Translations under genes and position numbers: made by a program
The notes under the pieces: model-generated
The model's database searches: none
What the model was told of the DNA's origin: nothing
Seen by the model: the letters and a program-made list of their open reading frames with translations, nothing else
NCBI GenBank assembly: GCA_039679645.1
Contig: JBDKUO010000039.1
Span: 1-64,000, forward strand
From: Armatimonadota bacterium
GTDB taxonomy: Bacteria; Armatimonadota; UBA5829
Direction of reading: 5' to 3'
DNA length: 64,000 nucleotides
Shown: positions 1 through 64,000 of the stretch, in pieces
Layout of the letters: the number at the start of each line of letters is the position of its first letter
Position numbering within the stretch: position 1 is the first letter of the stretch

Positions 1-1
1 G

Positions 2-220
2 TCATTGGTTGCCTGTTTTAGCAGCATTGATAGATTTATACACTTGTGTTGTCGCCGAATCGGGGAACTTGGAATGTGTTTCAATAATTCTTCGTATCTT
101 AGCGAAGCATTCTGAGACAGCTTCCGATTGTGCCGAAGCATCCTTGAAAAAAGACCAACCTCCGGGGCATTCGCCCGCGAAGTATAAAGACTGTTTCCCG
201 GAGAACTGAACTCTTTCCAT
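2..220 (-). CDS. possible small hypothetical protein (72 aa)
   Basis: A 72-residue frame begins ATG at 220 and stops at the window edge (TCA on + at 2-4). I do not recognise it. It has a balanced composition (MERVQFSGKQ start, several Cys, no membrane segment), and a weak GAGAT stands about 8 bases before the ATG. A plus-strand TTG frame over the same DNA has no ribosome site. It would be divergent from the glutaredoxin-like gene. It may be spurious. Confidence 0.35.
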   Translation of the reverse strand: MERVQFSGKQSLYFAGECPGGWSFFKDASAQSEAVSECFAKIRRIIETHSKFPDSATTQVYKSINAAKTGNQ

Positions 221-315
221 CGTAACAATCTCAATAAAGCTCTTCCATAAATCGGTTATAAAACATCAAACTCGGGTATACGATGATTGTAAGCAAAACA
301 TAGCGGAGGTTAATT

Positions 316-549
316 ATGAAGAACATCGCAGTATATTCAACGCCCACATGCCCGTATTGCAGGCTTGCAAAGGATTACTTAAGTGAAAAGGGTATAGAGT
401 TTACGGACTACAATGTCGCAACCGATCTTGAAGCGCGAAATGTGATGGTCCAGAAGTCCGGGCAGCTTGGCGTGCCTGTGATAGAAATAGACGGCCAGGT
501 GGTAATAGGCTTCAATAAGCAAAAGATCGAGGAACTGATCGGCTCATAG
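316..549 (+). CDS. glutaredoxin/NrdH-like thiol-disulfide protein
   Basis: This is a 77-residue single-domain glutaredoxin-fold protein, the usual length for the NrdH/mycoredoxin-like group. The redox motif CPYC is at residues 12-15 after the first strand, and the cis-proline segment GVPVIEIDG lies near residues 52-60. It starts at ATG 316 behind a GGAGGT site at 305-310. It lies 9 bases upstream of a FAD-dependent thioredoxin-reductase-like gene, so the pair probably forms a cytoplasmic electron-transfer unit in which the reductase reduces this protein. The exact partner (ribonucleotide reductase, peroxiredoxin or other) cannot be told. Confidence 0.9.
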   Translation: MKNIAVYSTPTCPYCRLAKDYLSEKGIEFTDYNVATDLEARNVMVQKSGQLGVPVIEIDGQVVIGFNKQKIEELIGS

Positions 550-558
550 AGACGCGGA

Positions 559-1500
559 ATGGACAAGACTCACTATGACCTGATAATCCTGGGAGCCGGC
601 CCCGCCGGTATGACCGCAGGTGTATATGCTGCGCGCAAGCAGTTGGATACGCTGATAATTACAGAGAATATCGGCGGCCAGGCTATGTGGAGTTCGTGCG
701 TCGAGAACTATCTGGGCTATATATATATCCCCGGTACCGAACTGGTGCAAAAATTTGAGGAGCACTTAAAGCAGTTCGATGTCCGGCTCGAATACACCAG
801 AGCATCCAGGATATCCCTCATCGAAGGCGGGTTCAAAGTAGATACGGCTGACGAGCGCACATTCTTCGGACGCGCAGTAATTGTGACTACAGGCAAATCG
901 CCGCGCCTTCTGAATGTGCCTGGCGAGAAGGAGTTTACCGGCAGAGGACTGACATACTGCGCCACATGCGACGGCCCTCTGTTTTCTGGTAAAGTCGTTG
1001 CGATTGTCGGAGGAGGAAATTCGGGCCTCGACGCCGCAGTTCAGCTCATGAAGATATGTCCGAAAGTCTATATCATCGAGTCTACAGACAAGCTCAGAGC
1101 CGATGAAGTCATGATCGATCAGGTGGAGCAGGCGGACAACGTCGAAATTCTGCTCGAAACATCGGTCAAAGAAATTTTGGGCGAGACATTTGTAAGCAGT
1201 ATAATAGTAGAAGACCACGGCACGATCAAGAAGCTGGCATTGGATGGTGTTTTTGTTGAGGTCGGCCTCACACCGAACACGGATTTTATAAAGGGTCTGG
1301 TCGAGCTTAATAAGTATGGTGAAATACCCGTGGACTGCGCAGGCCACACAGGCATTCCCGGCCTATATGCGGGCGGGGATGTAACCATAGTGCCGGAAAA
1401 GCAGATAATAATAGCTGCCGGTGACGGCGCTAAGGCGGCGCTCGGAGCATATTCATACATTGTCAGGCAGCCAAACATTACCGACTGGGCGAAAAAATAA
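559..1500 (+). CDS. trxB: thioredoxin reductase / AhpF-like flavoprotein disulfide reductase
   Basis: A 313-residue low-molecular-weight pyridine nucleotide-disulfide oxidoreductase. It shows an N-terminal FAD-binding GAGPAG at residues 12-17, the redox-active CATC pair Cys134/Cys137, an NADPH-binding GGGNSG at 151-156 and the C-terminal FAD motif GLYAGGDV. The stretch NIGGQAMWS resembles the AhpF C-terminal half as much as classical TrxB. It would pass electrons from NAD(P)H to a small thiol protein, most simply the glutaredoxin-like product encoded immediately upstream. Its stop codon overlaps the hemW start (TAATG), indicating one operon. Confidence 0.92.
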   Translation: MDKTHYDLIILGAGPAGMTAGVYAARKQLDTLIITENIGGQAMWSSCVENYLGYIYIPGTELVQKFEEHLKQFDVRLEYTRASRISLIEGGFKVDTADERTFFGRAVIVTTGKSPRLLNVPGEKEFTGRGLTYCATCDGPLFSGKVVAIVGGGNSGLDAAVQLMKICPKVYIIESTDKLRADEVMIDQVEQADNVEILLETSVKEILGETFVSSIIVEDHGTIKKLALDGVFVEVGLTPNTDFIKGLVELNKYGEIPVDCAGHTGIPGLYAGGDVTIVPEKQIIIAAGDGAKAALGAYSYIVRQPNITDWAKK

Positions 1501-2657
1501 TGCATCTTAATAATGCGGCTCCTGTGAGAGCCGCGTACGTACACATACCGTTTTGCCTCTCCAAATGCCATTATTGCGACTTTAACTCATACCCGGGGAT
1601 GGAATCGCACTTTGATGAATACGTTCACGCTCTGATCTCTGAGATTGAGCGGTCACAAGACACACCTGATAAGCTCGACAGCGTATATATCGGCGGCGGC
1701 ACTCCGACAGTCCTTTCTGCCAGCCAACTCGGCGATATTCTCTCTGCAATATCGCACAGAATAGGCATTTCTGAGAATGCTGAAATCACTATTGAGGCGA
1801 ACCCCGGCACTGTCGATGAGTGCAAGTTGGCACAACTTCGCGAGCAAAACTTTAACAGATTGAGCATCGGCGTTCAGTCCTTTGATGACGATTACCTGGC
1901 AATGCTTGGACGAGCGCACGACTCAAAGCAGGCAGTGGATGCATACTACTGTGCGCGAAGAGCCGGGTTCGACAATATAAGCATAGACCTAATTTTCGCT
2001 ATGCCCGGCCAGAGGCTCAATCACTGGGAAAACACGCTCTATGCGGCTCTCGGGCTGGAACCGGAGCACATTTCGCTTTACGAGCTGACAATAGAGGAAG
2101 GGACCAAGTTCGGCGAACTTTGCGCCCAGGATGAGATTACTCTGCCGGAAGAAGACGAACAGATCGCTATGTATGAGCTGGCAATCGCAAAGACTCGCGA
2201 GGCCGGCTTTGAGCATTACGAAGTATCCAACTTTGCGCGTTCTGAGTATAGGTGCCGCCACAATCAGGTCTATTGGCGAAACGAGCCTTACTATGGCTTG
2301 GGGGCAGGGGCGACAAGTTATGTGTTCGGTGATCGCGCAGTCCGCATTAAGGACCCGGAAGATTATGCTGCAGCAATTGAATCGGGAGGAGATGCAATCA
2401 CATTTTCGGAGCATTTGACAGGCAGGGCATATCTTGCAGAGACACTCATCCTCAGCCTGCGCATGATCGATGGTGTAGACCTGGACGAGTTAAGTAAAAA
2501 GACAAACTCAGATATAATCAAAGAGTTTGCCCGAGAAATAGAGTCTCTTCAATCGAAAGAGCTTGTAGAGCTTTCTGACAGCCGCCTGAGGGTCACACAC
2601 AAAGGTCTGCTGCTGCTCAACGATATCTCAGCGGAACTGGTCAACTCAACAACCTAG
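1500..2657 (+). CDS. hemW: HemW, radical SAM heme chaperone (HemN-like)
   Basis: A 385-residue radical SAM protein of the HemW/HemN family. The cluster-binding CxxxCxxC is Cys19, Cys23 and Cys26 in HIPFCLSKCHYCDF, followed by GGGTPT (SAM-binding glycine motif) and a C-terminal HemN domain. HemW carries and inserts heme into respiratory proteins, and many genomes misannotate it as coproporphyrinogen dehydrogenase. The motif is Cys-x3-Cys-x2-Cys without the extra cysteine seen in genuine HemN, which favours HemW. The start ATG overlaps the preceding stop codon. Confidence 0.92.
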   Translation: MHLNNAAPVRAAYVHIPFCLSKCHYCDFNSYPGMESHFDEYVHALISEIERSQDTPDKLDSVYIGGGTPTVLSASQLGDILSAISHRIGISENAEITIEANPGTVDECKLAQLREQNFNRLSIGVQSFDDDYLAMLGRAHDSKQAVDAYYCARRAGFDNISIDLIFAMPGQRLNHWENTLYAALGLEPEHISLYELTIEEGTKFGELCAQDEITLPEEDEQIAMYELAIAKTREAGFEHYEVSNFARSEYRCRHNQVYWRNEPYYGLGAGATSYVFGDRAVRIKDPEDYAAAIESGGDAITFSEHLTGRAYLAETLILSLRMIDGVDLDELSKKTNSDIIKEFAREIESLQSKELVELSDSRLRVTHKGLLLLNDISAELVNSTT

Positions 2658-2745
2658 CCCGAACTATTCGTGATGAGATCAAAGTGACCGTACACTGTCA
2701 TTCCGAGCGGAGCCGGGGAATCTTCTTTGTGATAATGCTAAGAAA
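2658..2745. repeat. short intergenic repeat of the GTCATTCC type
   Basis: Between hemW and the convergent TlpA-like gene lies TGTCATTCCGAGCGGAGCC followed by GGGGAATCTT (about 2696-2726). The wording matches a short REP-like sequence scattered in many bacterial genomes. The TTCC/GGAA arms can pair. I see no T-tract terminator. Confidence 0.4.
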
Positions 2746-3291
2746 CTACTTCTCGTCGAGAAGGGTCTTTATTTCACCTTCAATCTTGGCTATTTCCTTT
2801 TTCTGATCGCTCTCATCACGCATTGGGAAACTGACATGGACATATCGAATGATGCCCTTCTTATCGATTATGCAGGTCATCGGAAGATCGCCGATTTTAT
2901 AGCTGCTGCCGGTCTTGCTGCCGCCATAATCCAGAGCGATTGTGTAGTTGATAGATAAACTCTTTGCCAGATCGTCAACCTTGCTCTTTTCCTGGTCTAG
3001 CGCGACACCTAGTATGGTGACATTATTATTCGACTGATATTTACTCTGTAAGTCGATCAGGTAAGGTATCTCGGCCTTGCACAATGGGGACCATGTCGCC
3101 CAGATGTTCATCACCACAACCGAGGGCTGATCCTTGAAACAGTCCGAGAGAGTAAAAGTCCTGCCGTCAAGCGTGGGCAGTGTGAAATCGGGTGCCTGTA
3201 TGCCTGTGCTTATTTGCGCATTTGCTGCGCAGGCTGCCAGAGATGTCCATATAAGCGCGATAACCGCATATAAGTAACGTCTGTTTGTCAT
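2746..3291 (-). CDS. TlpA/redoxin-family lipoprotein with a one-cysteine active site
   Basis: A 181-residue exported thioredoxin-fold protein. The N-terminus has a hydrophobic segment ending in a lipobox-like LAAC (residues 18-21), so it is probably membrane-anchored on the outer face. The domain begins GIQAPDFTLPTLDGR as in the AhpC/TSA-Redoxin families. The usual WATWCPPC motif is here WATWSPLC (residues 64-71), so the first catalytic cysteine is serine and only Cys71 remains. A normal disulfide exchange is therefore unlikely; it may act by a one-Cys mechanism or as a binding protein. It is divergent from the membrane protein starting at 3389. Confidence 0.85.
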   Translation of the reverse strand: MTNRRYLYAVIALIWTSLAACAANAQISTGIQAPDFTLPTLDGRTFTLSDCFKDQPSVVVMNIWATWSPLCKAEIPYLIDLQSKYQSNNNVTILGVALDQEKSKVDDLAKSLSINYTIALDYGGSKTGSSYKIGDLPMTCIIDKKGIIRYVHVSFPMRDESDQKKEIAKIEGEIKTLLDEK

Positions 3292-3388
3292 GGGTTATTT
3301 CCTTTCAATTACATTGACATGTATATCAGACGAGTGCTATGCTTTGAACGTTGCCAATCGACTGTATTTTTGGGAAAATAATAGCAGG

Positions 3389-4582
3389 ATGACCGGAGGA
3401 AAGGCAAATAAAACCTACGCTGCGCTAATGTTGATGGCGGCTATTTTACTGGTTTGCTGTGCCGTCCCAGGTATAATTCGCACTGCGGACAGGCATCATT
3501 CCACTGCTGTTGTCGGGGCTGCTGCAGGCCACACCAGGGTAAATATGGCCTGGCAGACCTCTACCAATAAATTAACAGACCTCACTTTTTCTTCCAATGG
3601 CCAATATCTTGCCGCCGTTGATTGCAAGAGCGCTGTATGCGTCTACAATATCGCCGGTAAGAAACAATACATATCTGCCGTGCCTGGAATAGACAGAGTT
3701 GTTATTTGCCCGGACGGCAGTTATTCCATGGCATTCTCCCATCTCGATCGTGACAACACGACATGCACTTTTCTGGATAATAAAGGGAAAATTTGCTGGG
3801 ATTTGCGTGTCAATGGCGCTGTCTGGTCTGCGGACTCATGCAGCATTGACGGCGGTGCGCGATTTGTGATCGGCACGGGCACAAAACGCGTTTATGTCGT
3901 CGATATAGGCGCGCACCGCAAGTATTACAAGTGGTGGACCGCTCCCGGCGCAGTTGTTTCTCTGTATGTGGAGCCGGACGGCGAGGATATAATATTTGGA
4001 ACATGGCAGGACTCATCTGTTGAGCGAAGGAGCGTTGACGGTCGGCGCGCCTGGCATCAGGATGCCGATCTTGCAACACTGCCGAATGTGGAAAAACTCG
4101 GCGTATCCGGCAGGCTTGCAGTGCGTTATCTTCCAAACAATCGCTGTGCGGACGGCTCATATGAGATTATCGGAGTGGGCGGACGTGAGATCGCGCGCGG
4201 AAGTATCGACGCGTCAGAAAAGACAAGAGTGCTGTTTGATCCGACAGGCAAGTATGTTTGCATCAACTATACCGAGGTGATCGAGCATAAGGGCAAGTCT
4301 ATGATTGAGAAACGTACGGTGCTTCAAGACGCATCCGGCACGCGACTGTGGGAGAAGGGCTCTGCGTTCTTCCAGACTGATCCGATTCTGGTGACCTCAA
4401 AGGGGGAAGTCCTGCTCAGAGACGCAAATAATGCTGTGTTTATCACGGGTGGCTCCGGCACTCTGAAGCAGGTTATGAAACTGCAGGCAAAGCCGCTGCG
4501 CTGTGCTTATTCAAAAGACGGTTCGCTGTGTGCCCTGAGTTGTTCGGACGGCAGTCTACATTTGCTGAAATTATCCCGGTAA
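3389..4582 (+). CDS. membrane-anchored WD40/PQQ-like beta-propeller protein
   Basis: A 397-residue protein with one N-terminal membrane segment (about residues 10-30) and an exported remainder of repeating beta-propeller blades, for example TDLTFSSNGQYLAAVD, YSKDGSLCALSCSDGSLHLL and DPTGKYVCIN. I chose ATG 3389 because it places the hydrophobic segment at the N-terminus. The frame stays open upstream to 3290, which would collide with the divergent gene's start and adds no recognisable sequence. No catalytic motif is seen. It may be a scaffold or sensor. Confidence 0.7.
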   Translation: MTGGKANKTYAALMLMAAILLVCCAVPGIIRTADRHHSTAVVGAAAGHTRVNMAWQTSTNKLTDLTFSSNGQYLAAVDCKSAVCVYNIAGKKQYISAVPGIDRVVICPDGSYSMAFSHLDRDNTTCTFLDNKGKICWDLRVNGAVWSADSCSIDGGARFVIGTGTKRVYVVDIGAHRKYYKWWTAPGAVVSLYVEPDGEDIIFGTWQDSSVERRSVDGRRAWHQDADLATLPNVEKLGVSGRLAVRYLPNNRCADGSYEIIGVGGREIARGSIDASEKTRVLFDPTGKYVCINYTEVIEHKGKSMIEKRTVLQDASGTRLWEKGSAFFQTDPILVTSKGEVLLRDANNAVFITGGSGTLKQVMKLQAKPLRCAYSKDGSLCALSCSDGSLHLLKLSR

Positions 4583-4646
4583 TAGCACAACGGCCGCACC
4601 ATAAAGATGCGACCGCCGCGCCTACGAGACTGGGCTAGGTACCCGG

Positions 4647-4907
4647 CTAGTTCCCCGACAGGGTGGCTTCCAGAGGGATGAGTCCCAATCTGGTCGCTCT
4701 GCGGAAAGCCTGCACTCTGTTGGATACCTGGAGCTTGTCATATATGTTGGCTAAGTGGAAATCCACTGTCCGCTTGCTCACATACAAAGCGTCGGCAACG
4801 TCCTTGCTGGATCTGCCTTCGATAACGAGAGATAAAACCTCAAGTTCTCGCTTTGTAAGCCGAACTGAGCGGTCCTGGTGGACGTCCGGAATTCCGACAG
4901 CCGCCAT
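4647..4907 (-). CDS. LuxR-type helix-turn-helix regulator (stand-alone DNA-binding domain)
   Basis: An 86-residue protein consisting almost only of a LuxR/GerE DNA-binding domain: LTKRELEVLSLVIEGRSS followed by KDVADALYVSKRTVDFHLAN. ATG 4907 is preferred because AAAGGAG (4913-4919 on the complement) stands 6 bases before it. The longer frame to 5042 would translate low-complexity repeat DNA. No receiver or ligand domain is present, so how it is controlled is unknown. GerE-like stand-alone regulators have this architecture. Confidence 0.85.
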   Translation of the reverse strand: MAAVGIPDVHQDRSVRLTKRELEVLSLVIEGRSSKDVADALYVSKRTVDFHLANIYDKLQVSNRVQAFRRATRLGLIPLEATLSGN

Positions 4908-4975
4908 ATATTTCTCCTTTCCCTGCTCGCCGCTCATAAATATCATTCCATCTTGAAGCCGATCTTGAGAGGAAC

Positions 4976-5030
4976 TTTCTGAAAAAAGTGGAGAGTGGAA
5001 AGTGGAGGGTAGAGAGTCTAAATGGTGCAG
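4976..5030. repeat. low-complexity intergenic word repeat (AGTGGAAAGTGGAGAG type)
   Basis: Upstream of the LuxR-type gene lies a purine-rich run built from AGTGGA/GAGAG words of 7-9 bases, ending near ATTTCCAC, which can pair with GTGGAAAGT. The same vocabulary recurs at 33604-33640, 36363-36402 and 61394-61467. Confidence 0.6.
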
Positions 5031-5110
5031 AGTCATTTCCACGGGATATTATGGGAAAGCCTATCGCCACCAGCCAAATATAAAATAATAAATCTCAAAT
5101 ACTAAATCAA

Positions 5111-5144
5111 AATGCCCGGGAGCTTATGGCTCCCGGGCATTTTG
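5111..5144 (-). terminator. intrinsic terminator (13-bp stem)
   Basis: AATGCCCGGGAGC (5111-5123) pairs perfectly with GCTCCCGGGCATT (5129-5141), loop TTATG. On the minus strand it directly follows the stop of the gene ending at 5145 and is followed by a T-rich stretch, so it ends that transcript. Confidence 0.85.
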
Positions 5145-5435
5145 TTAAACGGCATTCGCGTGTTCCTGCAGCAACTCCTGGATGTGCGCCTTCATATTTT
5201 GGTCTTCTTCTTCAGTCAACTCCGGTTTTGCTATCTCAAAGACCTCGCCGGTATCGGGGTTTCTGAAGATAAGTGTTGTGCCGATATCTTTGTTATCAAA
5301 AGCTCCCATCAATTGGAGCATGCCTGCCTGCAACATAGTCTGACAAATCACATATAGGAATATTCGCTTTATTTCTTCCGGCTGACCCTGGAATTCCTCC
5401 AAAACCGCGCGCGCCTCGATGTCCATCTCGTTCAT
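5145..5435 (-). CDS. hypothetical protein (96 aa)
   Basis: I do not recognise this acidic cytoplasmic protein. The N-terminal half is helical and hydrophobic (IKRIFLYVICQTMLQAGMLQLMG), followed by a short beta stretch, TTLIFRNPDTGEVFEIAKP, and an acidic Glu/Gln-rich helix. ATG 5435 is chosen because AGGAGG lies 8 bases upstream on the coding strand; the upstream in-frame ATG at 5480 has no such site. It is followed immediately by an intrinsic terminator and lies just downstream of the phosphohexomutase gene. Confidence 0.7.
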   Translation of the reverse strand: MNEMDIEARAVLEEFQGQPEEIKRIFLYVICQTMLQAGMLQLMGAFDNKDIGTTLIFRNPDTGEVFEIAKPELTEEEDQNMKAHIQELLQEHANAV

Positions 5436-5505
5436 CGTAACGGCCTCCTGCACAAACAACGTGCAATTCGCGCGTTCCACGGTATCAGTTTACCCATATC
5501 GGTGA

Positions 5506-7242
5506 TTATACAGCCGATTCGAACATTTCTCTTGCAGCGGGTTCGAGCACGCTAAAATCCGAGGGGTCATCGGCGTCTACTATCATTCGCCAGATGCCGG
5601 CTTCAGTCCTGGATCCGCGCAGGAAGACAAATGCGCGCCGGTCAGGGCCGGAAAGCATCACACGCCAGGCTCCGCTTTCGTCTCCCGTGCGTTCTTTGAC
5701 CCTTTCGGTGCCCTCGAAGTTCTGGAATTCGTAACTCTGGAACCTGTGCTGAAGCTCCGGCCAGAGCTTGCGGGTGAAGTATTTCTCGATGCTGTTTTTG
5801 AGCGCACCATGCTCGATAGGCGGGCAGGTGAGTCTGAGCATTACATTGGAGTTTGTAGGCACTGAATTGACCAATTCCTGCAGGCTCAGAGTCTGTGACG
5901 GATCGAGATGCGTTCCATTTGCCATGGAGGATATTCTGACCCATTCCTGAGCGACCTCCGGCTGCGATTCAGCCAGAGCTGCGGAGAGAGCCGCCTGAAG
6001 GCCGTCGCGGCAGGTGCTTGTCTCAAAGATTGTGCCGCCGTTGGCTCCTTCGACTCCAACCGGAACGTCGTAGCCGTCCATTCTGAGCTTGTGCATCTTG
6101 GTGACCACATTGATCTCACCAGTCTCTACATTAAAGACTTTTGCGCCGAAAGCTGCAGCAACTCTTTCGCATGCAAGCGAAGTCGCGTCGCTCATTACCA
6201 CGGCAAGTTTGCCTTTCTCACCGCCATTGAGCTTGCGTCGGGCTAGGGCCAGCGCGACATTAAACGCCGCCACGCGCTGAGGCGCAATGATAGCCGATTC
6301 ATCGTGGCCGGGCAGCACGAGATTGCCTCGATCGGCGTCATAGTCGAATGCCACACCAAAGTGCGCCCGCTCTCTGGCAGCAGCCCTTGCCACTCGCATA
6401 AGCATATGTCTGCCGCTTGCGGGGTCGATCCCGTCAGTGTCGATTCCATGCTCTGGATAGCCTAGCTCGGCATTGATCTCAATTACGCGCACACCGAAGT
6501 GCTCCAGGACTCTTGCGTCAATGCCGCATCCTGCGCCTCCGTTCGGATCGAGCAGGGCAGGGCCGAGTGTAAGCGGCTTTAGGCAGTGAGGAGCAATACC
6601 CCAGTCGCGGCCTATTATGTCCAGGTACGCTCTCTCGGCCTGGATTCGCGAAGACTCATTATCAGGCCATGAAAGCGCCGATTCAAGAACGGCAGGACTT
6701 ATGCCGTTTATGTGCTGCGTAATCTCGCCATCCGCTGATTCGACGACTTTCGCGACATTGGCAATAACTTCAGCCATCATGAAAGCTGAGAGCAGTGCTC
6801 CAGGTGGAGCCGTGTGAGACTTTTTTGCCTTAGAGCATCCCGTGAGGAATTTGAAGCCGTTGTGCATGATCGGGTTGTGGCTGGCAGTGACGATCACGCC
6901 GCCGTCCGCATTAAGCGCTCTGACGGCTGTCTCGGCCAGAGGCGTGGTAATGATTCCTAGATCGACAATCTTCGGAGAACACCTCAATGAGTCAGCGCCT
7001 GCAAGAAATCCTCTGACAAGAGCTTTACCCAATGCCTCACCGGTCGGCCTCGGGTCACGGCCTAGCAGCAAAACGGGTTTCGGTCCCGGCACACAAGCTC
7101 TGACATAGCAATAGCCGTATGCCCAAGCCAGCGCCTTATGCTCATCCGAGATGTCGGGGCCGCTGCCGAATACGGTGCGTACTCCCGAAAATGACTGCAC
7201 AAGGCCGCTGTCGCCGAGAGCTTTTGAGAGTAGATCGATCAA
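5506..7242 (-). CDS. phosphohexomutase (phosphomannomutase/phosphoglucomutase family)
   Basis: A 578-residue alpha-D-phosphohexomutase that moves phosphate between C1 and C6 of a hexose. It shows the phosphoserine loop TASHNP with Ser121, the metal-binding loop DYDADRGN around residues 300-307, the sugar-binding EGANGG near 395, and a C-terminal phosphate-binding region. It is longer than typical GlmM (about 450 aa) and closer to bifunctional PMM/PGM proteins in size, so substrate preference is open. Start is TTG 7242 behind GAGGTG. Confidence 0.85.
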   Translation of the reverse strand: MIDLLSKALGDSGLVQSFSGVRTVFGSGPDISDEHKALAWAYGYCYVRACVPGPKPVLLLGRDPRPTGEALGKALVRGFLAGADSLRCSPKIVDLGIITTPLAETAVRALNADGGVIVTASHNPIMHNGFKFLTGCSKAKKSHTAPPGALLSAFMMAEVIANVAKVVESADGEITQHINGISPAVLESALSWPDNESSRIQAERAYLDIIGRDWGIAPHCLKPLTLGPALLDPNGGAGCGIDARVLEHFGVRVIEINAELGYPEHGIDTDGIDPASGRHMLMRVARAAARERAHFGVAFDYDADRGNLVLPGHDESAIIAPQRVAAFNVALALARRKLNGGEKGKLAVVMSDATSLACERVAAAFGAKVFNVETGEINVVTKMHKLRMDGYDVPVGVEGANGGTIFETSTCRDGLQAALSAALAESQPEVAQEWVRISSMANGTHLDPSQTLSLQELVNSVPTNSNVMLRLTCPPIEHGALKNSIEKYFTRKLWPELQHRFQSYEFQNFEGTERVKERTGDESGAWRVMLSGPDRRAFVFLRGSRTEAGIWRMIVDADDPSDFSVLEPAAREMFESAV

Positions 7243-7269
7243 GCGTACACCTCTTACAATGCTTTCTTT

Positions 7270-8268
7270 CTACTTTATGGTTGAATCCAAAGAGTTGATC
7301 AGCTTGACCTTAGCTGTGTATTTGTCCTGAGTAACGGTCACATTTGCGGCGATTCGGATACCGGAGGCGACTTGAGCATCCTTTGACGGCGCAATCAGCT
7401 TAATGGCCGCCTGATATGTCTTTCCGGCTCCCAGGTTCTCGAATTTGGGAGACTTTGCATCAGTCTTCCAACCTTTGGGCACTGCATATGTGATCGTTCC
7501 GCTTATTGGCAGATTGCAGTCGTTGACGACCTTTACTACAATCTGTCGTTTGCTCTCCACATAGTTTGTCGTTAAGGTTACGGGGGTCATAGCCACAACT
7601 GCTGAGTTGCGCAGATCGGGATCCTTGATCACTTCATACATTCTGGCTCTGGCCTTTTGCAGATACCAGCAGGAGTTTGAGATGGCCTTGACGGTTCCTT
7701 CCGCATCCAGCCTGGTTCGCCATGGCATTTTTTTGAGCATGTGCCCGGACGGGTTTATGATAATGTCGAGTGACCTGTATGATTCATCGCTCCTGATCCC
7801 CGACTTCACCCAGTCATTGGCCTGCCGCAGCGTCCACACGACCCTCATCGGCTCTGATCCGCTGATCTTGGACAAGCGGTCAACTTCGGGCTTGATCTTG
7901 TCTTTAAGCGCATTGAGACAACGCATCAAGTCAGGATGCACAACCCTGCCGGGTATGCTGAACACGACTCCATCAGCGAACTGCTTTGCGCTCCGTTGAC
8001 CAAAGTAGCTGCCGCAGACATATATATCATATTTTTCTTTGAGACCAGGGGTCTTGAGCATGAAATCCTGAGGATCAAGAATATTGCTGTTCACAAGCAG
8101 GCCGATCTGGCTGTCTTCGATGCGCAGTGGTTTTATGCTCAGGTCATTAGTGTCGCTGATCGCGGTTTTCTGCGCGATGTTGACGGTTATGGCAGCAGGC
8201 CATGCATTTGATACAGCCATTGCTCCCATATATATTGCTGCGATTGCAAACAGATATAAACGCTTCAA
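7270..8268 (-). CDS. secreted hypothetical protein with C-terminal beta domain
   Basis: A 332-residue exported protein I do not recognise. The start is set by GGAGGG placed 8 bases before TTG 8268, giving a textbook signal peptide (MKRLYLFAIAAIYMGA, cleavage near SNAWPA). The longer frame to 8343 would bury this signal. The middle is mixed helical. The last 120 residues (KRQIVVKVVNDCNLPISG, then YAVPKGWKTDAKS) resemble the NEW3-like Ig domains attached to many secreted proteins. It is convergent towards the phosphohexomutase and divergent from the next gene. Confidence 0.65.
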   Translation of the reverse strand: MKRLYLFAIAAIYMGAMAVSNAWPAAITVNIAQKTAISDTNDLSIKPLRIEDSQIGLLVNSNILDPQDFMLKTPGLKEKYDIYVCGSYFGQRSAKQFADGVVFSIPGRVVHPDLMRCLNALKDKIKPEVDRLSKISGSEPMRVVWTLRQANDWVKSGIRSDESYRSLDIIINPSGHMLKKMPWRTRLDAEGTVKAISNSCWYLQKARARMYEVIKDPDLRNSAVVAMTPVTLTTNYVESKRQIVVKVVNDCNLPISGTITYAVPKGWKTDAKSPKFENLGAGKTYQAAIKLIAPSKDAQVASGIRIAANVTVTQDKYTAKVKLINSLDSTIK

Positions 8269-8454
8269 TTCAAGTACCCTCCGAATATCTATTGCCATAT
8301 AGAGCATCAGTTTCATTATAACAATATGCCCTGAAGAAACCAAAATGCACAGCCGCCAAACAGTTTTACGTCCGCTTTTTGCGTCTCGTTCCGCTGATAC
8401 AGGCTTCCACAGCGTAAAACTATCAGTTTTTTCGGCATGTTGAGCTTGTAATCC

Positions 8455-8484
8455 TTGCCAACTGTGCTCATATTGTTATATAAT
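8455..8484 (+). promoter_or_regulatory. sigma-70-type promoter, possibly giving a leaderless mRNA
   Basis: TTGCCA (8455-8460), 18-base spacer, TATAAT (8479-8484). A start about 7 bases on falls at 8491-8493, only 2-4 bases before ATG 8495, and no ribosome site precedes that ATG. Confidence 0.6.
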
Positions 8485-8494
8485 CCTTGCTGAT

Positions 8495-8767
8495 ATGAGT
8501 ATCGAGCGCGAGCAGGCCGAGACAGGGTTGATCTCAGCATCGACTGCTGATAAACTCAGCGGAGTGCTGAATGTTGCCGTGGACCTTTTGGAAGATATCC
8601 AAAAGGTGGTGGCCGGTGGTCGCCCCAAGGCCGTGAGGATCCGTTTCGGTGACAAAACAATAGCCGAATTGCCGATTGCACTTACGGCCGCTGCTGCTCT
8701 GACGGCCGGGTTGGCTGCCGTAATGCTGACTAAACTGGCCATAGACGTTGTGAATGATGAAGAATAA
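8495..8767 (+). CDS. DUF4342-like small membrane-associated protein
   Basis: A 90-residue protein. The C-terminal half, KAVRIRFGDKTIAELPIAL followed by an Ala/Leu-rich hydrophobic stretch (residues 60-82), resembles DUF4342 proteins, in which a basic beta segment precedes a membrane helix. The N-terminal half is a plain helix. No Shine-Dalgarno site precedes the ATG, and the upstream promoter would give an almost leaderless message. It overlaps or closely precedes the sigma factor gene, so the two are probably cotranscribed. A link to sigma-factor control is possible but unproven. Confidence 0.65.
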   Translation: MSIEREQAETGLISASTADKLSGVLNVAVDLLEDIQKVVAGGRPKAVRIRFGDKTIAELPIALTAAAALTAGLAAVMLTKLAIDVVNDEE

Positions 8768-8783
8768 TTATAGGGGTGAAGGC

Positions 8784-9452
8784 GTGCAGGACCAGTTCCA
8801 AGAAGAGCGAAGTCTCTCACAGTCGCGCTATGCCGTCCTGTCGGATCAGGATATCGTCTCCATCGCACAGCATGGCGACGAAAGAGCCTCTGAGTTTTTG
8901 CTCTACAAATATCGAAGCCTCGTAAGGACGAAAGTAAGATCATACTTCCTTATGGGAGCTGAGAAAGAAGACCTGCTGCAGATCGGAATGATCGGCTTGT
9001 GGCAGGCAATAGTCGATTACCGCCCCGAGAAGGATATTTCGTTCCTCTCATTTGCACGCATATGCATCGAGCGGCACGTCATCACGGCTATCAAGACAGC
9101 CACGCGCCGCAAACAGACTCCACTGAATACTTCCGTATCGCTCGAATATCCGTCTGAAGACAGCGACAGCGAATGGAACCTGGCCGACATCCTCATATCC
9201 GACGATACTATCGATCCTGAGGAACTTGTCCTAAAGCGCGAGGACAACTATCAACTGCAGGACATGCTCAGGCGTCTGCTTTCCGATTTCGAGTGGCAGG
9301 TGCTTTCGGGCTATCAGGTCGGCAAATCGTATCGTGAGATCGCCTGTGAGCTTCGCTGCAAGACCAAGTCGGTCGATAATGCATTGGCCCGCATCAAGCG
9401 GAAGATATCCTGTGCGCCTCACACTTGGCCCGGCATCACAGACAACAATTAA
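8784..9452 (+). CDS. RNA polymerase sigma factor, SigH/Spo0H-like
   Basis: A sigma-70 family protein of about 222 residues lacking region 1. Region 2 is clear (ASEFLLYKYRSLVRTKVRSY, DLLQIGMIGLWQAIVDYRP, SFLSFARICIERHVITAI), and region 4 follows (SYREIACELRCKTKSVDNALARIKRKI). The order and motifs fit Bacillus Spo0H and related factors rather than ECF factors. GTG 8784 is chosen because of AGGGGTGA upstream; ATG 8754 would overlap the previous gene. In Bacillus this factor controls transition-phase genes; here the regulon is unknown. Confidence 0.85.
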   Translation: MQDQFQEERSLSQSRYAVLSDQDIVSIAQHGDERASEFLLYKYRSLVRTKVRSYFLMGAEKEDLLQIGMIGLWQAIVDYRPEKDISFLSFARICIERHVITAIKTATRRKQTPLNTSVSLEYPSEDSDSEWNLADILISDDTIDPEELVLKREDNYQLQDMLRRLLSDFEWQVLSGYQVGKSYREIACELRCKTKSVDNALARIKRKISCAPHTWPGITDNN

Positions 9453-9492
9453 TTTAGTATTTAGTAATTCATATTTTATATTTGATTGGTTA
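9450..9492. repeat. AT-rich intergenic word repeat (TTTAGTATTTAGTAAT type)
   Basis: After the sigma factor gene, an AT-rich run uses words TTTAGTA and ATATTTTATAT. Closely similar runs stand at 5076-5110 (complement), 14821-14862 and 34955-34990, each at a gene end. Confidence 0.55.
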
Positions 9493-9560
9493 TATAAACC
9501 GTTTGCGTTTTTTGAACCTGACGCTGCAAGAAACTGACATCTTATATGGTTTATAATGTG

Positions 9561-9600
9561 CGCCTCCGGAAAACGGGGGCGTTTGGCTTTTTATATTTTT
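9561..9600 (+). terminator. intrinsic terminator
   Basis: CGCCTCCG pairs with CGGGGGCG around loop GAAAA (9561-9581, one G-T pair), followed by TTTGGCTTTTTATATTTTT. It lies 110 bases after the sigma factor stop. Confidence 0.7.
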
Positions 9601-9663
9601 CGTATTGAGAGCCGATTGCAAAAAAACAAATCAATAGGCAGTTGACTGAGCGACAACCGGTCC

Positions 9664-9701
9664 GGGCTCTTAGCTCTCTACTCTCCGCTCTCAGCTATCT
9701 A
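9664..9701. repeat. low-complexity intergenic word repeat (CTCT words)
   Basis: A pyrimidine-rich run of CTCTTAG, CTCTCTA, CTCTCCG and CTCTCAG words lies immediately before the MFS gene, whose ribosome site ACGGAGCG follows it. Confidence 0.5.
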
Positions 9702-9712
9702 CGGAGCGCAGC

Positions 9713-10870
9713 TTGCAAGTTATTAAGAAAATCAATTCGCTGAGCCGTGATCTCAAGCTCCTTTGGACTGCGATACTTGTGCTGAATTTCGGGTTCGGCA
9801 TCTACAGCGCAGTGTTCTATAACTTCGCCACCGAATCTATCAGGATCAGGCCGGAGCAGCTTGGCTATGTGGAAGCCGTCAGAGAGCTGCCGGGTTTTCT
9901 GTGCGTGGGGGTCGCCGCACTGGCAGCGCAGATAGCCGAGCCGCTGCTTGGTTCGATGGCACTCTTTCTTATGGCAATAGGCATGGGCGCATATGCAGTC
10001 GTCCATGGAATCCCTACACTGCTTGTCTTCTCATTCATATGGAGCGTCGGTTTCCACTCCTGGATGCCCCTGCAGTCTTCACTTGTCCTGAACCTTGCGC
10101 GTGCAAATATCAAGGGCAAACGCCTGGGCCAGACACTCTGCGTATCGAGCATGGGAGCACTGGCGGGCATGCTCGCCGTGCGGATTGTAGGGCATGGGTT
10201 CACCTATCCGCAGTGGTTTGTGTTCGGGAGCTGCTGGATACTGGTCGCGGCGTTTGTTATGCTGCCTATCAGGCGAGACATCTGCCACCCGGACAAGCCG
10301 AAACTTGTCTTCAAGTCGCGCTATAAGCTCTATTACGGATTAACGTTTCTCGAGGGCTGCCGCAAACAGGTATTCATGACCTTTGCAGTTTACGCCCTTA
10401 CAAAGGTCTATCATACGCATCTTAAGACAATCGCTCTGCTGATGATCATCAATAGTGTCGTAAATATTCTGGGCGGCCCAATTGTGGGCAAGCTTATCGA
10501 CCGCATAGGCGAGCGTTATATTCTGATGACCAGCTACAGCGCGCTGATACTCGTCTTTTTGGGGTATGCCCTGATCCACCATGAGCACGTATTGTTTATT
10601 CTGTATTGCCTGGACAATTTTTTCTATCTGTCAACCACGTGCTTGACGACCTATCTGCAAAAGATAGCCGACCCGGCAGACCTCACTCCCGCTCTGTCAA
10701 TGGGTGTGACATTTAACCATGCCGCGGCGGTGCTGGTGCCTCTTATAGGCGGCTTTTTGTGGGCAAAACTTGGATACCCTGTAACATTCTTCGGAGGCAC
10801 TGTCGTTGTGGCGATTTCGCTGATACTTGCATCGAGGGTGCGGGCTATGCCCAGGGCTAAAACTCAATGA
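9713..10870 (+). CDS. MFS transporter
   Basis: A 385-residue polytopic inner-membrane protein with around twelve hydrophobic segments and the second-half loop motif GKLIDRIGERYILM typical of the major facilitator superfamily. The substrate cannot be inferred. It starts at TTG 9713 with GGAG 6 bases upstream. Its stop overlaps the next start by 4 bases (ATGA), so it is translationally coupled to the flavoprotein gene. Confidence 0.88.
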   Translation: MQVIKKINSLSRDLKLLWTAILVLNFGFGIYSAVFYNFATESIRIRPEQLGYVEAVRELPGFLCVGVAALAAQIAEPLLGSMALFLMAIGMGAYAVVHGIPTLLVFSFIWSVGFHSWMPLQSSLVLNLARANIKGKRLGQTLCVSSMGALAGMLAVRIVGHGFTYPQWFVFGSCWILVAAFVMLPIRRDICHPDKPKLVFKSRYKLYYGLTFLEGCRKQVFMTFAVYALTKVYHTHLKTIALLMIINSVVNILGGPIVGKLIDRIGERYILMTSYSALILVFLGYALIHHEHVLFILYCLDNFFYLSTTCLTTYLQKIADPADLTPALSMGVTFNHAAAVLVPLIGGFLWAKLGYPVTFFGGTVVVAISLILASRVRAMPRAKTQ

Positions 10871-12126
10871 AGACTCCACGAGTGATAGTGATAGGCGGCG
10901 GCGCCGCCGGTATGATAGCGGCGGGCAGAGCGGCTGAGTGCGGCGCATCGGTCGTGCTGCTGGAAAAAGGCTCAAAACTTGCACGAAAGGTACGCATCAG
11001 CGGCAAGGGTAGGGCGAATATCACCAACACAGCCGACCTCAACGAGTTCATAGAAGCATTTTCACCTAACGGCAGGTTCCTATATGGCGCTTTCTCACGC
11101 TACTTCAGAGATGATCTGCTCGACTTTCTCCACAAGATGGGTGTCGAGACAAAGGAGGAGCGCGGCGGACGAGTCTTTCCCGTATCCGACAGTGCTTCGG
11201 ACGTGGTAGAAGCCTTTGAAAAGTGGATCAGCGAGCTTGGCGTGCGCATCAAATATAACGCGACCGCTAAGTCTATCGACGTAGAGGACGGCCATGTGAC
11301 AGGCGTCAAACTCTACGGCGGACGGATGGACGCTGACGCGGTGATAATAGCGACAGGCGGCGCGTCATACCCCAAAACCGGCTCGACTGGCGACGGATAT
11401 CACATGTCCCGCGATCTCGGCCATACGATAATCACGCCCAGACCGGCTCTTTCAGCTCTGATCACAAAAGAAGACTGGATCAAAGACCTGCAGGGTCTGT
11501 CTCTGCGCAATGTCGAGGCGGCTCTACTTATGGAGATCAAAGGTCAGGATCAGCCAAAGAAGATAGCTTCAGAGTTCGGCGAGATGCTCTTTACCGGCAA
11601 CGGCGTATCCGGCCCGATTATACTCACACTCAGCAGGCATGTCGCATCGCTTCTCGGCAAAGGCCGCCTTATTATCTCAATCGATCTAAAACCGGCGCTA
11701 TCAAGCGAGCAACTGCACCAGAGGCTCATCAGAGACTTCAAGCAGACCAGACACCTGAAAAATTATCTGCACGAACTGCTTCCCCGGCTGCTTGTCGATG
11801 TCTTTGTATATATCAGCGGTCTCGATGGCGATAAGCCCGTCAACAGCATTACAGCGCAGGAGCGTGCGCGGATTGTCGATCTGCTTAAAGACCTCAGGAC
11901 CGAAGTGGTGCGCATGGGTCCGCTGGATGAGGCGATTGTGACATCCGGAGGAGTCTGCATAAAAGAGATCGATCCGAAAACAATGATGTCGAAGCTGGTT
12001 TCGGGATTGTTCTTCGCAGGGGAAGTTATGGATATAGACGCCCAAACCGGCGGCTACAATCTCCAGGCCGCGTTCTCAACAGGATACGTAGCCGGCGAGT
12101 CTGCCGCTGATTACGTCGGGATGTGA
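10867..12126 (+). CDS. BaiN/HI0933-family FAD-dependent oxidoreductase
   Basis: A 419-residue flavoprotein of the HI0933/YhiN/BaiN family. It has an N-terminal FAD-binding GGGAAGMIAAGRAA, then KVRISGKGRANITN, a central GGASYPKTGSTGDGY and a C-terminal GLFFAGEVMDIDAQTGGYNLQ, all hallmark segments. Members are broadly conserved and poorly understood; one reduces bile-acid intermediates. It is cytoplasmic, with no signal peptide. Four-base overlap with the MFS gene. Confidence 0.88.
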   Translation: MKTPRVIVIGGGAAGMIAAGRAAECGASVVLLEKGSKLARKVRISGKGRANITNTADLNEFIEAFSPNGRFLYGAFSRYFRDDLLDFLHKMGVETKEERGGRVFPVSDSASDVVEAFEKWISELGVRIKYNATAKSIDVEDGHVTGVKLYGGRMDADAVIIATGGASYPKTGSTGDGYHMSRDLGHTIITPRPALSALITKEDWIKDLQGLSLRNVEAALLMEIKGQDQPKKIASEFGEMLFTGNGVSGPIILTLSRHVASLLGKGRLIISIDLKPALSSEQLHQRLIRDFKQTRHLKNYLHELLPRLLVDVFVYISGLDGDKPVNSITAQERARIVDLLKDLRTEVVRMGPLDEAIVTSGGVCIKEIDPKTMMSKLVSGLFFAGEVMDIDAQTGGYNLQAAFSTGYVAGESAADYVGM

Positions 12127-12348
12127 GCGTGAGTCATAAAGTCAAAAAGTCATAAAGTCATAAAGTTGGAAAGTCAAAAAGTTCTGATGGTCCGGGATTT
12201 GAATCCCTGACCAATGTATTTGGGATTTTAATCCCATTCTCTGCCATCTTTAATATTTGATGGGTAAGGATCTCCGAATCCGGCTATTGACGATCTTTAC
12301 TACCGTTCCGTGTATCTTTTTGCCCACCCCATCCAACCCCCCGGCCCC

Positions 12349-12380
12349 TAACTCTTAACTCTTAACTCTTAACTCTTAAC
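12349..12380. repeat. 7-bp tandem repeat TAACTCT x4.5
   Basis: Exact tandem heptamer TAACTCT repeated four and a half times in non-coding DNA. A looser version (AACTCAC, AACTCAT, AACTCAT) is at 15018-15045. Confidence 0.9.
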
Positions 12381-12408
12381 CCCCGGCACCCATCACCAAT
12401 TTTTGTTA

Positions 12409-12438
12409 TTGACAGAGAAAGCCAGCCGCTGATATAAT
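12409..12438 (+). promoter_or_regulatory. distal sigma-70 promoter of the tRNA cluster
   Basis: TTGACA (12409-12414), 18-base spacer, TATAAT (12433-12438): both hexamers match consensus. Confidence 0.8.
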
Positions 12439-12467
12439 ATCTTTGCTTGATGACGCAGGGGCAATAC

Positions 12468-12496
12468 TTGACGGTCTTGAGCAGGGTTGGTATAAT
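12468..12496 (+). promoter_or_regulatory. proximal sigma-70 promoter of the tRNA cluster
   Basis: TTGACG (12468-12473), 17-base spacer, TATAAT (12491-12496), placed 25 bases before tRNA-Lys. In tandem with the promoter at 12409. Confidence 0.85.
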
Positions 12497-12520
12497 TATT
12501 CCGGCTTAAACAAGTCGCGT

Positions 12521-12596
12521 GGACGATTAGCTCAGTTGGTAGAGCAGTGGACTCTTAATCCATTGGTCCAGGGTTCGAGTCCCTGATCGTCCACCA
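12521..12596 (+). tRNA. tRNA-Lys (CTT)
   Basis: The acceptor stem GGACGAT/ATCGTCC closes a full cloverleaf. The D arm is GCTC...GAGC, the anticodon loop CTCTTAA has CTT at 12554-12556, and the T arm is GGGTTCGAGTCCC. Discriminator A at 12593 is followed by an encoded CCA (12594-12596). Confidence 0.95.
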
Positions 12597-12601
12597 CTCA
12601 C

Positions 12602-12685
12602 GGGCGAGTGGTGGAATGGCAGACACGCTAGATTTAGGATCTAGTGCCGCAAGGCGTAGGAGTTCAACTCTCCTCTCGCCCACCA
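12602..12685 (+). tRNA. tRNA-Leu (TAG)
   Basis: A class II tRNA with long variable arm (TGCCGCAAGGCGT). Acceptor GGGCGAG/CTCGCCC (12602-12608, 12675-12681); anticodon stem CTAGA/TCTAG with loop TTTAGGA giving anticodon TAG. Encoded CCA at 12683-12685. Confidence 0.95.
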
Positions 12686-12715
12686 CAGCCGGTAAATAGG
12701 TAAATGAAATAGCGT

Positions 12716-12790
12716 GCGGGGGTGGTTCAGTGGTAGAACGCCACCTTGCCAAGGTGGATGTCGCGGGTTCGAGTCCCGTCCCCCGCTCCA
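12716..12790 (+). tRNA. tRNA-Gly (GCC)
   Basis: Acceptor GCGGGGG/CCCCCGC (12716-12722, 12780-12786); anticodon stem CCACC/GGTGG with loop TTGCCAA giving GCC. The T arm GGGTTCGAGTCCC is present. Discriminator T at 12787 and encoded CCA at 12788-12790. Confidence 0.95.
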
Positions 12791-12810
12791 AATTCAACAA
12801 AATGGGTATA

Positions 12811-12870
12811 GGATAGCGGACACTAAGCACGCATGCGCGGCGAGTGCCTAACGTCCTGTATCCTTTTTTT
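12811..12870 (+). terminator. intrinsic terminator of the tRNA operon
   Basis: A long hairpin: GGATA and GGAC (12811-12821) pair with GTCC and TATCC (12853-12863), and an inner GCAC/GTGC helix closes the loop. Seven Ts follow at once. It separates the tRNA transcript from tig. Confidence 0.85.
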
Positions 12871-12900
12871 GTGTGCAAATCCAGATTGGAGAAGAACAAC

Positions 12901-14220
12901 ATGTTGGTGAAGCAGGAGCAGATCAGCCCTTGTGAGGTGGAACTGCATATCCAGGTTGATGCCGAGAAAGTTGACGCAGCCATTGACGAGACCTATGCAA
13001 AACTGGGCAAGTCGACCAATATTCCCGGTTTCCGAAAGGGCAAGGCTCCCAGGGTCGTTCTGGAGCATGTGCTTGATCAGGAAGCAGTCAAGGAAAGAGC
13101 GGCAGACATACTCCTCAAGGGCGCTTATATGGAAGCTCTGGAAGAGAGCAAGCTAGACCCGTATGCCCCTGCCGATGTCGATATCGTAAAATTCGAGCTT
13201 GGCGAGCCGCTTGAGTTCAAAGCACTCGTGCCGCTTGAGCCGAAGGTCGAGTTGGGCGATTACAAGGGTATAGAGGCTGAGCGCAATGTCAAGGCAGTGA
13301 CCGACGATGGTGTCGAGGGGAATATCAAGGACATCCTTGAAAGGAATACTCAGTTCCCTGATGTGTATGACCGTGAAGCGCGAGTCGGTGATGTCGTTCG
13401 TGTCGAGATGAAGGACGACAGCGAACCGGACGCCGAGATGAAGTCTAATGTATTCGATATCGGTGATGCTCTGCCGGAGTTCAATGAGGGTCTTGCCGGT
13501 ATGAACCCGGACGAAGAAAAAATCATCAGCGTCACCTATCCTGAAGATTTCCAGGCCGAGGACCTGCGCGGCAAGACAATTGCCTGGAAAGTCAAGATGT
13601 GCGAGATTCATGAGAAGGTAGTGCCCGAACTTACGGACGAGTGGGTCAAAGAAAACTTTGCTCCCGAGCCAAAAGAGGGCGAGGAACCTGTCGCCGAGCC
13701 TATCGACACCGTAGAAAAACTGCGTGCGAAAGTAAAATCCATAATGGAAGAGTCTGAGGCGCATGCGGCGGACGATGAAGTACGGAATAAGGTAGTGGAC
13801 AAGGTGATCGAAAACGCGAAAGCCGACTTCCCCGGCGTATTGGTCAATGAGGGCGTCGAGAAGCGTATGGAAGACCTTGCCGAGCAGCTTAAAAAGCGCA
13901 AACTTACAATAGACGACTTTCTAAAATACAGGGATATCAAGATCGAAGACCTGCGCGCCGAGTATCAAGAGTCGGCGAAGAAAGAGCTCAAGAGCAGCCT
14001 GGTTTTGGGCGAGATAGTCACAAAGGAAGATATCAAGGTCGAAGATGCCGATGTTGAGGAAGCGCTGCAGGCAATGGCGAGCGAGAACAGGGTCCCGGTC
14101 GAGACGATCAAGGCTTATGTCGACAGGACAAAAAGCATGCCCGACGTCAGAAATCGAATTCTGACGAAAAAAGTTATAGATTTTCTGGTTGATGCTTCCA
14201 ATATTAAAAACGTAGGGTAG
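12901..14220 (+). CDS. tig: trigger factor
   Basis: A 439-residue ribosome-associated folding chaperone and peptidyl-prolyl isomerase. The ribosome-binding signature is NIPGFRKGKAPRVVLE near residues 40-55, followed by the FKBP-like domain (RVGDVVRVEMKDD) and the long helical C-terminal arms. ATG 12901 follows GGAGAA; an in-frame ATG at 12844 lies inside the preceding terminator and is rejected. It is the first gene of a tig-clpP-clpX-lon run, a common bacterial order. Confidence 0.95.
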   Translation: MLVKQEQISPCEVELHIQVDAEKVDAAIDETYAKLGKSTNIPGFRKGKAPRVVLEHVLDQEAVKERAADILLKGAYMEALEESKLDPYAPADVDIVKFELGEPLEFKALVPLEPKVELGDYKGIEAERNVKAVTDDGVEGNIKDILERNTQFPDVYDREARVGDVVRVEMKDDSEPDAEMKSNVFDIGDALPEFNEGLAGMNPDEEKIISVTYPEDFQAEDLRGKTIAWKVKMCEIHEKVVPELTDEWVKENFAPEPKEGEEPVAEPIDTVEKLRAKVKSIMEESEAHAADDEVRNKVVDKVIENAKADFPGVLVNEGVEKRMEDLAEQLKKRKLTIDDFLKYRDIKIEDLRAEYQESAKKELKSSLVLGEIVTKEDIKVEDADVEEALQAMASENRVPVETIKAYVDRTKSMPDVRNRILTKKVIDFLVDASNIKNVG

Positions 14221-14238
14221 TTGAAAGGAGTTCAGCTA

Positions 14239-14823
14239 ATGGCGCTGGTACCGATGGTTGTGGAACAGAGTGCGCGAGGTGAGCGTGCTTACGATATTTA
14301 TTCCAGGCTTTTGAAGGATAGGATTATCTTCATAGGAACCCCGATTGACGATGATATCGCTAACCTTGTGATGGCTCAAATGCTTTTCCTCCAAAAAGAG
14401 GATCCGGATCGAGATATAGAACTTTATATCAACAGCCCTGGCGGCTCAGTTATCGCGGGACTGGCGATATATGATACAATGCAGATAATAAAGCCCGACG
14501 TCGCGACCATGTGCGTGGGGCATGCCATGAGTATGGCCGCTGTGCTGCTGGCCGGCGGCGCTAAGGGCAAGCGACTTGCTCTGCCGAACTCAAGGATTAT
14601 GATCCATCAGGGCAGCGCCGGTTTCCACGGCACGCCTTCGGATATCGATATTGTGGCAAAAGAAGTTCTTCGCTACAAATCACTGCTGGTCGATCTACTG
14701 TCCAAACACTCCGGCCAGCCTCGCGAGAAGGTCGAAAAAGATATTGATCGAGACTTCTACATGTCACCTGAAGAGGCTGAGGAATATGGCATAGTCGACA
14801 AAGTCCTCACAGCCACAGAATAA
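14239..14823 (+). CDS. clpP: ATP-dependent Clp protease proteolytic subunit ClpP
   Basis: A 194-residue serine protease with the complete triad: Ser98 in GHAMSMAA, His123 in SRIMIHQ, Asp172 in DIDRDF. The oxyanion region SPGGS is present. It would form the tetradecameric chamber fed by ClpX. ATG 14239 is chosen because AAAGGAG lies 8 bases upstream; a TTG at 14221 lacks a site. The GHAMSM segment replaces the more usual GQAASM, a mild variation. Confidence 0.95.
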
Positions 14824-15073
14824 TTTTAGATTTAGTATCTTGTATTGATTATTTAATTATTGCCTTTGATCGGGCTGGATATCCGATCCAGCCCGAAAAA
14901 ACTTTGCGATCTATAATCGTGGATTCTCAGCGCAATCTGAATAATGTGCAAGTGATAAGCGTTTCATTTTTGGTGAGCGAATTACAAGATTATAGGCGTC
15001 CCAAATTTTGTCATTCTGAACTCACAACTCATAACTCATTAACCCACACCGTTTTTTGTAGGGGGACACGAAT
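14824..15073. other. clpP-clpX spacer with hairpin and word repeats
   Basis: It contains an AT-rich TTTAGTAT-type run (14821-14862), a hairpin with arms CGGGCTGGAT/ATCCAGCCCG (14871-14896) that has A residues rather than Ts downstream, and an AACTCAT-type run (15018-15045). No gene is seen. Confidence 0.7.
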
Positions 15074-16339
15074 TTGGCCAGGATCGGTTATGATCGCACC
15101 GGCGAGAGGTGCGCGCTCTGCGGCAAGAGCCGCGACCAAGTAAAGAAGCTTCTCGTAGGTGTCTACGGCGGGATATGTATCGAGTGTGTCGAGCTTTGCA
15201 ACGATATAATAAAAGGCGAATCCGCACAGAGCGATGATTTTTCCGCAATAGGTGCCGTGCCCAAGCCCAAGGAAATTTATCGAATACTCAGCCAGTATGT
15301 AGTCGGTCAGGAAAAGGCTAAAAGGTCGCTTTCTGTGGCGGTTTACAACCACTTCAAGCGCATCAATGCCAACATGTCCGATGTCGAACTGCAAAAGTCC
15401 AACATTATGCTCATCGGTCCGACCGGCTCGGGCAAGACACTTCTGGCACAGACTCTGGCCAAGATTCTCAACGTGCCGTTTGCCATAGCCGATGCAACAT
15501 CGCTTACGGAGGCCGGTTATGTCGGCGAGGACGTCGAGAACATTCTGCTCAAACTCCTCCAGGCTGCCGATACGGGCGGAAGCGTTCAGGACACAGTCAA
15601 GAACGCCCAGCGGGGCATTATCTACATCGACGAGATCGACAAGATCGCACGCAAATCGGATAATCCTTCGATCACGCGCGATGTCTCCGGCGAAGGCGTG
15701 CAGCAGGCTCTGCTTAAAATTCTTGAGGGAACGGTCGCGGCTGTTCCGCCTCAGGGCGGCAGGAAGCACCCTCAGCAGGAATATGTCCACATCGACACCA
15801 CAAACGTTCTCTTCATATGCGGCGGCGCTTTTGACGGCCTCGAAGATATAATCGGACGTAGAATATCCGATAATTCCATGGGCTTCCGCGCCGAGGTCAA
15901 GAGCAAGATCAAGAAAAACCCGGGCGAGATGTTCAAGCATGTGCTGCCCGAAGACCTCCTGAAGTTCGGGCTGATACCTGAGTTCGTCGGCAGGCTCCCT
16001 GTCGTATCTACTCTGGACTCGCTCGATGAAGAAGCTCTGGTCAAGATACTGACTCAACCCAAGAACGCGCTTGTCAAGCAGTATAAGAAGTTCTTCGAAT
16101 ACGATGGCGTCGATCTTGTAGTAACCGATGACGCTCTTACAGCGATTGCAAAAGAGTCGATGAAGCGTGGAATGGGTGCCAGAGCGCTTCGCTCCATCAT
16201 CGAAGAAGTCATGCTTAATATCATGTATGAGCTGCCTTCATGCCAGGATGTTAAGAAGTGCATCATTACAGAAGATACTATCGTCAACAAGAAGGAACCC
16301 ACGCTCGTCACTCTGAGCGAGGTTAAGCAAGCGTCGTAG
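15074..16339 (+). CDS. clpX: ATP-dependent Clp protease ATP-binding subunit ClpX
   Basis: A 421-residue AAA+ unfoldase. The N-terminal zinc-binding domain has Cys13, Cys16, Cys35 and Cys38. Walker A GPTGSGKT is at 115-122, Walker B is [10 protein letters not shown], and the pore and sensor regions follow. ClpX recognises substrates and feeds them to ClpP. It starts with TTG 15074 behind AGGGGGA. lon begins one base after its stop. Confidence 0.95.
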
Positions 16340-16340
16340 T

Positions 16341-18749
16341 ATGGCTTATTTGGATCATGACAGTCAGGATGATATTTCACAAGCGCTGAGCGGTCTGCAA
16401 ATGCCTCGCAAGCTGCCGAGAATCCTGCCGGTGCTTCCGGTCAGGGACAGCGTCTACTTCCCGCATATGCTTTTCCCGCTCTTTCTGGGCAGAGAAAAGT
16501 CTATACGAGCGCTCGATCATGCGCTTGAAAAGAACCGGTATCTGCTTCTTGTCGCACAGAAAGAAGTCTCCGTCGAGGACCCGACACCTGACGACGTCTA
16601 CTGGGTCGGAACTGTTGTCGAGGTTATGCAGGTCCTGCGCGTGCCGGACGGCACAGTCCGCGTAACCCTCGAGGGCATCGAAAGGGCGCAGATCACAAAG
16701 TTTGTCCACACCGATCCGTTCTTCAAGGCCAGAGTCCGCATCTTGAGCAGCCGTGAAGTCACAGGGTCTAATGTGGAAGCCCTGATGCGCAGCGTCGTAT
16801 CGACATTCGATCAGATCGTTCAGAACCAGGGCGGCTATAACGGTCACCCGATTCCCCCTGAACTGATGATGAATGTGGCTGGTATAGAAGAGCCGGGCAA
16901 GCTTGTCGATACGATTATTCCTCATCTGCCCATCAAGACAGAGATCAAGCAAGACGTGCTGGAGACGGTCGACGTGATCGGACGGCTGGAAAAGCTCAAC
17001 ACACTGCTGCAAAAAGAGATGGAGGTGCTGGATATCCAGCGCAATATCCGCAGTCGTGTTGAAAAAGAAATGGGTGAAATGCAGCGTGAGTATATACTCC
17101 GCGAGCAGTTGAAGGCGATCCAGCAGGAGCTTGGCGACCGCGACGGACACACGAGCGAGGGCGATGATTATAAGGCAAGGATAGCCGAAGCCAAAATGCC
17201 CGAGGATGTCGAGTCCAAGGCGATGAAAGAGCTTGATCGGCTCGACAAGATGCCGTTTGCGTCGCCCGAGGGGGCCGTTATTCGCAATTATCTCGATTGG
17301 CTGATTGCGCTGCCCTGGGCTGCGTGGACAGAAGAGTCGCTGGATATAGCAGAGGCTGAGACAGTCCTGGACTCAGATCATTTCGGGCTGGACAAAGTCA
17401 AAGAACGCGTGCTCGAATTTCTGGCTGTCCGCAAGCTGGCAAAAGATATCAAGGGACCGATCCTGTGCTTTGTGGGACCTCCCGGTGTCGGCAAGACCAG
17501 CATCGGCAAGTCAATCGCAAAGTCCATGGGGCGCAAGTTTTACAGGCTCTCACTCGGCGGTGTGCGTGACGAGGCTGAAATTCGCGGGCACCGGCGCACG
17601 TATGTCGGCGCGCTCCCCGGCAGGATCATACAGGGGATCAAACAGGTAGGGGCTCGAAATCCCGTCTTCATGCTCGACGAGATAGACAAGATCGGCGCTG
17701 ATTTCAGGGGAGACCCGTCATCGGCTCTGCTGGAGGCTCTGGACCCTGAGCAGAACGATTCTTTCAGTGATCACTATCTTGAAGTGCCGTTCAATCTGCG
17801 GGATGTGATGTTTATCACCACCGCGAATGTGCTAGAAACGATTCCGCCGGCTCTGCGGGACAGAATGGAGATTATCAGGTTCTCCGGCTATATCGAGGAC
17901 GAGAAGCTGGAGATTGCAAAGCGTTTCATTCTTCCCAAACAGATAAAAGAAAACGGGCTAACGAGTGATCTGCTTTCCATTCAAGACTCGGCAATGCGGC
18001 ACATAATTCGTGACTACACGCGTGAAGCCGGAGTGCGCAACATGGAGCGCGCGGTCGGCACTGTCTGCCGCAAAGTCGCAAAGGAAGTCGCAACCGGAAA
18101 GAAGACAAAGACCACCGTCCGCGAGAAGGATGTCAAGACCTATCTGGGACCGCAGAAGTATCACTTTGGCCGGGCCGAGGAGAAGGATGAAGTGGCCGTC
18201 GTTACGGGTCTTGCATATACCGAGTTCGGCGGAGACGTAATCTCAATTGAGACGGTGCTCATGAAGTCGGATAAGGGCAATCTTATCTTGACGGGTCAGT
18301 TGGGCGATGTCATGAAGGAATCGGCTCAGGCCGCGCTGACATATGTCCGCTCTCGGGCGCGAATCCTGGGTATCGATGAGGAGTTCAGTTCGCGCACTGA
18401 TATACATATTCATGTTCCTGAGGGAGCTGTGCCCAAGGACGGGCCTTCCGCAGGTGTCACTATCGCTACGGCAATAGCGTCTGCGCTCACAAAGCGCCCA
18501 GTACGCAAAGACGTGGCAATGACCGGCGAGATTACTCTGCGGGGACGTGTCTTGCCCATAGGCGGGGTCAAAGAAAAAGTTCTCGCGGCTCACAGAGCAG
18601 GTATTCGGACTGTAATCCTGCCAAAGGAGAACGAGAACGATATTGAGGACATTCCATCGAATGTTCGGGACGAGATGACCTTCCATCTGGTCGATCATGC
18701 CGATGAAGTGTTGAACTTGGCTTTGATCCAGGTAACGGCTCAACCTTAG
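16341..18749 (+). CDS. lon: endopeptidase La (Lon protease)
   Basis: An 802-residue ATP-dependent serine protease of normal length. It has an N-terminal LonN substrate domain, an AAA+ module with Walker [10 protein letters not shown] near residue 378 and Walker [11 protein letters not shown], and a C-terminal protease domain with the catalytic Ser in DGPSAGVT (about 702) and the catalytic Lys in [14 protein letters not shown] (about 745). It removes misfolded and some regulatory proteins in the cytoplasm. It lies immediately after clpX. Confidence 0.96.
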
Positions 18750-18826
18750 CTTTTTCTCGGGAGGGCGAAACTCTCGCTGAGCTAAGGCATGCAAAATGCA
18801 GACATGCTCAAGAGACTGCTTTCAAA

Positions 18827-18863
18827 CTAATGCCCCACCGATATCCGGCGGGGCATTAGTTTT
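18827..18863. terminator. bidirectional intrinsic terminator
   Basis: CTAATGCCCC pairs with GGGGCATTAG (18827-18836, 18850-18859) with an inner CCG/CGG, then TTTT on the plus strand. It lies between lon and the convergent gene ending at 18882 and can serve both. Confidence 0.85.
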
Positions 18864-18881
18864 ACGCTGTCTTAACCCGAG

Positions 18882-19646
18882 TTATGGGCATGTAGGACAA
18901 GGCGTAGGACAAGGCGTAGGACATGTCGTCGGGCAAGGGGCAGGGCAGGTTGCTGCCGGACAGCTTGGTCCAGCCCCCACAGATGACGGACATACCGGAC
19001 AGACCTCGCCATACCTCGACAGCCAGTTTTGGAGAGCGACGATTTCCTTCGATGTCGAGTTCACAACAATCCTTGCCTGATCACGAAGTCCCGGCACGGT
19101 CGCCTTGGATAGCGCAAGCTGTGCCGCATCCCTGTTTTGTTCCAGTAAGCCGATCATTGTCTTGACATATGGAACGTTATAGTCGCCGCCGCAGCACTGC
19201 TTCAGACTGTCCATTACACCCTGAATCCTGTTATAATCCGCGTTCAGTGTGCACATTCCCGCTTTTTGTGCCCAGTAAGAGAGCTTTTGGCTCTGCTTAG
19301 TTTGCTCATAACGAATCTTGCCTGACAAGTCTCTTATGCCTTTGTCTGTAGACAACTGTATTCCCTGAGTGGCAAGCGCAGCGATATCACTGTGCTGTTG
19401 ATACATCAGTCTCATAAATGCCTGGTCGAAATCGCATCCACACAGATCTGCCAGGTCTGCACACGGCCCAGCGCCGATATTGGCCGGCTCGGCAGGGCAT
19501 GTCGGACATGTTGTCGTCGGACATGGTGCCGGGCAAGTACTAGGGCATGGCGCAGGGCACGCCGGTTCACACCCACATTCTGCGAATGCTATTGTTGGAA
19601 CGGCTGCAAACATCAACGCCAGCAACGTGACGCCTAGATATTTCAT
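18882..19646 (-). CDS. secreted Cys-Pro tetrapeptide-tailed protein (paralogue A)
   Basis: A 254-residue exported protein with signal peptide (MKYLGVTLLALMFAAVPTIA, cleaved near AFA-E). Mature protein: a Cys-Pro-rich N-terminal run, a helical core in two tandem halves (FDQAFMRLMYQQHSDIAALA and VPYVKTMIGLLEQNRDAAQLA), then a C-terminal tail of C-P-T-P-like tetrapeptides. The core weakly resembles ferritin-like DUF305/DUF4142 domains but lacks most of their histidines. Its closest relative in the window is 24435-25136. An AGGAGG site precedes the ATG. Metal binding or disulfide cross-linking by the tails is conceivable but only inferred. Confidence 0.8.
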   Translation of the reverse strand: MKYLGVTLLALMFAAVPTIAFAECGCEPACPAPCPSTCPAPCPTTTCPTCPAEPANIGAGPCADLADLCGCDFDQAFMRLMYQQHSDIAALATQGIQLSTDKGIRDLSGKIRYEQTKQSQKLSYWAQKAGMCTLNADYNRIQGVMDSLKQCCGGDYNVPYVKTMIGLLEQNRDAAQLALSKATVPGLRDQARIVVNSTSKEIVALQNWLSRYGEVCPVCPSSVGAGPSCPAATCPAPCPTTCPTPCPTPCPTCP

Positions 19647-19782
19647 TTTCTAATGCCTCCTGTCGTTTTCAATATGCCCCGGTATCTTTGTTCCCTCTCA
19701 CGCCAATCAACAAACGGTCTGATATTGTGCAATTGAAACATAGATCGGTTACCAAGTATGCATACAACTTTGTGCAGGCAGC

Positions 19783-19813
19783 AAAAAGCCCGGCGAACAA
19801 AACTCGCCGGGCC
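19783..19813 (-). terminator. intrinsic terminator
   Basis: On the minus strand GCCCGGCGA pairs with TCGCCGGGC around TTTTGT and is followed by TTTTTGC. It lies 26 bases after the stop of the gene ending at 19839. Confidence 0.88.
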
Positions 19814-19838
19814 GATAAATGCGATCTAATAGAATTTT

Positions 19839-20510
19839 CTACTCTGTACTAGTTACTCTTCCTTCTTTATCTATCCAGCCATTCTTGCATATCTGGTCTG
19901 TTTTCTGAGATCTAACGGTTCCATACACTTTGAATCTGCCGCTTGGTTTGAGCTGTAGCATCTTTACTGCTCCCGGCCCGACATATTCGAAGCGCAGGTC
20001 AGAGCCGAACGCTCCCCATGATCCCTTCATACTTCCGTCCGTTCTGAAAAGCAGTCTTGCAGGTTCGCCATCCTCGGTTTCCCAATCGGTTACAGGCTGC
20101 TTAGCTTCAAATTGAGCGACTGCCTGGCAGAACTTGAGGTTTTCTTTAGCGCGCTGCACTTCACTCTCAGGCAGGCTGCCCCAGTCAAGAGTTTTTGTTG
20201 ATGCGATATGACGCGCGATGTCGCCTTCACTTATGGGAAGGCTGAATGCTTCATCCGTTTTTACCTTTCCCACAGGCAATATTTTCGCCTTGCCCTGGAC
20301 GTTGTATTTCTTTGTGGCCGGATCATAACTGACTGTCAACGGACCTGTCCCGACATTTTCGAAGTAATAAGGCAGGCCGAAATCTATCCTACACCAAGCT
20401 CCGGGTTCTCCATCCGTCATCAGGTCCTTTGCGGTGCCTGCAGTCGGGCAAGCAGCCAATAATACGATTCCAGCAGCAAATAACATCAACTTCCGGTTCA
20501 AATGCAACAT
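19839..20510 (-). CDS. secreted protein, free-standing copy of the C-terminal domain of its neighbour
   Basis: A 223-residue exported protein (signal MLHLNRKLMLFAAGIVLLAA; LLAAC may be a lipobox). By eye it aligns along its length with the last 220 residues of the upstream 1061-aa protein: GLPYYFENVGTGPLTV versus GLPYWLENVGTGGLTI, YNVQGKAKILPVGKV versus YEVQGEAKLLPTGRI, MDGEPARLL-like and LKPSGRF segments, and the ends NGWIDKEGRVTSTE versus DGWIDKDGNVISTQ. I know no family name. The spacing and shared strand suggest an operon with the sigma/FecR pair. Confidence 0.75.
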   Translation of the reverse strand: MLHLNRKLMLFAAGIVLLAACPTAGTAKDLMTDGEPGAWCRIDFGLPYYFENVGTGPLTVSYDPATKKYNVQGKAKILPVGKVKTDEAFSLPISEGDIARHIASTKTLDWGSLPESEVQRAKENLKFCQAVAQFEAKQPVTDWETEDGEPARLLFRTDGSMKGSWGAFGSDLRFEYVGPGAVKMLQLKPSGRFKVYGTVRSQKTDQICKNGWIDKEGRVTSTE

Positions 20511-20523
20511 ACTTATTTCCTCC

Positions 20524-23500
20524 TCAGTTTTTTTGTGTCGATATTACATTTCCATCCTTGTCAATCCAGCCATCCGTGCAGACCTGGCCGGTTTGCTGAA
20601 CTTTTACAGTGCCGGTCACGTTGAATCTGCCGCTGGGCTTGAGTTGATAGAGATATATCTTTTCCGATCCGATCAACTCAAATCGCAGGTCAGATCCGAT
20701 TGCGCCGCATGATCCTCTCGGAGAACCGCAGTATAGAAGCCTTGCTGGTTCACCATCCATAGTCTTGAAGATATTGCCTTTGCCATCAAGCTCAGTAACC
20801 GGCAGACCTGCCTCAAACTTGGCGACTGCCCGGCAGAAATCTAAGTCAGCAAATGATTGTTCAGTATCGTCGGATGACAAGTTGCCCCAGTCCAGTCTGC
20901 CTGCCGAATCGATATCTTGTGCGATGTCACCTTCATTGTCTGCAATCTTGAGGCTCTCATTTGTGTAGATCCTGCCTGTCGGCAGAAGTTTTGCCTCTCC
21001 CTGCACCTCATATGTGTTGCCGATCATATGATGGATGATCGTCAAGCCGCCAGTTCCTACATTCTCGAGCCAGTAGGGAAGACCGTTAGCAACCTTGCAC
21101 ACTGCGCCAGGCTTAGCGTCAGTAATCAAATGAGGATTAACAATCTGATGGTCATATTCGCTCCATGTAATTGTGTTGTCTGTATGAAGCGGGCAACTGA
21201 CAATTACTTGGCCGACCTCAGGCTCCTTACCATCAGCAGGAATGTTGTAGACATATGCTTCGGCGGCTTGATCAACTGTCCCTGGACATGTTCCGAGCAT
21301 CATTACATGCTTTTTGTCGCTGCTTGAAAGCCAGTCGGACTGCCAGCACAAATTCGACGCCCATTCAAGTCCTGTGGAAAGATTTGGCGGAAACTGATGA
21401 TACTTTGCCGCTGCGTTTACTAATGCATCACCAAGATAGCAGATACGTTTGGTACAGCAATCGAAAAGGGCTTCACTGTCTGGTCGCCATGTTTTTTTAT
21501 CTGCAGCTTCGGAGTATTTCAAAACATCATCCGTACACAGCCCGGATAAAGGATAATCCCATACCAGCTTTGAAAAGATGTTCGCCGCGCGACCGTAGCT
21601 GCGGTCTTCAGCATCTAGATTGCCTTCGAACGCATAAATGTTTCCCATCGCATATTGGAAGATAGCTTCATTAATTGCTGAGCAAGCCGCATCAGACTGG
21701 GCATTATCTTTGTTCGTAAGCTGATTTGCCGTGCAGGCTTGGCTGAATGTTTTCTTTACTCCCGATCCGTCCGAGCCGACTAAAACTGTGTTAGCCGTGC
21801 CTGTTCGATAATTTTGATCTGTTACGAAGATCAGATTACCGGTCGAATCCCACGATGCTTTTGAGATATTATCTTGCTGAGAACAATACACCTCTCTGGC
21901 TCCAGTGCCATCGGAGTTCACGACGCATACCTTGTTGTCTCCTGTAATATATAGTATGCGAGAGCCGTCTGGCGACCAGCGTGGTCTTGTTGCCCATACG
22001 TTTTCAGGTGACAACCTTACTGCATCGGCTCTTCTGGTCAAGTCCAGAGCAAATATTCCACCGCTCATCGGCACACCTGCATACCATGAGCCTCCTTTCT
22101 GAAAGTCACTGGAGAATGCTATTTTTTTGCCGTTCGGTGAGAAACAGGCACCTGCTCCATTGATACCAATATCTTGTGTTTGTCCGGTTTGCGTGTCGAT
22201 GATAACCAGGTTGTGCTCGTTTGTATAGCCTTGACCGGATGAAATCGCAATATGTCTGCTGTCAGGAGCCCAGGCTGGTGCAGTCTTGATATTTCCGCTG
22301 AGTAATTTAGTGACCTCCAGCGTCTTTCTGTCATACAGCCACAACCCGCTCCCCGCGTCTTTGTAGCTGTCGGCATTCGGATAGTAAGTTCCGCTGAAAG
22401 CCACCAGTGTCGGGTCTGGAGCGAAAGCAGAATAAAATGGCCGATAAGATTCGGGCAGATCGAATTGAATGCTCTTTCCCGTTGCAGCGTCCAAAAGCAA
22501 AACTCTGTCTTTTATGATTGGATGCCCGTTGCCGGTATTTGCTGACCGGTTCTTGATATCTGGTGTGGTCCATAGTGCGCTGATCAGACTGATACTCAGC
22601 CATCGCTCGCCCGGCAGCCATGGTCCTATTTCGGTAGCCCATCCAATGAAACTTGCTATACGGTGTCTGTTGGTGCCATCAGATTTTACAGTCCATATTT
22701 CGGTGATAAGTCCTTTTTCACGATTTACTGTATATGCGATATCCCCAAAGTCGGACTGATAATCGCCCCGGCCATGATACCAGGAGGTCTCTTTGTAGGT
22801 GTTGACAGCCTTGCCCGGCTTTGGCGCCAGGTATGCCATCAGCAATGATTGACTCCCTGCATTTACCAATGCGTCGCCATGCCTGTTGGACAGTCTTACT
22901 TTGCCCTCCACAACAGTCACAGCCACTGCGTCATCTCGCACCACATTCGTATCTACCACAGTGCCCAGCAGCACTACACGACCGGCGGGTGTGTCTATCC
23001 GCGCGATCTCCTTGTCATGGTTGGCGCAATATAACCTGCCGCGGACAATCTTCGCAACCTTGGCGGATGTAAAGAGAAGCTCTGTGTTGGAATCGAGGTT
23101 GATCTCACTGCCCTTTAGCGTGACGAGAGTGGCGCGGCCACCTTTCCCGGTCCTGATTGCAGTTCCTACCGCGATTCTTTCGCCTTTCGCGATAAATATT
23201 CCCTGCCCATTTGTAACGTTCCCTATAACATTTGTAAGAGCCACAACCGGCGGGCCATAGCAAACCGGCTTATGAGCCGTTTTTACAGTATCTTCCGCAT
23301 ATGGTTTCTTTCCCGGCAAATTAATATTGTCCGTCGTCCCGGCTGTATGATGCATGCAATTTCCGGTGTTTGGGTGTCCTGCCGATGCAACAGCGTTCTT
23401 CCGAATGTGTGCGGCAGGTCTCTTTGTGTTATTTGTGCTGAGCGCAATCTGCTTATGCACCGGGGCCGTCGGTATATCCTTTGGCCCCGAATACATAAGC

Positions 23501-23709
23501 CTGCCCGCCACCAGAATAGTTGCAATCAAAGCCGCACATGCCCCAAGGCTGAATGTCCAGCGGATTATCGGGCTGCGACGCCGCGCGGCCACTATATCAC
23601 GCGTCCTTTTCTGCAGTTCGCGTCGATAGCTCTCTCGCATTTTTATATCCTCGTAGTGCTCATTGAGTAGTTCTACAGGATCGTTTGGAGGAAGTTTATT
23701 GCTGCTCAT
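20524..23709 (-). CDS. membrane FecR-domain/TolB-propeller protein, putative anti-sigma regulator
   Basis: A 1061-residue protein. Residues 1-45 are charged and cytoplasmic, about 48-70 form one membrane helix, and about 115-240 form a FecR domain (GTAIRTGKGGRATLVTLKG, ARIDTPAGRVVLLGTVVDTN). A WD40/TolB-like propeller follows (APAWAPDSRHIAISS, RPRWSPDGSRILYITG), then a Cys-containing helical region, and a C-terminal domain duplicated in the next gene. ATG 23709 has GGAGGTGA 5 bases upstream and overlaps the sigma gene by 14 bases. That coupling and the FecR domain suggest control of the ECF factor. No zinc-finger anti-sigma domain is visible. Confidence 0.8.
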   Translation of the reverse strand: MSSNKLPPNDPVELLNEHYEDIKMRESYRRELQKRTRDIVAARRRSPIIRWTFSLGACAALIATILVAGRLMYSGPKDIPTAPVHKQIALSTNNTKRPAAHIRKNAVASAGHPNTGNCMHHTAGTTDNINLPGKKPYAEDTVKTAHKPVCYGPPVVALTNVIGNVTNGQGIFIAKGERIAVGTAIRTGKGGRATLVTLKGSEINLDSNTELLFTSAKVAKIVRGRLYCANHDKEIARIDTPAGRVVLLGTVVDTNVVRDDAVAVTVVEGKVRLSNRHGDALVNAGSQSLLMAYLAPKPGKAVNTYKETSWYHGRGDYQSDFGDIAYTVNREKGLITEIWTVKSDGTNRHRIASFIGWATEIGPWLPGERWLSISLISALWTTPDIKNRSANTGNGHPIIKDRVLLLDAATGKSIQFDLPESYRPFYSAFAPDPTLVAFSGTYYPNADSYKDAGSGLWLYDRKTLEVTKLLSGNIKTAPAWAPDSRHIAISSGQGYTNEHNLVIIDTQTGQTQDIGINGAGACFSPNGKKIAFSSDFQKGGSWYAGVPMSGGIFALDLTRRADAVRLSPENVWATRPRWSPDGSRILYITGDNKVCVVNSDGTGAREVYCSQQDNISKASWDSTGNLIFVTDQNYRTGTANTVLVGSDGSGVKKTFSQACTANQLTNKDNAQSDAACSAINEAIFQYAMGNIYAFEGNLDAEDRSYGRAANIFSKLVWDYPLSGLCTDDVLKYSEAADKKTWRPDSEALFDCCTKRICYLGDALVNAAAKYHQFPPNLSTGLEWASNLCWQSDWLSSSDKKHVMMLGTCPGTVDQAAEAYVYNIPADGKEPEVGQVIVSCPLHTDNTITWSEYDHQIVNPHLITDAKPGAVCKVANGLPYWLENVGTGGLTIIHHMIGNTYEVQGEAKLLPTGRIYTNESLKIADNEGDIAQDIDSAGRLDWGNLSSDDTEQSFADLDFCRAVAKFEAGLPVTELDGKGNIFKTMDGEPARLLYCGSPRGSCGAIGSDLRFELIGSEKIYLYQLKPSGRFNVTGTVKVQQTGQVCTDGWIDKDGNVISTQKN

Positions 23710-24331
23710 GATTGTCACCTCCAGGATCATCGGCCATTAGTTTACCAAATGCCGTTCTAAACGCCGTGCGCGCCCTTACAAGGAGCGATTCAACTGCCTT
23801 TGTCGTGCTCCCAGTCCTTTGTGCCAGTTCGTCTGTAGTGTAGCCCTCTACATATTTCGATATAAGAGCATCGGCCTGTCTTTTCGGCAAATCAGCGAGG
23901 GCACGGTTGACCGCATACTTAAGATCGGGCAATGCGGTTTCCGATATACAGAACTCCTCAGTCAAAGGCTCTTCGATATGACGAGCGCGACAAAAGTGGG
24001 CCAGACGATTGCGAGCAATGCCATGCAACCATGCGTCGAGGTCGCCGCGTTTGGGGTCGTACTTGCCGATGCTTTTCGCGGCAGTCAGCATTATATCCGA
24101 GCATAAATCCTCAGCGTCGGCATGGTTTGCGTTTAGATGATGATATGCAAAACGATATGCCCACGGCGCATAGCGATCAAAGAAATCATCCCAGGCGCCG
24201 GTGTCTCCTGCGGCAATTTTACGCGAAAGAATTTCATCTTCATTCATCATCTCCGCGCTTGCGGCAATATCCGGCCGTCTGTCCAGTGTCACCTCAATCT
24301 CCAATAGGCACCTCGGTTTACGATCGTTCAT
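23696..24331 (-). CDS. ECF-type RNA polymerase sigma factor
   Basis: A sigma-70 family protein of up to 211 residues. Region 2 covers FFDRYAPWAYRFAYHHLN with DAEDLCSDIMLTAAKSIGKY and AWLHGIARNRLAHFCR, and region 4 follows (LPKRQADALISKYVEGYTTDELAQRTGSTTKAVESLLVRAR as its recognition part). The start is uncertain: ATG 24331 has no ribosome site, while GTG near 24292 follows TTGGAG and an ATG pair near 24250 follows GCGGAG. The FecR/propeller protein overlaps its 3' end, as in sigma/anti-sigma pairs. Confidence 0.88.
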   Translation of the reverse strand: MNDRKPRCLLEIEVTLDRRPDIAASAEMMNEDEILSRKIAAGDTGAWDDFFDRYAPWAYRFAYHHLNANHADAEDLCSDIMLTAAKSIGKYDPKRGDLDAWLHGIARNRLAHFCRARHIEEPLTEEFCISETALPDLKYAVNRALADLPKRQADALISKYVEGYTTDELAQRTGSTTKAVESLLVRARTAFRTAFGKLMADDPGGDNHEQQ

Positions 24332-24375
24332 ATATTAGTTGCCGATGAGAGATTGAAATCCTTCGGTGGGTGTGC

Positions 24376-24407
24376 AAAAAAGCGCCCCGGAAAATATCCG
24401 AGGCGCT
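24376..24407 (-). terminator. intrinsic terminator
   Basis: On the minus strand AGCGCCTCGGA pairs with TCCGGGGCGCT and runs directly into TTTTTTG. It ends the transcript of paralogue B and insulates the sigma gene downstream. Confidence 0.9.
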
Positions 24408-24434
24408 ATGAGCTGTCCGATATGTCGCAGGCCA

Positions 24435-25136
24435 CTACGGGCACGGCTTGGGACATGGTGTCGGACAGGGCGTTGGACATGTAGTTGGACACGTTGTCGA
24501 CGGGCATACCTTATCCCCAATCCACTTGACCAACGAATTGATTTCTTTTTGAGTTGCAGTCAGCGAGCAGGACGCCGCATCACGGAGCTGTTTTGTCGGT
24601 GACTGTGCTACAGCCAGTTGGTCCGCGTCACGCTGCTGTGAGAGCAGCATCGACAGTGTCCTTGCATATTCTGTGTTGAAATTGCAGTCATCACACTTTG
24701 GCAGTGTGTTTACAATTGCCTGCACTTTCGCATAGTCGATCGGCAGCGGACAGATATTACAGGTTCTTGCCCAAGCAGACAATTTTTCGTTCATTGATGT
24801 CTGTTCGTCACGAACTCTGTTCGACAGGTCTCTAAGGTTCTTGTCCGTCGTCTGCTCTATGCCTTGAGTCGTAAACGCAGCGATGGTGGTATGCAGTTGA
24901 TACATGTTTTGCATATATGCTTTGTCAAAATCAGCGCTGCAGAGATTCTGCAGATTCGACGCTGGCCCGGCGCCCAGAGCTGCAGATACGGCCTGCGATG
25001 CCGCCGGGCATCCCGATATACACGGTGGACATGCCGGTTTGCATTCCTGGGTAGCCGGCGGACATGTTTGCGCGGACACTGCCGCTGCTGCGAGAACAAT
25101 GGCGAGAGTGAACATAATTATGTGCACGTGTCGCAT
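24435..25136 (-). CDS. secreted Cys-Pro tetrapeptide-tailed protein (paralogue B)
   Basis: A 233-residue exported protein with signal peptide (MRHVHIIMFTLAIVLAAAAV, cleaved near SAQ). It shares the whole design of 18882-19646: Cys-Pro-rich N-terminal run, GAGP linker, two tandem helical halves (FDKAYMQNMYQLHTTIAAF; TEYARTLSMLLSQQRDADQLA), conserved LRDLS and KEINSLVKWIGDK, and a tail of CPTP/CPTT/CPKP tetrapeptides. The core looks ferritin-like (DUF305/DUF4142) only weakly. AGGGAGGT precedes ATG 25136. It has its own terminator and lies between the ECF sigma gene and the RseB-like pair. Confidence 0.8.
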   Translation of the reverse strand: MRHVHIIMFTLAIVLAAAAVSAQTCPPATQECKPACPPCISGCPAASQAVSAALGAGPASNLQNLCSADFDKAYMQNMYQLHTTIAAFTTQGIEQTTDKNLRDLSNRVRDEQTSMNEKLSAWARTCNICPLPIDYAKVQAIVNTLPKCDDCNFNTEYARTLSMLLSQQRDADQLAVAQSPTKQLRDAASCSLTATQKEINSLVKWIGDKVCPSTTCPTTCPTPCPTPCPKPCP

Positions 25137-25221
25137 ACTATACCTCCCTAAGTCAGTAGTTTGCGTAAACCATAATTACCCGTCACGTATAAACAACAAA
25201 CAGTCAATTAACGTGCAGGCG

Positions 25222-25269
25222 CTCACTATCTCTGTGAGATTGACAGCTTGAACCATAAGCTCATATAAT
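25222..25269 (+). promoter_or_regulatory. sigma-70 promoter with adjacent palindrome before the RseB-like operon
   Basis: TTGACA (25240-25245), 18-base spacer, TATAAT (25264-25269). A palindrome CTCAC-N7-GTGAG (25222-25238) abuts the -35 box and could be an operator. Confidence 0.75.
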
Positions 25270-25299
25270 TGCCGTGGCAGTAGGTCACTGGAGGCTATT

Positions 25300-25539
25300 T
25301 TGGGTCCGGTTAAAAATGAATCAAAATCACAGCGTCGCACAAGGAAGATTGCATTATGTGTATGGACTCTTGCCGTAGCGCTGTGGGCAGTCTTTGCTAT
25401 AAATGACAGCGGGACCGAACCTAAACTGCCGGTTGCGGATGCCTCTGTCAGAAGTATCGTAATAGAACATCTGGCTTACGAGTCGCATAACCCATTGTTC
25501 GGCGAGACCAATATCAGCGTGAGCAAAGATGATAAGTAA
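25300..25539 (+). CDS. small membrane protein resembling the C-terminal part of an RseA-type anti-sigma factor
   Basis: A 79-residue protein starting at TTG 25300 with GGAGG 6 bases upstream. A basic N-terminus (KSQRRTRK) leads into one membrane helix (about residues 18-35), then an outer stretch, RSIVIEHLAYESHNPLFGE. This stretch resembles the segment after the membrane helix in zinc-finger anti-sigma factors, but the whole cytoplasmic sigma-binding zinc domain is absent. It overlaps the RseB-like gene by 11 bases. In RseA/RseB systems RseB binds the periplasmic part of RseA; a similar partnership is inferred here. Confidence 0.55.
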   Translation: MGPVKNESKSQRRTRKIALCVWTLAVALWAVFAINDSGTEPKLPVADASVRSIVIEHLAYESHNPLFGETNISVSKDDK

Positions 25540-26284
25540 GCTCAAAATACCGCTGATTGCGGCTGCTGTGCTCGCGCTCGGCATCATAATCTATCCGTAT
25601 CCACCGCGCGTAAACGGTAATGCGTTGCTTCACAAGGTCCTTCTTGCCCAGCGCAGCGTAGAATATACGGCTGTGCAGGAGCATACGAGCGTAATGCTCG
25701 GCAGCAATATCCGCTCCACTATACATGTTAAAAACGATTGCCGGACAGCCTCGACGGACGCCAAACTGGAGTCACAAATATTCCGCAACTATATTCCTCT
25801 TGTCGAAGGGCAGTATCGCATCGCCGGGCGAGATGCATGGGTGCTTCGATTAAAGCCAAAGCTCAAGCACATGCCGTGGAAGCAGATCTGGGTCGACAAA
25901 ACAAAATTTGTTGTGCTTGCGTCACGTGATTGGACAGCCTACAATGTCATCAAACGCTCCATGAAGACCATATCTATTTCATTTGACAGCGAACCCATGC
26001 GCGAAACAAATGCCGAGAGAACAAATCATATCGCAAAGTGCGATATACCCAGGCCGTCATATATGCTGCATGGTTTCGTGCCGACAAGCGCTGACAAAGG
26101 CACTCTGGTCTACTCCGATGGCCTCTACACAATCACCATAACCACATCTGACAAGTCCGCCTGCAGGAAGAATAAAGCACTCGACTGGGGGCAGGGGACA
26201 ATCTACTCCACTGGGCGCTACACTGTCGTCGCCGACCTTCCCGCAGATATGATCGAGCGTATTGCACGTTCGATCACCCCATAG
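25529..26284 (+). CDS. RseB/MucB-like periplasmic regulator
   Basis: A 251-residue protein with an N-terminal membrane or signal segment (IPLIAAAVLALGIIIYPY) and the two-part RseB layout. The LolA-like N-terminal domain is YRIAGRDAWVLRLKP with KQIWVDKTKFVVLAS, matching the family's AGR and WLD features. The smaller C-terminal domain is LHGFVPTSADKGTLVYSDGLYTI and YTVVADLPADMIERIARSI. RseB protects an anti-sigma factor from proteolysis until envelope stress. The gene overlaps the 79-aa membrane protein; the ECF sigma gene lies 1.2 kb away, divergently transcribed. Confidence 0.7.
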   Translation: MISKLKIPLIAAAVLALGIIIYPYPPRVNGNALLHKVLLAQRSVEYTAVQEHTSVMLGSNIRSTIHVKNDCRTASTDAKLESQIFRNYIPLVEGQYRIAGRDAWVLRLKPKLKHMPWKQIWVDKTKFVVLASRDWTAYNVIKRSMKTISISFDSEPMRETNAERTNHIAKCDIPRPSYMLHGFVPTSADKGTLVYSDGLYTITITTSDKSACRKNKALDWGQGTIYSTGRYTVVADLPADMIERIARSITP

Positions 26285-26326
26285 TCACGCTGTTTCACGC
26301 CCCTCGCCTTGGGGAAAAACTATCCT

Positions 26327-26427
26327 AAAGTCAAAATGTTATAGAGTCAAAAAGTTCTACAAATAGCAGGTTTGTGCGCCGAATTATTACCGGCTTTTTG
26401 ACTTTCATACTTTCAAACTTTTTGACT
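26327..26427. repeat. palindromic word repeat (AGTCAAAAAGTT type)
   Basis: AGTCAAAAAGTT (26345-26356) is repeated perfectly inverted as AACTTTTTGACT (26416-26427). Both arms are flanked by further imperfect AAAGTCAAAA/CTTTTTGACTTTC copies. It fills the gap after the RseB-like gene and may terminate it. The same word stands in direct orientation at 12132-12183. Confidence 0.8.
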
Positions 26428-26443
26428 GGGATGGGGGTGCGGC

Positions 26444-26677
26444 GTGACACTTCAAGATGAAGTACTTGCTGGGCTTGTCAACAATGCGATAAACCAGGAC
26501 AAACGTCTGGCCGGTCAGGCGATAGCGGTGCGAGTGGCAAACGGCGATGTATTCCTCAAGGGCATAGTCGATACCGAGGAAGATAAGAACCTTGCTCACC
26601 TGGTCGCAGGCGGTGTCGCAGGCACCCGGCAGGTCATTGTAGAAGAACTACGGGTAAAAGAGGCGCCGAATGAGTGA
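26444..26677 (+). CDS. BON-domain protein (single domain)
   Basis: A 77-residue protein made of one BON domain: a helix (DEVLAGLVNNAINQDKRL), then IAVRVANGDVFLKGIVDTEEDKNLAHLV with the characteristic central glycines. BON domains are thought to bind phospholipid or other ligands and occur in OsmY and in accessory positions. No signal peptide is seen. GTG 26444 is the start. Its end overlaps the GH94 start by 8 bases, so the two are translationally coupled. Confidence 0.8.
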   Translation: MTLQDEVLAGLVNNAINQDKRLAGQAIAVRVANGDVFLKGIVDTEEDKNLAHLVAGGVAGTRQVIVEELRVKEAPNE

Positions 26678-29111
26678 CGGACACTTCTCCGAGGACGGCA
26701 GGGAATACATAATTACTCGCCCCGATACGCCGCGCCCATGGGCAAACTATCTTACCAACGGCCGTTATTGCGCCATATGTTCGCAGACAGGCGGCGGGCA
26801 TTCGTTCTTTGAGACCTCCGGCTATAACCGCGTGACCCGCGAGTTCCCGCAGACCGTTGTCCTGCAGGACAGACCCGGCAGATATGTCTATTTGAGGGAT
26901 GCCGAGACGGGAGAGTATTGGACCGCAAACTGGCAGCCGGTTTGTGACGACACCTCGAACTTCGAAGCGCGCCATGGCATAGGATATACGCAAATCGTCC
27001 GATCGAGCCATGGCGTCGAGAGCAGCATTACATACTACGTGCCCCCGCGCGATGATATCGAGGTATGGATGGTGTCCATCAAGAATATCTCGGACAAGAA
27101 ACGCGAAATCCAGGCATTTCCATACGTCAAATGGGACCTGGCAAACTATATATTCAATGCTACTGAATCCAATTTCTCAATACTGTTCAATGAAGCAAGC
27201 GTCGAAGACAGCACGATCTTTGTCAGCATCCGCTACTGGAACATAACCTCGGGCTCGACTGCCAATCCGAATGCAAGGTGGGATAAATGGGCATTTATGA
27301 CATCCAGCGCGCTCGTGGAGGCGCATGACTGCTTTGAAGAAGAGTTTATGGGAATGTATCACAACTACTCGAACCCTCGTGCAATAGAGGAGGGGCAGCT
27401 TCGCAACAGTCAGGGTCTTGGCCGGGATATAATGGCCTCGCTGCAGCACAGGTTTGTCCTTGAGCCCGGCGAGGAGGCGAAGTTCAATGTTCTGGTGGGC
27501 GTGGTCTTTCACAAGGAAGCCGCCTGGAGCCTTCGTGACAGGTATAATGAGTGGGATGAAGCCGAGCGTGGTCTTGCCGAAGTAAACCGCTACTGGGAGG
27601 GCTATCTTGGCCGGACAAACGCCGAAACCCCCAGCCGCGAGTTCAATCTGTCGTTCAACATCTGGAATAAGTATCAGGCCTGGGTGACATCGCGGTGGAC
27701 CAGGATGGACTCGTATTATGTCGGCGGCGGTTCGATCATCGGATTCCGAGACAGTTGGCAGGACATGCTTGCTATTCTTCCAAATGATCTTGCCTGGGCC
27801 AGAGAGCGCGTAATTTATATGCTCGAACACCAGTTTCCTGACGGCAGCACTCTGCACAACTGGGACCCTCTCACCAACATCGGTGTAAAGACGGGCCACT
27901 CCGACGACCCGATGTGGCTGGTGCTCGGTGTGATGGAGTATCTGAAAGAGTCGGGCGACCTGATGTTTCTTGACGAGGCCGTCAAATACTACGACAGCGG
28001 CTCAGAGACCGTCCGCATGCATGTGCTCAGAGCAATTGACTATACTCTGGACCATATGAGCGAGCGCGGCATTCCTCTAATTATGGCAGCCGATTGGAAC
28101 GACGGCCTGGACTATGTCGGCAGGCAGGGACGCGGCGAGAGCGCCATGGTGGCGGCGCATCTAGCTTGGATGCTCCGTGAAGTGGCTGCGCTGATGTGGT
28201 TTGTAGGCAGCGATGCGCAGGCTCAGAAATATGTGGAAGAAAGAGACAAGCTTATAAGAAATATCAACCTGCATCTGTGGGACGGTGAATGGTATATCAG
28301 AGGCACGCGTGATGACGGCGAGGCGTTCGGTTCGTCGCGAAATATCGAGGGCCGCATATATATAAACGCGCAGTCCTGGATGATTATTGGAACTGCAGCG
28401 CCTAAAAACCGCGCTCTGCGCTGTATGAACTCAGTATGCAAGCACCTGAACACTCCATACGGCCCGGCATTGTTCCTGCCCGCCTATCGTCAGCCCGACC
28501 CGAAACTTGGAATTATAACGCGCTTTGCTCCAGGCACAAAAGAAAACGGCACTGTCTTTTGCCATCCCGTTGCGTGGGCAATAATGGCGGAGTGTATTCT
28601 CGGCAGGGGCGATCAGGCTTATGAGTATTGGAAAGAAGTCTCGTTCGTCCACCGCGGCGAGCAGGATGAAAACACATATAAGGTCGATCCGTATGTGTAT
28701 TGCGAATATATCCATGGTCCCGATTCAAAATACTACGGCCAGGGTGAGTTCAGTTGGATGACCGGCGCCGCTGCGTGGATGTGGAAAGTCGCTCTCGACT
28801 GGATACTTGGCGTTCGTGCGGAGATAAGGGGTCTGATGATCGATCCGTGCATACCATCTGAATGGGATTCGTATAGAGTTGTCCGGCGGTTCAGACGGGC
28901 GACATATGAAGTGACTGTCGAAAACCCCGAGCATGTATCGCACGGCGTGAAGGAGATATACGTCGACGGCATGAGCCACGATTCTTATCTTCTGCCGATA
29001 TTTCCCGGCGGCGAAACGCATCAGATACGTGTTGTTATGGGGGAACCCACAGTTCAGATTGAGATGACGGCTGAGATAATATCCGAAGAGATCAGTGTAT
29101 CGACTGAATGA
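26670..29111 (+). CDS. GH94-family glycoside phosphorylase-like protein
   Basis: An 813-residue cytoplasmic protein of the cellobiose/chitobiose phosphorylase family (GH94). The N-terminal beta-sandwich opens with RPWANYLTNGRYCAICSQTG. The (alpha/alpha)6 barrel contains GFRDSWQDMLAI and the catalytic-acid segment AADWNDGLDYVG near residues 472-482. The C-terminal part has DPCIPSEWD and IYVDG. Family members split beta-linked disaccharides with phosphate to give a sugar 1-phosphate. The exact disaccharide is not predictable. It starts inside the BON gene and ends exactly where the convergent MgtC-family gene ends. Confidence 0.88.
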   Translation: MSDGHFSEDGREYIITRPDTPRPWANYLTNGRYCAICSQTGGGHSFFETSGYNRVTREFPQTVVLQDRPGRYVYLRDAETGEYWTANWQPVCDDTSNFEARHGIGYTQIVRSSHGVESSITYYVPPRDDIEVWMVSIKNISDKKREIQAFPYVKWDLANYIFNATESNFSILFNEASVEDSTIFVSIRYWNITSGSTANPNARWDKWAFMTSSALVEAHDCFEEEFMGMYHNYSNPRAIEEGQLRNSQGLGRDIMASLQHRFVLEPGEEAKFNVLVGVVFHKEAAWSLRDRYNEWDEAERGLAEVNRYWEGYLGRTNAETPSREFNLSFNIWNKYQAWVTSRWTRMDSYYVGGGSIIGFRDSWQDMLAILPNDLAWARERVIYMLEHQFPDGSTLHNWDPLTNIGVKTGHSDDPMWLVLGVMEYLKESGDLMFLDEAVKYYDSGSETVRMHVLRAIDYTLDHMSERGIPLIMAADWNDGLDYVGRQGRGESAMVAAHLAWMLREVAALMWFVGSDAQAQKYVEERDKLIRNINLHLWDGEWYIRGTRDDGEAFGSSRNIEGRIYINAQSWMIIGTAAPKNRALRCMNSVCKHLNTPYGPALFLPAYRQPDPKLGIITRFAPGTKENGTVFCHPVAWAIMAECILGRGDQAYEYWKEVSFVHRGEQDENTYKVDPYVYCEYIHGPDSKYYGQGEFSWMTGAAAWMWKVALDWILGVRAEIRGLMIDPCIPSEWDSYRVVRRFRRATYEVTVENPEHVSHGVKEIYVDGMSHDSYLLPIFPGGETHQIRVVMGEPTVQIEMTAEIISEEISVSTE

Positions 29112-29777
29112 TCAGTCCCATCTGTAGTTGACTATATTTTTGACATTTGCAAGGTCACTGTCAAATGCTATCTCATCAAATGCTGCCGGAGCGCGAAGCT
29201 TGAACGCGATCATGAACCCGCCACCATCCGTGTCATCCTCGCGGTTGAGCATTCGCACGCGTATGCCATGCTTTGAGAGGATCGAGAGTATATCGCTGAT
29301 ATCCTCCTGCGCATGCGATGTAAGAATTGTCAGCGTCCGCTCATCCTTGTGTGACGTCAATAGCTTTTCAAGGGGAGCTATCAGGCTCAGCACAACGAAT
29401 GCCAGCAAACTCGCAATAGCCGCAAGATACAGCATGTCGCCGCCGATCCCGGCAGCGACACCGATTGCAGCGACTGTCCATATGCTGGCCGCGGTCGTAA
29501 GCCCCCTGATAACGCTTCCCTGATGGATAATAGTCCCCGCTCCCAGGAAACCGACGCCGGTCACAATCTGCGCAGTAACCCTTGCCGGATCATACATCTT
29601 TCCCGCAATCTGATATGATGCCAGGGTGAAGAGCGTGGAACCGAAGCAGACCAGTATATGCGTGCGCAGTCCAGCCGGACGTCCATGGGTTTCGCGCTCC
29701 ATTCCTATCATTGCTCCCAGCAGCAATGATATTATGAGCCTGAAAGTCATATCCCAAAGTGTCAGATTGTGCATCAT
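29112..29777 (-). CDS. MgtC/SapB-family membrane protein
   Basis: A 221-residue protein with four or five N-terminal membrane helices carrying the family signatures GAMIGMERETHGRPAGLRTH and GVGFLGAGTII, then a cytoplasmic ACT-like C-terminal domain (about 145-221). Family members are tied to growth at low magnesium and to membrane-potential control. Two adjacent ATG codons follow GAGGTC. Its stop abuts the GH94 stop with no spacer. Confidence 0.85.
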   Translation of the reverse strand: MMHNLTLWDMTFRLIISLLLGAMIGMERETHGRPAGLRTHILVCFGSTLFTLASYQIAGKMYDPARVTAQIVTGVGFLGAGTIIHQGSVIRGLTTAASIWTVAAIGVAAGIGGDMLYLAAIASLLAFVVLSLIAPLEKLLTSHKDERTLTILTSHAQEDISDILSILSKHGIRVRMLNREDDTDGGGFMIAFKLRAPAAFDEIAFDSDLANVKNIVNYRWD

Positions 29778-29892
29778 GACCTCAAATCGCGGGTGTATGC
29801 CAAATCTACGGGAACTTAATATGGGGGCTTTGCCCCCAATCCCCCACCAAAGGCTTTGCCTCTGGACTCCACCAGGAAACCAGGTTTTTTGT

Positions 29893-29970
29893 ATGCTGCG
29901 GGAATGACATTACTATCTTGCTCATCAAATAACACAAGCGTAAGTTCCCGCAGCATGTAAACTAATCGAG
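29893..29970. repeat. 78-bp repeat, copy 1
   Basis: Begins ATGCTGCGGGAATGAC and ends AACTAATCGAG. About 90% identical to 30128-30205. Internal arms TGCGGGAA/TTCCCGCA can form a hairpin. A decayed relative lies at about 40529-40588. Confidence 0.85.
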
Positions 29971-30127
29971 TTGTATTGGTTGCATCCCAAACTAAAGCGA
30001 AATAAGTCTGTGTCATTCCCGCGAAAGCGGAAATCCAGACACCGAAGCTCTCATCTGAACGCAGGTTCCTGGATTCCCAGTCAAGCTGGGAATGACATGC
30101 ACTTGAGTTGCTTCGGCAGCAATTTTT

Positions 30128-30205
30128 ATGCTGCGGGAACGACGTTACGATCTTGCTCATCACATACCACAAGCGTAAGTTCCCGCAGTACGTTAACTAA
30201 TCGAG
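30128..30205. repeat. 78-bp repeat, copy 2
   Basis: Begins ATGCTGCGGGAACGAC and ends AACTAATCGAG, directly before the proS stop region. Same length and orientation as copy 1. Confidence 0.85.
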
Positions 30206-30210
30206 TAATC

Positions 30211-31956
30211 TTATCCCTTCACCGCAGCCGACTGCGCTTTCTCTTCCAGTTCCTGGTAGAGCGTGCTGCGCAGTTCCAATACACGCGCGGTGGCCTCGTC
30301 AAGAGAGACCTCTTCCTTATTTTTGGTCGATCTCAGGCTGATCTCTACCTTGCCTTCAGATGCCAGCCGGCCTGCCACAACATGAATCGGCGCGCCCATC
30401 AGATCGGCGTCCTTAAACTTTACACCGGGCCGCTCATCGCGTTCATCCAGCAACACGTCCACGCCGCTTTCCTGAAGCTCCTCATACAAACGTGTGGCTG
30501 CATTGCACTGGGCTTCGTCATCCGCATTAAGCAGGATCACAGCCACCTCAAAAGGCGCAACGCTTATCGGCCAGATGATGCCGTCCTTGTCGTTGTGAGT
30601 TTCGGGAATTGCGGCCAGCATTCGACTGACCCCCATCCCGTAGCAGCCCATGATAAACGGCTTCTCTTTGCCGTCGTCATCCAGGAACTTTGCGCCCATC
30701 GTCTCTGAGTAGCGAGTCCCGAGCTTGAAAATATGCCCGACCTCCATGCCGCGCTCAGTCTTGAGAGTGCCATTGCACTTTGGACACGGATCACCCTTGG
30801 ATGCTACCCGAATATCGGCGAACTGTGTCACCACGAAATCTCTTCCAAGGTTGGCATTGACGTAATGCGCGTCAGTCTTATTTCCGCCCACCACGAAGTT
30901 TGCCATACCTTCGACCTCAAGGTCTGCAATTATCTTTACATCTTTAAGCCCGACAGGCCCCGCGAACCCGACTTCAGCGCCGGTGAGCTTTATAATAGTC
31001 TCAGGATCGGCCATCTCAACGGACTTCACTCCCAGAGCGTTTCGCAGCTTGGGCTCGTTTATCTCCCTGTCGCCGCGCACAAGAGCCGCTATAACTTCAC
31101 CGTCTGCCTTGTATATGAGAGTCTTGACCAGCTTTTTGGGCGATTTCTTCAGAAATGAAGTCACCTGTTCTATCGTGCGAGTGTTTGGCGTATCGACCAG
31201 TTCGAGAGCCAACAGCTCCTCATCCGATTTCTTAATTGACCGCTCACCTATCTCACACTTCTCGGCATTCGCGCCATATCCGCAGGACTCGCAGATCAAA
31301 AGTGTATCTTCACCGGCGTCGCAGATAACCGTGTACTCCTGGCTGTCCTTGCCGCCGATTGCCCCCGAGTCGGCTTCGACCACCGCCGCGTCAAGTCCGC
31401 AGCGCGCGATGATTCTTGAGAACGCGACATACATCTTGTCATATGCGCGGTCCAGGTCGTCCCAACTGCGGTCGAAACTGTATGAGTCGAGCATTATAAA
31501 CTCGCGCCCGCGCACAACTCCGCCGCGCGGCCTCGGTTCGTCTCTGCCCTTGGTCTGTATCTGATAGAGATTGAGCGGCAGTTCACGATAGCTGCGCACA
31601 TCCCGCCGCACTATATCCGTTATCACTTCCTCGTGCGTGAAACCCATCGAGTAATCGCGAGCGTTTCTGTCCTTGAACCGGAACAGCACGTCCAGGTCCC
31701 ATCTGCCGCCCTCCTGATAGAGTTCAGCCGGGACCATTGTGGGCATAAGCAGTTCCTGCGCGCCCTGTTCGTCCATCTCCTCGCGCACGATCTTCTCGAT
31801 CTTCTTGATAACCTTATATCCCAGCGGCAGATAGTCGTATATCCCCGCCGCCACATTGCGTATAAACCCGCCGCGCAGCAGCAGCCTGTGGCTTGCCATC
31901 TGCGCCTCGGCGGGAACCTCTCTTAAAGTTGGAAAGAATAAATTAGATGCTCGCAT
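30211..31956 (-). CDS. proS: prolyl-tRNA synthetase
   Basis: A 581-residue class II synthetase of the bacterial type. Motif 1 lies in the first 100 residues (GIYDYLPLGYKVIKKIEKIV). Motif 2 is around FRFKDRNARDYSMGFTHEE, an editing insertion spans about 225-400, motif 3 is GCYGMGVSRMLAA, and the anticodon-binding domain is C-terminal. It charges tRNA-Pro. ATG 31956 follows GAGG by 5 bases. It is the last gene of the rpsB-to-proS run. No T-box leader is seen upstream. Confidence 0.95.
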   Translation of the reverse strand: MRASNLFFPTLREVPAEAQMASHRLLLRGGFIRNVAAGIYDYLPLGYKVIKKIEKIVREEMDEQGAQELLMPTMVPAELYQEGGRWDLDVLFRFKDRNARDYSMGFTHEEVITDIVRRDVRSYRELPLNLYQIQTKGRDEPRPRGGVVRGREFIMLDSYSFDRSWDDLDRAYDKMYVAFSRIIARCGLDAAVVEADSGAIGGKDSQEYTVICDAGEDTLLICESCGYGANAEKCEIGERSIKKSDEELLALELVDTPNTRTIEQVTSFLKKSPKKLVKTLIYKADGEVIAALVRGDREINEPKLRNALGVKSVEMADPETIIKLTGAEVGFAGPVGLKDVKIIADLEVEGMANFVVGGNKTDAHYVNANLGRDFVVTQFADIRVASKGDPCPKCNGTLKTERGMEVGHIFKLGTRYSETMGAKFLDDDGKEKPFIMGCYGMGVSRMLAAIPETHNDKDGIIWPISVAPFEVAVILLNADDEAQCNAATRLYEELQESGVDVLLDERDERPGVKFKDADLMGAPIHVVAGRLASEGKVEISLRSTKNKEEVSLDEATARVLELRSTLYQELEEKAQSAAVKG

Positions 31957-31980
31957 ATTATCCTCTGTTATGTGTTTATG

Positions 31981-32101
31981 GGTTATGAGTTATGGGTTGC
32001 TGTGATTGACACGTAACTCTAAACTCATAACTCACAACTCCGTTGATGGGTGACGATCTCCGAATCGTCACCTCGATGCCGGACGGGGTCTCCGAACCCC
32101 G
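31981..32101. repeat. palindromic word repeat and two CTCCGA-loop hairpins
   Basis: GTTATGAGTT (31982-31991) is perfectly inverted at 32022-32031 (AACTCATAAC) within runs of AACTC words. Next come two hairpins sharing the loop CTCCGA: GGTGACGAT/ATCGTCACC (32049-32072) and CGGGGT/ACCCCG (32084-32101). They separate the GNAT gene from proS. Confidence 0.85.
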
Positions 32102-32110
32102 AAACCTTAT

Positions 32111-32563
32111 TCAGAATTCGATTGCCACCGCTTCTTCGCCGCAGTCCGGAAACTTTGGGCAGTTAATGCAGTCCGACCATATCTTTTGCGGCAGTGTGCC
32201 CTTATCTACTCGTGAAAATCCCATCTTCTCAAAAAAACCCGGCACGTATGTCAGCGCAAAAACCTTCGGTACGCCCATCTGCCGCGCATCGTCCAGACAT
32301 TCCTGAACAAGCAACCTGCCATAGCCCTTGCTTTGGACATCCGGCTCAACCGCAAGTGAACGGACTTCGGCAAGGTCTCCCCATGTGATATGCAGCGCGC
32401 AGCAGCCAAGTATACGTTCGTCGGCGGATTCAATAACCACAAAATCGCGTATGTTTTCGTAGATCGCATTGAGCGAGCGTGGCAGCATCTCGCTCCTGTC
32501 TGCGAACTGATTGATCAGCCTCTGCAGTTCGGCTACATCTGAGACCTTTGCTCTTCTAATCAA
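32111..32563 (-). CDS. GNAT N-acetyltransferase (ArgA-like)
   Basis: A 150-residue acetyltransferase. The acetyl-CoA loop is VEPDVQSKGYGRLLVQ, preceded by the strand AEVRSLAVEP. The C-terminal region FFEKMGFSRVDKGTLPQKIW with CINCPKFPDC is typical of short N-acetylglutamate-synthase-like proteins. TTG 32563 is chosen because it lies one base after the ispG stop, with GGAG about 10 bases upstream; the longer frame would run backwards through ispG. It may start arginine synthesis, but other substrates are possible. Confidence 0.82.
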   Translation of the reverse strand: MIRRAKVSDVAELQRLINQFADRSEMLPRSLNAIYENIRDFVVIESADERILGCCALHITWGDLAEVRSLAVEPDVQSKGYGRLLVQECLDDARQMGVPKVFALTYVPGFFEKMGFSRVDKGTLPQKIWSDCINCPKFPDCGEEAVAIEF

Positions 32564-32564
32564 T

Positions 32565-33629
32565 TTAGAGTTTCTCCACTTCTTTGATAAGCTCATCAAC
32601 GAGCTTGTCTTCCGGCACGCTCCGAAGCATTTCGCCTTTTGCAAAGAGCACGCCCGAACCTCTGCCGCCCGCAATCCCAACATCGGCCAATGATGCTTCA
32701 CCAGGACCGTTTACAATGCATCCCATAACCGCGACAGTTATCGGCTTAGACGGTGGATTAGCCTCCAGCCGCTGCCTAACTTTGTCCGCGATATCAGATA
32801 AATCTATTGCGCAGCGCCCGCATGTAGGGCACGATACAATAGTAAACGGCTTTCTCCTTAGTCCAAGGCTGTTCAAGATTTCAATCCCAACCTTGACTTC
32901 CTCCACCGGGTCGCCGGTTAGAGACACACGGATCGTATCCCCGATTCCTTCGGCAAGCAGCGTCCCGATTCCTACCGAGCTTCTTATCGTGCCTTCCCAG
33001 GCCAGCCCTGCCTCAGTGACGCCCAGGTGGAGCGGGTAATCACATCTCTTGCTTGCCAGTTCGTATGCGCGGATCATCATCGGAACATCGAACGCTTTGA
33101 GCGAGAGCACAATATCTTCAAACCCGAGCTTTTCAAGAACCTGCACTTCGTCAAGTCCGCTCTCAACCAAGGCTTCGGGCGTAGGTACTCCGTAGCGCTT
33201 GCGGTCTATCGATCCCGCATTCACGCCTATCCTTATGGGGACTCCGTGTTCCTTTGCGGCTTTTGCGACGGCTTCTACGCGGTCTGTCGAACCGATATTG
33301 CCCGGGTTGATCCGCAGCTTGTCGACACCTGCATCCAAACTTGCAAGCGCAAGTTTATAGTCAAAATGAATGTCGGCGACCAGTGGAATGGAGATAGATT
33401 GCTTGATCTTGCCCAGAGCCGCCGCCGCCTCGCTGTTTGGCACCGCAGCCCGAATAATATCGCATCCGGCTGCCTCAAGGCGCTTGATCTGAGCCACAGT
33501 GGCTTCTACATCTGCTGTCGGCGTGTTGGCCATGGACTGGATCGATACAGGCGCGCCGCCGCCTATCTCTACGCCGCCGACCTTAACCTTTCGCGTCAGC
33601 CTTCTCAGCTCTTTACTCTCCACTCTCAA
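32565..33629 (-). CDS. ispG: (E)-4-hydroxy-3-methylbut-2-enyl-diphosphate synthase (IspG/GcpE)
   Basis: A 354-residue iron-sulfur enzyme for the penultimate step of the MEP isoprenoid pathway. It has a TIM-barrel N-terminal part (SIQSMANTPTADVEATV, VADIHFDYKLAL, KLRINPGNIG) and a C-terminal reductase domain with cluster-binding cysteines in SCPTCGRC and MGCIVNGPGE. The first residues are encoded by a GAGTGGAGAG word repeat that also supplies GGAGAG as the ribosome site. TTG 33629 or GTG 33623 could be the true start. It follows rseP by 9 bases. Confidence 0.93.
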   Translation of the reverse strand: MRVESKELRRLTRKVKVGGVEIGGGAPVSIQSMANTPTADVEATVAQIKRLEAAGCDIIRAAVPNSEAAAALGKIKQSISIPLVADIHFDYKLALASLDAGVDKLRINPGNIGSTDRVEAVAKAAKEHGVPIRIGVNAGSIDRKRYGVPTPEALVESGLDEVQVLEKLGFEDIVLSLKAFDVPMMIRAYELASKRCDYPLHLGVTEAGLAWEGTIRSSVGIGTLLAEGIGDTIRVSLTGDPVEEVKVGIEILNSLGLRRKPFTIVSCPTCGRCAIDLSDIADKVRQRLEANPPSKPITVAVMGCIVNGPGEASLADVGIAGGRGSGVLFAKGEMLRSVPEDKLVDELIKEVEKL

Positions 33630-33640
33630 CTCTCCACTCT
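33604..33640. repeat. word repeat (GAGTGGAGAG type) at the rseP/ispG junction
   Basis: On the coding (minus) strand AGAGTGGAGAGTTGAGAGTG continues into GAGAGTAAAGAG. It spans the rseP stop region, the ispG ribosome site, the ispG start and its first codons. Confidence 0.75.
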
Positions 33641-34937
33641 ACTGCGGCACCAGACCCTGGGATATCTTGGACAGGTCCGACCAGATTACAGTCACGAATA
33701 TCGCTGCGATAATAAATAAGCCGATCATGGTCACTGTCTGCATCTGCTCACGCGTGAGGCGTTTTCTGCGCACTGCTTCAACCGCAAGTATCGCCAGATG
33801 ACCGCCATCAACTACAGGGATGGGGACCAGGTTTATGACGGCAAGGCTCATACTCAGCATGCCCAGCAATTGTACCAGCGAATATGGACCGCGTGCCACA
33901 GATGACTGTGTTATCTTGGCGATAAGCACGGGACCACCGATATTCTCAGCTATTTTTTTGCTGGTAAGAGACTGAACGATCTCCACAACAATATCCTTTG
34001 TGAGGATAAGGCCATTGGTTGCAGATTCTATAAAGCCCGCCTTTTTAAGCGTCTGTTCGGGCACAAACCCTAGTAGGCCTATCGCCATAAACTTTTCCGA
34101 TTTACTGATCGGCTTTGCAGTCAGCGTAATGGTCTTGCCATTTCTGTCTATCTCAAGCCTTGCTTGTTTGGTGCCGAGATGCTTTACAGTATTTGCAAAA
34201 CCAGCGCCGTCTCTGATCTTATTGCCATTTACAGAGATGATCTTGTCATCCTCTTGAATACCTGCTTTTTGCGCAGCCGACTTGTCCGCGACTGCATCTA
34301 CGGTGCCCTGCTTGCCCTCAGGAAATGACCACATTGCATTGAGATAGATTATCGTCCATCGCGGGGCAGCAGATTTTGTAAAGGTTTTTCCGTTGCGCAT
34401 AACGGTCAGAGTCAACTTCTTGCCGGGGTTATCGTGGATGAGCTTGGTCATATCCTTGCCGCCCTTAACGGGTTTCTGATCGATGGCGAGTATTCGGTCT
34501 CCCGTGCGGATGCCGATTTTGGCAGCCACTGATTGAGGATTAACCATAGCGACCTTGTTTTCTGTGTTGCCGGTCGGGAATCCCCAGAATACGCCCATAG
34601 TCACAAACACGATTACTGCAAGCACGAAGCTGGCGAACGGCCCTGCGAAGATCACCAGCGCACGCTTCCATATAGCCTGCGCTTGAAAACCATCCGCTAT
34701 ATCTTCCTCACCCGGTTCCATACCGGCAAGCTTCACAAACCCGCCCAATGGAAATGGATGAATCGTATATTCCGTGGCGCCGCGCTTAATAAGCGTAATC
34801 AGCTTCGGACCAAAGCCGAATGCGAACTCATCTACGCGAATTCCGACAAGCCGGGCAACAGTGAAGTGACCCAGCTCATGAAACATCACCAATATTGCAA
34901 ATAAGAAAACCAGCGCTATAGCCGTTTGAATTATCAA
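33639..34937 (-). CDS. rseP: RIP metalloprotease RseP (site-2 protease)
   Basis: A 432-residue inner-membrane zinc protease. The active site is HELGH (His20, Glu21, His24) in the first helix, and the third ligand motif is VVDGGHLAIL near the C-terminus. Between them lie two PDZ-like domains (GIRTGDRILAIDQKPV and GIQEDDKIISVNGNKI). It cleaves membrane-spanning anti-sigma factors and spent signal peptides, which makes it a plausible processing enzyme for the anti-sigma-like proteins at 20.5-25.5 kb. It starts at TTG 34937 behind GGGGAG. Confidence 0.93.
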   Translation of the reverse strand: MIIQTAIALVFLFAILVMFHELGHFTVARLVGIRVDEFAFGFGPKLITLIKRGATEYTIHPFPLGGFVKLAGMEPGEEDIADGFQAQAIWKRALVIFAGPFASFVLAVIVFVTMGVFWGFPTGNTENKVAMVNPQSVAAKIGIRTGDRILAIDQKPVKGGKDMTKLIHDNPGKKLTLTVMRNGKTFTKSAAPRWTIIYLNAMWSFPEGKQGTVDAVADKSAAQKAGIQEDDKIISVNGNKIRDGAGFANTVKHLGTKQARLEIDRNGKTITLTAKPISKSEKFMAIGLLGFVPEQTLKKAGFIESATNGLILTKDIVVEIVQSLTSKKIAENIGGPVLIAKITQSSVARGPYSLVQLLGMLSMSLAVINLVPIPVVDGGHLAILAVEAVRRKRLTREQMQTVTMIGLFIIAAIFVTVIWSDLSKISQGLVPQ

Positions 34938-34954
34938 ATCAGACTCCCCAGAAA

Positions 34955-34990
34955 GATTTAGTAATTAGTATATTATATTGATTATTGCTT
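34955..34990. repeat. AT-rich word repeat (TTTAGTAATTAGTATATT type)
   Basis: Between dxr and rseP; shares the sequence GATTTAGTA...TATTGATTAT...ATTGC with 14821-14862. Confidence 0.55.
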
Positions 34991-35090
34991 TTGCGCGTTC
35001 AATATGCGATGCTGACTAACCTTTTCGGAATCACTCGCAAACCTGAGTTAATATTGACGCCGACGAACAGCTTTCGAATCATCTGTATAT

Positions 35091-36260
35091 TTAAGTTCCC
35101 GCAGTCTCTGTTACTTTGCGTCTTGTCTCTGAATCTACCTCGTATATCTCTTCAAGTGATGGCGACGGCTTGGATGTATGACTCTCCATTGCTTGCCGAA
35201 CGATTTTTGCTATATCTAAAAAGCCGATCCTGCCTTTAAGGAACAGATCGACAGCCACCTCATCAGCAGCATTCATCACGACAGCCAGCGTGCCTCCGAC
35301 TTTAGCTGCTTCCATCGCAAGCGCAAGGCACTCAAACTTGTCCATATCTACTTTGCCGAAGCTCAATGTCCCGGCTTCCAGGATGTCCAGCCTCGGCAGC
35401 TTTGAGTCGACCCGCTGCGGGTAGAGCAGGGCATACTGGATCGGCAGCCTCATATCAGGCAACCCCAACTGCGCGATAATAGATCCATCACAGTATCGCA
35501 CCATCGAGTGTACTATGCTGGTCGGGTGGATCACGACCTGAATCCTGTCGGCTTCAACACCGAAGAGCCACTTCGCCTCGATTATCTCCAAACCCTTGTT
35601 CATCAGCGTGGCTGAATCGACCGTCACCTTCTTGCCCATCTTCCATGTAGGGTGGGCGAGAGCCTGCTCGGCGCTCACGTCAGCCAACTCGGACTTAGGC
35701 TTATCTCTAAAAGCCCCGCCCGAAGCAGTCAGATATATTTTCTCGATGCTTTTACGGTCCTCGCCATTAAGGCACTGGAAAATAGCCGAGTGCTCACTGT
35801 CTATAGGCAGCAGAGCCACACCCCTACGAGATACAGCTTCCATCACCAGATGGCCGGCTGCCACCAGCACCTCTTTGCTCGCCAGAGCCACATCCTTGCC
35901 CGCTTCGATTGCTTTAAGGGTAGGGGATAGCCCCGGCGTCCCGGCTACGGATATAACTATTCTATCAGTTTCCGGTTCCACGGCAAGCTCATCAAAGCCG
36001 CCGGGACCCGAGCAGACCTTGATATCAGTTTCACTGAGAATAGATTCGACCCTGCTTTTTGCGTCACCATTACCGATGCAGACCATCTTAGGCATAAACT
36101 CGAGAGCCTGCGAGATGAGCAGGTCGGCATTATTTTGCGCGCCGAGGCCTGTGACACGGACCCTTCCAGGACCCAGCCGCCTCACTACATCCAGCACCTG
36201 CGTTCCAATAGAGCCTGTCGAACCCAATATCGATATACGCACTGGTCGCGTATTGATCAT
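35091..36260 (-). CDS. dxr: 1-deoxy-D-xylulose-5-phosphate reductoisomerase
   Basis: A 389-residue NADPH-dependent MEP-pathway enzyme. The N-terminal Rossmann motif is GSTGSIGTQ, and the metal/substrate site segments are LLPIDSEHSAIFQC and LTASGGAFRD, followed by VTVDSATLMNKGLEIIEA and the helical C-terminal domain. It starts at ATG 36260 behind TTGGAGA. The last codons (TAGT-stop) are read from CTGCGGGAACTTA, the same word that opens the 78-bp repeats nearby. Confidence 0.94.
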   Translation of the reverse strand: MINTRPVRISILGSTGSIGTQVLDVVRRLGPGRVRVTGLGAQNNADLLISQALEFMPKMVCIGNGDAKSRVESILSETDIKVCSGPGGFDELAVEPETDRIVISVAGTPGLSPTLKAIEAGKDVALASKEVLVAAGHLVMEAVSRRGVALLPIDSEHSAIFQCLNGEDRKSIEKIYLTASGGAFRDKPKSELADVSAEQALAHPTWKMGKKVTVDSATLMNKGLEIIEAKWLFGVEADRIQVVIHPTSIVHSMVRYCDGSIIAQLGLPDMRLPIQYALLYPQRVDSKLPRLDILEAGTLSFGKVDMDKFECLALAMEAAKVGGTLAVVMNAADEVAVDLFLKGRIGFLDIAKIVRQAMESHTSKPSPSLEEIYEVDSETRRKVTETAGT

Positions 36261-36362
36261 TCATTATCTCCAAAAAATTTATGCGATCCGTAATCATGAG
36301 ATTCTTTTTCGGTCGCGATCAGATATCGCGCCCGATCATTAAAATGGTTGCGTTACGCTCAT

Positions 36363-36402
36363 AGCTGCTCTCCACTTTCCACTCTCAGCCCTCCACTCTC
36401 TC
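36363..36402. repeat. word repeat (GAGTGGAAAGTGGAGAG type) overlapping the uppS end
   Basis: Its complement GAGAGTGGAGGGCTGAGAGT encodes the last uppS residues (RVEG) and the stop, then continues as non-coding repeat. Confidence 0.7.
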
Positions 36403-37137
36403 CTCGACCACTTTACCGAATTTGCGCGTGCGGCTCTGGAAACTCTTTATGGCGTCATAGAGATCGTCTTTCGAGAAGTCAGGCCAGAGTGTATCAGTGA
36501 CATAAAGCTCGGAGTATGCAGTCTCCCACAGTAGGAAATTACTGACACGCATCTCGCCAGCCGTTCGTATCATGAGATCGGGGTCAGGCAGTTCGGGGTG
36601 ATACATGAGGCTCGTAAGGAGTTTCTCATTTATATCATCTGCCGCAATCTTGCCCTCGGAGACCATTGCTGCAGCTTCTTTTGCAGCATCAATAATCTCG
36701 TTGCGTCCACCATAATTGACGGCAATGTTCAGGATGATGCGCTCGTTATTTTTTGTCTCTTCAAAATCCTCGTTGAACTGGTCCTGTAGTTCCTGTGGGA
36801 GTTCATGGAAACGCCCACTTGCTATTATTCGGACGCCTTCCTTTTTCATGTAGTTCAGCTCGGCCTTAGCGGCATATCTGATCAGCTTCATAAGCCCGCT
36901 GACTTCATCGGCAGGCCGCTTCCAGTTCTCGGAAGAAAACGCATATGCCGTAATGGCCTTTACACCGAAATCAGCCGCATTTATAACGAAGTTTTTTAAC
37001 GACTTATAGCCCCGCCGGTGGCCTTCAAGGCGAGGCAGACCCCTGCGTCTTGCCCATCTGCCGTTTCCATCCATGATCACGGCTATGTGCTGGGGGATTC
37101 TCTCCGGGTCCAAGTCTGTATAAGTTTTGCGGCTCAA
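36385..37137 (-). CDS. uppS: undecaprenyl diphosphate synthase
   Basis: A 250-residue cis-prenyltransferase that makes the lipid carrier for cell-wall and polysaccharide synthesis. Signatures are HIAVIMDGNGRWARRRGLPR with the catalytic Asp, then AYAFSSENWKRP and the C-terminal DPDLMIRTAGEMRVSNFLLW. TTG 37137 is chosen because GGAGG stands 5 bases upstream. An in-frame ATG at 37161 abuts a terminator T-tract and has no ribosome site. cdsA, which often follows, is absent; dxr comes next. Confidence 0.93.
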   Translation of the reverse strand: MSRKTYTDLDPERIPQHIAVIMDGNGRWARRRGLPRLEGHRRGYKSLKNFVINAADFGVKAITAYAFSSENWKRPADEVSGLMKLIRYAAKAELNYMKKEGVRIIASGRFHELPQELQDQFNEDFEETKNNERIILNIAVNYGGRNEIIDAAKEAAAMVSEGKIAADDINEKLLTSLMYHPELPDPDLMIRTAGEMRVSNFLLWETAYSELYVTDTLWPDFSKDDLYDAIKSFQSRTRKFGKVVEERVEG

Positions 37138-37163
37138 TTTATCCTCCGCAATGTTAGTCATAA

Positions 37164-37212
37164 AAGAAAAAACGCGAAAGGCTTTATTTCGTGCTTTCGC
37201 CCTTTCGCGTTT
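37164..37212 (-). terminator. intrinsic terminator between frr and uppS
   Basis: AACGCGAAAGG (37171-37181) pairs with CCTTTCGCGTT (37201-37211). On the minus strand the stem is followed by TTTTTTCTTTT. It should end the rpsB-tsf-pyrH-frr message and weaken read-through to uppS. Confidence 0.88.
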
Positions 37213-37249
37213 TTGTTATAAAAATTCCTGCTGTCTGTTCGATTTAGGG

Positions 37250-39412
<2,163 letters not shown>

Positions 39413-39464
39413 GTTACACTCTCCAAATATTATGTGATGCTCCGCCGTGCGACGGAGCAGATAA

Positions 39465-40316
39465 TTACTCTTCTTTAGCGGCTTCTGTCGATGCTTCTAC
39501 TTCGGCTGCCGGCCCTTCGGCATCAATGAAGACTTTCTCTTCACCTTCGCTTGCGGCTTCTTCCTTTTCCGCGCCCTCTTCGGCTTCTGCTCCGGCTTCA
39601 GGCGCTGCTTCCTCGACTGCTTCGGCTTCTTCCTCAATCGGCTTTACTTCAACTATCGCTTCAGCCAGCTTGCTTGAAATAAGCTTGATGGCGCGAATAG
39701 CGTCGTCATTGCCGGGGATCACATAGTCGACTTCATCGGGGTCGCAGTTGGTATCGACAATCGCCACAACCGGGATATCGAGCTTGCGAGCCTCAAGAAG
39801 AGCAATCCGTTCTTTCTTCAGGTCGACAATATATATAGCGCCCGGGAGTTTGGGCATATCTTTGATTCCGCCGAGGAACCTCTCTAGTTTGTCTCTCTGC
39901 TCGCGGAGCTTGGCGGCTTCCTTCTTGGTAAGCTGCTCAAAGATTCCATCGGCTTCCATCTTCTCGAGTTCTCTGAGTCTTGCGATACGGGTCTGGATCG
40001 TGCGATAGTTGGTGAGCATTCCACCCAGCCATCTCTGATTTACATAATACATCCCGCACTGCTTTGCGGCAGACTCCACCGCTTCCTGCGCCTGCTTCTT
40101 TGTTCCGACGAAGAGTATCGTTTTGCCTTCCGCGGCAACGTCCTGGATAAACTTTCGTGCGTCTTCAAAGAGCTTGAGGGTTTGGTGAAGATCGATAATG
40201 TAGATTCCATTGCGTCCCCCGTAGATGTATCTCTTCATCTTAGGGTTCCATCGGTGAGTGCGGTGTCCGAAGTGAACACCGGCCTCCAGCAGTTCCTTCA
40301 TTGTAATTGCCGGCAA
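39465..40316 (-). CDS. rpsB: 30S ribosomal protein S2 with long acidic C-terminal extension
   Basis: A 283-residue S2. The core shows [33 protein letters not shown] and [19 protein letters not shown], with [30 protein letters not shown] as its C-terminal core signature. After about residue 225 comes a roughly 58-residue tail made largely of Glu and Ala, longer than in typical S2. TTG 40316 follows AGGAGG. It is the first gene of the operon, about 110 bases downstream of a good promoter. Confidence 0.95.
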
Positions 40317-40434
40317 GTTTGTGTCCTCCTGTAAGGTTAATTTCTTCCCGTTTCGTCATTCCAGGGCGCAATTCCGCATTCGCAGGAACACCCACGCCCA
40401 TAGTCGGAAACGGTGTGTTTTGCCAAACTCAGAA

Positions 40435-40464
40435 ATCATACCATAAATGGATGATTATCGTCAA
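40435..40464 (-). promoter_or_regulatory. promoter of the rpsB operon
   Basis: On the minus strand: TTGACG (40464-40459), 18-base spacer, TATGAT (40440-40435). The predicted leader to the rpsB TTG is about 110 bases. Confidence 0.75.
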
Positions 40465-40485
40465 TAAAAATGAGCCGGATCAAAC

Positions 40486-40687
40486 CGGATCGCCGGGTGC
40501 ATCCCAAAGTAATGGTAATTTCAACATTATGCTGTGCGGAACGACGGTTATTACTTTCAATGGGATTATCACATACCTGAGTTCCCGCAGCTACAGCGCG
40601 CATTTACTGCGGGAATTGATGTTTATCCAAATTTATAGCGCTAGCGAACAGAATACCTTGAATGTGGGATGCACTTCGGATCGCCGG
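40486..40687. mobile_element. MITE-like element with terminal inverted repeats and flanking direct repeats
   Basis: An 11-bp direct repeat CGGATCGCCGG (40486-40496 and 40677-40687) flanks about 180 bp. Its near-terminal sequences are inverted: TGCATCCCA (40498-40506) and TGGGATGCA (40665-40673). There is no open frame. The interior contains a decayed relative of the 78-bp repeat. The layout fits a non-autonomous element with a target-site duplication, but only one full copy is present in this window. Confidence 0.55.
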
Positions 40688-40692
40688 CTTTC

Positions 40693-40721
40693 TTGACACG
40701 GCCTCAGCCTTGCCTTATAAT
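40693..40721 (+). promoter_or_regulatory. consensus sigma-70 promoter of hppA
   Basis: TTGACA (40693-40698), 17-base spacer, TATAAT (40716-40721): an exact consensus promoter with optimal spacing, 118 bases before the hppA ATG. Confidence 0.88.
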
Positions 40722-40838
40722 TTTGAGGGATACAAGATTGTATTCCATTTCAAAAGTCGCCGCGAGTCTCGCAGCAGTTGAGTGAGAAGCGGCATTTTGT
40801 TTGTCTAATAAGTACTTTTCAAAGGGGGAAGTCAAAAC

Positions 40839-43301
40839 ATGCACTGCGAGTCTAAGACTCATAGCAGGCTTGGCAGGATGCTTATCGGGCTGGTCTCGAT
40901 GGTTCTGCTGGGCATCGTGCTGCCGTCAGCGGCGTTCGCAAGTGAAGCAATTACGCTTCCGAAATTCGAGGCGCTGCCGATTATGTGGCCCTCAGTTATC
41001 GCAGTATTCATCTGCGCGATTATCGGCCTGCTGTTCGGTTTAGGGTGGTATAGAGCCATAAACCGGGAAGATCCGGGTTCAAAAGGTATGGTGGGAGTCG
41101 CTGAGGCCGTTCAGGAAGGCGCTCTCGCTTATCTGAAGAAGCAGATATCGACAATGATCTGGTTTGTTGTCGTTATTGCTATTGGTCTTGCATTCCTTTA
41201 TAAAAACATTCCTGGATTCCAGGGAACAGACCGGGTATTTCACGCAATTCCAATTTATATTGGTGTCAGCCTTGCATTTATCCTTGGTGTAACCGCATCT
41301 TATCTTGCTGGTTTCATCGGAATGATGATGGCTGTGCGTGCAAATGTCCGTGTTGCAAATGCCGCTCTCAAGAGTTTCAAGAAAGCTCTCTATGTTGCAT
41401 TTAGAGCGGGCGGCGTGTCCGGTATGGCGACTGTCGGACTTGGCCTTCTGGGCGCATGTCTTGTATTCTTCCTTTTCGGCAATGAATCAATGAAAGTTCT
41501 TGTCGGTTTCGGTTTTGGTGGATGTCTGGCCGCCCTCTTTATGAGGATCGGTGGTGGTATCTATACCAAGGCTGCTGATGTAGGCGCAGACCTGGTTGGC
41601 AAGGTCGAGCAGAGCATCCCTGAGGATGACCCCAGAAACGCTGCTACCATCGCAGACAACGTCGGTGACAACGTCGGTGACTGTGCCGGTATGGCTGCAG
41701 ATATTTTTGAGAGCTATGAAGTAACTCTGGTTGCCGCTATTATCCTTGGTGCTGCCGCATCTACAACACTCGGTTTGGGTGCTGCCGGTCTTGCACTGGT
41801 TGTCTATCCTCTGCTCATCAGAGCTATCGGTGTTGTTACTTCGATCATTGGTATTTACTCGGTCAAGGGTAAAGACGATATGAATATGAACCCGATGAAG
41901 CCGATCAATGCTGGTTTTATGGTGGCTTCATTGCTTTCCATCGCCGGGTTCTTTGGCCTTTCTTACTATGTCTTTGGTGTTGAAGTCAAGAACACTGGTT
42001 TTGAGTGGTGGAGATTTGCATGTGCAAACCTCAGCGGTATTATCCTTGCTCTGATTATAGACAAGCTGACTGAGCACTTCACTGAAATTGATGGCAAGCC
42101 GGTTACAGAATGCGCCAAGGCTGCAAAAACCGGTCCTGCAACTATCATTCTTTCCGGTTTTGCTTCCGGTCTTGAGTCCAGTGTATGGAGCGTTGTAGCG
42201 ATTTGTCTTGCGATCCTTGCCAGCGTCCTTCTTTTCAAGGGTGACCCGGCGATGTCCGCATACGGAATTGCTCTTTCCGGTCTCGGTTTGCTTACGACCA
42301 CTGGATTCATGCTTGCTATGGATACCTATGGCCCGATCTCCGATAACGCCAACGGCATCTTCGAGATGTCCGGCGCTCTTAAGGACGAGGGTGAGGATTC
42401 CAATGCTGAAAAGATCGTTGCAAAGCTCGACGCGGTTGGCAACACCACTAAGGCTCTGACCAAGGGACTTGCCATTGCGACTGCTGTTATCGCAGCAACG
42501 GCTCTTTACAGATCATTTATGGCTGACGCGGGTCTGCTGAATATTGGTATTCGTATCGATATTACAAACGTCTTCATCGGCCTGCTTATCGGCGGCGCTG
42601 TGCCTTTCCTGTTCTGTTCATTCGCAATCAACGCGGTTACCCGCGCGGCGTTTGACCTGGTGCAGGAAGTCCGCAGACAATTCCGCGAGATCGTCGGTAT
42701 TATGGACTATGATCCTCGATCCGGCTCAGACAAGGGCAAGCCTGACTATCAGAAGTGCGTCGCTATCTCTACTTCTGCTGCTCAGAAAGAGCTTATGAGC
42801 CCTGCGGTTCTGGCTGTGAGCGCTCCGATTCTGGTCGGCTTTGGCCTCGGCTTCGGCAAAATGAATGGCGCAGCGGCTCTCGGCGGATTCCTTGCCGGAA
42901 CAATCGTCTCCGGCCAGTTGATGGCTGTTCTTCTTTCCAACGCGGGTGGTCTTTGGGACAACGCTAAGAAGAAGATCGAAGACGGCTTGTTCGGCGGCAA
43001 GGGTACTCCTGAGCACAAGGCTGCTGTAGTCGGCGACACTGTAGGCGATCCGTTCAAGGATACAGCCGGTCCGGCCTTAAACCCGATGATCAAGGTTATG
43101 AACCTGGTCGCGGTCCTGATGGCTCCGATTGTTATCCAGCCTATGTCAATTGTCGTGCGCGCGACGGTTACGATTATCGCGCTGCTCGCTCTTGTTGGTG
43201 CGACGCTCTGGAGCAAGCGCGGTGGAATCAACGTAGATACGGCTGGTCCGTCAAACCCTAGTTCAACACCTGAGGACGAGCGAGAGGCTGTTACAGTCTA
43301 A
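40839..43301 (+). CDS. hppA: membrane-bound proton-translocating pyrophosphatase
   Basis: An 820-residue ion-pumping pyrophosphatase with about 16 membrane helices. The substrate loops are DVGADLVGKVEQSIPEDDPR and ADNVGDNVGDCAGMAAD, and the C-terminal loop is VGDTVGDPFKDTAGPALNPM. The determinant segment reads GNTTKALTKG; Lys at this place marks the K+-independent H+-pumping class. The first 35 residues carry an extra signal-like segment (MLIGLVSMVLLGIVLPSAAF). The body uses GGT/CTT-type codons more than its neighbours. SD is GGGGGA; a consensus promoter lies upstream. Confidence 0.93.
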   Translation: MHCESKTHSRLGRMLIGLVSMVLLGIVLPSAAFASEAITLPKFEALPIMWPSVIAVFICAIIGLLFGLGWYRAINREDPGSKGMVGVAEAVQEGALAYLKKQISTMIWFVVVIAIGLAFLYKNIPGFQGTDRVFHAIPIYIGVSLAFILGVTASYLAGFIGMMMAVRANVRVANAALKSFKKALYVAFRAGGVSGMATVGLGLLGACLVFFLFGNESMKVLVGFGFGGCLAALFMRIGGGIYTKAADVGADLVGKVEQSIPEDDPRNAATIADNVGDNVGDCAGMAADIFESYEVTLVAAIILGAAASTTLGLGAAGLALVVYPLLIRAIGVVTSIIGIYSVKGKDDMNMNPMKPINAGFMVASLLSIAGFFGLSYYVFGVEVKNTGFEWWRFACANLSGIILALIIDKLTEHFTEIDGKPVTECAKAAKTGPATIILSGFASGLESSVWSVVAICLAILASVLLFKGDPAMSAYGIALSGLGLLTTTGFMLAMDTYGPISDNANGIFEMSGALKDEGEDSNAEKIVAKLDAVGNTTKALTKGLAIATAVIAATALYRSFMADAGLLNIGIRIDITNVFIGLLIGGAVPFLFCSFAINAVTRAAFDLVQEVRRQFREIVGIMDYDPRSGSDKGKPDYQKCVAISTSAAQKELMSPAVLAVSAPILVGFGLGFGKMNGAAALGGFLAGTIVSGQLMAVLLSNAGGLWDNAKKKIEDGLFGGKGTPEHKAAVVGDTVGDPFKDTAGPALNPMIKVMNLVAVLMAPIVIQPMSIVVRATVTIIALLALVGATLWSKRGGINVDTAGPSNPSSTPEDEREAVTV

Positions 43302-43325
43302 GCTGTTATCGGGTGAATATACGCT

Positions 43326-43358
43326 GAGGCGGGAGATATTTTTCCCGCCTCTTTTATT
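43326..43358 (+). terminator. intrinsic terminator of hppA
   Basis: GAGGCGGGA (43326-43334) pairs with TCCCGCCTC (43343-43351), followed by TTTTATTGT. Confidence 0.88.
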
Positions 43359-43575
43359 GTACGGTTTGTTGATGAATGCAAGGTTGTAGGTCGAAGCAAT
43401 CGCCCGGAAAATCGGTTTATTCATTAATGTTAGTCACAATTGCTTCGCCTTCAGAACAGCCCTGCATATCTACTCTTATGATGCATCCCTTTACAATGAA
43501 ATTGCTTCCACACCCACGCGGATTGTGGTACAATTAACGCTGGTTTTCAGTAGTACCATATAGAAAGGCCGACAC

Positions 43576-44358
43576 TTGATCCCACTTGCCGATGACAACC
43601 CGACTCGAACCAGGCCATACGTGGTTTATGTCCTCATATTGCTTAATATACTGGTGTATGTATATGATCAACTGGGAGCAATAGGCCAGTTCGGCAGGCT
43701 ATACGACTGGTCATTGATCCCGAGCTTTTTGCTCTCCGGCGCGCCTGTCACCAGGGAAATTCCCGTTCTGGCCGATGGGGCGCAGAAGCTGCTGGAGATA
43801 ACATACACCGGTCTTCACCCGCGCTGGCTCACGATCTTCAGTTCTATGTTTATGCACGGCAGTCTTGTCCATATAGGCGGCAACATGCTATATCTGTGGA
43901 TATTCGGCAACAACATCGAAGACAGCCTGGGTCATGCCAAGTTTCTTTTCTTTTATTTAGCCTGTGGAGCTATTGCGGCAGTGGCGCATGTAATGCTGAG
44001 CATACACTCTACCGTGCCTACTGTTGGAGCAAGCGGAGCTATAGCAGGTGTATTGGGAGCTTATCTCATACTCTATCCCAGGCAGGACATACGAACACTT
44101 GTCTTTCTGGGTTTCTTCTGGACATTTATTGATGTGCCTGCCTTGTTTGTGCTCGGAGTATGGTTTGCGACTCAGCTTTTCGGTCTGGCTGGAAGCGGCG
44201 GAATGGCCAACGGAGGGGTAGCTTACGGTGCGCATGTGGGCGGCTTTATTGCAGGAGTTGCAATGATAATTATGTTCGGCGGGCGCAGGCTAAGAAGCCA
44301 GAGGCGCTATTATAGGCGTCAATCTACCTATGATTATACTTCGCGCAGATGGGAATAG
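43576..44358 (+). CDS. rhomboid-family intramembrane serine protease
   Basis: A 260-residue polytopic membrane protease. The catalytic Ser153 lies in GASGAIAG and the catalytic His220 in GAHVGGF. The membrane-entry segment SMFMHGSLVHIGGNMLYLWIF carries the conserved HxxxN. Substrates are unknown. It starts at TTG 43576. It is followed within 11 bases by the DUF5693 gene, forming the head of the envelope-related plus-strand run. The spacer before it holds inverted GAAGCAAT/ATTGCTTC words (43396-43450). Confidence 0.92.
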   Translation: MIPLADDNPTRTRPYVVYVLILLNILVYVYDQLGAIGQFGRLYDWSLIPSFLLSGAPVTREIPVLADGAQKLLEITYTGLHPRWLTIFSSMFMHGSLVHIGGNMLYLWIFGNNIEDSLGHAKFLFFYLACGAIAAVAHVMLSIHSTVPTVGASGAIAGVLGAYLILYPRQDIRTLVFLGFFWTFIDVPALFVLGVWFATQLFGLAGSGGMANGGVAYGAHVGGFIAGVAMIIMFGGRRLRSQRRYYRRQSTYDYTSRRWE

Positions 44359-44368
44359 GGTGCTGGAT

Positions 44369-46264
44369 GTGAAAAGACAGGTTATTGCAGTATTGTTGCT
44401 AATCGTTGGGCTTGCAGGGTCTTGTTTTGTTGCTGGAAGCAGGGCTCGCTTGGAATCGAGGAATAAGGCGGTTGAGCTTGTCCTTGATTACGAAGAGATT
44501 CAGGAACTGGCAGCCGCCTCAGGCATATCTACAAAGGATGCTGCGCTTAAATTCAAGCAGGCAGGCGCAACAAGCGTGGCTATCAGTGAGCAGACCATGG
44601 CCGATGCCATCGATGCGAAGTCGGTTGTTCCATACAGTGAGCGGCATTTTGCCGTTGCGGGACCTGAAGCGGGACGGATTATCTCGCATCTCAAAATGGC
44701 GCTGCCTCTGCTCGCTGATCGCATAATATGCACACCTGTCAAGGACGGCTCCGGTAAGTCGTTTACATACCTTACATTGGATGCCTCCATCCCGATGGAT
44801 TATATAATGCAAATCCCCATAGGCTTGGATGAGGATGCATTGAAGACAGTGCGTGATACCGGTCTGATTCCTGTGGCCAGGCTTGTGAACTATATAGGCG
44901 CGAGCCCTGATGCGGTAAATGCCATTCTTGCGGATGTCAGGCACGGTGATATAAAGACCGTGATATTTTCCGGCGACCAGGTCCTTGGGTTTAAGGGAGC
45001 CGTCAAGGATACTGCTAAGGCGTTTCGGCGAAACCACCTGTATTTTGGACGAGTCGAGTTCTCCAAGCAAAAGGGCGAAGAAAGCCTCGCCGTTAATCTG
45101 CCTGCCAACCTGATTACAGTTCACAGCATCACTCAAAATGAGATGCCGACTATGGACGAACCGAGCATTGTCGAGAGGTTCCAGAAGGCAGTCCGCGAAC
45201 GCGGCGTACGTATGGTATACGTGCGCATGTACGATACTTCTTCAAGTGACCTCGTTGCAGACAATACGAAATATGTAGGCGCGATTGCCCGCGGTATCCG
45301 GCGCGGCGGATATACTTTCAAGGCTGCGCATCCGGTGGATGAACTCGTGATTCCAAGACCCGTGCGCATGATCGTAGGAATCGGTGTTGCAGCCGGGGCT
45401 ATGCTTCTGATACTGGCGCTGGTCGATCTTTCGGCGACGGCTGCTGCAATCTGGTTTATCATACTAATCGCAGGCTGTGCCGGTCTGGCCGGAGTCGGAG
45501 CTATGGGTCAGAAAGCTGTGGCTCTGCTATCGGCGTTGGTCTTTCCGGTCCTTGCGGCTATAAATGTTACCAAAGGATCGCCGGACTCACCAAAGACCAT
45601 GCCAATGCCCTATTGCAGAATACTGGGGCGCTTTGCGGGCGCGGTTATGACAGTCGCCGCGGGCGGTATGCTTATAGTCGGGCTGCTCAGTCAAAGAGAA
45701 TTTATGCTCCGGATCAATCAGTTTGCCGGTGTCAAGTTCGCGCATCTGCTGCCGGTGCTCATACTTGCGCTGCTTTACGGTTCGCAAGTAGCTTGGGTCA
45801 AAGCCACATGGAGCGCTCAAAAGGAAAAGTTTATCCGCACACTTAAGGAAGTGTCGGCAAACCCGATGCTGATCTGGCAGGTCGGGCTTATGGCTGTGCT
45901 GCTGGTCGTTGTGGGCATTATGGTCGCCAGGTCCGGTAATGACGCTGGGGTAGGGGTGAGTCCCCTTGAGCTTAAATTAAGAGCCATTCTGGATAAGGTC
46001 CTCTACGTCCGCCCTCGCACCAAGGAGTTCCTGATCGGCTATCCTGCGCTGATCCTGGGCATAGCCTTTGCGCTCAAGGGCCACCGGTCCTGGGCCGCTC
46101 CGCTGATTGTGATAGGCTCCATAGGGCTTGTATCTGCTCTCAACACGTTCTGCCACATCCACACTCCTATTGCTTTGAGTCTGATCAGAGTGCTTAACGG
46201 TGCGGTCGTCGGCGGGCTGATCGGTTTTATTCTGTGCCGGCTGTTTCGCGAACAGGCTGCGTGA
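44369..46264 (+). CDS. DUF5693-family membrane protein
   Basis: A 631-residue membrane protein of the DUF5693 family. After a first helix it has a large outside domain (about 30-330; LDYEEIQELAAASGISTKDA, VARLVNYIGASPDAVNAIL). Eight or more helices fill the second half. In other genomes this family is a regular neighbour of csaB, as here. I choose GTG 44369 (MKRQVIAVLLLIVG), which puts the membrane segment at the N-terminus. Function is unknown; a role in cell-surface polymer handling is inferred from context. It overlaps the next gene by four bases. Confidence 0.8.
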   Translation: MKRQVIAVLLLIVGLAGSCFVAGSRARLESRNKAVELVLDYEEIQELAAASGISTKDAALKFKQAGATSVAISEQTMADAIDAKSVVPYSERHFAVAGPEAGRIISHLKMALPLLADRIICTPVKDGSGKSFTYLTLDASIPMDYIMQIPIGLDEDALKTVRDTGLIPVARLVNYIGASPDAVNAILADVRHGDIKTVIFSGDQVLGFKGAVKDTAKAFRRNHLYFGRVEFSKQKGEESLAVNLPANLITVHSITQNEMPTMDEPSIVERFQKAVRERGVRMVYVRMYDTSSSDLVADNTKYVGAIARGIRRGGYTFKAAHPVDELVIPRPVRMIVGIGVAAGAMLLILALVDLSATAAAIWFIILIAGCAGLAGVGAMGQKAVALLSALVFPVLAAINVTKGSPDSPKTMPMPYCRILGRFAGAVMTVAAGGMLIVGLLSQREFMLRINQFAGVKFAHLLPVLILALLYGSQVAWVKATWSAQKEKFIRTLKEVSANPMLIWQVGLMAVLLVVVGIMVARSGNDAGVGVSPLELKLRAILDKVLYVRPRTKEFLIGYPALILGIAFALKGHRSWAAPLIVIGSIGLVSALNTFCHIHTPIALSLIRVLNGAVVGGLIGFILCRLFREQAA

Positions 46265-47346
46265 AGATGTCAAAGAGGATTGTAATCTCAGGTTATTACG
46301 GGTTCGGCAATACGGGTGATGAGGCCGTGCTTGCCGGTATGCTTGCCGCGTTTCGTCAGCTTGGGCTGGACCTTGCGATCACCGTGCTTTCGGCTGATCC
46401 GGATCGCACGATTGCTGAGCATCCTGGAGTCTTGTCTGTGCATAGATACGGCATACCGGCGGTTATAAAGGCTATGAGAAGAGCCGACCTGGTTATCAGC
46501 GGCGGAGGAAGCCTGCTTCAGGATGCCACCAGCGCCAGGTCTGCGCAATATTATCTGTTCATTCTCAGGCTTGCACAGTTTCTGCGCCGCCCGACAATAG
46601 TCTATGCGCAGGGCATCGGCCCGCTGGAAAGGCCCGGTATTCGTCGAAGCGCCGCACGCATTCTCAACAAGACAAAGCTCATTACCGTGCGCGACAAAGA
46701 TTCAAGAACGCTTTTGGAGTCCATGGGTGTAAGTGTCCCGCCGATCCATGTGACATGCGACCCTTCTTTTCTTATCGAGCCGGATATCGAGGCCGCCGGC
46801 GACCTGCTGGACAGACACGGCTTGCAGGGTAGAGATCTCATCGGCATATCCCTGAGGTCATGGATGAGTAATAGCTGGCTTGCCGCCGCTGTTGACGGCA
46901 TATCCGCCGCCTGTGAGGAGCTTGGCATTACGCCGGTAGTGATCCCGATGCAGGAATCCGAGGACCGGGAAGTGAGCATGAAAATATCAAAGGGTGTGAT
47001 GCTTGAATGTGGAGGAAATGCGCGGATAATCAAGGGAATAATTGCGCAATGCGGCCTGCTGGTAGGAATGAGACTGCATTCTTTGATATTTGCGACCGAT
47101 GTCGGTGTCGCGTGTGTTCCAATCGCATATGATCCCAAAATAAGCGCCTTCGCGGCCTCCATCGGCAGAGAGCCTGCTATGGACGTGACTACGCCCGATT
47201 CCGGCAAACTAAAGAATGCCGTCATTCAAGCTTGGACAGATCGTGAGACGCTCAGTGCCGGTGCAGGAGAGCATGCTCGTCGTCTGCGCGCGAAAGCGGT
47301 GGAGTCGGGGGAGATGGTCGCCGAATTTCTAAGGAACATTAGCTGA
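46261..47346 (+). CDS. csaB: polysaccharide pyruvyl transferase CsaB
   Basis: A 361-residue glycosyltransferase-fold pyruvyl transferase. The N-terminus GYYGFGNTGDEAVLAGML, central GGGSLLQDATSARSAQYYL and DPSFLIEPD, and late GMRLHSLIFATDVGVACVPIAYDPK are the family signatures. CsaB adds ketal pyruvate to secondary cell-wall polysaccharide, making the ligand for SLH-domain proteins. Start may be GTG 46261 (GTGA overlap with the previous stop) or ATG 46267. Confidence 0.92.
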   Translation: MKMSKRIVISGYYGFGNTGDEAVLAGMLAAFRQLGLDLAITVLSADPDRTIAEHPGVLSVHRYGIPAVIKAMRRADLVISGGGSLLQDATSARSAQYYLFILRLAQFLRRPTIVYAQGIGPLERPGIRRSAARILNKTKLITVRDKDSRTLLESMGVSVPPIHVTCDPSFLIEPDIEAAGDLLDRHGLQGRDLIGISLRSWMSNSWLAAAVDGISAACEELGITPVVIPMQESEDREVSMKISKGVMLECGGNARIIKGIIAQCGLLVGMRLHSLIFATDVGVACVPIAYDPKISAFAASIGREPAMDVTTPDSGKLKNAVIQAWTDRETLSAGAGEHARRLRAKAVESGEMVAEFLRNIS

Positions 47347-47478
47347 AAAAAAGCGGTCAAAGACATAAGCGCAATAGAGGTCAAGTATCAATCCCGCCTA
47401 CTTGCCTACGTGGGTATAGTCGAGTATAATTTACGAGGTTTATAACGTATCGCTTGAAATGATAATTGAGAGGTTGCG

Positions 47479-47511
47479 TCCTCACCCCAACCCTTTCCCC
47501 CGGGAGGGGAG
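47479..47511. repeat. short dispersed repeat of the CTCACCCCAACCC type
   Basis: CTCACCCCAACCCTTTCCCC runs into CGGGAGGGGAG, forming a CCCC/GGGG hairpin. Similar wording is common between genes in many bacterial genomes. It lies in the 228-bp gap before the lipoprotein gene. Confidence 0.5.
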
Positions 47512-47574
47512 CAGGTTCGGTTGAAGATTTTTACCTCTTGCTTCCAACTTCTGTTTTTCGAGGAGAAGTCATTA

Positions 47575-48426
47575 ATGAGAAGGTACTTCATATTGGTCTT
47601 AGCTGCCGGGCTTGTCATGGCCATGGCAGGCTGCGGTGGAGGCGGCGGAAGCTCCACAGCCGGCAATACCACATTGGGAGACGGCATTATTACCGGCAAA
47701 GTGGTAAGTACGCAGTCGGGCTCGCCCGGTGTGGCAAATGTTGTCGTCAAACTAGGTGCAACCACTATAAAGACGACGACTGACTCAAGCGGCAACTTCA
47801 AACTGAATATCGGTTCTGCCTCGGCGGGTGTTCCGGCGTATGTTCAGATTGATCCAAGTGGCGCCGGCACAGGTTTTTCAAAGAGTTATCCAGTGGCTTA
47901 TAGAAGCCAGGTCTTCTTTGCAAACAATATCAACGTTCCTGCGGCCGTACGCAACGGCGAAACCACCGATCTTGGGACTTTCACAATAAGTGTAAGCGGA
48001 GATGAAATGCCGCCGATTCCGTATACCAGCATGCACACGATCCTTACCGGGAGAATAGTCAGCTCCTCTACTGCAACGGGTATATCCGGGGTCAAGGTCA
48101 GCTTCGGCACCCCGGCGTATACGGCGTACACGGGAGCCAAGGGTTACTTTGAGATTGACCTGGGGCTTGATGCGGCAGTCAATACGTTATTGCCCGGAGA
48201 TCATATTTTTGCTATTGATACAAGCGAAGCAGGATCCGATTATCCGAGCAGTCTGAAGGTATCATATAACGGCTCCACATCACTTGCGCAGAGTTCGATA
48301 CCTGTGCCGAACAGCATATATAATAATACATCGACTGACTTCGGCGTTATTTCGGTGATCACCAGTTCAGGTTCCGGTGGTGGTAGTGGTGGCGATGATG
48401 ACGATTTTCCTCCTCCTCCATTCTAA
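47575..48426 (+). CDS. lipoprotein with carboxypeptidase-regulatory-like domains
   Basis: A 283-residue lipoprotein: signal peptide with lipobox MAGC (Cys20) followed by a Gly/Ser linker. Two beta-sandwich domains of the carboxypeptidase-regulatory (CarboxypepD_reg) type follow, about 40-140 (GKVVSTQSGSPGVANVVVKL) and 165-265 (GRIVSSSTATGISGVKVSFG). A low-complexity tail ends in Gly/Ser, four Asp and PPPPF. ATG 47575 follows GAGGAG. It is likely a surface or periplasmic structural protein. The function is not known. Confidence 0.8.
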   Translation: MRRYFILVLAAGLVMAMAGCGGGGGSSTAGNTTLGDGIITGKVVSTQSGSPGVANVVVKLGATTIKTTTDSSGNFKLNIGSASAGVPAYVQIDPSGAGTGFSKSYPVAYRSQVFFANNINVPAAVRNGETTDLGTFTISVSGDEMPPIPYTSMHTILTGRIVSSSTATGISGVKVSFGTPAYTAYTGAKGYFEIDLGLDAAVNTLLPGDHIFAIDTSEAGSDYPSSLKVSYNGSTSLAQSSIPVPNSIYNNTSTDFGVISVITSSGSGGGSGGDDDDFPPPPF

Positions 48427-48438
48427 GGCTTTGTGAAC

Positions 48439-48476
48439 ACTCCTCCCTTCTGCATTTTGCGGGAGGGAGTTTTTTG
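48439..48476 (+). terminator. terminator-like hairpin that contains the next ribosome binding site
   Basis: ACTCCTCCC (48439-48447) pairs with GGGAGGGAGT (48461-48470, one bulge), followed by TTTTTT. The right arm is also the only Shine-Dalgarno sequence for the LptC-like gene. Confidence 0.75.
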
Positions 48477-48479
48477 ATT

Positions 48480-49055
48480 ATGGGACACAAACTGCACAAA
48501 CAAATAGCCGCGGCAGCGGTGATAATACTTGTTCTGCTCGCATGGGCTCTGCGGCACTATGCGCCCTATTCCGGGAGAAGCAGTGTCAAGGCGGCTCCCG
48601 CGGTTGTCCTTGCCATGGAAGACGTGCGTCTTGTCGGTCTCGGCCATGACGGCAAACTGTGGAGCGCCAAAGCCGAGAGAGTTGAGATCGGCCAAAATCG
48701 CTCAATAGCAAAGCTCAGCAAGATCAGCGGCGGCAAGATTTACGACGGCTCAAAGGTTGTGCTCAACGCAAAGGCCGGAGAGGCTGTCTATGACACATAC
48801 AGCAAGAACCTGGCTCTCAGCAGCGGCGTGGAGATACAAGGTGAGGACGGCCAGAAAGTCGCTGGAAACGGTCTTGTATGGAACTCTCAGACATCCTCGC
48901 TGCGTAGCATGGGAGGAGTGAGCTTTCAGACAAAGTGGGGCAATGCCTCCGTCGGCAGGCTCGTTGCAGATCTGAAAAGTAAAGAGTTGAAGATGTGGAA
49001 CATAAGTATGAGAATCAGGCTCAGTGGTGCTGACGAACTTCAGGAGGCGCGATAG
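48480..49055 (+). CDS. LptC-like LPS-export protein
   Basis: A 191-residue protein with one N-terminal membrane helix (IAAAAVIILVLLAWAL) and a periplasmic beta-jellyroll typical of LptC: AMEDVRLVGLGHDGKLWSAK, ISGGKIYDGSKVVLNAKAGE and MGGVSFQTKWGNASVGRLVAD. LptC passes lipopolysaccharide from the LptBFG exporter to LptA. Start may be ATG 48480 or TTG 48474; the ribosome site GGGAGGGAG lies inside the preceding hairpin. The LptA-like gene follows after one base. Confidence 0.75.
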   Translation: MGHKLHKQIAAAAVIILVLLAWALRHYAPYSGRSSVKAAPAVVLAMEDVRLVGLGHDGKLWSAKAERVEIGQNRSIAKLSKISGGKIYDGSKVVLNAKAGEAVYDTYSKNLALSSGVEIQGEDGQKVAGNGLVWNSQTSSLRSMGGVSFQTKWGNASVGRLVADLKSKELKMWNISMRIRLSGADELQEAR

Positions 49056-49056
49056 T

Positions 49057-49794
49057 ATGCGTATTAAGGCGCTTGTGATTATTATTGCGGCAATTGTGGT
49101 TGCGGCAGTTGTATCGGTCGCTGCTCAGGATACAACGAAAGCTAAAACCGACGCAAAAAAGTCTGAGGATGTCCTCTACCGTGCCGACGCGAGTGTCGCC
49201 AAATGGGGAGATGCGAACACTGCCGTTTTGAGCGGCAATGTAAAGTTCGTCCATATCGATACCACGCTCACATCAGATAAAATTCTCTTTGACCACAAAG
49301 CCAACACCGCCGACTCTCCGGGGCCTGTCAAGATCACCGACCCCGAGTGCGACATCACCGGAAAGAAGGGCTCAGCCGACTTTAAGAAAAGGCTGGGTGT
49401 TGTCGAGGGCGATGTGATGATGCTCCTTAAGCCTAAATTGACACCTGAAGAGCAAAAGGCGCGGCAGGACAAGGACAGCCAGGACGTAAAAGCCAAACTC
49501 AAAGAGCCTACCACAATATCCTGTCCCAAACTCGAGTATCAGTATAAGAAAAAAATTGCCACGGCCACTGGCGGCGTCTCTTTTAAGCAGGAAAAGAGGG
49601 CCGCAAGCGCTGATAAGGCGATCTATGATATCAAGGCTGAGAAGGTCACACTCATCGGGCATGTTAAGGCTGTCGATGAGAATGGCCAGACGTTCGAGAC
49701 ACTGGACCAGGTCACTTTTTCGCTCAAGAAGGGTGACGAGAAGATGGAAGGAACCAACGTCAGCGGCTCGTTCAAGATCGATATGGAGGAGTGA
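49057..49794 (+). CDS. lptA: LptA/OstA-like periplasmic LPS-transport protein
   Basis: A 245-residue exported protein (signal MRIKALVIIIAAIVVAAVVS, then AAQD). It has repeated OstA-type strands: ADASVAKWGDANTAVLSGNV with LTSDKILFDHKANT, and ATATGGVSFKQEKRAASADK with VTLIGHVKAV. A charged insertion (about 125-155, EEQKARQDKDSQDVKAKLK) interrupts the fold and is unusual. LptA bridges the periplasm for lipopolysaccharide. Together with the LptC-like gene it argues for a diderm envelope. AGGAGG precedes ATG 49057. Confidence 0.8.
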   Translation: MRIKALVIIIAAIVVAAVVSVAAQDTTKAKTDAKKSEDVLYRADASVAKWGDANTAVLSGNVKFVHIDTTLTSDKILFDHKANTADSPGPVKITDPECDITGKKGSADFKKRLGVVEGDVMMLLKPKLTPEEQKARQDKDSQDVKAKLKEPTTISCPKLEYQYKKKIATATGGVSFKQEKRAASADKAIYDIKAEKVTLIGHVKAVDENGQTFETLDQVTFSLKKGDEKMEGTNVSGSFKIDMEE

Positions 49795-49877
49795 TAAGCC
49801 TCAGCCAAGTTTTGACGCGATGACCGAAGGGTAACCCTACTTTGGGATGCTGCATACGAAGAGGGGGACTTCACTCA

Positions 49878-50348
49878 ATGGTCACACACAAAGACAGGCA
49901 AATCGAGGAACTTGTCACTGTTGCTCTTAGGAACGATTCGCGTATCGATCTGAGCGAGATCAGCGTGCGCGTTGATGACGGGGTTGTGTATTTGTCAGGC
50001 ACGGTCGACAGCGCTGCGGAAAAAAGAGCCGCCTGTGAAGACTTGCAGGCTGCTACGGGCATAGGTCGGATTGTCGATCAACTTGCAATTCGTAATTATG
50101 TGGACCGCAGTGATGAAGAACTGCAAAACTCCGTCAGGCAGTTTCTCGTTCGTGACATTGATGTAGATGCGAACCCGATTGATGTCGAAGCAAGAGGCGG
50201 AGTCGTGACGCTGAAGGGCAGGGTGGCCTCGTACGCGCAGAAACTCGAGGCGGAATGCGTGGCGTGGTGGATACCCGGCGTCACGGATGTCATCAGTCAC
50301 CTCGAAGTGGACGGCATTCTCGATCAGGTGGCTGAAGAAACGGATTAG
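49878..50348 (+). CDS. double BON-domain protein
   Basis: A 156-residue cytoplasmic-looking protein made of two BON domains: residues about 5-72 (ISVRVDDGVVYLSGTVDSAA) and 78-148 (IDVEARGGVVTLKGRVASYA). No signal peptide or LysM domain is seen. ATG 49878 is preceded by GAGGGGG at 10 bases spacing; a longer frame from 49842 begins in repeat-like DNA (TTTGGGATGC). A single-BON relative is at 26444-26677. Confidence 0.82.
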   Translation: MVTHKDRQIEELVTVALRNDSRIDLSEISVRVDDGVVYLSGTVDSAAEKRAACEDLQAATGIGRIVDQLAIRNYVDRSDEELQNSVRQFLVRDIDVDANPIDVEARGGVVTLKGRVASYAQKLEAECVAWWIPGVTDVISHLEVDGILDQVAEETD

Positions 50349-50383
50349 ACCGAGCGGCCTGATTCTACGCGAGCGTTACCTTT

Positions 50384-50983
50384 ATGGATTTCCAAACATT
50401 TATAACCGAGCTGATGACTCTTGCGGTGGCTTTTATCATAGTGCTTGACCCGCTGGGAGCACTGCCTATCCTGGTGAGTCTGGATTCCTGTTTGGGCGCA
50501 AAGGAGAGACGCGGGCTTGTCTACAGAGCGATCATCGGCGCCACTATTTTACTTCTGGTGTTCATATTCACCGGCACACTGATGCTGTCGCTGTTTAATA
50601 TAACGCTCGATGATATGCGTATCGGTGGCGGTCTGCTGCTGGTAATCATTGCTCTCAATCTTGTGGTTCATGGCAGAGTCAGTTCCGAACAGACGCAGGA
50701 ATACCGCGCTGCGATTGTGCCGTTGATATCACCTCTTCTGATCGGTCCGGGTGCCATTACGGCTGCGGTCGTGCTTGCCACTATCCATGGCGTCTGGATA
50801 ACTACCCTCGCTGCCCTCATTGCAATGTTTGTATGTCTGCTTATATTTATGGCAACAGGCATCATTCACCGTATAATAGGCGACTCCGGGACCGCGCTTG
50901 TCAGCCGTCTCATGGGTGTGCTTATAGTGACGATCGGCATAAGCTATATTCGTGTTGGTGTGCTTCACTTAATAAATAGATAG
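50384..50983 (+). CDS. MarC-family (UPF0056) membrane protein
   Basis: A 199-residue inner-membrane protein with six helices. It carries the family signatures FIIVLDPLGALPILVSLD, MRIGGGLLLVIIALNLV and IVPLISPLLIGPGAITAAVV. MarC proteins were once linked to multidrug resistance, but that has not held up, and function is unknown. No clear ribosome site precedes ATG 50384. Confidence 0.88.
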   Translation: MDFQTFITELMTLAVAFIIVLDPLGALPILVSLDSCLGAKERRGLVYRAIIGATILLLVFIFTGTLMLSLFNITLDDMRIGGGLLLVIIALNLVVHGRVSSEQTQEYRAAIVPLISPLLIGPGAITAAVVLATIHGVWITTLAALIAMFVCLLIFMATGIIHRIIGDSGTALVSRLMGVLIVTIGISYIRVGVLHLINR

Positions 50984-51026
50984 AATTAAGATATGCGATA
51001 ACCGAGACTTCAGTGCGCGACAACTG

Positions 51027-51055
51027 TTGACATTGCCCGACAATATTGTTATAAT
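51027..51055 (+). promoter_or_regulatory. consensus sigma-70 promoter of the sensor kinase
   Basis: TTGACA (51027-51032), 17-base spacer, TATAAT (51050-51055): exact consensus with optimal spacing, 43 bases before the TTG start. Confidence 0.88.
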
Positions 51056-51098
51056 TGTTAAAAAAGGCTGGAAGCCGCTCGGTGTGAGGGCATTATAG

Positions 51099-53084
51099 TT
51101 GGCAAGAACTCCAAATCAACAAAACTCTCCGGACAATCCCCTGTGCGATCCTGAAAACGTACGGATTACCGATCTTCTGCAGCAAGACAGCGCGATGGAA
51201 ATCGTCAATGCCTTTCGTATGGACGGCAAGTCGGATGCCGGCATTTTTGTCCGGCAGGGCTCAGATATTTGCCTTCTGGACGACCTGTATGAACTGAAAG
51301 AATGGACGTGTCTGCCGTGCACTGTCTCGCTTGCCGGAAAGGTGCTTGAGACCGGCAAATCGCAGCAAAGCAGCGAAGAGGACGGCGTAATGGCCGTGGC
51401 TCACCCAATATGGCTGTGGTATCGCGGAAAATCCTACATGAAAGGATGTCTGGCAGCCTCCCCGCCACCAGATGTGACAAGGACTGAGATTAGATCATGC
51501 GGTTATATTTTAGGAAGTATAGCCGACACACTCTCGGAAAAGATATCCGCAACTTTTCTGTCCGAAGTTGTGAACCGAGACCGCCATGCGCTTGAAGAAA
51601 GACTCCGGCTTGTTGATAACACAATAACAAATGTGATAAACAACGTTTCGGCGGCATTTGTCCTTATAGATAGAGACATGAGGATCGCTTGGCACAACCG
51701 CATGCTCGGCAGAATGTGCGGAAAAGCAGATATTAGCGGCAAGGTATGCCACAAAGAGATTTGGAAAAGCGATCAGATATGTGCGGGCTGTATGGTTGAG
51801 CAAACATTTGAGACCGGCAAACCGCAGTCAGGTAATCTTCGCCTGGATTCAAGCTCAAGCGGCGCTCATCATTACAAGGTTGCGACCGCACCCGTAGTTG
51901 ATGAGTATGATGAGGTTCGATATGTCCTTGAATTTGTTCAAGATATTACCGCGGCTAGGGAGACCGAGTCAGAACTCGCTCGCTACAAACGTCTTGTCAA
52001 CAACTCCGATGATTTGATGTTGATATGCAGCGGCAAGTTCGAGATACTGGCGGCAAACCATAAGTTTTTAGAGAAAACCGGCTACACAGAGAGAGAGGTC
52101 ATTGGAATGAATGCATTATGTATTCTTCCGCCGGATGAATTTGAGAGAGCCTATGGTGCCGATATGCTGCGAACGACTGGCATAGCAATGGAGAATGCGT
52201 GGGTTCTCAGAAAGGACGGTTCCGTAATTCCAGCTCAGATGTTTGCGACATATGACACTGAGGCTGATGTATATGAGGCTGTCTTCAGGGATATGTCGGA
52301 GCGCATTCACTTAGAAGAGGAAATAAATATCAGATCAAAAGAACTCCAGGAGCAAAACAAAAAAGTCTTGGCTGCAATTGAGGAGAAAAACCGTTTCTTC
52401 CGCAGTGTCTCACATGAACTGCGAACTCCTCTGACATCCATCATCGGCTTCGCCGAACTGTTGCTGGAAGATAATGAGGAGCCTCTGTCAGAACGTCAAA
52501 AGTCGCAGTTGAGCAGAGTTGTGGGCAACTCGCACAAGCTTCTTGCGATGGTCAATGAGCTTCTGGATATGAGCAGGCTCGATGCGGGACGAATGCGACT
52601 TGAATGCGCAAGCGTCAATCTCGAAGATATGCTGGGCCAGATTGTGAGCAATATGATGCCGCTTGCTCAGAACAAAAAATTGCGCGTCAGCGTCAATATC
52701 CCCGAAAAACTGCCCTCTATCATGACTGACGAGCAAAAACTGGGGCAGATTATAGTAAACCTGTTTTCTAATGCGATCAAGTTTACTCAAAGTGGAAGTG
52801 TTAAGATCAGCGCTGTGAGAGACGGCAAATGGGTTTTAATTTCCGTAGCTGATACTGGCGCGGGCATACCGGAAACCGAACTGGATGAAATATTCAGGGA
52901 GTTTAGCCGTGGAAGCAATTCAGAACCAAGAAATGTCGGCACCGGTCTGGGGCTGGCTATTGCGAAACGCCTTGCGGTGTTCCTCAGCGGCGAGATAAGT
53001 GTGGAAAGCAAACTAGGCCACGGATCGACTTTTACTCTCAAACTGCCGATTACACCGGACAAAGTGGTTGAGTGTGCGGTATAA
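51099..53084 (+). CDS. PAS-domain sensor histidine kinase
   Basis: A 661-residue soluble kinase. An N-terminal GAF-like region (about 20-150) and two PAS domains (about 175-290 and 300-415) precede HisKA with the phosphorylated His in FFRSVSHELRTPLTSIIGFA (about residue 438). The HATPase domain has LFSNAIKFT (N box), DTGAGIP and GTGLGLAI. The first PAS holds a cysteine group, KVCHKEIWKSDQICAGC, which could bind metal or a cofactor. No membrane helix and no adjacent response regulator are present, so it is an orphan. TTG 51099 is the start. Confidence 0.92.
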   Translation: MARTPNQQNSPDNPLCDPENVRITDLLQQDSAMEIVNAFRMDGKSDAGIFVRQGSDICLLDDLYELKEWTCLPCTVSLAGKVLETGKSQQSSEEDGVMAVAHPIWLWYRGKSYMKGCLAASPPPDVTRTEIRSCGYILGSIADTLSEKISATFLSEVVNRDRHALEERLRLVDNTITNVINNVSAAFVLIDRDMRIAWHNRMLGRMCGKADISGKVCHKEIWKSDQICAGCMVEQTFETGKPQSGNLRLDSSSSGAHHYKVATAPVVDEYDEVRYVLEFVQDITAARETESELARYKRLVNNSDDLMLICSGKFEILAANHKFLEKTGYTEREVIGMNALCILPPDEFERAYGADMLRTTGIAMENAWVLRKDGSVIPAQMFATYDTEADVYEAVFRDMSERIHLEEEINIRSKELQEQNKKVLAAIEEKNRFFRSVSHELRTPLTSIIGFAELLLEDNEEPLSERQKSQLSRVVGNSHKLLAMVNELLDMSRLDAGRMRLECASVNLEDMLGQIVSNMMPLAQNKKLRVSVNIPEKLPSIMTDEQKLGQIIVNLFSNAIKFTQSGSVKISAVRDGKWVLISVADTGAGIPETELDEIFREFSRGSNSEPRNVGTGLGLAIAKRLAVFLSGEISVESKLGHGSTFTLKLPITPDKVVECAV

Positions 53085-53085
53085 T
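53080..53085 (+). promoter_or_regulatory. possible -10 box for a leaderless epimerase mRNA
   Basis: TATAAT (53080-53085) with CGGACA 18 bases upstream. Predicted transcription start falls on the A of ATG 53092, and that ATG has no ribosome site. Confidence 0.4.
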
Positions 53086-53091
53086 CTGGTT

Positions 53092-54156
53092 ATGCAATAT
53101 ATCGACTATATTCATGCGCGCTGTATTGACCTGCCTCTTCGCGAGGCATTTGAGACCTCTCAGAGGCGCGCCACATCATCACCGATTGTTCTTGTCGAGT
53201 TGATTTCGGGTGATGTTGTCGGCTACGGAGAAGCAACGCCTGTGCGCTATGTTACGGGCGAGGATATTACCAGTGTGCTCAACGATATCGATACCGCTTC
53301 ACAAGCCCTGCGGGGTGCGCGCTTAAACGAGTTCAGGCTATCATCCAAGAAGCTCGCGCAGGTGCTTCCATACGGCAAATCGGCCAGAGCGGGGATCGAG
53401 ATGGCCATCTTTGATGCGTTTTGCAAAAGCCTCAAAATCCCTTTGTATGCCTTTCTAGGCGGAGCGCCCCTGAGAATTGAGACCGACGTGACCATTCCCA
53501 TCTGTCCGCCGGAGCATGCTCGTGACAAGGCAATAGAGCTTGCCGCGGTCGGCTTTAAGCAGTTCAAGGTCAAGGTCGGCAAAAACAAAGACGAGGATAT
53601 TGCGCGTGTCGTCGCAATATCTGAGGGCTCGCCTGGGTGCAAGTTCATCATAGATGCCAACCAGGCTTTTAGCCCATCACAAGCGGTCGCATTTATTGAT
53701 GAACTCCTAGAACGAAAACTTGGAATCAGGGCATATGAGCAGCCGGTTGATGCGGCCGATCTGGATGGGATGCGTTATGTCACTGAGAGATCGAATGTGC
53801 CCGTCTTCGCCGACGAATCCGTGCAGACTCCCAAAGATGTGATTGATATCATACACTATGGAGCCGCCAAGGGTATAAACGTCAAAATTCAGAAGTCAGG
53901 CATGGTGGGGGCGCTGGAGATAAAGTCAATATGCCGGGCGGCGGGCCTTGAGCTTATGTTCGGCTGTATGCTCGAATCGAAGATCGGCCAATCAGCCGCG
54001 TGCCATATAGGATGTGGAACAAACGCTTTCAGTGTTTTTGATCTCGATTCCGATATGCTGCTTGCCGATCAGCCTGTAAAGGGTGGGGCAATACGGCGCG
54101 GGTCTATCCTCAAAGTATCGGATAAGCCCGGACTCGGATGCGAGATTACGCAGTAG
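53092..54156 (+). CDS. dipeptide epimerase-like enolase-superfamily protein
   Basis: A 354-residue muconate-lactonizing subgroup protein. The catalytic pair is the KVK of FKQFKVKVGKN. The metal ligands are Asp in IIDANQAF, Glu in YEQPVDAAD and Asp in VFADESVQT, and the second base is Lys in GINVKIQKSG. The DxD-containing C-terminus of Ala-Glu epimerases reads FDLDSDML here. It likely epimerises L-Ala-D/L-Glu or another dipeptide in murein recycling; specificity is inferred. ATG 53092 is chosen; an upstream GTG lies within the kinase gene. Confidence 0.88.
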   Translation: MQYIDYIHARCIDLPLREAFETSQRRATSSPIVLVELISGDVVGYGEATPVRYVTGEDITSVLNDIDTASQALRGARLNEFRLSSKKLAQVLPYGKSARAGIEMAIFDAFCKSLKIPLYAFLGGAPLRIETDVTIPICPPEHARDKAIELAAVGFKQFKVKVGKNKDEDIARVVAISEGSPGCKFIIDANQAFSPSQAVAFIDELLERKLGIRAYEQPVDAADLDGMRYVTERSNVPVFADESVQTPKDVIDIIHYGAAKGINVKIQKSGMVGALEIKSICRAAGLELMFGCMLESKIGQSAACHIGCGTNAFSVFDLDSDMLLADQPVKGGAIRRGSILKVSDKPGLGCEITQ

Positions 54157-54162
54157 TGATAA

Positions 54163-54199
54163 ATGCTGCCGGAGAAACTATTCGTTTTCCCGGCAGCAT
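54163..54199. terminator. bidirectional hairpin between convergent genes
   Basis: ATGCTGCCGG (54163-54172) pairs with CCGGCAGCAT (54190-54199). It lies between the epimerase and GH20-like stops and can serve both strands, though T-tracts are short. Confidence 0.7.
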
Positions 54200-54209
54200 C
54201 TGATAATTA

Positions 54210-56009
54210 TCACACCTTTATATTCTTTATGCTGTCTTCAAGACCGCCCGGCCTGTTGCGTAGGAGCCATACTTTTCGGTGCTCATCCTTAATCTGTGCA
54301 CCCTCGGCATCAAATCCGCTCGGCTTGGGTCCGCCCAATCGCACCTTTCCGCCTTTTACGGACAAATGCATAATGTTAAACAGGAATGCTAGTTCCTGCC
54401 GCACGATATCAGCGTCCGATGAGGTCATCTTCTCACCGGAGAGGTTTTTCTCGATATCCTTGAGGAAGTCTTCCATCTCATCGAACTCTTCAGATTTGAT
54501 ATTCTTGAGCAACGGATCATTTTCCTTGTCTCTGAAGATTGCGATCCATGGGATAGCACAATTAAACGCGCGTTTTTTGAATATCAGATAGGCATTTCCG
54601 AGGTCGTAGAACGCCTTCCCGGACTTAAGGGTCATATCGCCGAATGCGTGAATCGAGAGGTTTTGGGCGATAGTTTTTTTCATATCCGGTTTTGAATTCC
54701 ACGAAGCCATAGCGCCCGCCATGAATCCAAGATATTCGACTGAGTTCGGGTTCCAGTGGCCGTTGTCTCCCCAACTGGTGTTTAGCATACCTATGGCACC
54801 ATTTGCGAGTCCATTCTTTGCGGCATTGGCTATGTTGCCTATGGCATTTTCGGTCCTTCCGGTGAGCGTGCTCCATGCTGAAGTTCCGGGGCAGACATAG
54901 AACGGTATACCGGACTCGGCGAATTTAGCTGAGTTTTCAGCGAATGGGTGTTTTGCTTCATATCCCCATTCGAGCGCAACGATATCTTTTGGCAGTTCGG
55001 GTATCAATTCGGGGTGGCGAATTATAATGTCTCCCCAGAATTGCATTGTGCGCCCGCGCTCAGTGACCAGTTTATATATTCCCATCAAGAAGTCTAAATA
55101 GACTCTGTCGGTCCCGCGTTCCTTGCAGAGTTTTTTGCTTCGTCCGAAGCCAAGATCGACAGTTTCATCGCATCCGACGTTGATACTGCAGCTTGTAAAG
55201 TGCGGCAGCAGTTCATCATATAGACCGGCTAAAAACGGCAGGCTCTTTTTGCTGGCGGGGCTGATACTGTAGGGTTCATCCATGTATCCCCAGTCTGTAT
55301 TGCCGCCATGAGGCAGTTCGGCCATAGGTCGATATTTGTCATGTTTGAGCCATCTGCGAAGGTGACCGAAAGAGTTCTGGTTGGGAACGAGTTCAATGAA
55401 CTTCTCGCGGCAGTAGGCATCGAGCTGAAGTATCTGCTCGCCGGTCATCGGGCTTGCATGCTCCCAGACGGTCGGGTGGGCGAGATATGCGAATGTGTGC
55501 TCAGTATAAAGCTGGAACTGATTGATTTTCCATTCCGCGAGCAGGTCTATAAGGTGATAGAGTGTCTCCATCGTAGGGACCTTGTCCCTGCTGATATCGA
55601 GCATGACGCCGCGTTCGGCAAGGTCCGGCCAGTCAGAGATAACCAGGCACGGCAGCTTTTTACCGGACTGCCGTGTTATCTGCTTGAGAGTGCATGCGCC
55701 GTAGAAAGCGCCTGCGGGTGTTGAGCTTGTGATCTCAATCACATCCGGTTTTATGACCAGCTTGTAGCCGTCAACAGGCATACCTGCGGCTACGTCTATA
55801 ATAAAGCGCAGGCCGACAAGCTCTTTTGGAGCGAGCGGACTTGCGGAGATCTCCAGATCAAGCCCGGTCTGCTTTGCCGCAGGCATAAGGCACTGAGGTT
55901 CATCAGTGACAAGCTGTATGTATTTTTTACCTGTGGGATTGTTTTCTCCCTGTCGCATCGAGAACTTTTTAGGCACCGGCGCCAGGTACAGTGTCGAGTC
56001 TTGTGTCAT
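54210..56009 (-). CDS. GH20-like beta-N-acetylhexosaminidase
   Basis: A 599-residue protein without signal peptide. The N-terminal domain (LVTDEPQCLMPAA...VIEITSSTPAGAFYGACTLKQI) is the GH20b fold. The catalytic TIM barrel follows with RGVMLDISRDKVPTMETL and the paired acid residues in SINVGCDETVDLGFG (about 279-280), where the family usually has GGDE. It probably acts on beta-linked N-acetylhexosamine in imported fragments. ATG 56009 follows GAGGAAAAAG; the frame extends to 56057 without support. Confidence 0.82.
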   Translation of the reverse strand: MTQDSTLYLAPVPKKFSMRQGENNPTGKKYIQLVTDEPQCLMPAAKQTGLDLEISASPLAPKELVGLRFIIDVAAGMPVDGYKLVIKPDVIEITSSTPAGAFYGACTLKQITRQSGKKLPCLVISDWPDLAERGVMLDISRDKVPTMETLYHLIDLLAEWKINQFQLYTEHTFAYLAHPTVWEHASPMTGEQILQLDAYCREKFIELVPNQNSFGHLRRWLKHDKYRPMAELPHGGNTDWGYMDEPYSISPASKKSLPFLAGLYDELLPHFTSCSINVGCDETVDLGFGRSKKLCKERGTDRVYLDFLMGIYKLVTERGRTMQFWGDIIIRHPELIPELPKDIVALEWGYEAKHPFAENSAKFAESGIPFYVCPGTSAWSTLTGRTENAIGNIANAAKNGLANGAIGMLNTSWGDNGHWNPNSVEYLGFMAGAMASWNSKPDMKKTIAQNLSIHAFGDMTLKSGKAFYDLGNAYLIFKKRAFNCAIPWIAIFRDKENDPLLKNIKSEEFDEMEDFLKDIEKNLSGEKMTSSDADIVRQELAFLFNIMHLSVKGGKVRLGGPKPSGFDAEGAQIKDEHRKVWLLRNRPGGLEDSIKNIKV

Positions 56010-56039
56010 CTTTTTCCTCGTATAATACGTAAAATTGCG

Positions 56040-56057
56040 ATGCCGAATATGCGGCAT
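56040..56057. promoter_or_regulatory. palindromic possible operator before the GH20-like gene
   Basis: ATGCCGAATATGCGGCAT: arms ATGCCG/CGGCAT with a 6-base centre, 31 bases upstream of the ATG. No other copy was noticed in the window. Confidence 0.35.
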
Positions 56058-56078
56058 GCTTACTGTTCGTTGTTCAGT

Positions 56079-56831
56079 TTACTCCATGTGCGCAATTGAG
56101 TCAATGAAATCCGGGCTCTTTAGATCATGTTCGAGTCGATACCGAATATGCCACCTTAGAACATTTGACAGGTCTCGCAGAGCACCCTTCGGAAACTTGA
56201 AATTCTTAAGCATCTGCGGCTCCGCGTTTTTGAGCGCCTGCACATATGAGACAATCGCGCCGGGGACCCATATCGCGTCGTTGGGCGGCACACCACAGCC
56301 TGCGCAGACTATTCCACCCAGCGCCGGGCTGAATGCTATCCGCTCGCGTTTGATCTTTTTGCCGCACCTCAGACATGCCTCAAAGTGAGGTTCGTAGCCC
56401 AGGATCGCAAGTGACTGCAGTTCGAAATACCGCGCCGTAATCTCCGGGTCAGCGCCGCTTTCGAGGACATACATCGCGCTCAGCAGGGTGTCGAAAAGAT
56501 CGGGGTTGGGCTGTCTTTCGTCCACGAAACTATTCGTCAATTCCATCATGTAGACCGCGTAAGCGATTCCGGCCATCGACCTCTTCACATTCGGAAATGA
56601 TTCCCTTATCTCCGCCTGTGAAAGCACGTCGAGGTCGCGCCCGGATGATAGAAACATCTTCGCATACGTAAAGGGCTCGCTGACACCTGCCAGTTTGCTG
56701 CCGGGCCGCCTTGCGCCCTTTGCCACAGCAGAGAGCTTGCCCTGCTCCCGAGCAAATATCGTCAGGATCCGGTCTTTTTCACCCAGGTCTATCCTTCGCA
56801 GGACTATCGCGCCGGCGGAGTATGTTCGCAT
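56079..56831 (-). CDS. recO: DNA repair protein RecO
   Basis: A 250-residue RecO. The N-terminal OB fold is TYSAGAIVLRRIDLGEKDRILTIFA with KGARRPGSKLAG. A helical domain follows with a zinc motif CLRCGKK...CAGCG (about residues 153-181). It helps RecR load RecA at single-strand gaps. It lies three bases after the GH106-like stop, between two glycosidase genes, so it is cotranscribed with sugar-degradation genes. Confidence 0.93.
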   Translation of the reverse strand: MRTYSAGAIVLRRIDLGEKDRILTIFAREQGKLSAVAKGARRPGSKLAGVSEPFTYAKMFLSSGRDLDVLSQAEIRESFPNVKRSMAGIAYAVYMMELTNSFVDERQPNPDLFDTLLSAMYVLESGADPEITARYFELQSLAILGYEPHFEACLRCGKKIKRERIAFSPALGGIVCAGCGVPPNDAIWVPGAIVSYVQALKNAEPQMLKNFKFPKGALRDLSNVLRWHIRYRLEHDLKSPDFIDSIAHME

Positions 56832-56834
56832 ATT

Positions 56835-59714
56835 CTATTCATACCCCGAGAGGTCCGGCATATGCTGCAGACCAAGAGCGCGCGGGTTCCCCTGTATCAG
56901 GTTCGCCATGTTGTTCCTGACCTCAATCTCCAGCGTGTTTGAGCCGATATGCGCAAACTTCGCGATATCTATCGTATACGGCTCCCAAAGCCTCTTGCCG
57001 ACCAATTGGCCGTTGACCCGCACTGCCGCTGAATCTCGCACGTCATGCAGGTTCAATACCAGTGACGGATATTCTTTCGCGAGATCAAATGCCGCTTTAT
57101 ATGTGACAGTGCCCGAGTAGAACGGATAGTCCATTTCAATCCTGAACGGGTTCAATTCACCCGGCGGGTTGAGAACGATATCTTTTCCTGCGAGATGTAC
57201 CTTGAAATTGCCGACGAGCCTCAAAGGCTCACTGAGTTTAGTCGGTGAGACAACTCTAAGATGATTCTCACCCTTGCGGAGAAGGCTTCCCACATCTGCG
57301 CAAATGTCCATGAAGTCTGTCAGGAATCTGTCATTGCCATCGTGGCAGCATTCGGCAAACTCAACATGCGAGTCGTTGACACACACCTCACAGTCTGCGA
57401 AGTCTTTATCCACAATCATCTCGATACCATCGGTCTTGCAGTTTATCTCGATCTTTGCTTCATACGTTCCGGCAAATTGTTCAAAGACAGGCGGCTCGGC
57501 AACCCAGTTCGCGGGTATATACCTCGGGTCGGTCCTCACATCTATATCCCTTGGCTCATTTTGTTGGGGCGCGATATCTGATCGCGCCCCTTGATAAACG
57601 AAATGATAGACAGAGGCCACGTTAAACGGTACCTCAACACGTAGATCCTTTATCTCCATGGGTGTCGGTTCCTTTGAGAGACTGGGCTTATCCTGTGCAT
57701 CAGGCACATTGCTGACTATGAAATAAGACTGGTTCGGTTGGAACCGCAGTTCGACCTGAGTCTTTGTTCCCACTCTTTTACCCTCGATCTTTGTATATTC
57801 GCAGGTCTCCTGGTCAAATATTGCGGCGTCTGGGTAATCCTTGAGCATAGCCATCACTTTGCGGTGCTTTTCGGACCTGTTGAGCAGGAATGTGATCTTG
57901 CGGCCGTCCTTCTCTCTACGATAGGCCATAATATCGTCCGATCCGCCGCCGGTTATCTGTATATCGTCGTTGAGCTGCTTGCGCAGGATTTCAACATACG
58001 AGACCAGCTCTTCCGACCGCACAAAACTCGCGCTCCCCATGCCGTTGGGCAGGTTCTGAGGCAGCGGCTCCATCGCAGTGTGGAAGAAAGTTGTGCTCAC
58101 ACCCGAGGCAGCAATTTTTCTTAGCAGTGTGGCCTCTTCCGGGCGCATATAGGGCGAGGACGGCACGATCAGCCCCATATACTCTTCATCAGCCAGCTTC
58201 ATCCTGCCGTTTTCGATGTCGGCATTTGTGATCGCCTTAAAGTCGAGCAGGTCGAAGTCGATCTGGTTCTTGATCAGCTCAAGGCACAGCGAGTTCAGAA
58301 AGTTGTCTATCTGCGTGAAACCGGACGTAGCGGCGTCTGTCTGGTAGCTGGACCACAATCCGCTCAGCGGATACATTACCGCCACTTTGCATATATGCCT
58401 GCCGCCGCAGAGCATCTTCTCCATGTTGTGCAGATAGTCAGTAAAGTAATCGAAGTCGTCCCAGTGAGGGGACTGATAGAAAAAGCTCGGCGGCGATTCC
58501 CGCTTGCATGTGCTCGATATCGTATGAAAGATCGCATGCGGGATCATCAGGTTTATGCCGAGCGCGTACTGCCAGTCGGTGACACGCTTCAGGTTGGTGA
58601 AGGTGGTGTCCCAGTCCATAATTCCGAAGCTCTCGCTCATGCACCGCGCCTTGCCTGATATATGAGCCTCCGACGAGCATATCTTGTGGCCTATGATCGA
58701 GATGTACCAGTTGCCCAGGGTCTGTTTCGTGAGATGGTCGACACCCGGTATATCCTCATTGCGCATAGTATCGAACATATTGCCCTGGAAGCGTATCTGA
58801 TAGCGCAGAGGCTCTTCATTGTTGTTGTGGCCGGTATAGATCACCCCATGCTCGCGGCACCACTTACCAAGATTGGCATGATACCTCTGATTAAACAAAA
58901 AGCCCGCATGGTCCCAGTAATCCGCCCTGAACGCGGTTCCTTCGCGCCCGGGGTAGAAGAGATACGGGATCATCGGGGCAGGGCTGTAGCCGAACCTTGA
59001 TTCAAAACTCTCGAAGTAATCTTCAGTATAAGGCAGGTTCCAGTCGTCATAGCCCACGCTGACCCAGTATATTGACGGCTCGTCCGTAAAGACCGCGCGG
59101 ATAGTTTTGCCGAACTCGTCGCCGAATCGCTTAAAATACTCTTCGTAGGTGATTTTCTTGAAGTAGTCGACCGCTGCGTAAGAGAGCGTGTCCACATAGA
59201 ACCTGTCGTATTTGAGCGTGCAGTTGAATATCGTCCAGTCGCCAGTGAGCGCCTTGATGCCGTCTATATCGGTCAGCAGGCGGGTCTTGGTCACATTGCC
59301 GCCCTCTATGTTTGCCGCGACCATATACTTGCCCGGCTCGAAAGTATCCAAATCGATCTCACTCAGGGGTTTCGCGTCGACGTGCAGATACTTGCTCTGA
59401 TAGTTTGGATCGTGTTTCTGGACGGTCATCCCGGCGGTTCCGCTCGGCCAGTTGAACTCGTCATATATCCAAACGTGCATATCGCGCTTTTTGGCTTCTC
59501 GCAGGCACGATCCGAAGAGGTCGAACCACTCATCTGATAGATATTCGCACTGCAGGCCGTAACGCGGGTGCACGATAACCTCGTTGATGCCCTTCTCATG
59601 CATCATCTCGAATTCCCGCGCCACATGCCATTCCTCCATATAGCCGTTTAGGAACCAGAACGGCACAGGCGAGGTTATTAATTTACTGCTATTGTTAAGT
59701 TCTTCAGAATTCAA
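56835..59714 (-). CDS. GH106-like (alpha-L-rhamnosidase-type) glycoside hydrolase
   Basis: A 959-residue protein. The N-terminal segment PFWFLNGYMEEWHVAREFEM, IVHPRYGLQCEYLSDEWFDL and the strongly conserved VWIYDEFNWPSGTAGMTVQ are the hallmark of GH106 and related families. The C-terminal third has galactose-binding/GH2-like beta domains (SLVLNLHDVRDSAAVRVNGQ). No signal peptide is seen, implying intracellular action on imported oligosaccharide. TTG 59714 lies one base after the upstream stop. Substrate is inferred from family only. Confidence 0.8.
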   Translation of the reverse strand: MNSEELNNSSKLITSPVPFWFLNGYMEEWHVAREFEMMHEKGINEVIVHPRYGLQCEYLSDEWFDLFGSCLREAKKRDMHVWIYDEFNWPSGTAGMTVQKHDPNYQSKYLHVDAKPLSEIDLDTFEPGKYMVAANIEGGNVTKTRLLTDIDGIKALTGDWTIFNCTLKYDRFYVDTLSYAAVDYFKKITYEEYFKRFGDEFGKTIRAVFTDEPSIYWVSVGYDDWNLPYTEDYFESFESRFGYSPAPMIPYLFYPGREGTAFRADYWDHAGFLFNQRYHANLGKWCREHGVIYTGHNNNEEPLRYQIRFQGNMFDTMRNEDIPGVDHLTKQTLGNWYISIIGHKICSSEAHISGKARCMSESFGIMDWDTTFTNLKRVTDWQYALGINLMIPHAIFHTISSTCKRESPPSFFYQSPHWDDFDYFTDYLHNMEKMLCGGRHICKVAVMYPLSGLWSSYQTDAATSGFTQIDNFLNSLCLELIKNQIDFDLLDFKAITNADIENGRMKLADEEYMGLIVPSSPYMRPEEATLLRKIAASGVSTTFFHTAMEPLPQNLPNGMGSASFVRSEELVSYVEILRKQLNDDIQITGGGSDDIMAYRREKDGRKITFLLNRSEKHRKVMAMLKDYPDAAIFDQETCEYTKIEGKRVGTKTQVELRFQPNQSYFIVSNVPDAQDKPSLSKEPTPMEIKDLRVEVPFNVASVYHFVYQGARSDIAPQQNEPRDIDVRTDPRYIPANWVAEPPVFEQFAGTYEAKIEINCKTDGIEMIVDKDFADCEVCVNDSHVEFAECCHDGNDRFLTDFMDICADVGSLLRKGENHLRVVSPTKLSEPLRLVGNFKVHLAGKDIVLNPPGELNPFRIEMDYPFYSGTVTYKAAFDLAKEYPSLVLNLHDVRDSAAVRVNGQLVGKRLWEPYTIDIAKFAHIGSNTLEIEVRNNMANLIQGNPRALGLQHMPDLSGYE

Positions 59715-59715
59715 A

Positions 59716-60819
59716 TCAATTCACCACTTGTTGAGCCTTTATCCGCGCGACGCTCTCTTCAAACTCAGCCACTTCGTCCGCATTTGCAAGCGCGCCTATT
59801 TCTATGTGATATTCGCGTGTCTCGCCCGGCTTCAAAAACTGCAGCGTTCCGCGCTCGCGCTCCTTTGCTCGTCCTTCCACCAGACAGTTCGCCGGTTCCA
59901 TCCCGACGACATATTCCCGCGTCCCGTTCATCTTCCATTGGGTGAAAAACGGCAGTTCGTTCTTGTTATACCGCACATAGAACCCAAACTGCTCGCCTGC
60001 GGGCATATTCTTGTTGACCAGCGCGGCCTGCACCCAACCGTCTGAGTCGGCAGCCATTTCGTGATAATAACATCGTTCGGCAAATTCAGCCGTCGGAGCG
60101 TCAGCACGATAATAATGCTCTTTGTCGACCTCCGCGTCGGTATCGCGAGGTGTCGAGTGCAGCGTGGGAGAAATAAACAGCGAACCCTCATCGACTGCCG
60201 GGAATCCGCCATTGATGTGATACAGGAACATATGCGGGACTCTGCGAGGGCCTTCATTGGTTACTATATCATGAATGGACAGTTTGTTTTCACCCATCAG
60301 CGCCGAGACTTTGCGCTTGAGAACTATGTTCTCGCCGAACAGTCGCGACTGGCGTACTTTGCCCATAGCCCACATCTTATATTCATCGCCGTACCACTCG
60401 CCGTCCACATATACGTTCGAGGCGGGGGTGTTGCCTACCCGCCCGTGAAGACCAAGGCTTTCGCCCATGTCCTCGCAGGGCGCGCCCGCATATGTCAGCC
60501 CGCATGTAGCGACAAGTCCACCGGGAAACGATCTGAGCCAGCCAAAACCGGGCTCTTCGAAAAGCGCAGGAGTGACTTCTCCCGCAGCCGACCGCCATGC
60601 CAACGGCCTGCCGTTATGCTCAGCTATCGTAATATCCATCCCTCTGCCCGGCGCGACCATAAAGCTCAGCCCACTGCCCGTGCGAAACTCGACCGCCTCG
60701 ACGCCCTTGTGCGGGCCATCATCGAGCACGATCTTTCTCGCTCCGCCGATCTGGGATATGTCTCCGACTCTATCGATCAGTTCCTGTTTAGTGTACTTCC
60801 TTCCCCAAAGTATAGGCAT
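59716..60819 (-). CDS. DUF4432 family (aldose 1-epimerase-like) protein
   Basis: A 367-residue beta-supersandwich protein of the DUF4432/galactose-mutarotase-like group. Typical segments are GVEAVEFRTGSGLSFMVAPG, RGMDITIAEHNGRPLAW and TCGLTYAGAPCEDMGESLGLHG, with MFLYHINGGFPAVDEGS later. Related proteins mutarotate or bind free sugars. ATG 60819 follows GGAGGTGAGG. It is first in the minus-strand run with the GH106-like, recO and GH20-like genes. Confidence 0.88.
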   Translation of the reverse strand: MPILWGRKYTKQELIDRVGDISQIGGARKIVLDDGPHKGVEAVEFRTGSGLSFMVAPGRGMDITIAEHNGRPLAWRSAAGEVTPALFEEPGFGWLRSFPGGLVATCGLTYAGAPCEDMGESLGLHGRVGNTPASNVYVDGEWYGDEYKMWAMGKVRQSRLFGENIVLKRKVSALMGENKLSIHDIVTNEGPRRVPHMFLYHINGGFPAVDEGSLFISPTLHSTPRDTDAEVDKEHYYRADAPTAEFAERCYYHEMAADSDGWVQAALVNKNMPAGEQFGFYVRYNKNELPFFTQWKMNGTREYVVGMEPANCLVEGRAKERERGTLQFLKPGETREYHIEIGALANADEVAEFEESVARIKAQQVVN

Positions 60820-60954
60820 CGGCCTCACCTCCACTAAATGGCTAATTAGCGATCAGGCGGTCACACTCCTACCCAAGCAGGCCAGTTTCGTGTAAAATAT
60901 AAATGAAGTGCATTTACCGAAATGCTGCGCCTTCATCTACATAGAAAAATGCAA

Positions 60955-60998
60955 GACGTCCTTAGATGTCCGGGTTCTGACTTCGGACATCGGACGTC
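60955..60998. repeat. palindrome of GGACATC/GACGTCC words before hisI
   Basis: GACGTCC...ATGTCCG (60955-60972) is inverted as CGGACAT...GGACGTC (60984-60998). It lies in the divergent gap between the DUF4432 gene and hisI, 25 bases before the hisI ATG. Confidence 0.75.
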
Positions 60999-61022
60999 AG
61001 TTTATGGGGAGGACTTACCTTA

Positions 61023-61394
61023 ATGGATGACTTTTTAGATAGCTTGCGATATGACGCAAACGGTCTGGTTCCTGCTGTGGTGCAGGACTGCGAAAACGGC
61101 GATGTACTTATGGTCGGTTATATGAACCGCGATGCGGTGAAGGCCACACTTACTACGGGCAGGACCACGTTCTGGAGCCGGTCCAGGCAGAAGTTCTGGA
61201 TAAAAGGTGAGACATCAGGCAATATCCAAGCAGTTAAGAGTGTCTATGTCGACTGCGACAAGGACTGCCTGCTCGTCAAGGTCGATCAGAAGGGCGCGGC
61301 ATGCCATGAGGGTTATAGAAGCTGCTTCTTCAGAAAAGCAGATTCGGATGGCAGTGAAGAAATAATCAGCGAAAAACTGATGGAGTCGTATTAG
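61023..61394 (+). CDS. hisI: phosphoribosyl-AMP cyclohydrolase
   Basis: A 123-residue stand-alone HisI, without the HisE pyrophosphohydrolase domain. Signatures are [40 protein letters not shown] and the metal-site [11 protein letters not shown] with [12 protein letters not shown]. It opens the ring of phosphoribosyl-AMP in histidine synthesis. GGGGAGG precedes ATG 61023. No other his gene is in the window. Confidence 0.95.
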
Positions 61395-61467
61395 AGTGGA
61401 AAGCTGAAAGTGGAAAGCACAAACCAACTCATTCCGGACTTTCCACTTTCCACTATCAGCTTTCAGC
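61394..61467. repeat. palindromic word repeat (GAAAGTGGAAAG type) after hisI
   Basis: GAAAGTGGAAAG (61406-61417) is perfectly inverted at 61439-61450, and GCTGAAAG at 61403-61410 matches CTTTCAGC at 61460-61467. It begins at the hisI stop and may terminate it. Confidence 0.8.
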
Positions 61468-61475
61468 ATAAAACT

Positions 61476-61547
61476 ATGGAACTATTCAATCCCTCCGGGT
61501 ATCTTACCTGGAGGGTTTCAAAGGACTATGGAACTATTTGGACTTAA
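61476..61547 (+). other. possible 23-codon leader ORF with attenuator-like hairpin before rlmN
   Basis: A short frame (MELFNPSGYLTWRVSKDYGT, then IWT and stop) starts with the same bases as rlmN and overlaps its start. Inside is hairpin CCCTCCGGGTA/TACCTGGAGGG (61491-61515) followed by TTTC. The 14-bp ACTATGGAACTATT occurs at 61473-61486 and 61525-61538. No ribosome site precedes the first ATG, so translation is doubtful. Confidence 0.35.
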
Positions 61548-62538
61548 CAGAGCCGAGCTGGAGTCATACTGCAAACAGCTCGGCCATTCTACTTTCAGGG
61601 GCAGGCAGATAGCGGACTGGCTCTATAAAAAGGGCGTCCGCCATTTTGACGAGATGACCAACCTGCCCGCCGCCCTGCGTGAGCAATTGGCAGGCTCCTG
61701 CACGATCTATCGTTCTCAGATTCTGCGCCGGTCAAAGTCACCTGACGGCACCACGAAATTCCTGCTCAAGCTCTCCGATGAAGAGACAATAGAAACGGTC
61801 CTCCTGCCCTATGTGGACCGGCTGAGCGTATGCGTGTCGAGTCAAGTCGGGTGCTCGGCAGGATGCAGGTTCTGCGCTACGGCTATGTGCGGCCTTGTCC
61901 GCAATCTTACGGCGGGTGAGATAGTCGACCAGGTGCTCACCCTGCAGGAGCAGGCCGGGTCCAGAGTGACGCATGTCGTCTTCATGGGCATGGGCGAGCC
62001 GCTCATGAATATGCCAAATGTGCTCAAGGCTGTTCATTTGCTTAACGATGAAATAGGGATATCCATGCGCAGGCTCACTATATCCACTGTCGGCATCACA
62101 CCTGCCATCAGGAAACTCGCCGAAATGGACCTTCAGCTCACTCTTGCAATCTCACTGCATGCTCCCGACGATGAGATAAGACAGAGTCTGATCCCTCTGG
62201 CTAACAAATTTCCACTGCAGGATCTGATCAAAGCATGCAAGGATTATGCTGACCGCACCAGCCGCAGGGTTACGTTCGAATATCTATTGATATCCGGCAT
62301 AAATGACGGCCCCGCGCACGCCGCAAAACTGGCGGCTCTGCTCAAGGGGATGCTCTGCCATGTAAACCTGATTCCATATAACGAAGTCCCCGGCAAGCCA
62401 TATAAAAAGCCCTCAAAGAAATCGATTGCCGCGTTTCGCGATATTCTCGACAATAATGGCATTGACGTCACACAGCGCTTGGAGCGAGGACATTCGGTGT
62501 CCGCCGCCTGCGGTCAACTCCGTCGCTCCACGTCCTAA
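61528..62538 (+). CDS. rlmN: dual-specificity rRNA/tRNA methyltransferase RlmN
   Basis: A 336-residue radical SAM methyltransferase that modifies A2503 of 23S rRNA and A37 of some tRNAs. Cluster cysteines are Cys109, Cys113 and Cys116 (GCSAGCRFC). The two methyl-transfer cysteines are Cys102 and Cys328 (SAACGQL). GMGEPLMN and the N-terminal RNA-binding helices are present. ATG 61528 follows AAAGGA. Confidence 0.95.
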   Translation: MELFGLNRAELESYCKQLGHSTFRGRQIADWLYKKGVRHFDEMTNLPAALREQLAGSCTIYRSQILRRSKSPDGTTKFLLKLSDEETIETVLLPYVDRLSVCVSSQVGCSAGCRFCATAMCGLVRNLTAGEIVDQVLTLQEQAGSRVTHVVFMGMGEPLMNMPNVLKAVHLLNDEIGISMRRLTISTVGITPAIRKLAEMDLQLTLAISLHAPDDEIRQSLIPLANKFPLQDLIKACKDYADRTSRRVTFEYLLISGINDGPAHAAKLAALLKGMLCHVNLIPYNEVPGKPYKKPSKKSIAAFRDILDNNGIDVTQRLERGHSVSAACGQLRRSTS

Positions 62539-62540
62539 AA

Positions 62541-62801
62541 CTATGCTGCCTGGCTGGTCACAAGTTTTCCGACATCGGTGCCCCTGCCGACAGTATGACG
62601 AGCCTGGACCTGTTCGAGATTACGAGACACATAACGCAGCAGGCAGCCCGGTGAACACAAGTCAAGATCGATATTCGAGCAGACAAGTTCCTCGTGTGTT
62701 CCCGCAGATCTTATTTCGATGCTCGACATTACAAGCCATGAGTCACCGTTCGTGGTCTGTTTTCCACATTCTTCGCAAACTTTTACCGTCCGTATCGACA
62801 T
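62541..62801 (-). CDS. small Cys-motif hypothetical protein
   Basis: An 86-residue protein with a possible zinc site: CEECGK near the N-terminus and CSNIDLDLCSPGC in the middle, the last followed by LLRYVSRNLEQVQAR. It is not recognised. ATG 62801 lies about 8 bases after AAAGGTGG; an in-frame GTG 12 bases upstream overlaps this site. It is tail to tail with rlmN, two bases apart. Confidence 0.65.
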   Translation of the reverse strand: MSIRTVKVCEECGKQTTNGDSWLVMSSIEIRSAGTHEELVCSNIDLDLCSPGCLLRYVSRNLEQVQARHTVGRGTDVGKLVTSQAA

Positions 62802-62992
62802 CTTTGTTGCCACCTTTCAATAAGCGCTAGCTCTATAATACCCAAGAAAAGTTGCGCTAATCTTATTTTCATAAAACCCGGTAATAACCGTCTTTCCAAG
62901 AAAGCTCATACTTTACTGTCTTTAATTTTGAACTCAAAGACATTTGCATACGTATTAGTTGTGAGAACACCTACTCGAAAAGATGAGATTAA

Positions 62993-64000
62993 ATGAGAGC
63001 AATATCAGTTTTTGTAATGATCGCGATAGTTGCAACTGCCGCATTCGCGTTCAGCGCTGCAAATAACGTTTCCTATCCATATCACTCTGAGCGTTTTACA
63101 CGGTTTGTCAATGAGTCATACAGTGTAAATTGTGCAAAGGGCACCACCGACTTTTACACTTGGATGGAAAAAGCTTACAAGTCGTCGAACCGCGCCTATC
63201 CGGGTAAAGAGAAACTCGGCCTTGAAAGCCTTATGTATGCAAAGCGGCTTGATTTTGATCGCATTAAGAATGCTAACATAAAGACAACTGCACAGATCAA
63301 CTTCGCCTCCTGGCTGCACCGGACAATCAAGACAATAATCCCCAGGTTCAGCCTGGATCGCGGTTTCGAGTTCTGCAATGTAGTCAGATATGGTGAGAGG
63401 CAGTGTTTCCTGCAATCCGTGCTGATAGCCGGGCTGCTGCAAAGGGCAGGAGTCAACGCCGGTGTGGTGATGGTCTATAAAAACATCCGAGGCGAGCAGA
63501 CAAATAACGGTCATGCCGTGGTGCTGGTCAAACTGCCGGATAAAAAGGATATCATTGTCGACGCATCAGAGCCGGAGCCGTTCGCCCGTCAGCGCGGGCT
63601 TTTTGTCAGGACAATGGACTATCGTTACGTAGACCCCGTATATGAAGATAAATCCGACAAAATTCGCTGTTTCAAACCTTCATCGGGCAGCGGTAAGATC
63701 GAGACCGCTAGAGTAAAAACGCTCGATACGGCATTTCTTGATTCGCAGTTCTGGTATTACAGGGGCGAGCGCGCCAATGGAGGTCTGCTTGCGTCAAAGA
63801 AGACTCATGAAGGTCTGGAGAAATCAGCGAGGTGCTTCGAGACAAGCATGAAACGCTGCCCTCAAAACCCGCTCACTGTCTACATGCTTGGCCGGGTCTA
63901 TCTGGATCAGGGACGCACCGCACTTGCGAGGCAAACGCTATACCGTGCGAAAAGCCTTTACATGAGGTTCGGCTGGGTACCCGAAGGGCTCAGAGTGTTC
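62993..64000 (+). CDS. secreted transglutaminase-like/TPR protein (3' end beyond window)
   Basis: An open frame starting at ATG 62993 runs off the window (336 residues visible). A signal peptide (MRAISVFVMIAIVATAAFAF) is followed by a domain with a plausible Cys-His-Asp triad: Cys138 in RQCFLQSVLIAGLL, His174 in NNGHAVVLVK, Asp190 in IIVDASEPEP, in the order of transglutaminase-like proteins. From about residue 270 TPR-like helices appear (ARCFETSMKRCPQNPLTVYM). It may be a periplasmic cysteine hydrolase or an inactive relative. Confidence 0.75.
   Translation, partial: MRAISVFVMIAIVATAAFAFSAANNVSYPYHSERFTRFVNESYSVNCAKGTTDFYTWMEKAYKSSNRAYPGKEKLGLESLMYAKRLDFDRIKNANIKTTAQINFASWLHRTIKTIIPRFSLDRGFEFCNVVRYGERQCFLQSVLIAGLLQRAGVNAGVVMVYKNIRGEQTNNGHAVVLVKLPDKKDIIVDASEPEPFARQRGLFVRTMDYRYVDPVYEDKSDKIRCFKPSSGSGKIETARVKTLDTAFLDSQFWYYRGERANGGLLASKKTHEGLEKSARCFETSMKRCPQNPLTVYMLGRVYLDQGRTALARQTLYRAKSLYMRFGWVPEGLRVF

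Follow-up and report, generated by a model that had tools for sequence, protein, structure and literature searches.

In FecI/FecR systems, exemplified by Escherichia coli FecIR and Leptospira LIC_12757/LIC_12756, the gene for an ECF sigma factor adjoins one encoding a single-pass protein with a short cytoplasmic N-terminus and a periplasmic FecR-type domain. The Leptospira protein LIC_12756 binds its sigma factor and acts as an anti-sigma factor (PMC12155086). Autoregulation has exceptions, FecI-like systems among them (PMC8103513), and a further paper reports that RseP of E. coli cleaves FecR (PMC8144685). In RseA/RseB and MucA/MucB (sigma-E/AlgU), an RseB/MucB-fold protein is encoded together with a single-TM partner. 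Finally, CopM/DUF305 proteins of Synechocystis are periplasmic copper-binding proteins (PMC4335983).

Genes resembling parts of all three lie together in a 64,000-nucleotide stretch of Armatimonadota DNA (the window). A first-pass annotation had read seven of them as one candidate signaling island. All seven ORFs are present, about where that annotation placed them, and its labels for the ECF sigma factor, the FecR/propeller protein, and the Cys-Pro paralogs agree with Pfam and NCBIfam. Our comparison with related genomes indicates, very probably, that the seven genes are two unrelated neighboring groups: a conserved ancestral block (module 1) and a self-contained sigma-factor sensor cassette (module 2). 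The features are as follows.

16341-18749, plus strand: lon protease gene, which anchors the ancestral tig-clpP-clpX-lon block
18882-19646, minus strand: protein B, secreted, DUF305/DUF4142-type helical (Pfam DUF305 9e-12, DUF4142 1.3e-7)
19647-19764, minus strand: B's own conserved upstream region, alignable with the A-B spacer of relative G012
19690-19715, minus strand: SigB-like element of B, GTTTGT-N14-GGGAAC
19765-24375, minus strand: inserted cassette of ~4.6 kb, boundaries by comparison with G012, plus or minus a few bases
19787-19813, minus strand: intrinsic-terminator-like hairpin closing the cassette operon, 12-bp stem and T run
19839-20510, minus strand: free tip-domain copy, putative lipoprotein with signal peptide and lipobox-like LAAC
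20524-23730, minus strand: putative anti-sigma factor/sensor (Pfam FecR 1.1e-10, PD40 2.9e-12)
23696-24307, minus strand: ECF sigma factor (Pfam Sigma70_r2, Sigma70_r4_2), probable TTG start
24338-24364, minus strand: putative cassette promoter, GAAGGATTT-N12-GGCAAC, with RTG (probable +1) 6 nt further
24381-24407, minus strand: intrinsic-terminator-like hairpin after A, parting A from the cassette, 11-bp stem and T run
24435-25136, minus strand: protein A, paralog of B (Pfam DUF4142 4.6e-8, DUF305 3.4e-7)
25176-25201, minus strand: SigB-like element of A, GTTTGT-N14-GGGTAA
25240-25269, plus strand: predicted sigma-70 promoter of stub-RseB, TTGACA-N18-TATAAT, 12/12
25300-25539, plus strand: 79-aa single-TM "stub" with its own Shine-Dalgarno sequence, no Pfam match
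25529-26284, plus strand: RseB/MucB-fold protein (weak Pfam/NCBIfam MucB/RseB match, profile search, fold search)
26444-29111, plus strand: genes for a BON-domain protein and a GH94-type glycosidase, which anchor the RseB-like gene in synteny

Module 2 resembles FecI/FecR in its basic layout. The sigma factor contains Sigma70_r2 at 50-116, Sigma70_r4_2 at 140-188, and nothing else recognized by Pfam, and thus has the ECF architecture. Its start codon is more likely the TTG at 24307 than the upstream ATG at 24331, because in three genomes LEIEVTL is conserved and GAGGTG or GAGGTA lies upstream. For the overlapping FecR protein, Met8 is the probable start, which would shorten the overlap of the two genes from 35 to ~14 nt. 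From its N-terminus, this putative sensor consists of a ~50-aa cytoplasmic segment, a TM helix, FecR, a PD40/TolB-type propeller, a helical and Cys-containing region, and a tip (20533-21132). Unlike in FecI/FecR, the extracytoplasmic part extends over ~1000 aa and includes the propeller and a variable tip, and Pfam searches to E=1 found neither a DUF4880-type N-terminus nor an STN-related C-terminus. The operon, closed by its hairpin after the tip copy, holds no TonB-dependent receptor gene. Likewise, the cassette neighbors scanned in the window, G014, G011, G207, and G243 belong to other or unassigned families, with no TonB-dependent receptor among them. Unlike FecI-like systems, the cassette possesses a putative autoregulatory promoter.

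The third cassette gene encodes, as first proposed, a free copy of the sensor's C-terminal domain; its identity to the final ~195 aa of the sensor is 53%. In this genome, the next gene downstream yields a secreted protein that repeats the tip, and one relative shows this in part: in G011, the product of the gene 3' of the sensor combines two Big_5 Ig-like domains with the final ~80 aa of the tip domain. The cassette of G014 has no free copy, so the copy is not an obligatory component. No Pfam or NCBIfam family matched the free copy, and a contig scan with this protein as sole query gave no match. When a structural model of this free tip copy (pLDDT 79) was compared with the PDB, nothing reached significance (the best Foldseek E was 0.3 and the best Z 3.8), which does not show a new fold.

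The case for two modules comes from gene order. In G012, a member of the same genus, tig-clpP-clpX-lon, B-A, and stub-RseB-BON-GH94 are present without the cassette. The order tig-clpP-clpX-lon adjoins B in G012 (L056), G011 (L058), and G004 (L068), and, wherever contigs of same-genus relatives permit the check, A-B lies between lon and the divergent stub-RseB-BON-GH94. The order RseB-BON-GH94 recurs in G012, G013, G014, G006, G004, G003, and G002, that is, in most family members examined. In all other readable A-B pairs (n=3: G012, G013, and G011), A and B are directly adjacent; their spacer in G012 measures 170 bp. Neither the ECF sigma factor nor the tip domain has a match anywhere in G012 or G013 (98% complete), and no sigma gene lies beside stub-RseB in either genome. 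In this genome, the cassette separates A with its terminator from B with its conserved promoter. Both junctions are clean: A's terminator, to which a similar hairpin 3' of A in G012 corresponds, marks one side, and the G012-alignable upstream region of B marks the other, with the local alignment to the G012 spacer running from TATGCATACTYGGTAA through to the B start. The insertion is seen in one genome only, in an assembly of 69 contigs, and mis-assembly is formally possible.

The three parts of the locus also appear to use three types of promoter: the sigma gene has an element of its own, A and B have SigB-like elements, and stub-RseB has a sigma-70 promoter. The conserved two-part element before the sigma gene reads GAAGGATTT/GGCAAC; the canonical ECF type is AAC (-35)/CGT (-10), from whose -10 part GGCAAC differs. 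This element precedes the sigma gene at fixed spacing in all seven readable genomes. Pattern searches of this genome returned one perfect match and no one-mismatch match. Sites with two mismatches are as frequent as in cassette-less genomes and, when read singly in this genome (G000), G014, G011, and G243, are nearly all intragenic. Before A, B, and the stub, the sigma-type element is absent even at three mismatches. Instead, A and B share the SigB-like element GTTTGY-N14/15-GGGWA, and the genome encodes a SigBFG-type sigma factor (283 bits). Counted from the start codon, the B element is conserved at positions -67 to -70, with diverged spacers, in G012 and G013 and in the A/B homologs of G004 and G006. 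The A element lies at -65 in G012 and G013 (in the latter with a diverged spacer) and is also present in G011. The hexamers of the predicted stub-RseB promoter are retained in G012 and G013, again with diverged spacers. Upstream alignments and element searches revealed no ECF promoter common to the regions before 25136, 19646, and 24331, and we rejected that idea: the sigma element precedes the sigma gene only.

The idea of a single co-regulated island, in which A, B, and stub-RseB would depend on the ECF sigma factor along with its own operon, draws on the proximity of the genes, the shared minus strand of A, sigma, FecR, the tip copy, and B, and the fact that every product except sigma is exported or membrane bound. 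Yet G011 and G014 carry the cassette on other contigs, among other neighbors, than A/B and RseB, while A-B and RseB hold their places in the cassette-less G012 and G013. A terminator-like hairpin marks each end of the cassette, and other conserved promoters stand where the sigma element is missing. Because the modules are apart in relatives and lack a common promoter, we regard the island as unsupported and this explanation as very improbable. These are observations that the first-pass annotation had itself named as refuting its proposal. What does stand of the original proposal is its inner part: ECF sigma factor, FecR/propeller protein, and free C-terminal domain together look like a genuine sensing cassette.

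Two other histories deserve consideration. The modules could differ in origin and be newly coupled, with read-through or a looser sigma promoter placing B, and perhaps A, under cassette control. B lies on the same strand directly downstream, 192 bp past the tip copy, and since A, the cassette, and B are all on one strand, read-through might still couple them. However, the cassette ends in the terminator-like hairpin with the 12-bp stem (19813-19787), and B retains its complete ancestral promoter region; we consider such coupling unlikely. Alternatively, the cassette could be ancestral at A-B and have been lost from G012, G013, and G011, making the grouping old. Its occurrence in G000, G011, and G014, within one genus, would fit. 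But in G011 and G014 it occupies other loci with other neighbors, and the adjacency of A and B in the three other readable pairs would demand several similar losses as well as moves, so we give this history almost no weight. We favor the reading that module 2 arrived in this genome as a mobile or translocated cassette, in the gap between the terminator of A and the promoter of B. The two-module result keeps a chance neighborhood from entering the record as a new signaling island.

The part that deserves study is the cassette. It defines an ECF/anti-sigma subgroup with sharp limits, in which the chassis stays the same, the sensor tips are exchangeable, and the promoter element is highly specific. 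Among 291 genomes of the phylum, the sigma subgroup has 8 members at E<1e-79; the next best hit falls at 2e-24. The sigma gene with its overlapping FecR/propeller partner is found in this genome and seven other Armatimonadota genomes, in varied settings. The neighbors of the pair differ among the eight, and the closely related G210 and G211 share ileS. The sensor chassis can be aligned across all eight genomes, and the N-terminal ~50 aa can be aligned within the subgroup. More distant ECF homologs of the phylum have no FecR/propeller partner in the three neighborhoods read. This family, about which little is known, has so far been found only in Armatimonadota; searches of a literature collection on FecR/propeller or PD40 anti-sigma factors and Armatimonadetes ECF factors returned nothing relevant. 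The cassette represents a real and apparently undescribed ECF/anti-sigma subgroup whose chassis is constant and whose C-terminal tips differ by lineage. A fuller version is tentative: an Armatimonadota-confined subgroup with its own promoter signature, and interchangeable tips (none, F5/8 type C, or a twofold domain without an assigned family), in which some lineages would co-transcribe a free tip protein that titrates the ligand and so provides built-in negative feedback.

The notion is that the ~50-aa cytoplasmic tail of the FecR protein, a putative sigma-binding segment given its conservation and genetic coupling, would hold the sigma factor at the membrane. A ligand or surface stress sensed outside by FecR, propeller, and tip would release sigma, plausibly with help from a site-2 protease; an RseP-type gene lies at 33639-34937. 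Freed sigma would then act at GAAGGATTT-N12-GGCAAC to transcribe chiefly its own operon, and the predicted regulon hardly extends beyond it. The free tip lipoprotein may also bind the sensor's ligand or partner, weakening or adjusting the signal, although such ligand-titrating feedback strikes us as doubtful. The promoter/sigma pair is amenable to direct test in a laboratory host.

Module 1, by contrast with the inserted cassette, would be an ancestral block composed of lon, B, and A and, divergently, a sigma-70-driven TM stub and RseB-fold protein leading into BON-GH94. A and B are conserved: B orthologs are 66-88% and A orthologs 71-82% identical in G012, G013, and G011. B has Cys-Pro-rich stretches at both termini (23 Cys), and A has a Cys-Pro-rich C-terminal tail (17 Cys). 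Like CopM/DUF305, both exceed the Pfam cut-offs for DUF305/DUF4142 and have N-terminal signal-peptide-like stretches. Unlike CopM, they score 35 and 18 bits against the CopM-equivalog cut-off of 90, their HH motif reads QH/LH, and they have few His/Met and 17-23 Cys in Cys-Pro repeats. As each has its own SigB-like promoter, A and B are probably general-stress secreted proteins that bind metal or buffer redox. Genome-wide, GTTTGY-N14/15-GGGWAH is not enriched (10 sites versus 7 in a reversed-pattern control), and counts do not support GTTTG-N14/15-GGGWA as the mark of a large regulon.

The divergent pair resembles RseA/RseB and MucA/MucB in joining an RseB/MucB fold to a single-TM partner. Unlike RseA, that partner lacks any anti-sigma or RseA domain and has only ~15 residues ahead of its TM helix; also unlike RseA/RseB, the operon contains no sigma gene in relatives, and its promoter is of the sigma-70 type. 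The label "RseA stub" is not supported: no RseA match appears at E<=1 for what is a complete 79-aa protein. It is present in G013, G011, and G014, and its full-length G012 relative is 72% identical with ATG at the same place. A truncated RseA is unsupported, since start, Shine-Dalgarno sequence, and length are all conserved. The RseB label, in turn, is now secure, with a profile-search E of 4e-8. In a Foldseek search with the predicted structure, the top 15 matches are all RseB/MucB, with E values to 3.3e-14, and LolA/LprG match much more weakly.

The seven open reading frames that the first-pass annotation read as one extracytoplasmic signalling island are present, and family scans uphold the ECF sigma factor and FecR/PD40/TolB-propeller labels. 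The same scans assign both Cys-Pro-rich proteins, A and B, to DUF305/DUF4142. The features are as follows.

18882-19646, minus: B, secreted protein
about 19765-24375: cassette, ~4.6 kb, between the two ends that match G012
19813-19787: terminator-like hairpin closing the cassette
19839-20510, minus: free tip copy
20524-23730, minus: FecR/propeller sensor, whose C-terminal domain is the tip
23696-24307, minus: ECF sigma factor, start codon probably TTG 24307
24435-25136, minus: A, secreted paralogue of B
25300-25539, plus: stub
25529-26284, plus: RseB-like protein

The proposed RseA-stub/RseB pair survives in part. Family scans suggest the RseB-like identity, the structure model fits RseB/MucB far better than LolA-type relatives, and a profile built on the protein's relatives matches RseB at 4e-8. 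As for the stub, its 79 aa form a complete protein with a single TM segment, and family scans matched no RseA domain in it.

Comparison with other Armatimonadota genomes (G-numbers; G000 is the window's own) reveals that the seven-gene island is a juxtaposition. Specifically, in the nearest relative, G012 (ClpP 98% and Lon 93% identical), the run tig-clpP-clpX-lon gives way to B and A, encoded on the other strand 170 bp apart, and then to divergent stub-RseB-BON-GH94. In G013, the order is GH94-BON-RseB-stub, then adjacent A and B. Across the whole of both genomes, neither the ECF factor (E<=1e-15) nor the tip domain has a relative. In G014, the sigma/FecR pair, an A/B-like gene, and RseB-BON-GH94 occupy contigs 91, 66, and 105, respectively. 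In G011, the sigma/FecR pair, A-B, and RseB lie on contigs 188/92, 200, and 215; these contigs are short, so separation was judged by neighbours: lon beside the adjacent A and B, and other genes beside sigma. In these relatives, the conserved synteny expected of a single island is not found. Both edges of the insertion can be placed by alignment: on one side the match to the G012 A-B spacer takes in the stop codon of A with its terminator hairpin, and on the other the region upstream of B matches from TATGCATACTTGGTAA (19764, minus strand). The insert contains no recombinase gene. A cassette of this type in G207 has a serine recombinase gene as its immediate neighbour (L124, 1-1791; Resolvase 2e-29, Recombinase), which is only a lead on mobility.

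The inner cassette represents a new version of the ECF/FecR kind, its unusual feature being modular sensor tips. A profile from three sigma factors retrieved eight members at E<1e-79 from 291 genomes of the phylum, and the next-best match was no better than 2e-24. This gap marks a sharply bounded subgroup. A pattern-based, non-exhaustive scan of 84,980 species genomes placed close sigma relatives only in Armatimonadota. The FecR/propeller protein overlaps or abuts sigma downstream in all eight members (contig ends cut G211 and G011); it is missing from the three neighbourhoods read around more distant ECF homologues. Aligned sensors share a ~50-aa cytoplasmic N-terminus, TM helix, FecR domain, propeller, and Cys-containing region, and their C-terminal tips differ. 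The window-type tip occurs in G000, G014, and G011. The G207 tip combines a TPR-like stretch with F5/8 type C (1.2e-14), the G243 sensor ends in a tail matching no family, and G210 has no tip. Over the sensor's final ~195 aa, the free tip protein (223 aa) matches at 53% identity, and its signal peptide carries a lipobox-like LAAC, as read from the sequence. The gene that comes after the sensor gene in G011 encodes two Big_5 Ig-like domains joined to the final ~80 aa of the tip. Thus, two of the three genomes that have this tip place a gene for a secreted tip-bearing protein after the sensor. The tip is weakly repetitive (score 43; mean 23, maximum 35 in 300 shuffles), and in both window copies (20533-21132 and 19839-20510) a ~60-aa beta unit seems duplicated around a helical hairpin. 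The tip model had no significant PDB match, which gives no grounds for calling the fold new. Downstream of the G014 cassette, on the same strand (L012, 4448-7389), lie genes for a family-less signal-peptide protein and a FlgT_N-domain protein.

Upstream of the sigma gene, GAAGGATTT-N12-GGCAAC is present in all seven readable genomes (G011 is masked at this point), with variants GAGGG in G014, GATCC in G219, and GGCAAT in G243. Six bases on, RTG stands at a fixed position. A start codon is one reading of this RTG; because it is out of frame with the sigma gene in G014 and G243, it is better read as a putative transcription start. In the whole of G000 there is a single perfect site; no site has one mismatch and seven have two, about as many as in genomes without the cassette; nearly all inspected two-mismatch sites fall within genes. 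Thus, the predicted regulon in G000 is the cassette operon itself. Only one other site is convincing: in G011 (L139, contig 154, 909-935), a one-mismatch element lies just upstream of a gene for a secreted HEIGH-motif protein with no Pfam match, a candidate further regulon member in that genome.

The shared ECF-type promoter envisaged for the outer genes did not emerge: the only other window match at <=3 mismatches falls inside lon, and the outer genes carry other promoter types. At -65 to -70, A and B have GTTTGY-N14/15-GGGWA (once GTTTGG), retained in G012, G013, G011, and the A/B homologues of G004 and G006 (GTTTCT), with the spacer diverged in G013, G004, and G006. It is missing from the two C9/C3 paralogues and from the G014 homologue, and the pattern shows no genome-wide enrichment. 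The element resembles SigB-class promoters, and a SigBFG-type sigma factor scoring above the curated cut-off is encoded in the genome. Control of A and B by SigB-class promoters is a supported reading of the sequence; both are probably secreted Cys-rich proteins induced by stress. CopM-type copper binding is not supported for them: unlike CopM, both lack the HH motif and a CopM-level score. Stub-RseB has a sigma-70 promoter (12/12 match), its hexamers preserved in G012 and G013.

For the cassette, we infer that the FecR-like anti-sigma protein, with its large sensor outside the membrane, would hold the ECF factor until a signal releases it, plausibly via the site-2 protease (Peptidase_M50, two PDZ domains) encoded at 33639-34937. 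The freed factor would transcribe its own operon, and the free tip protein may titrate ligand or partner. In E. coli, RseP is reported to cleave FecR (PMC8144685). A precedent for the proposed anti-sigma role is the FecR-like LIC_12756, shown to bind its ECF factor LIC_12757 and inhibit it (PMC12155086).

Elsewhere in the window, a further member of the sigma-70 family is encoded at 8754-9452; it has region 2 plus a weak region 4, looks like a SigH-type factor and is unrelated to the cassette. BON and GH94-type genes (26444-29111) accompany the RseB-like gene across genera of the family, and this kept neighbourhood suggests an unrecognised functional link between the RseB-fold protein and the glycosidase.
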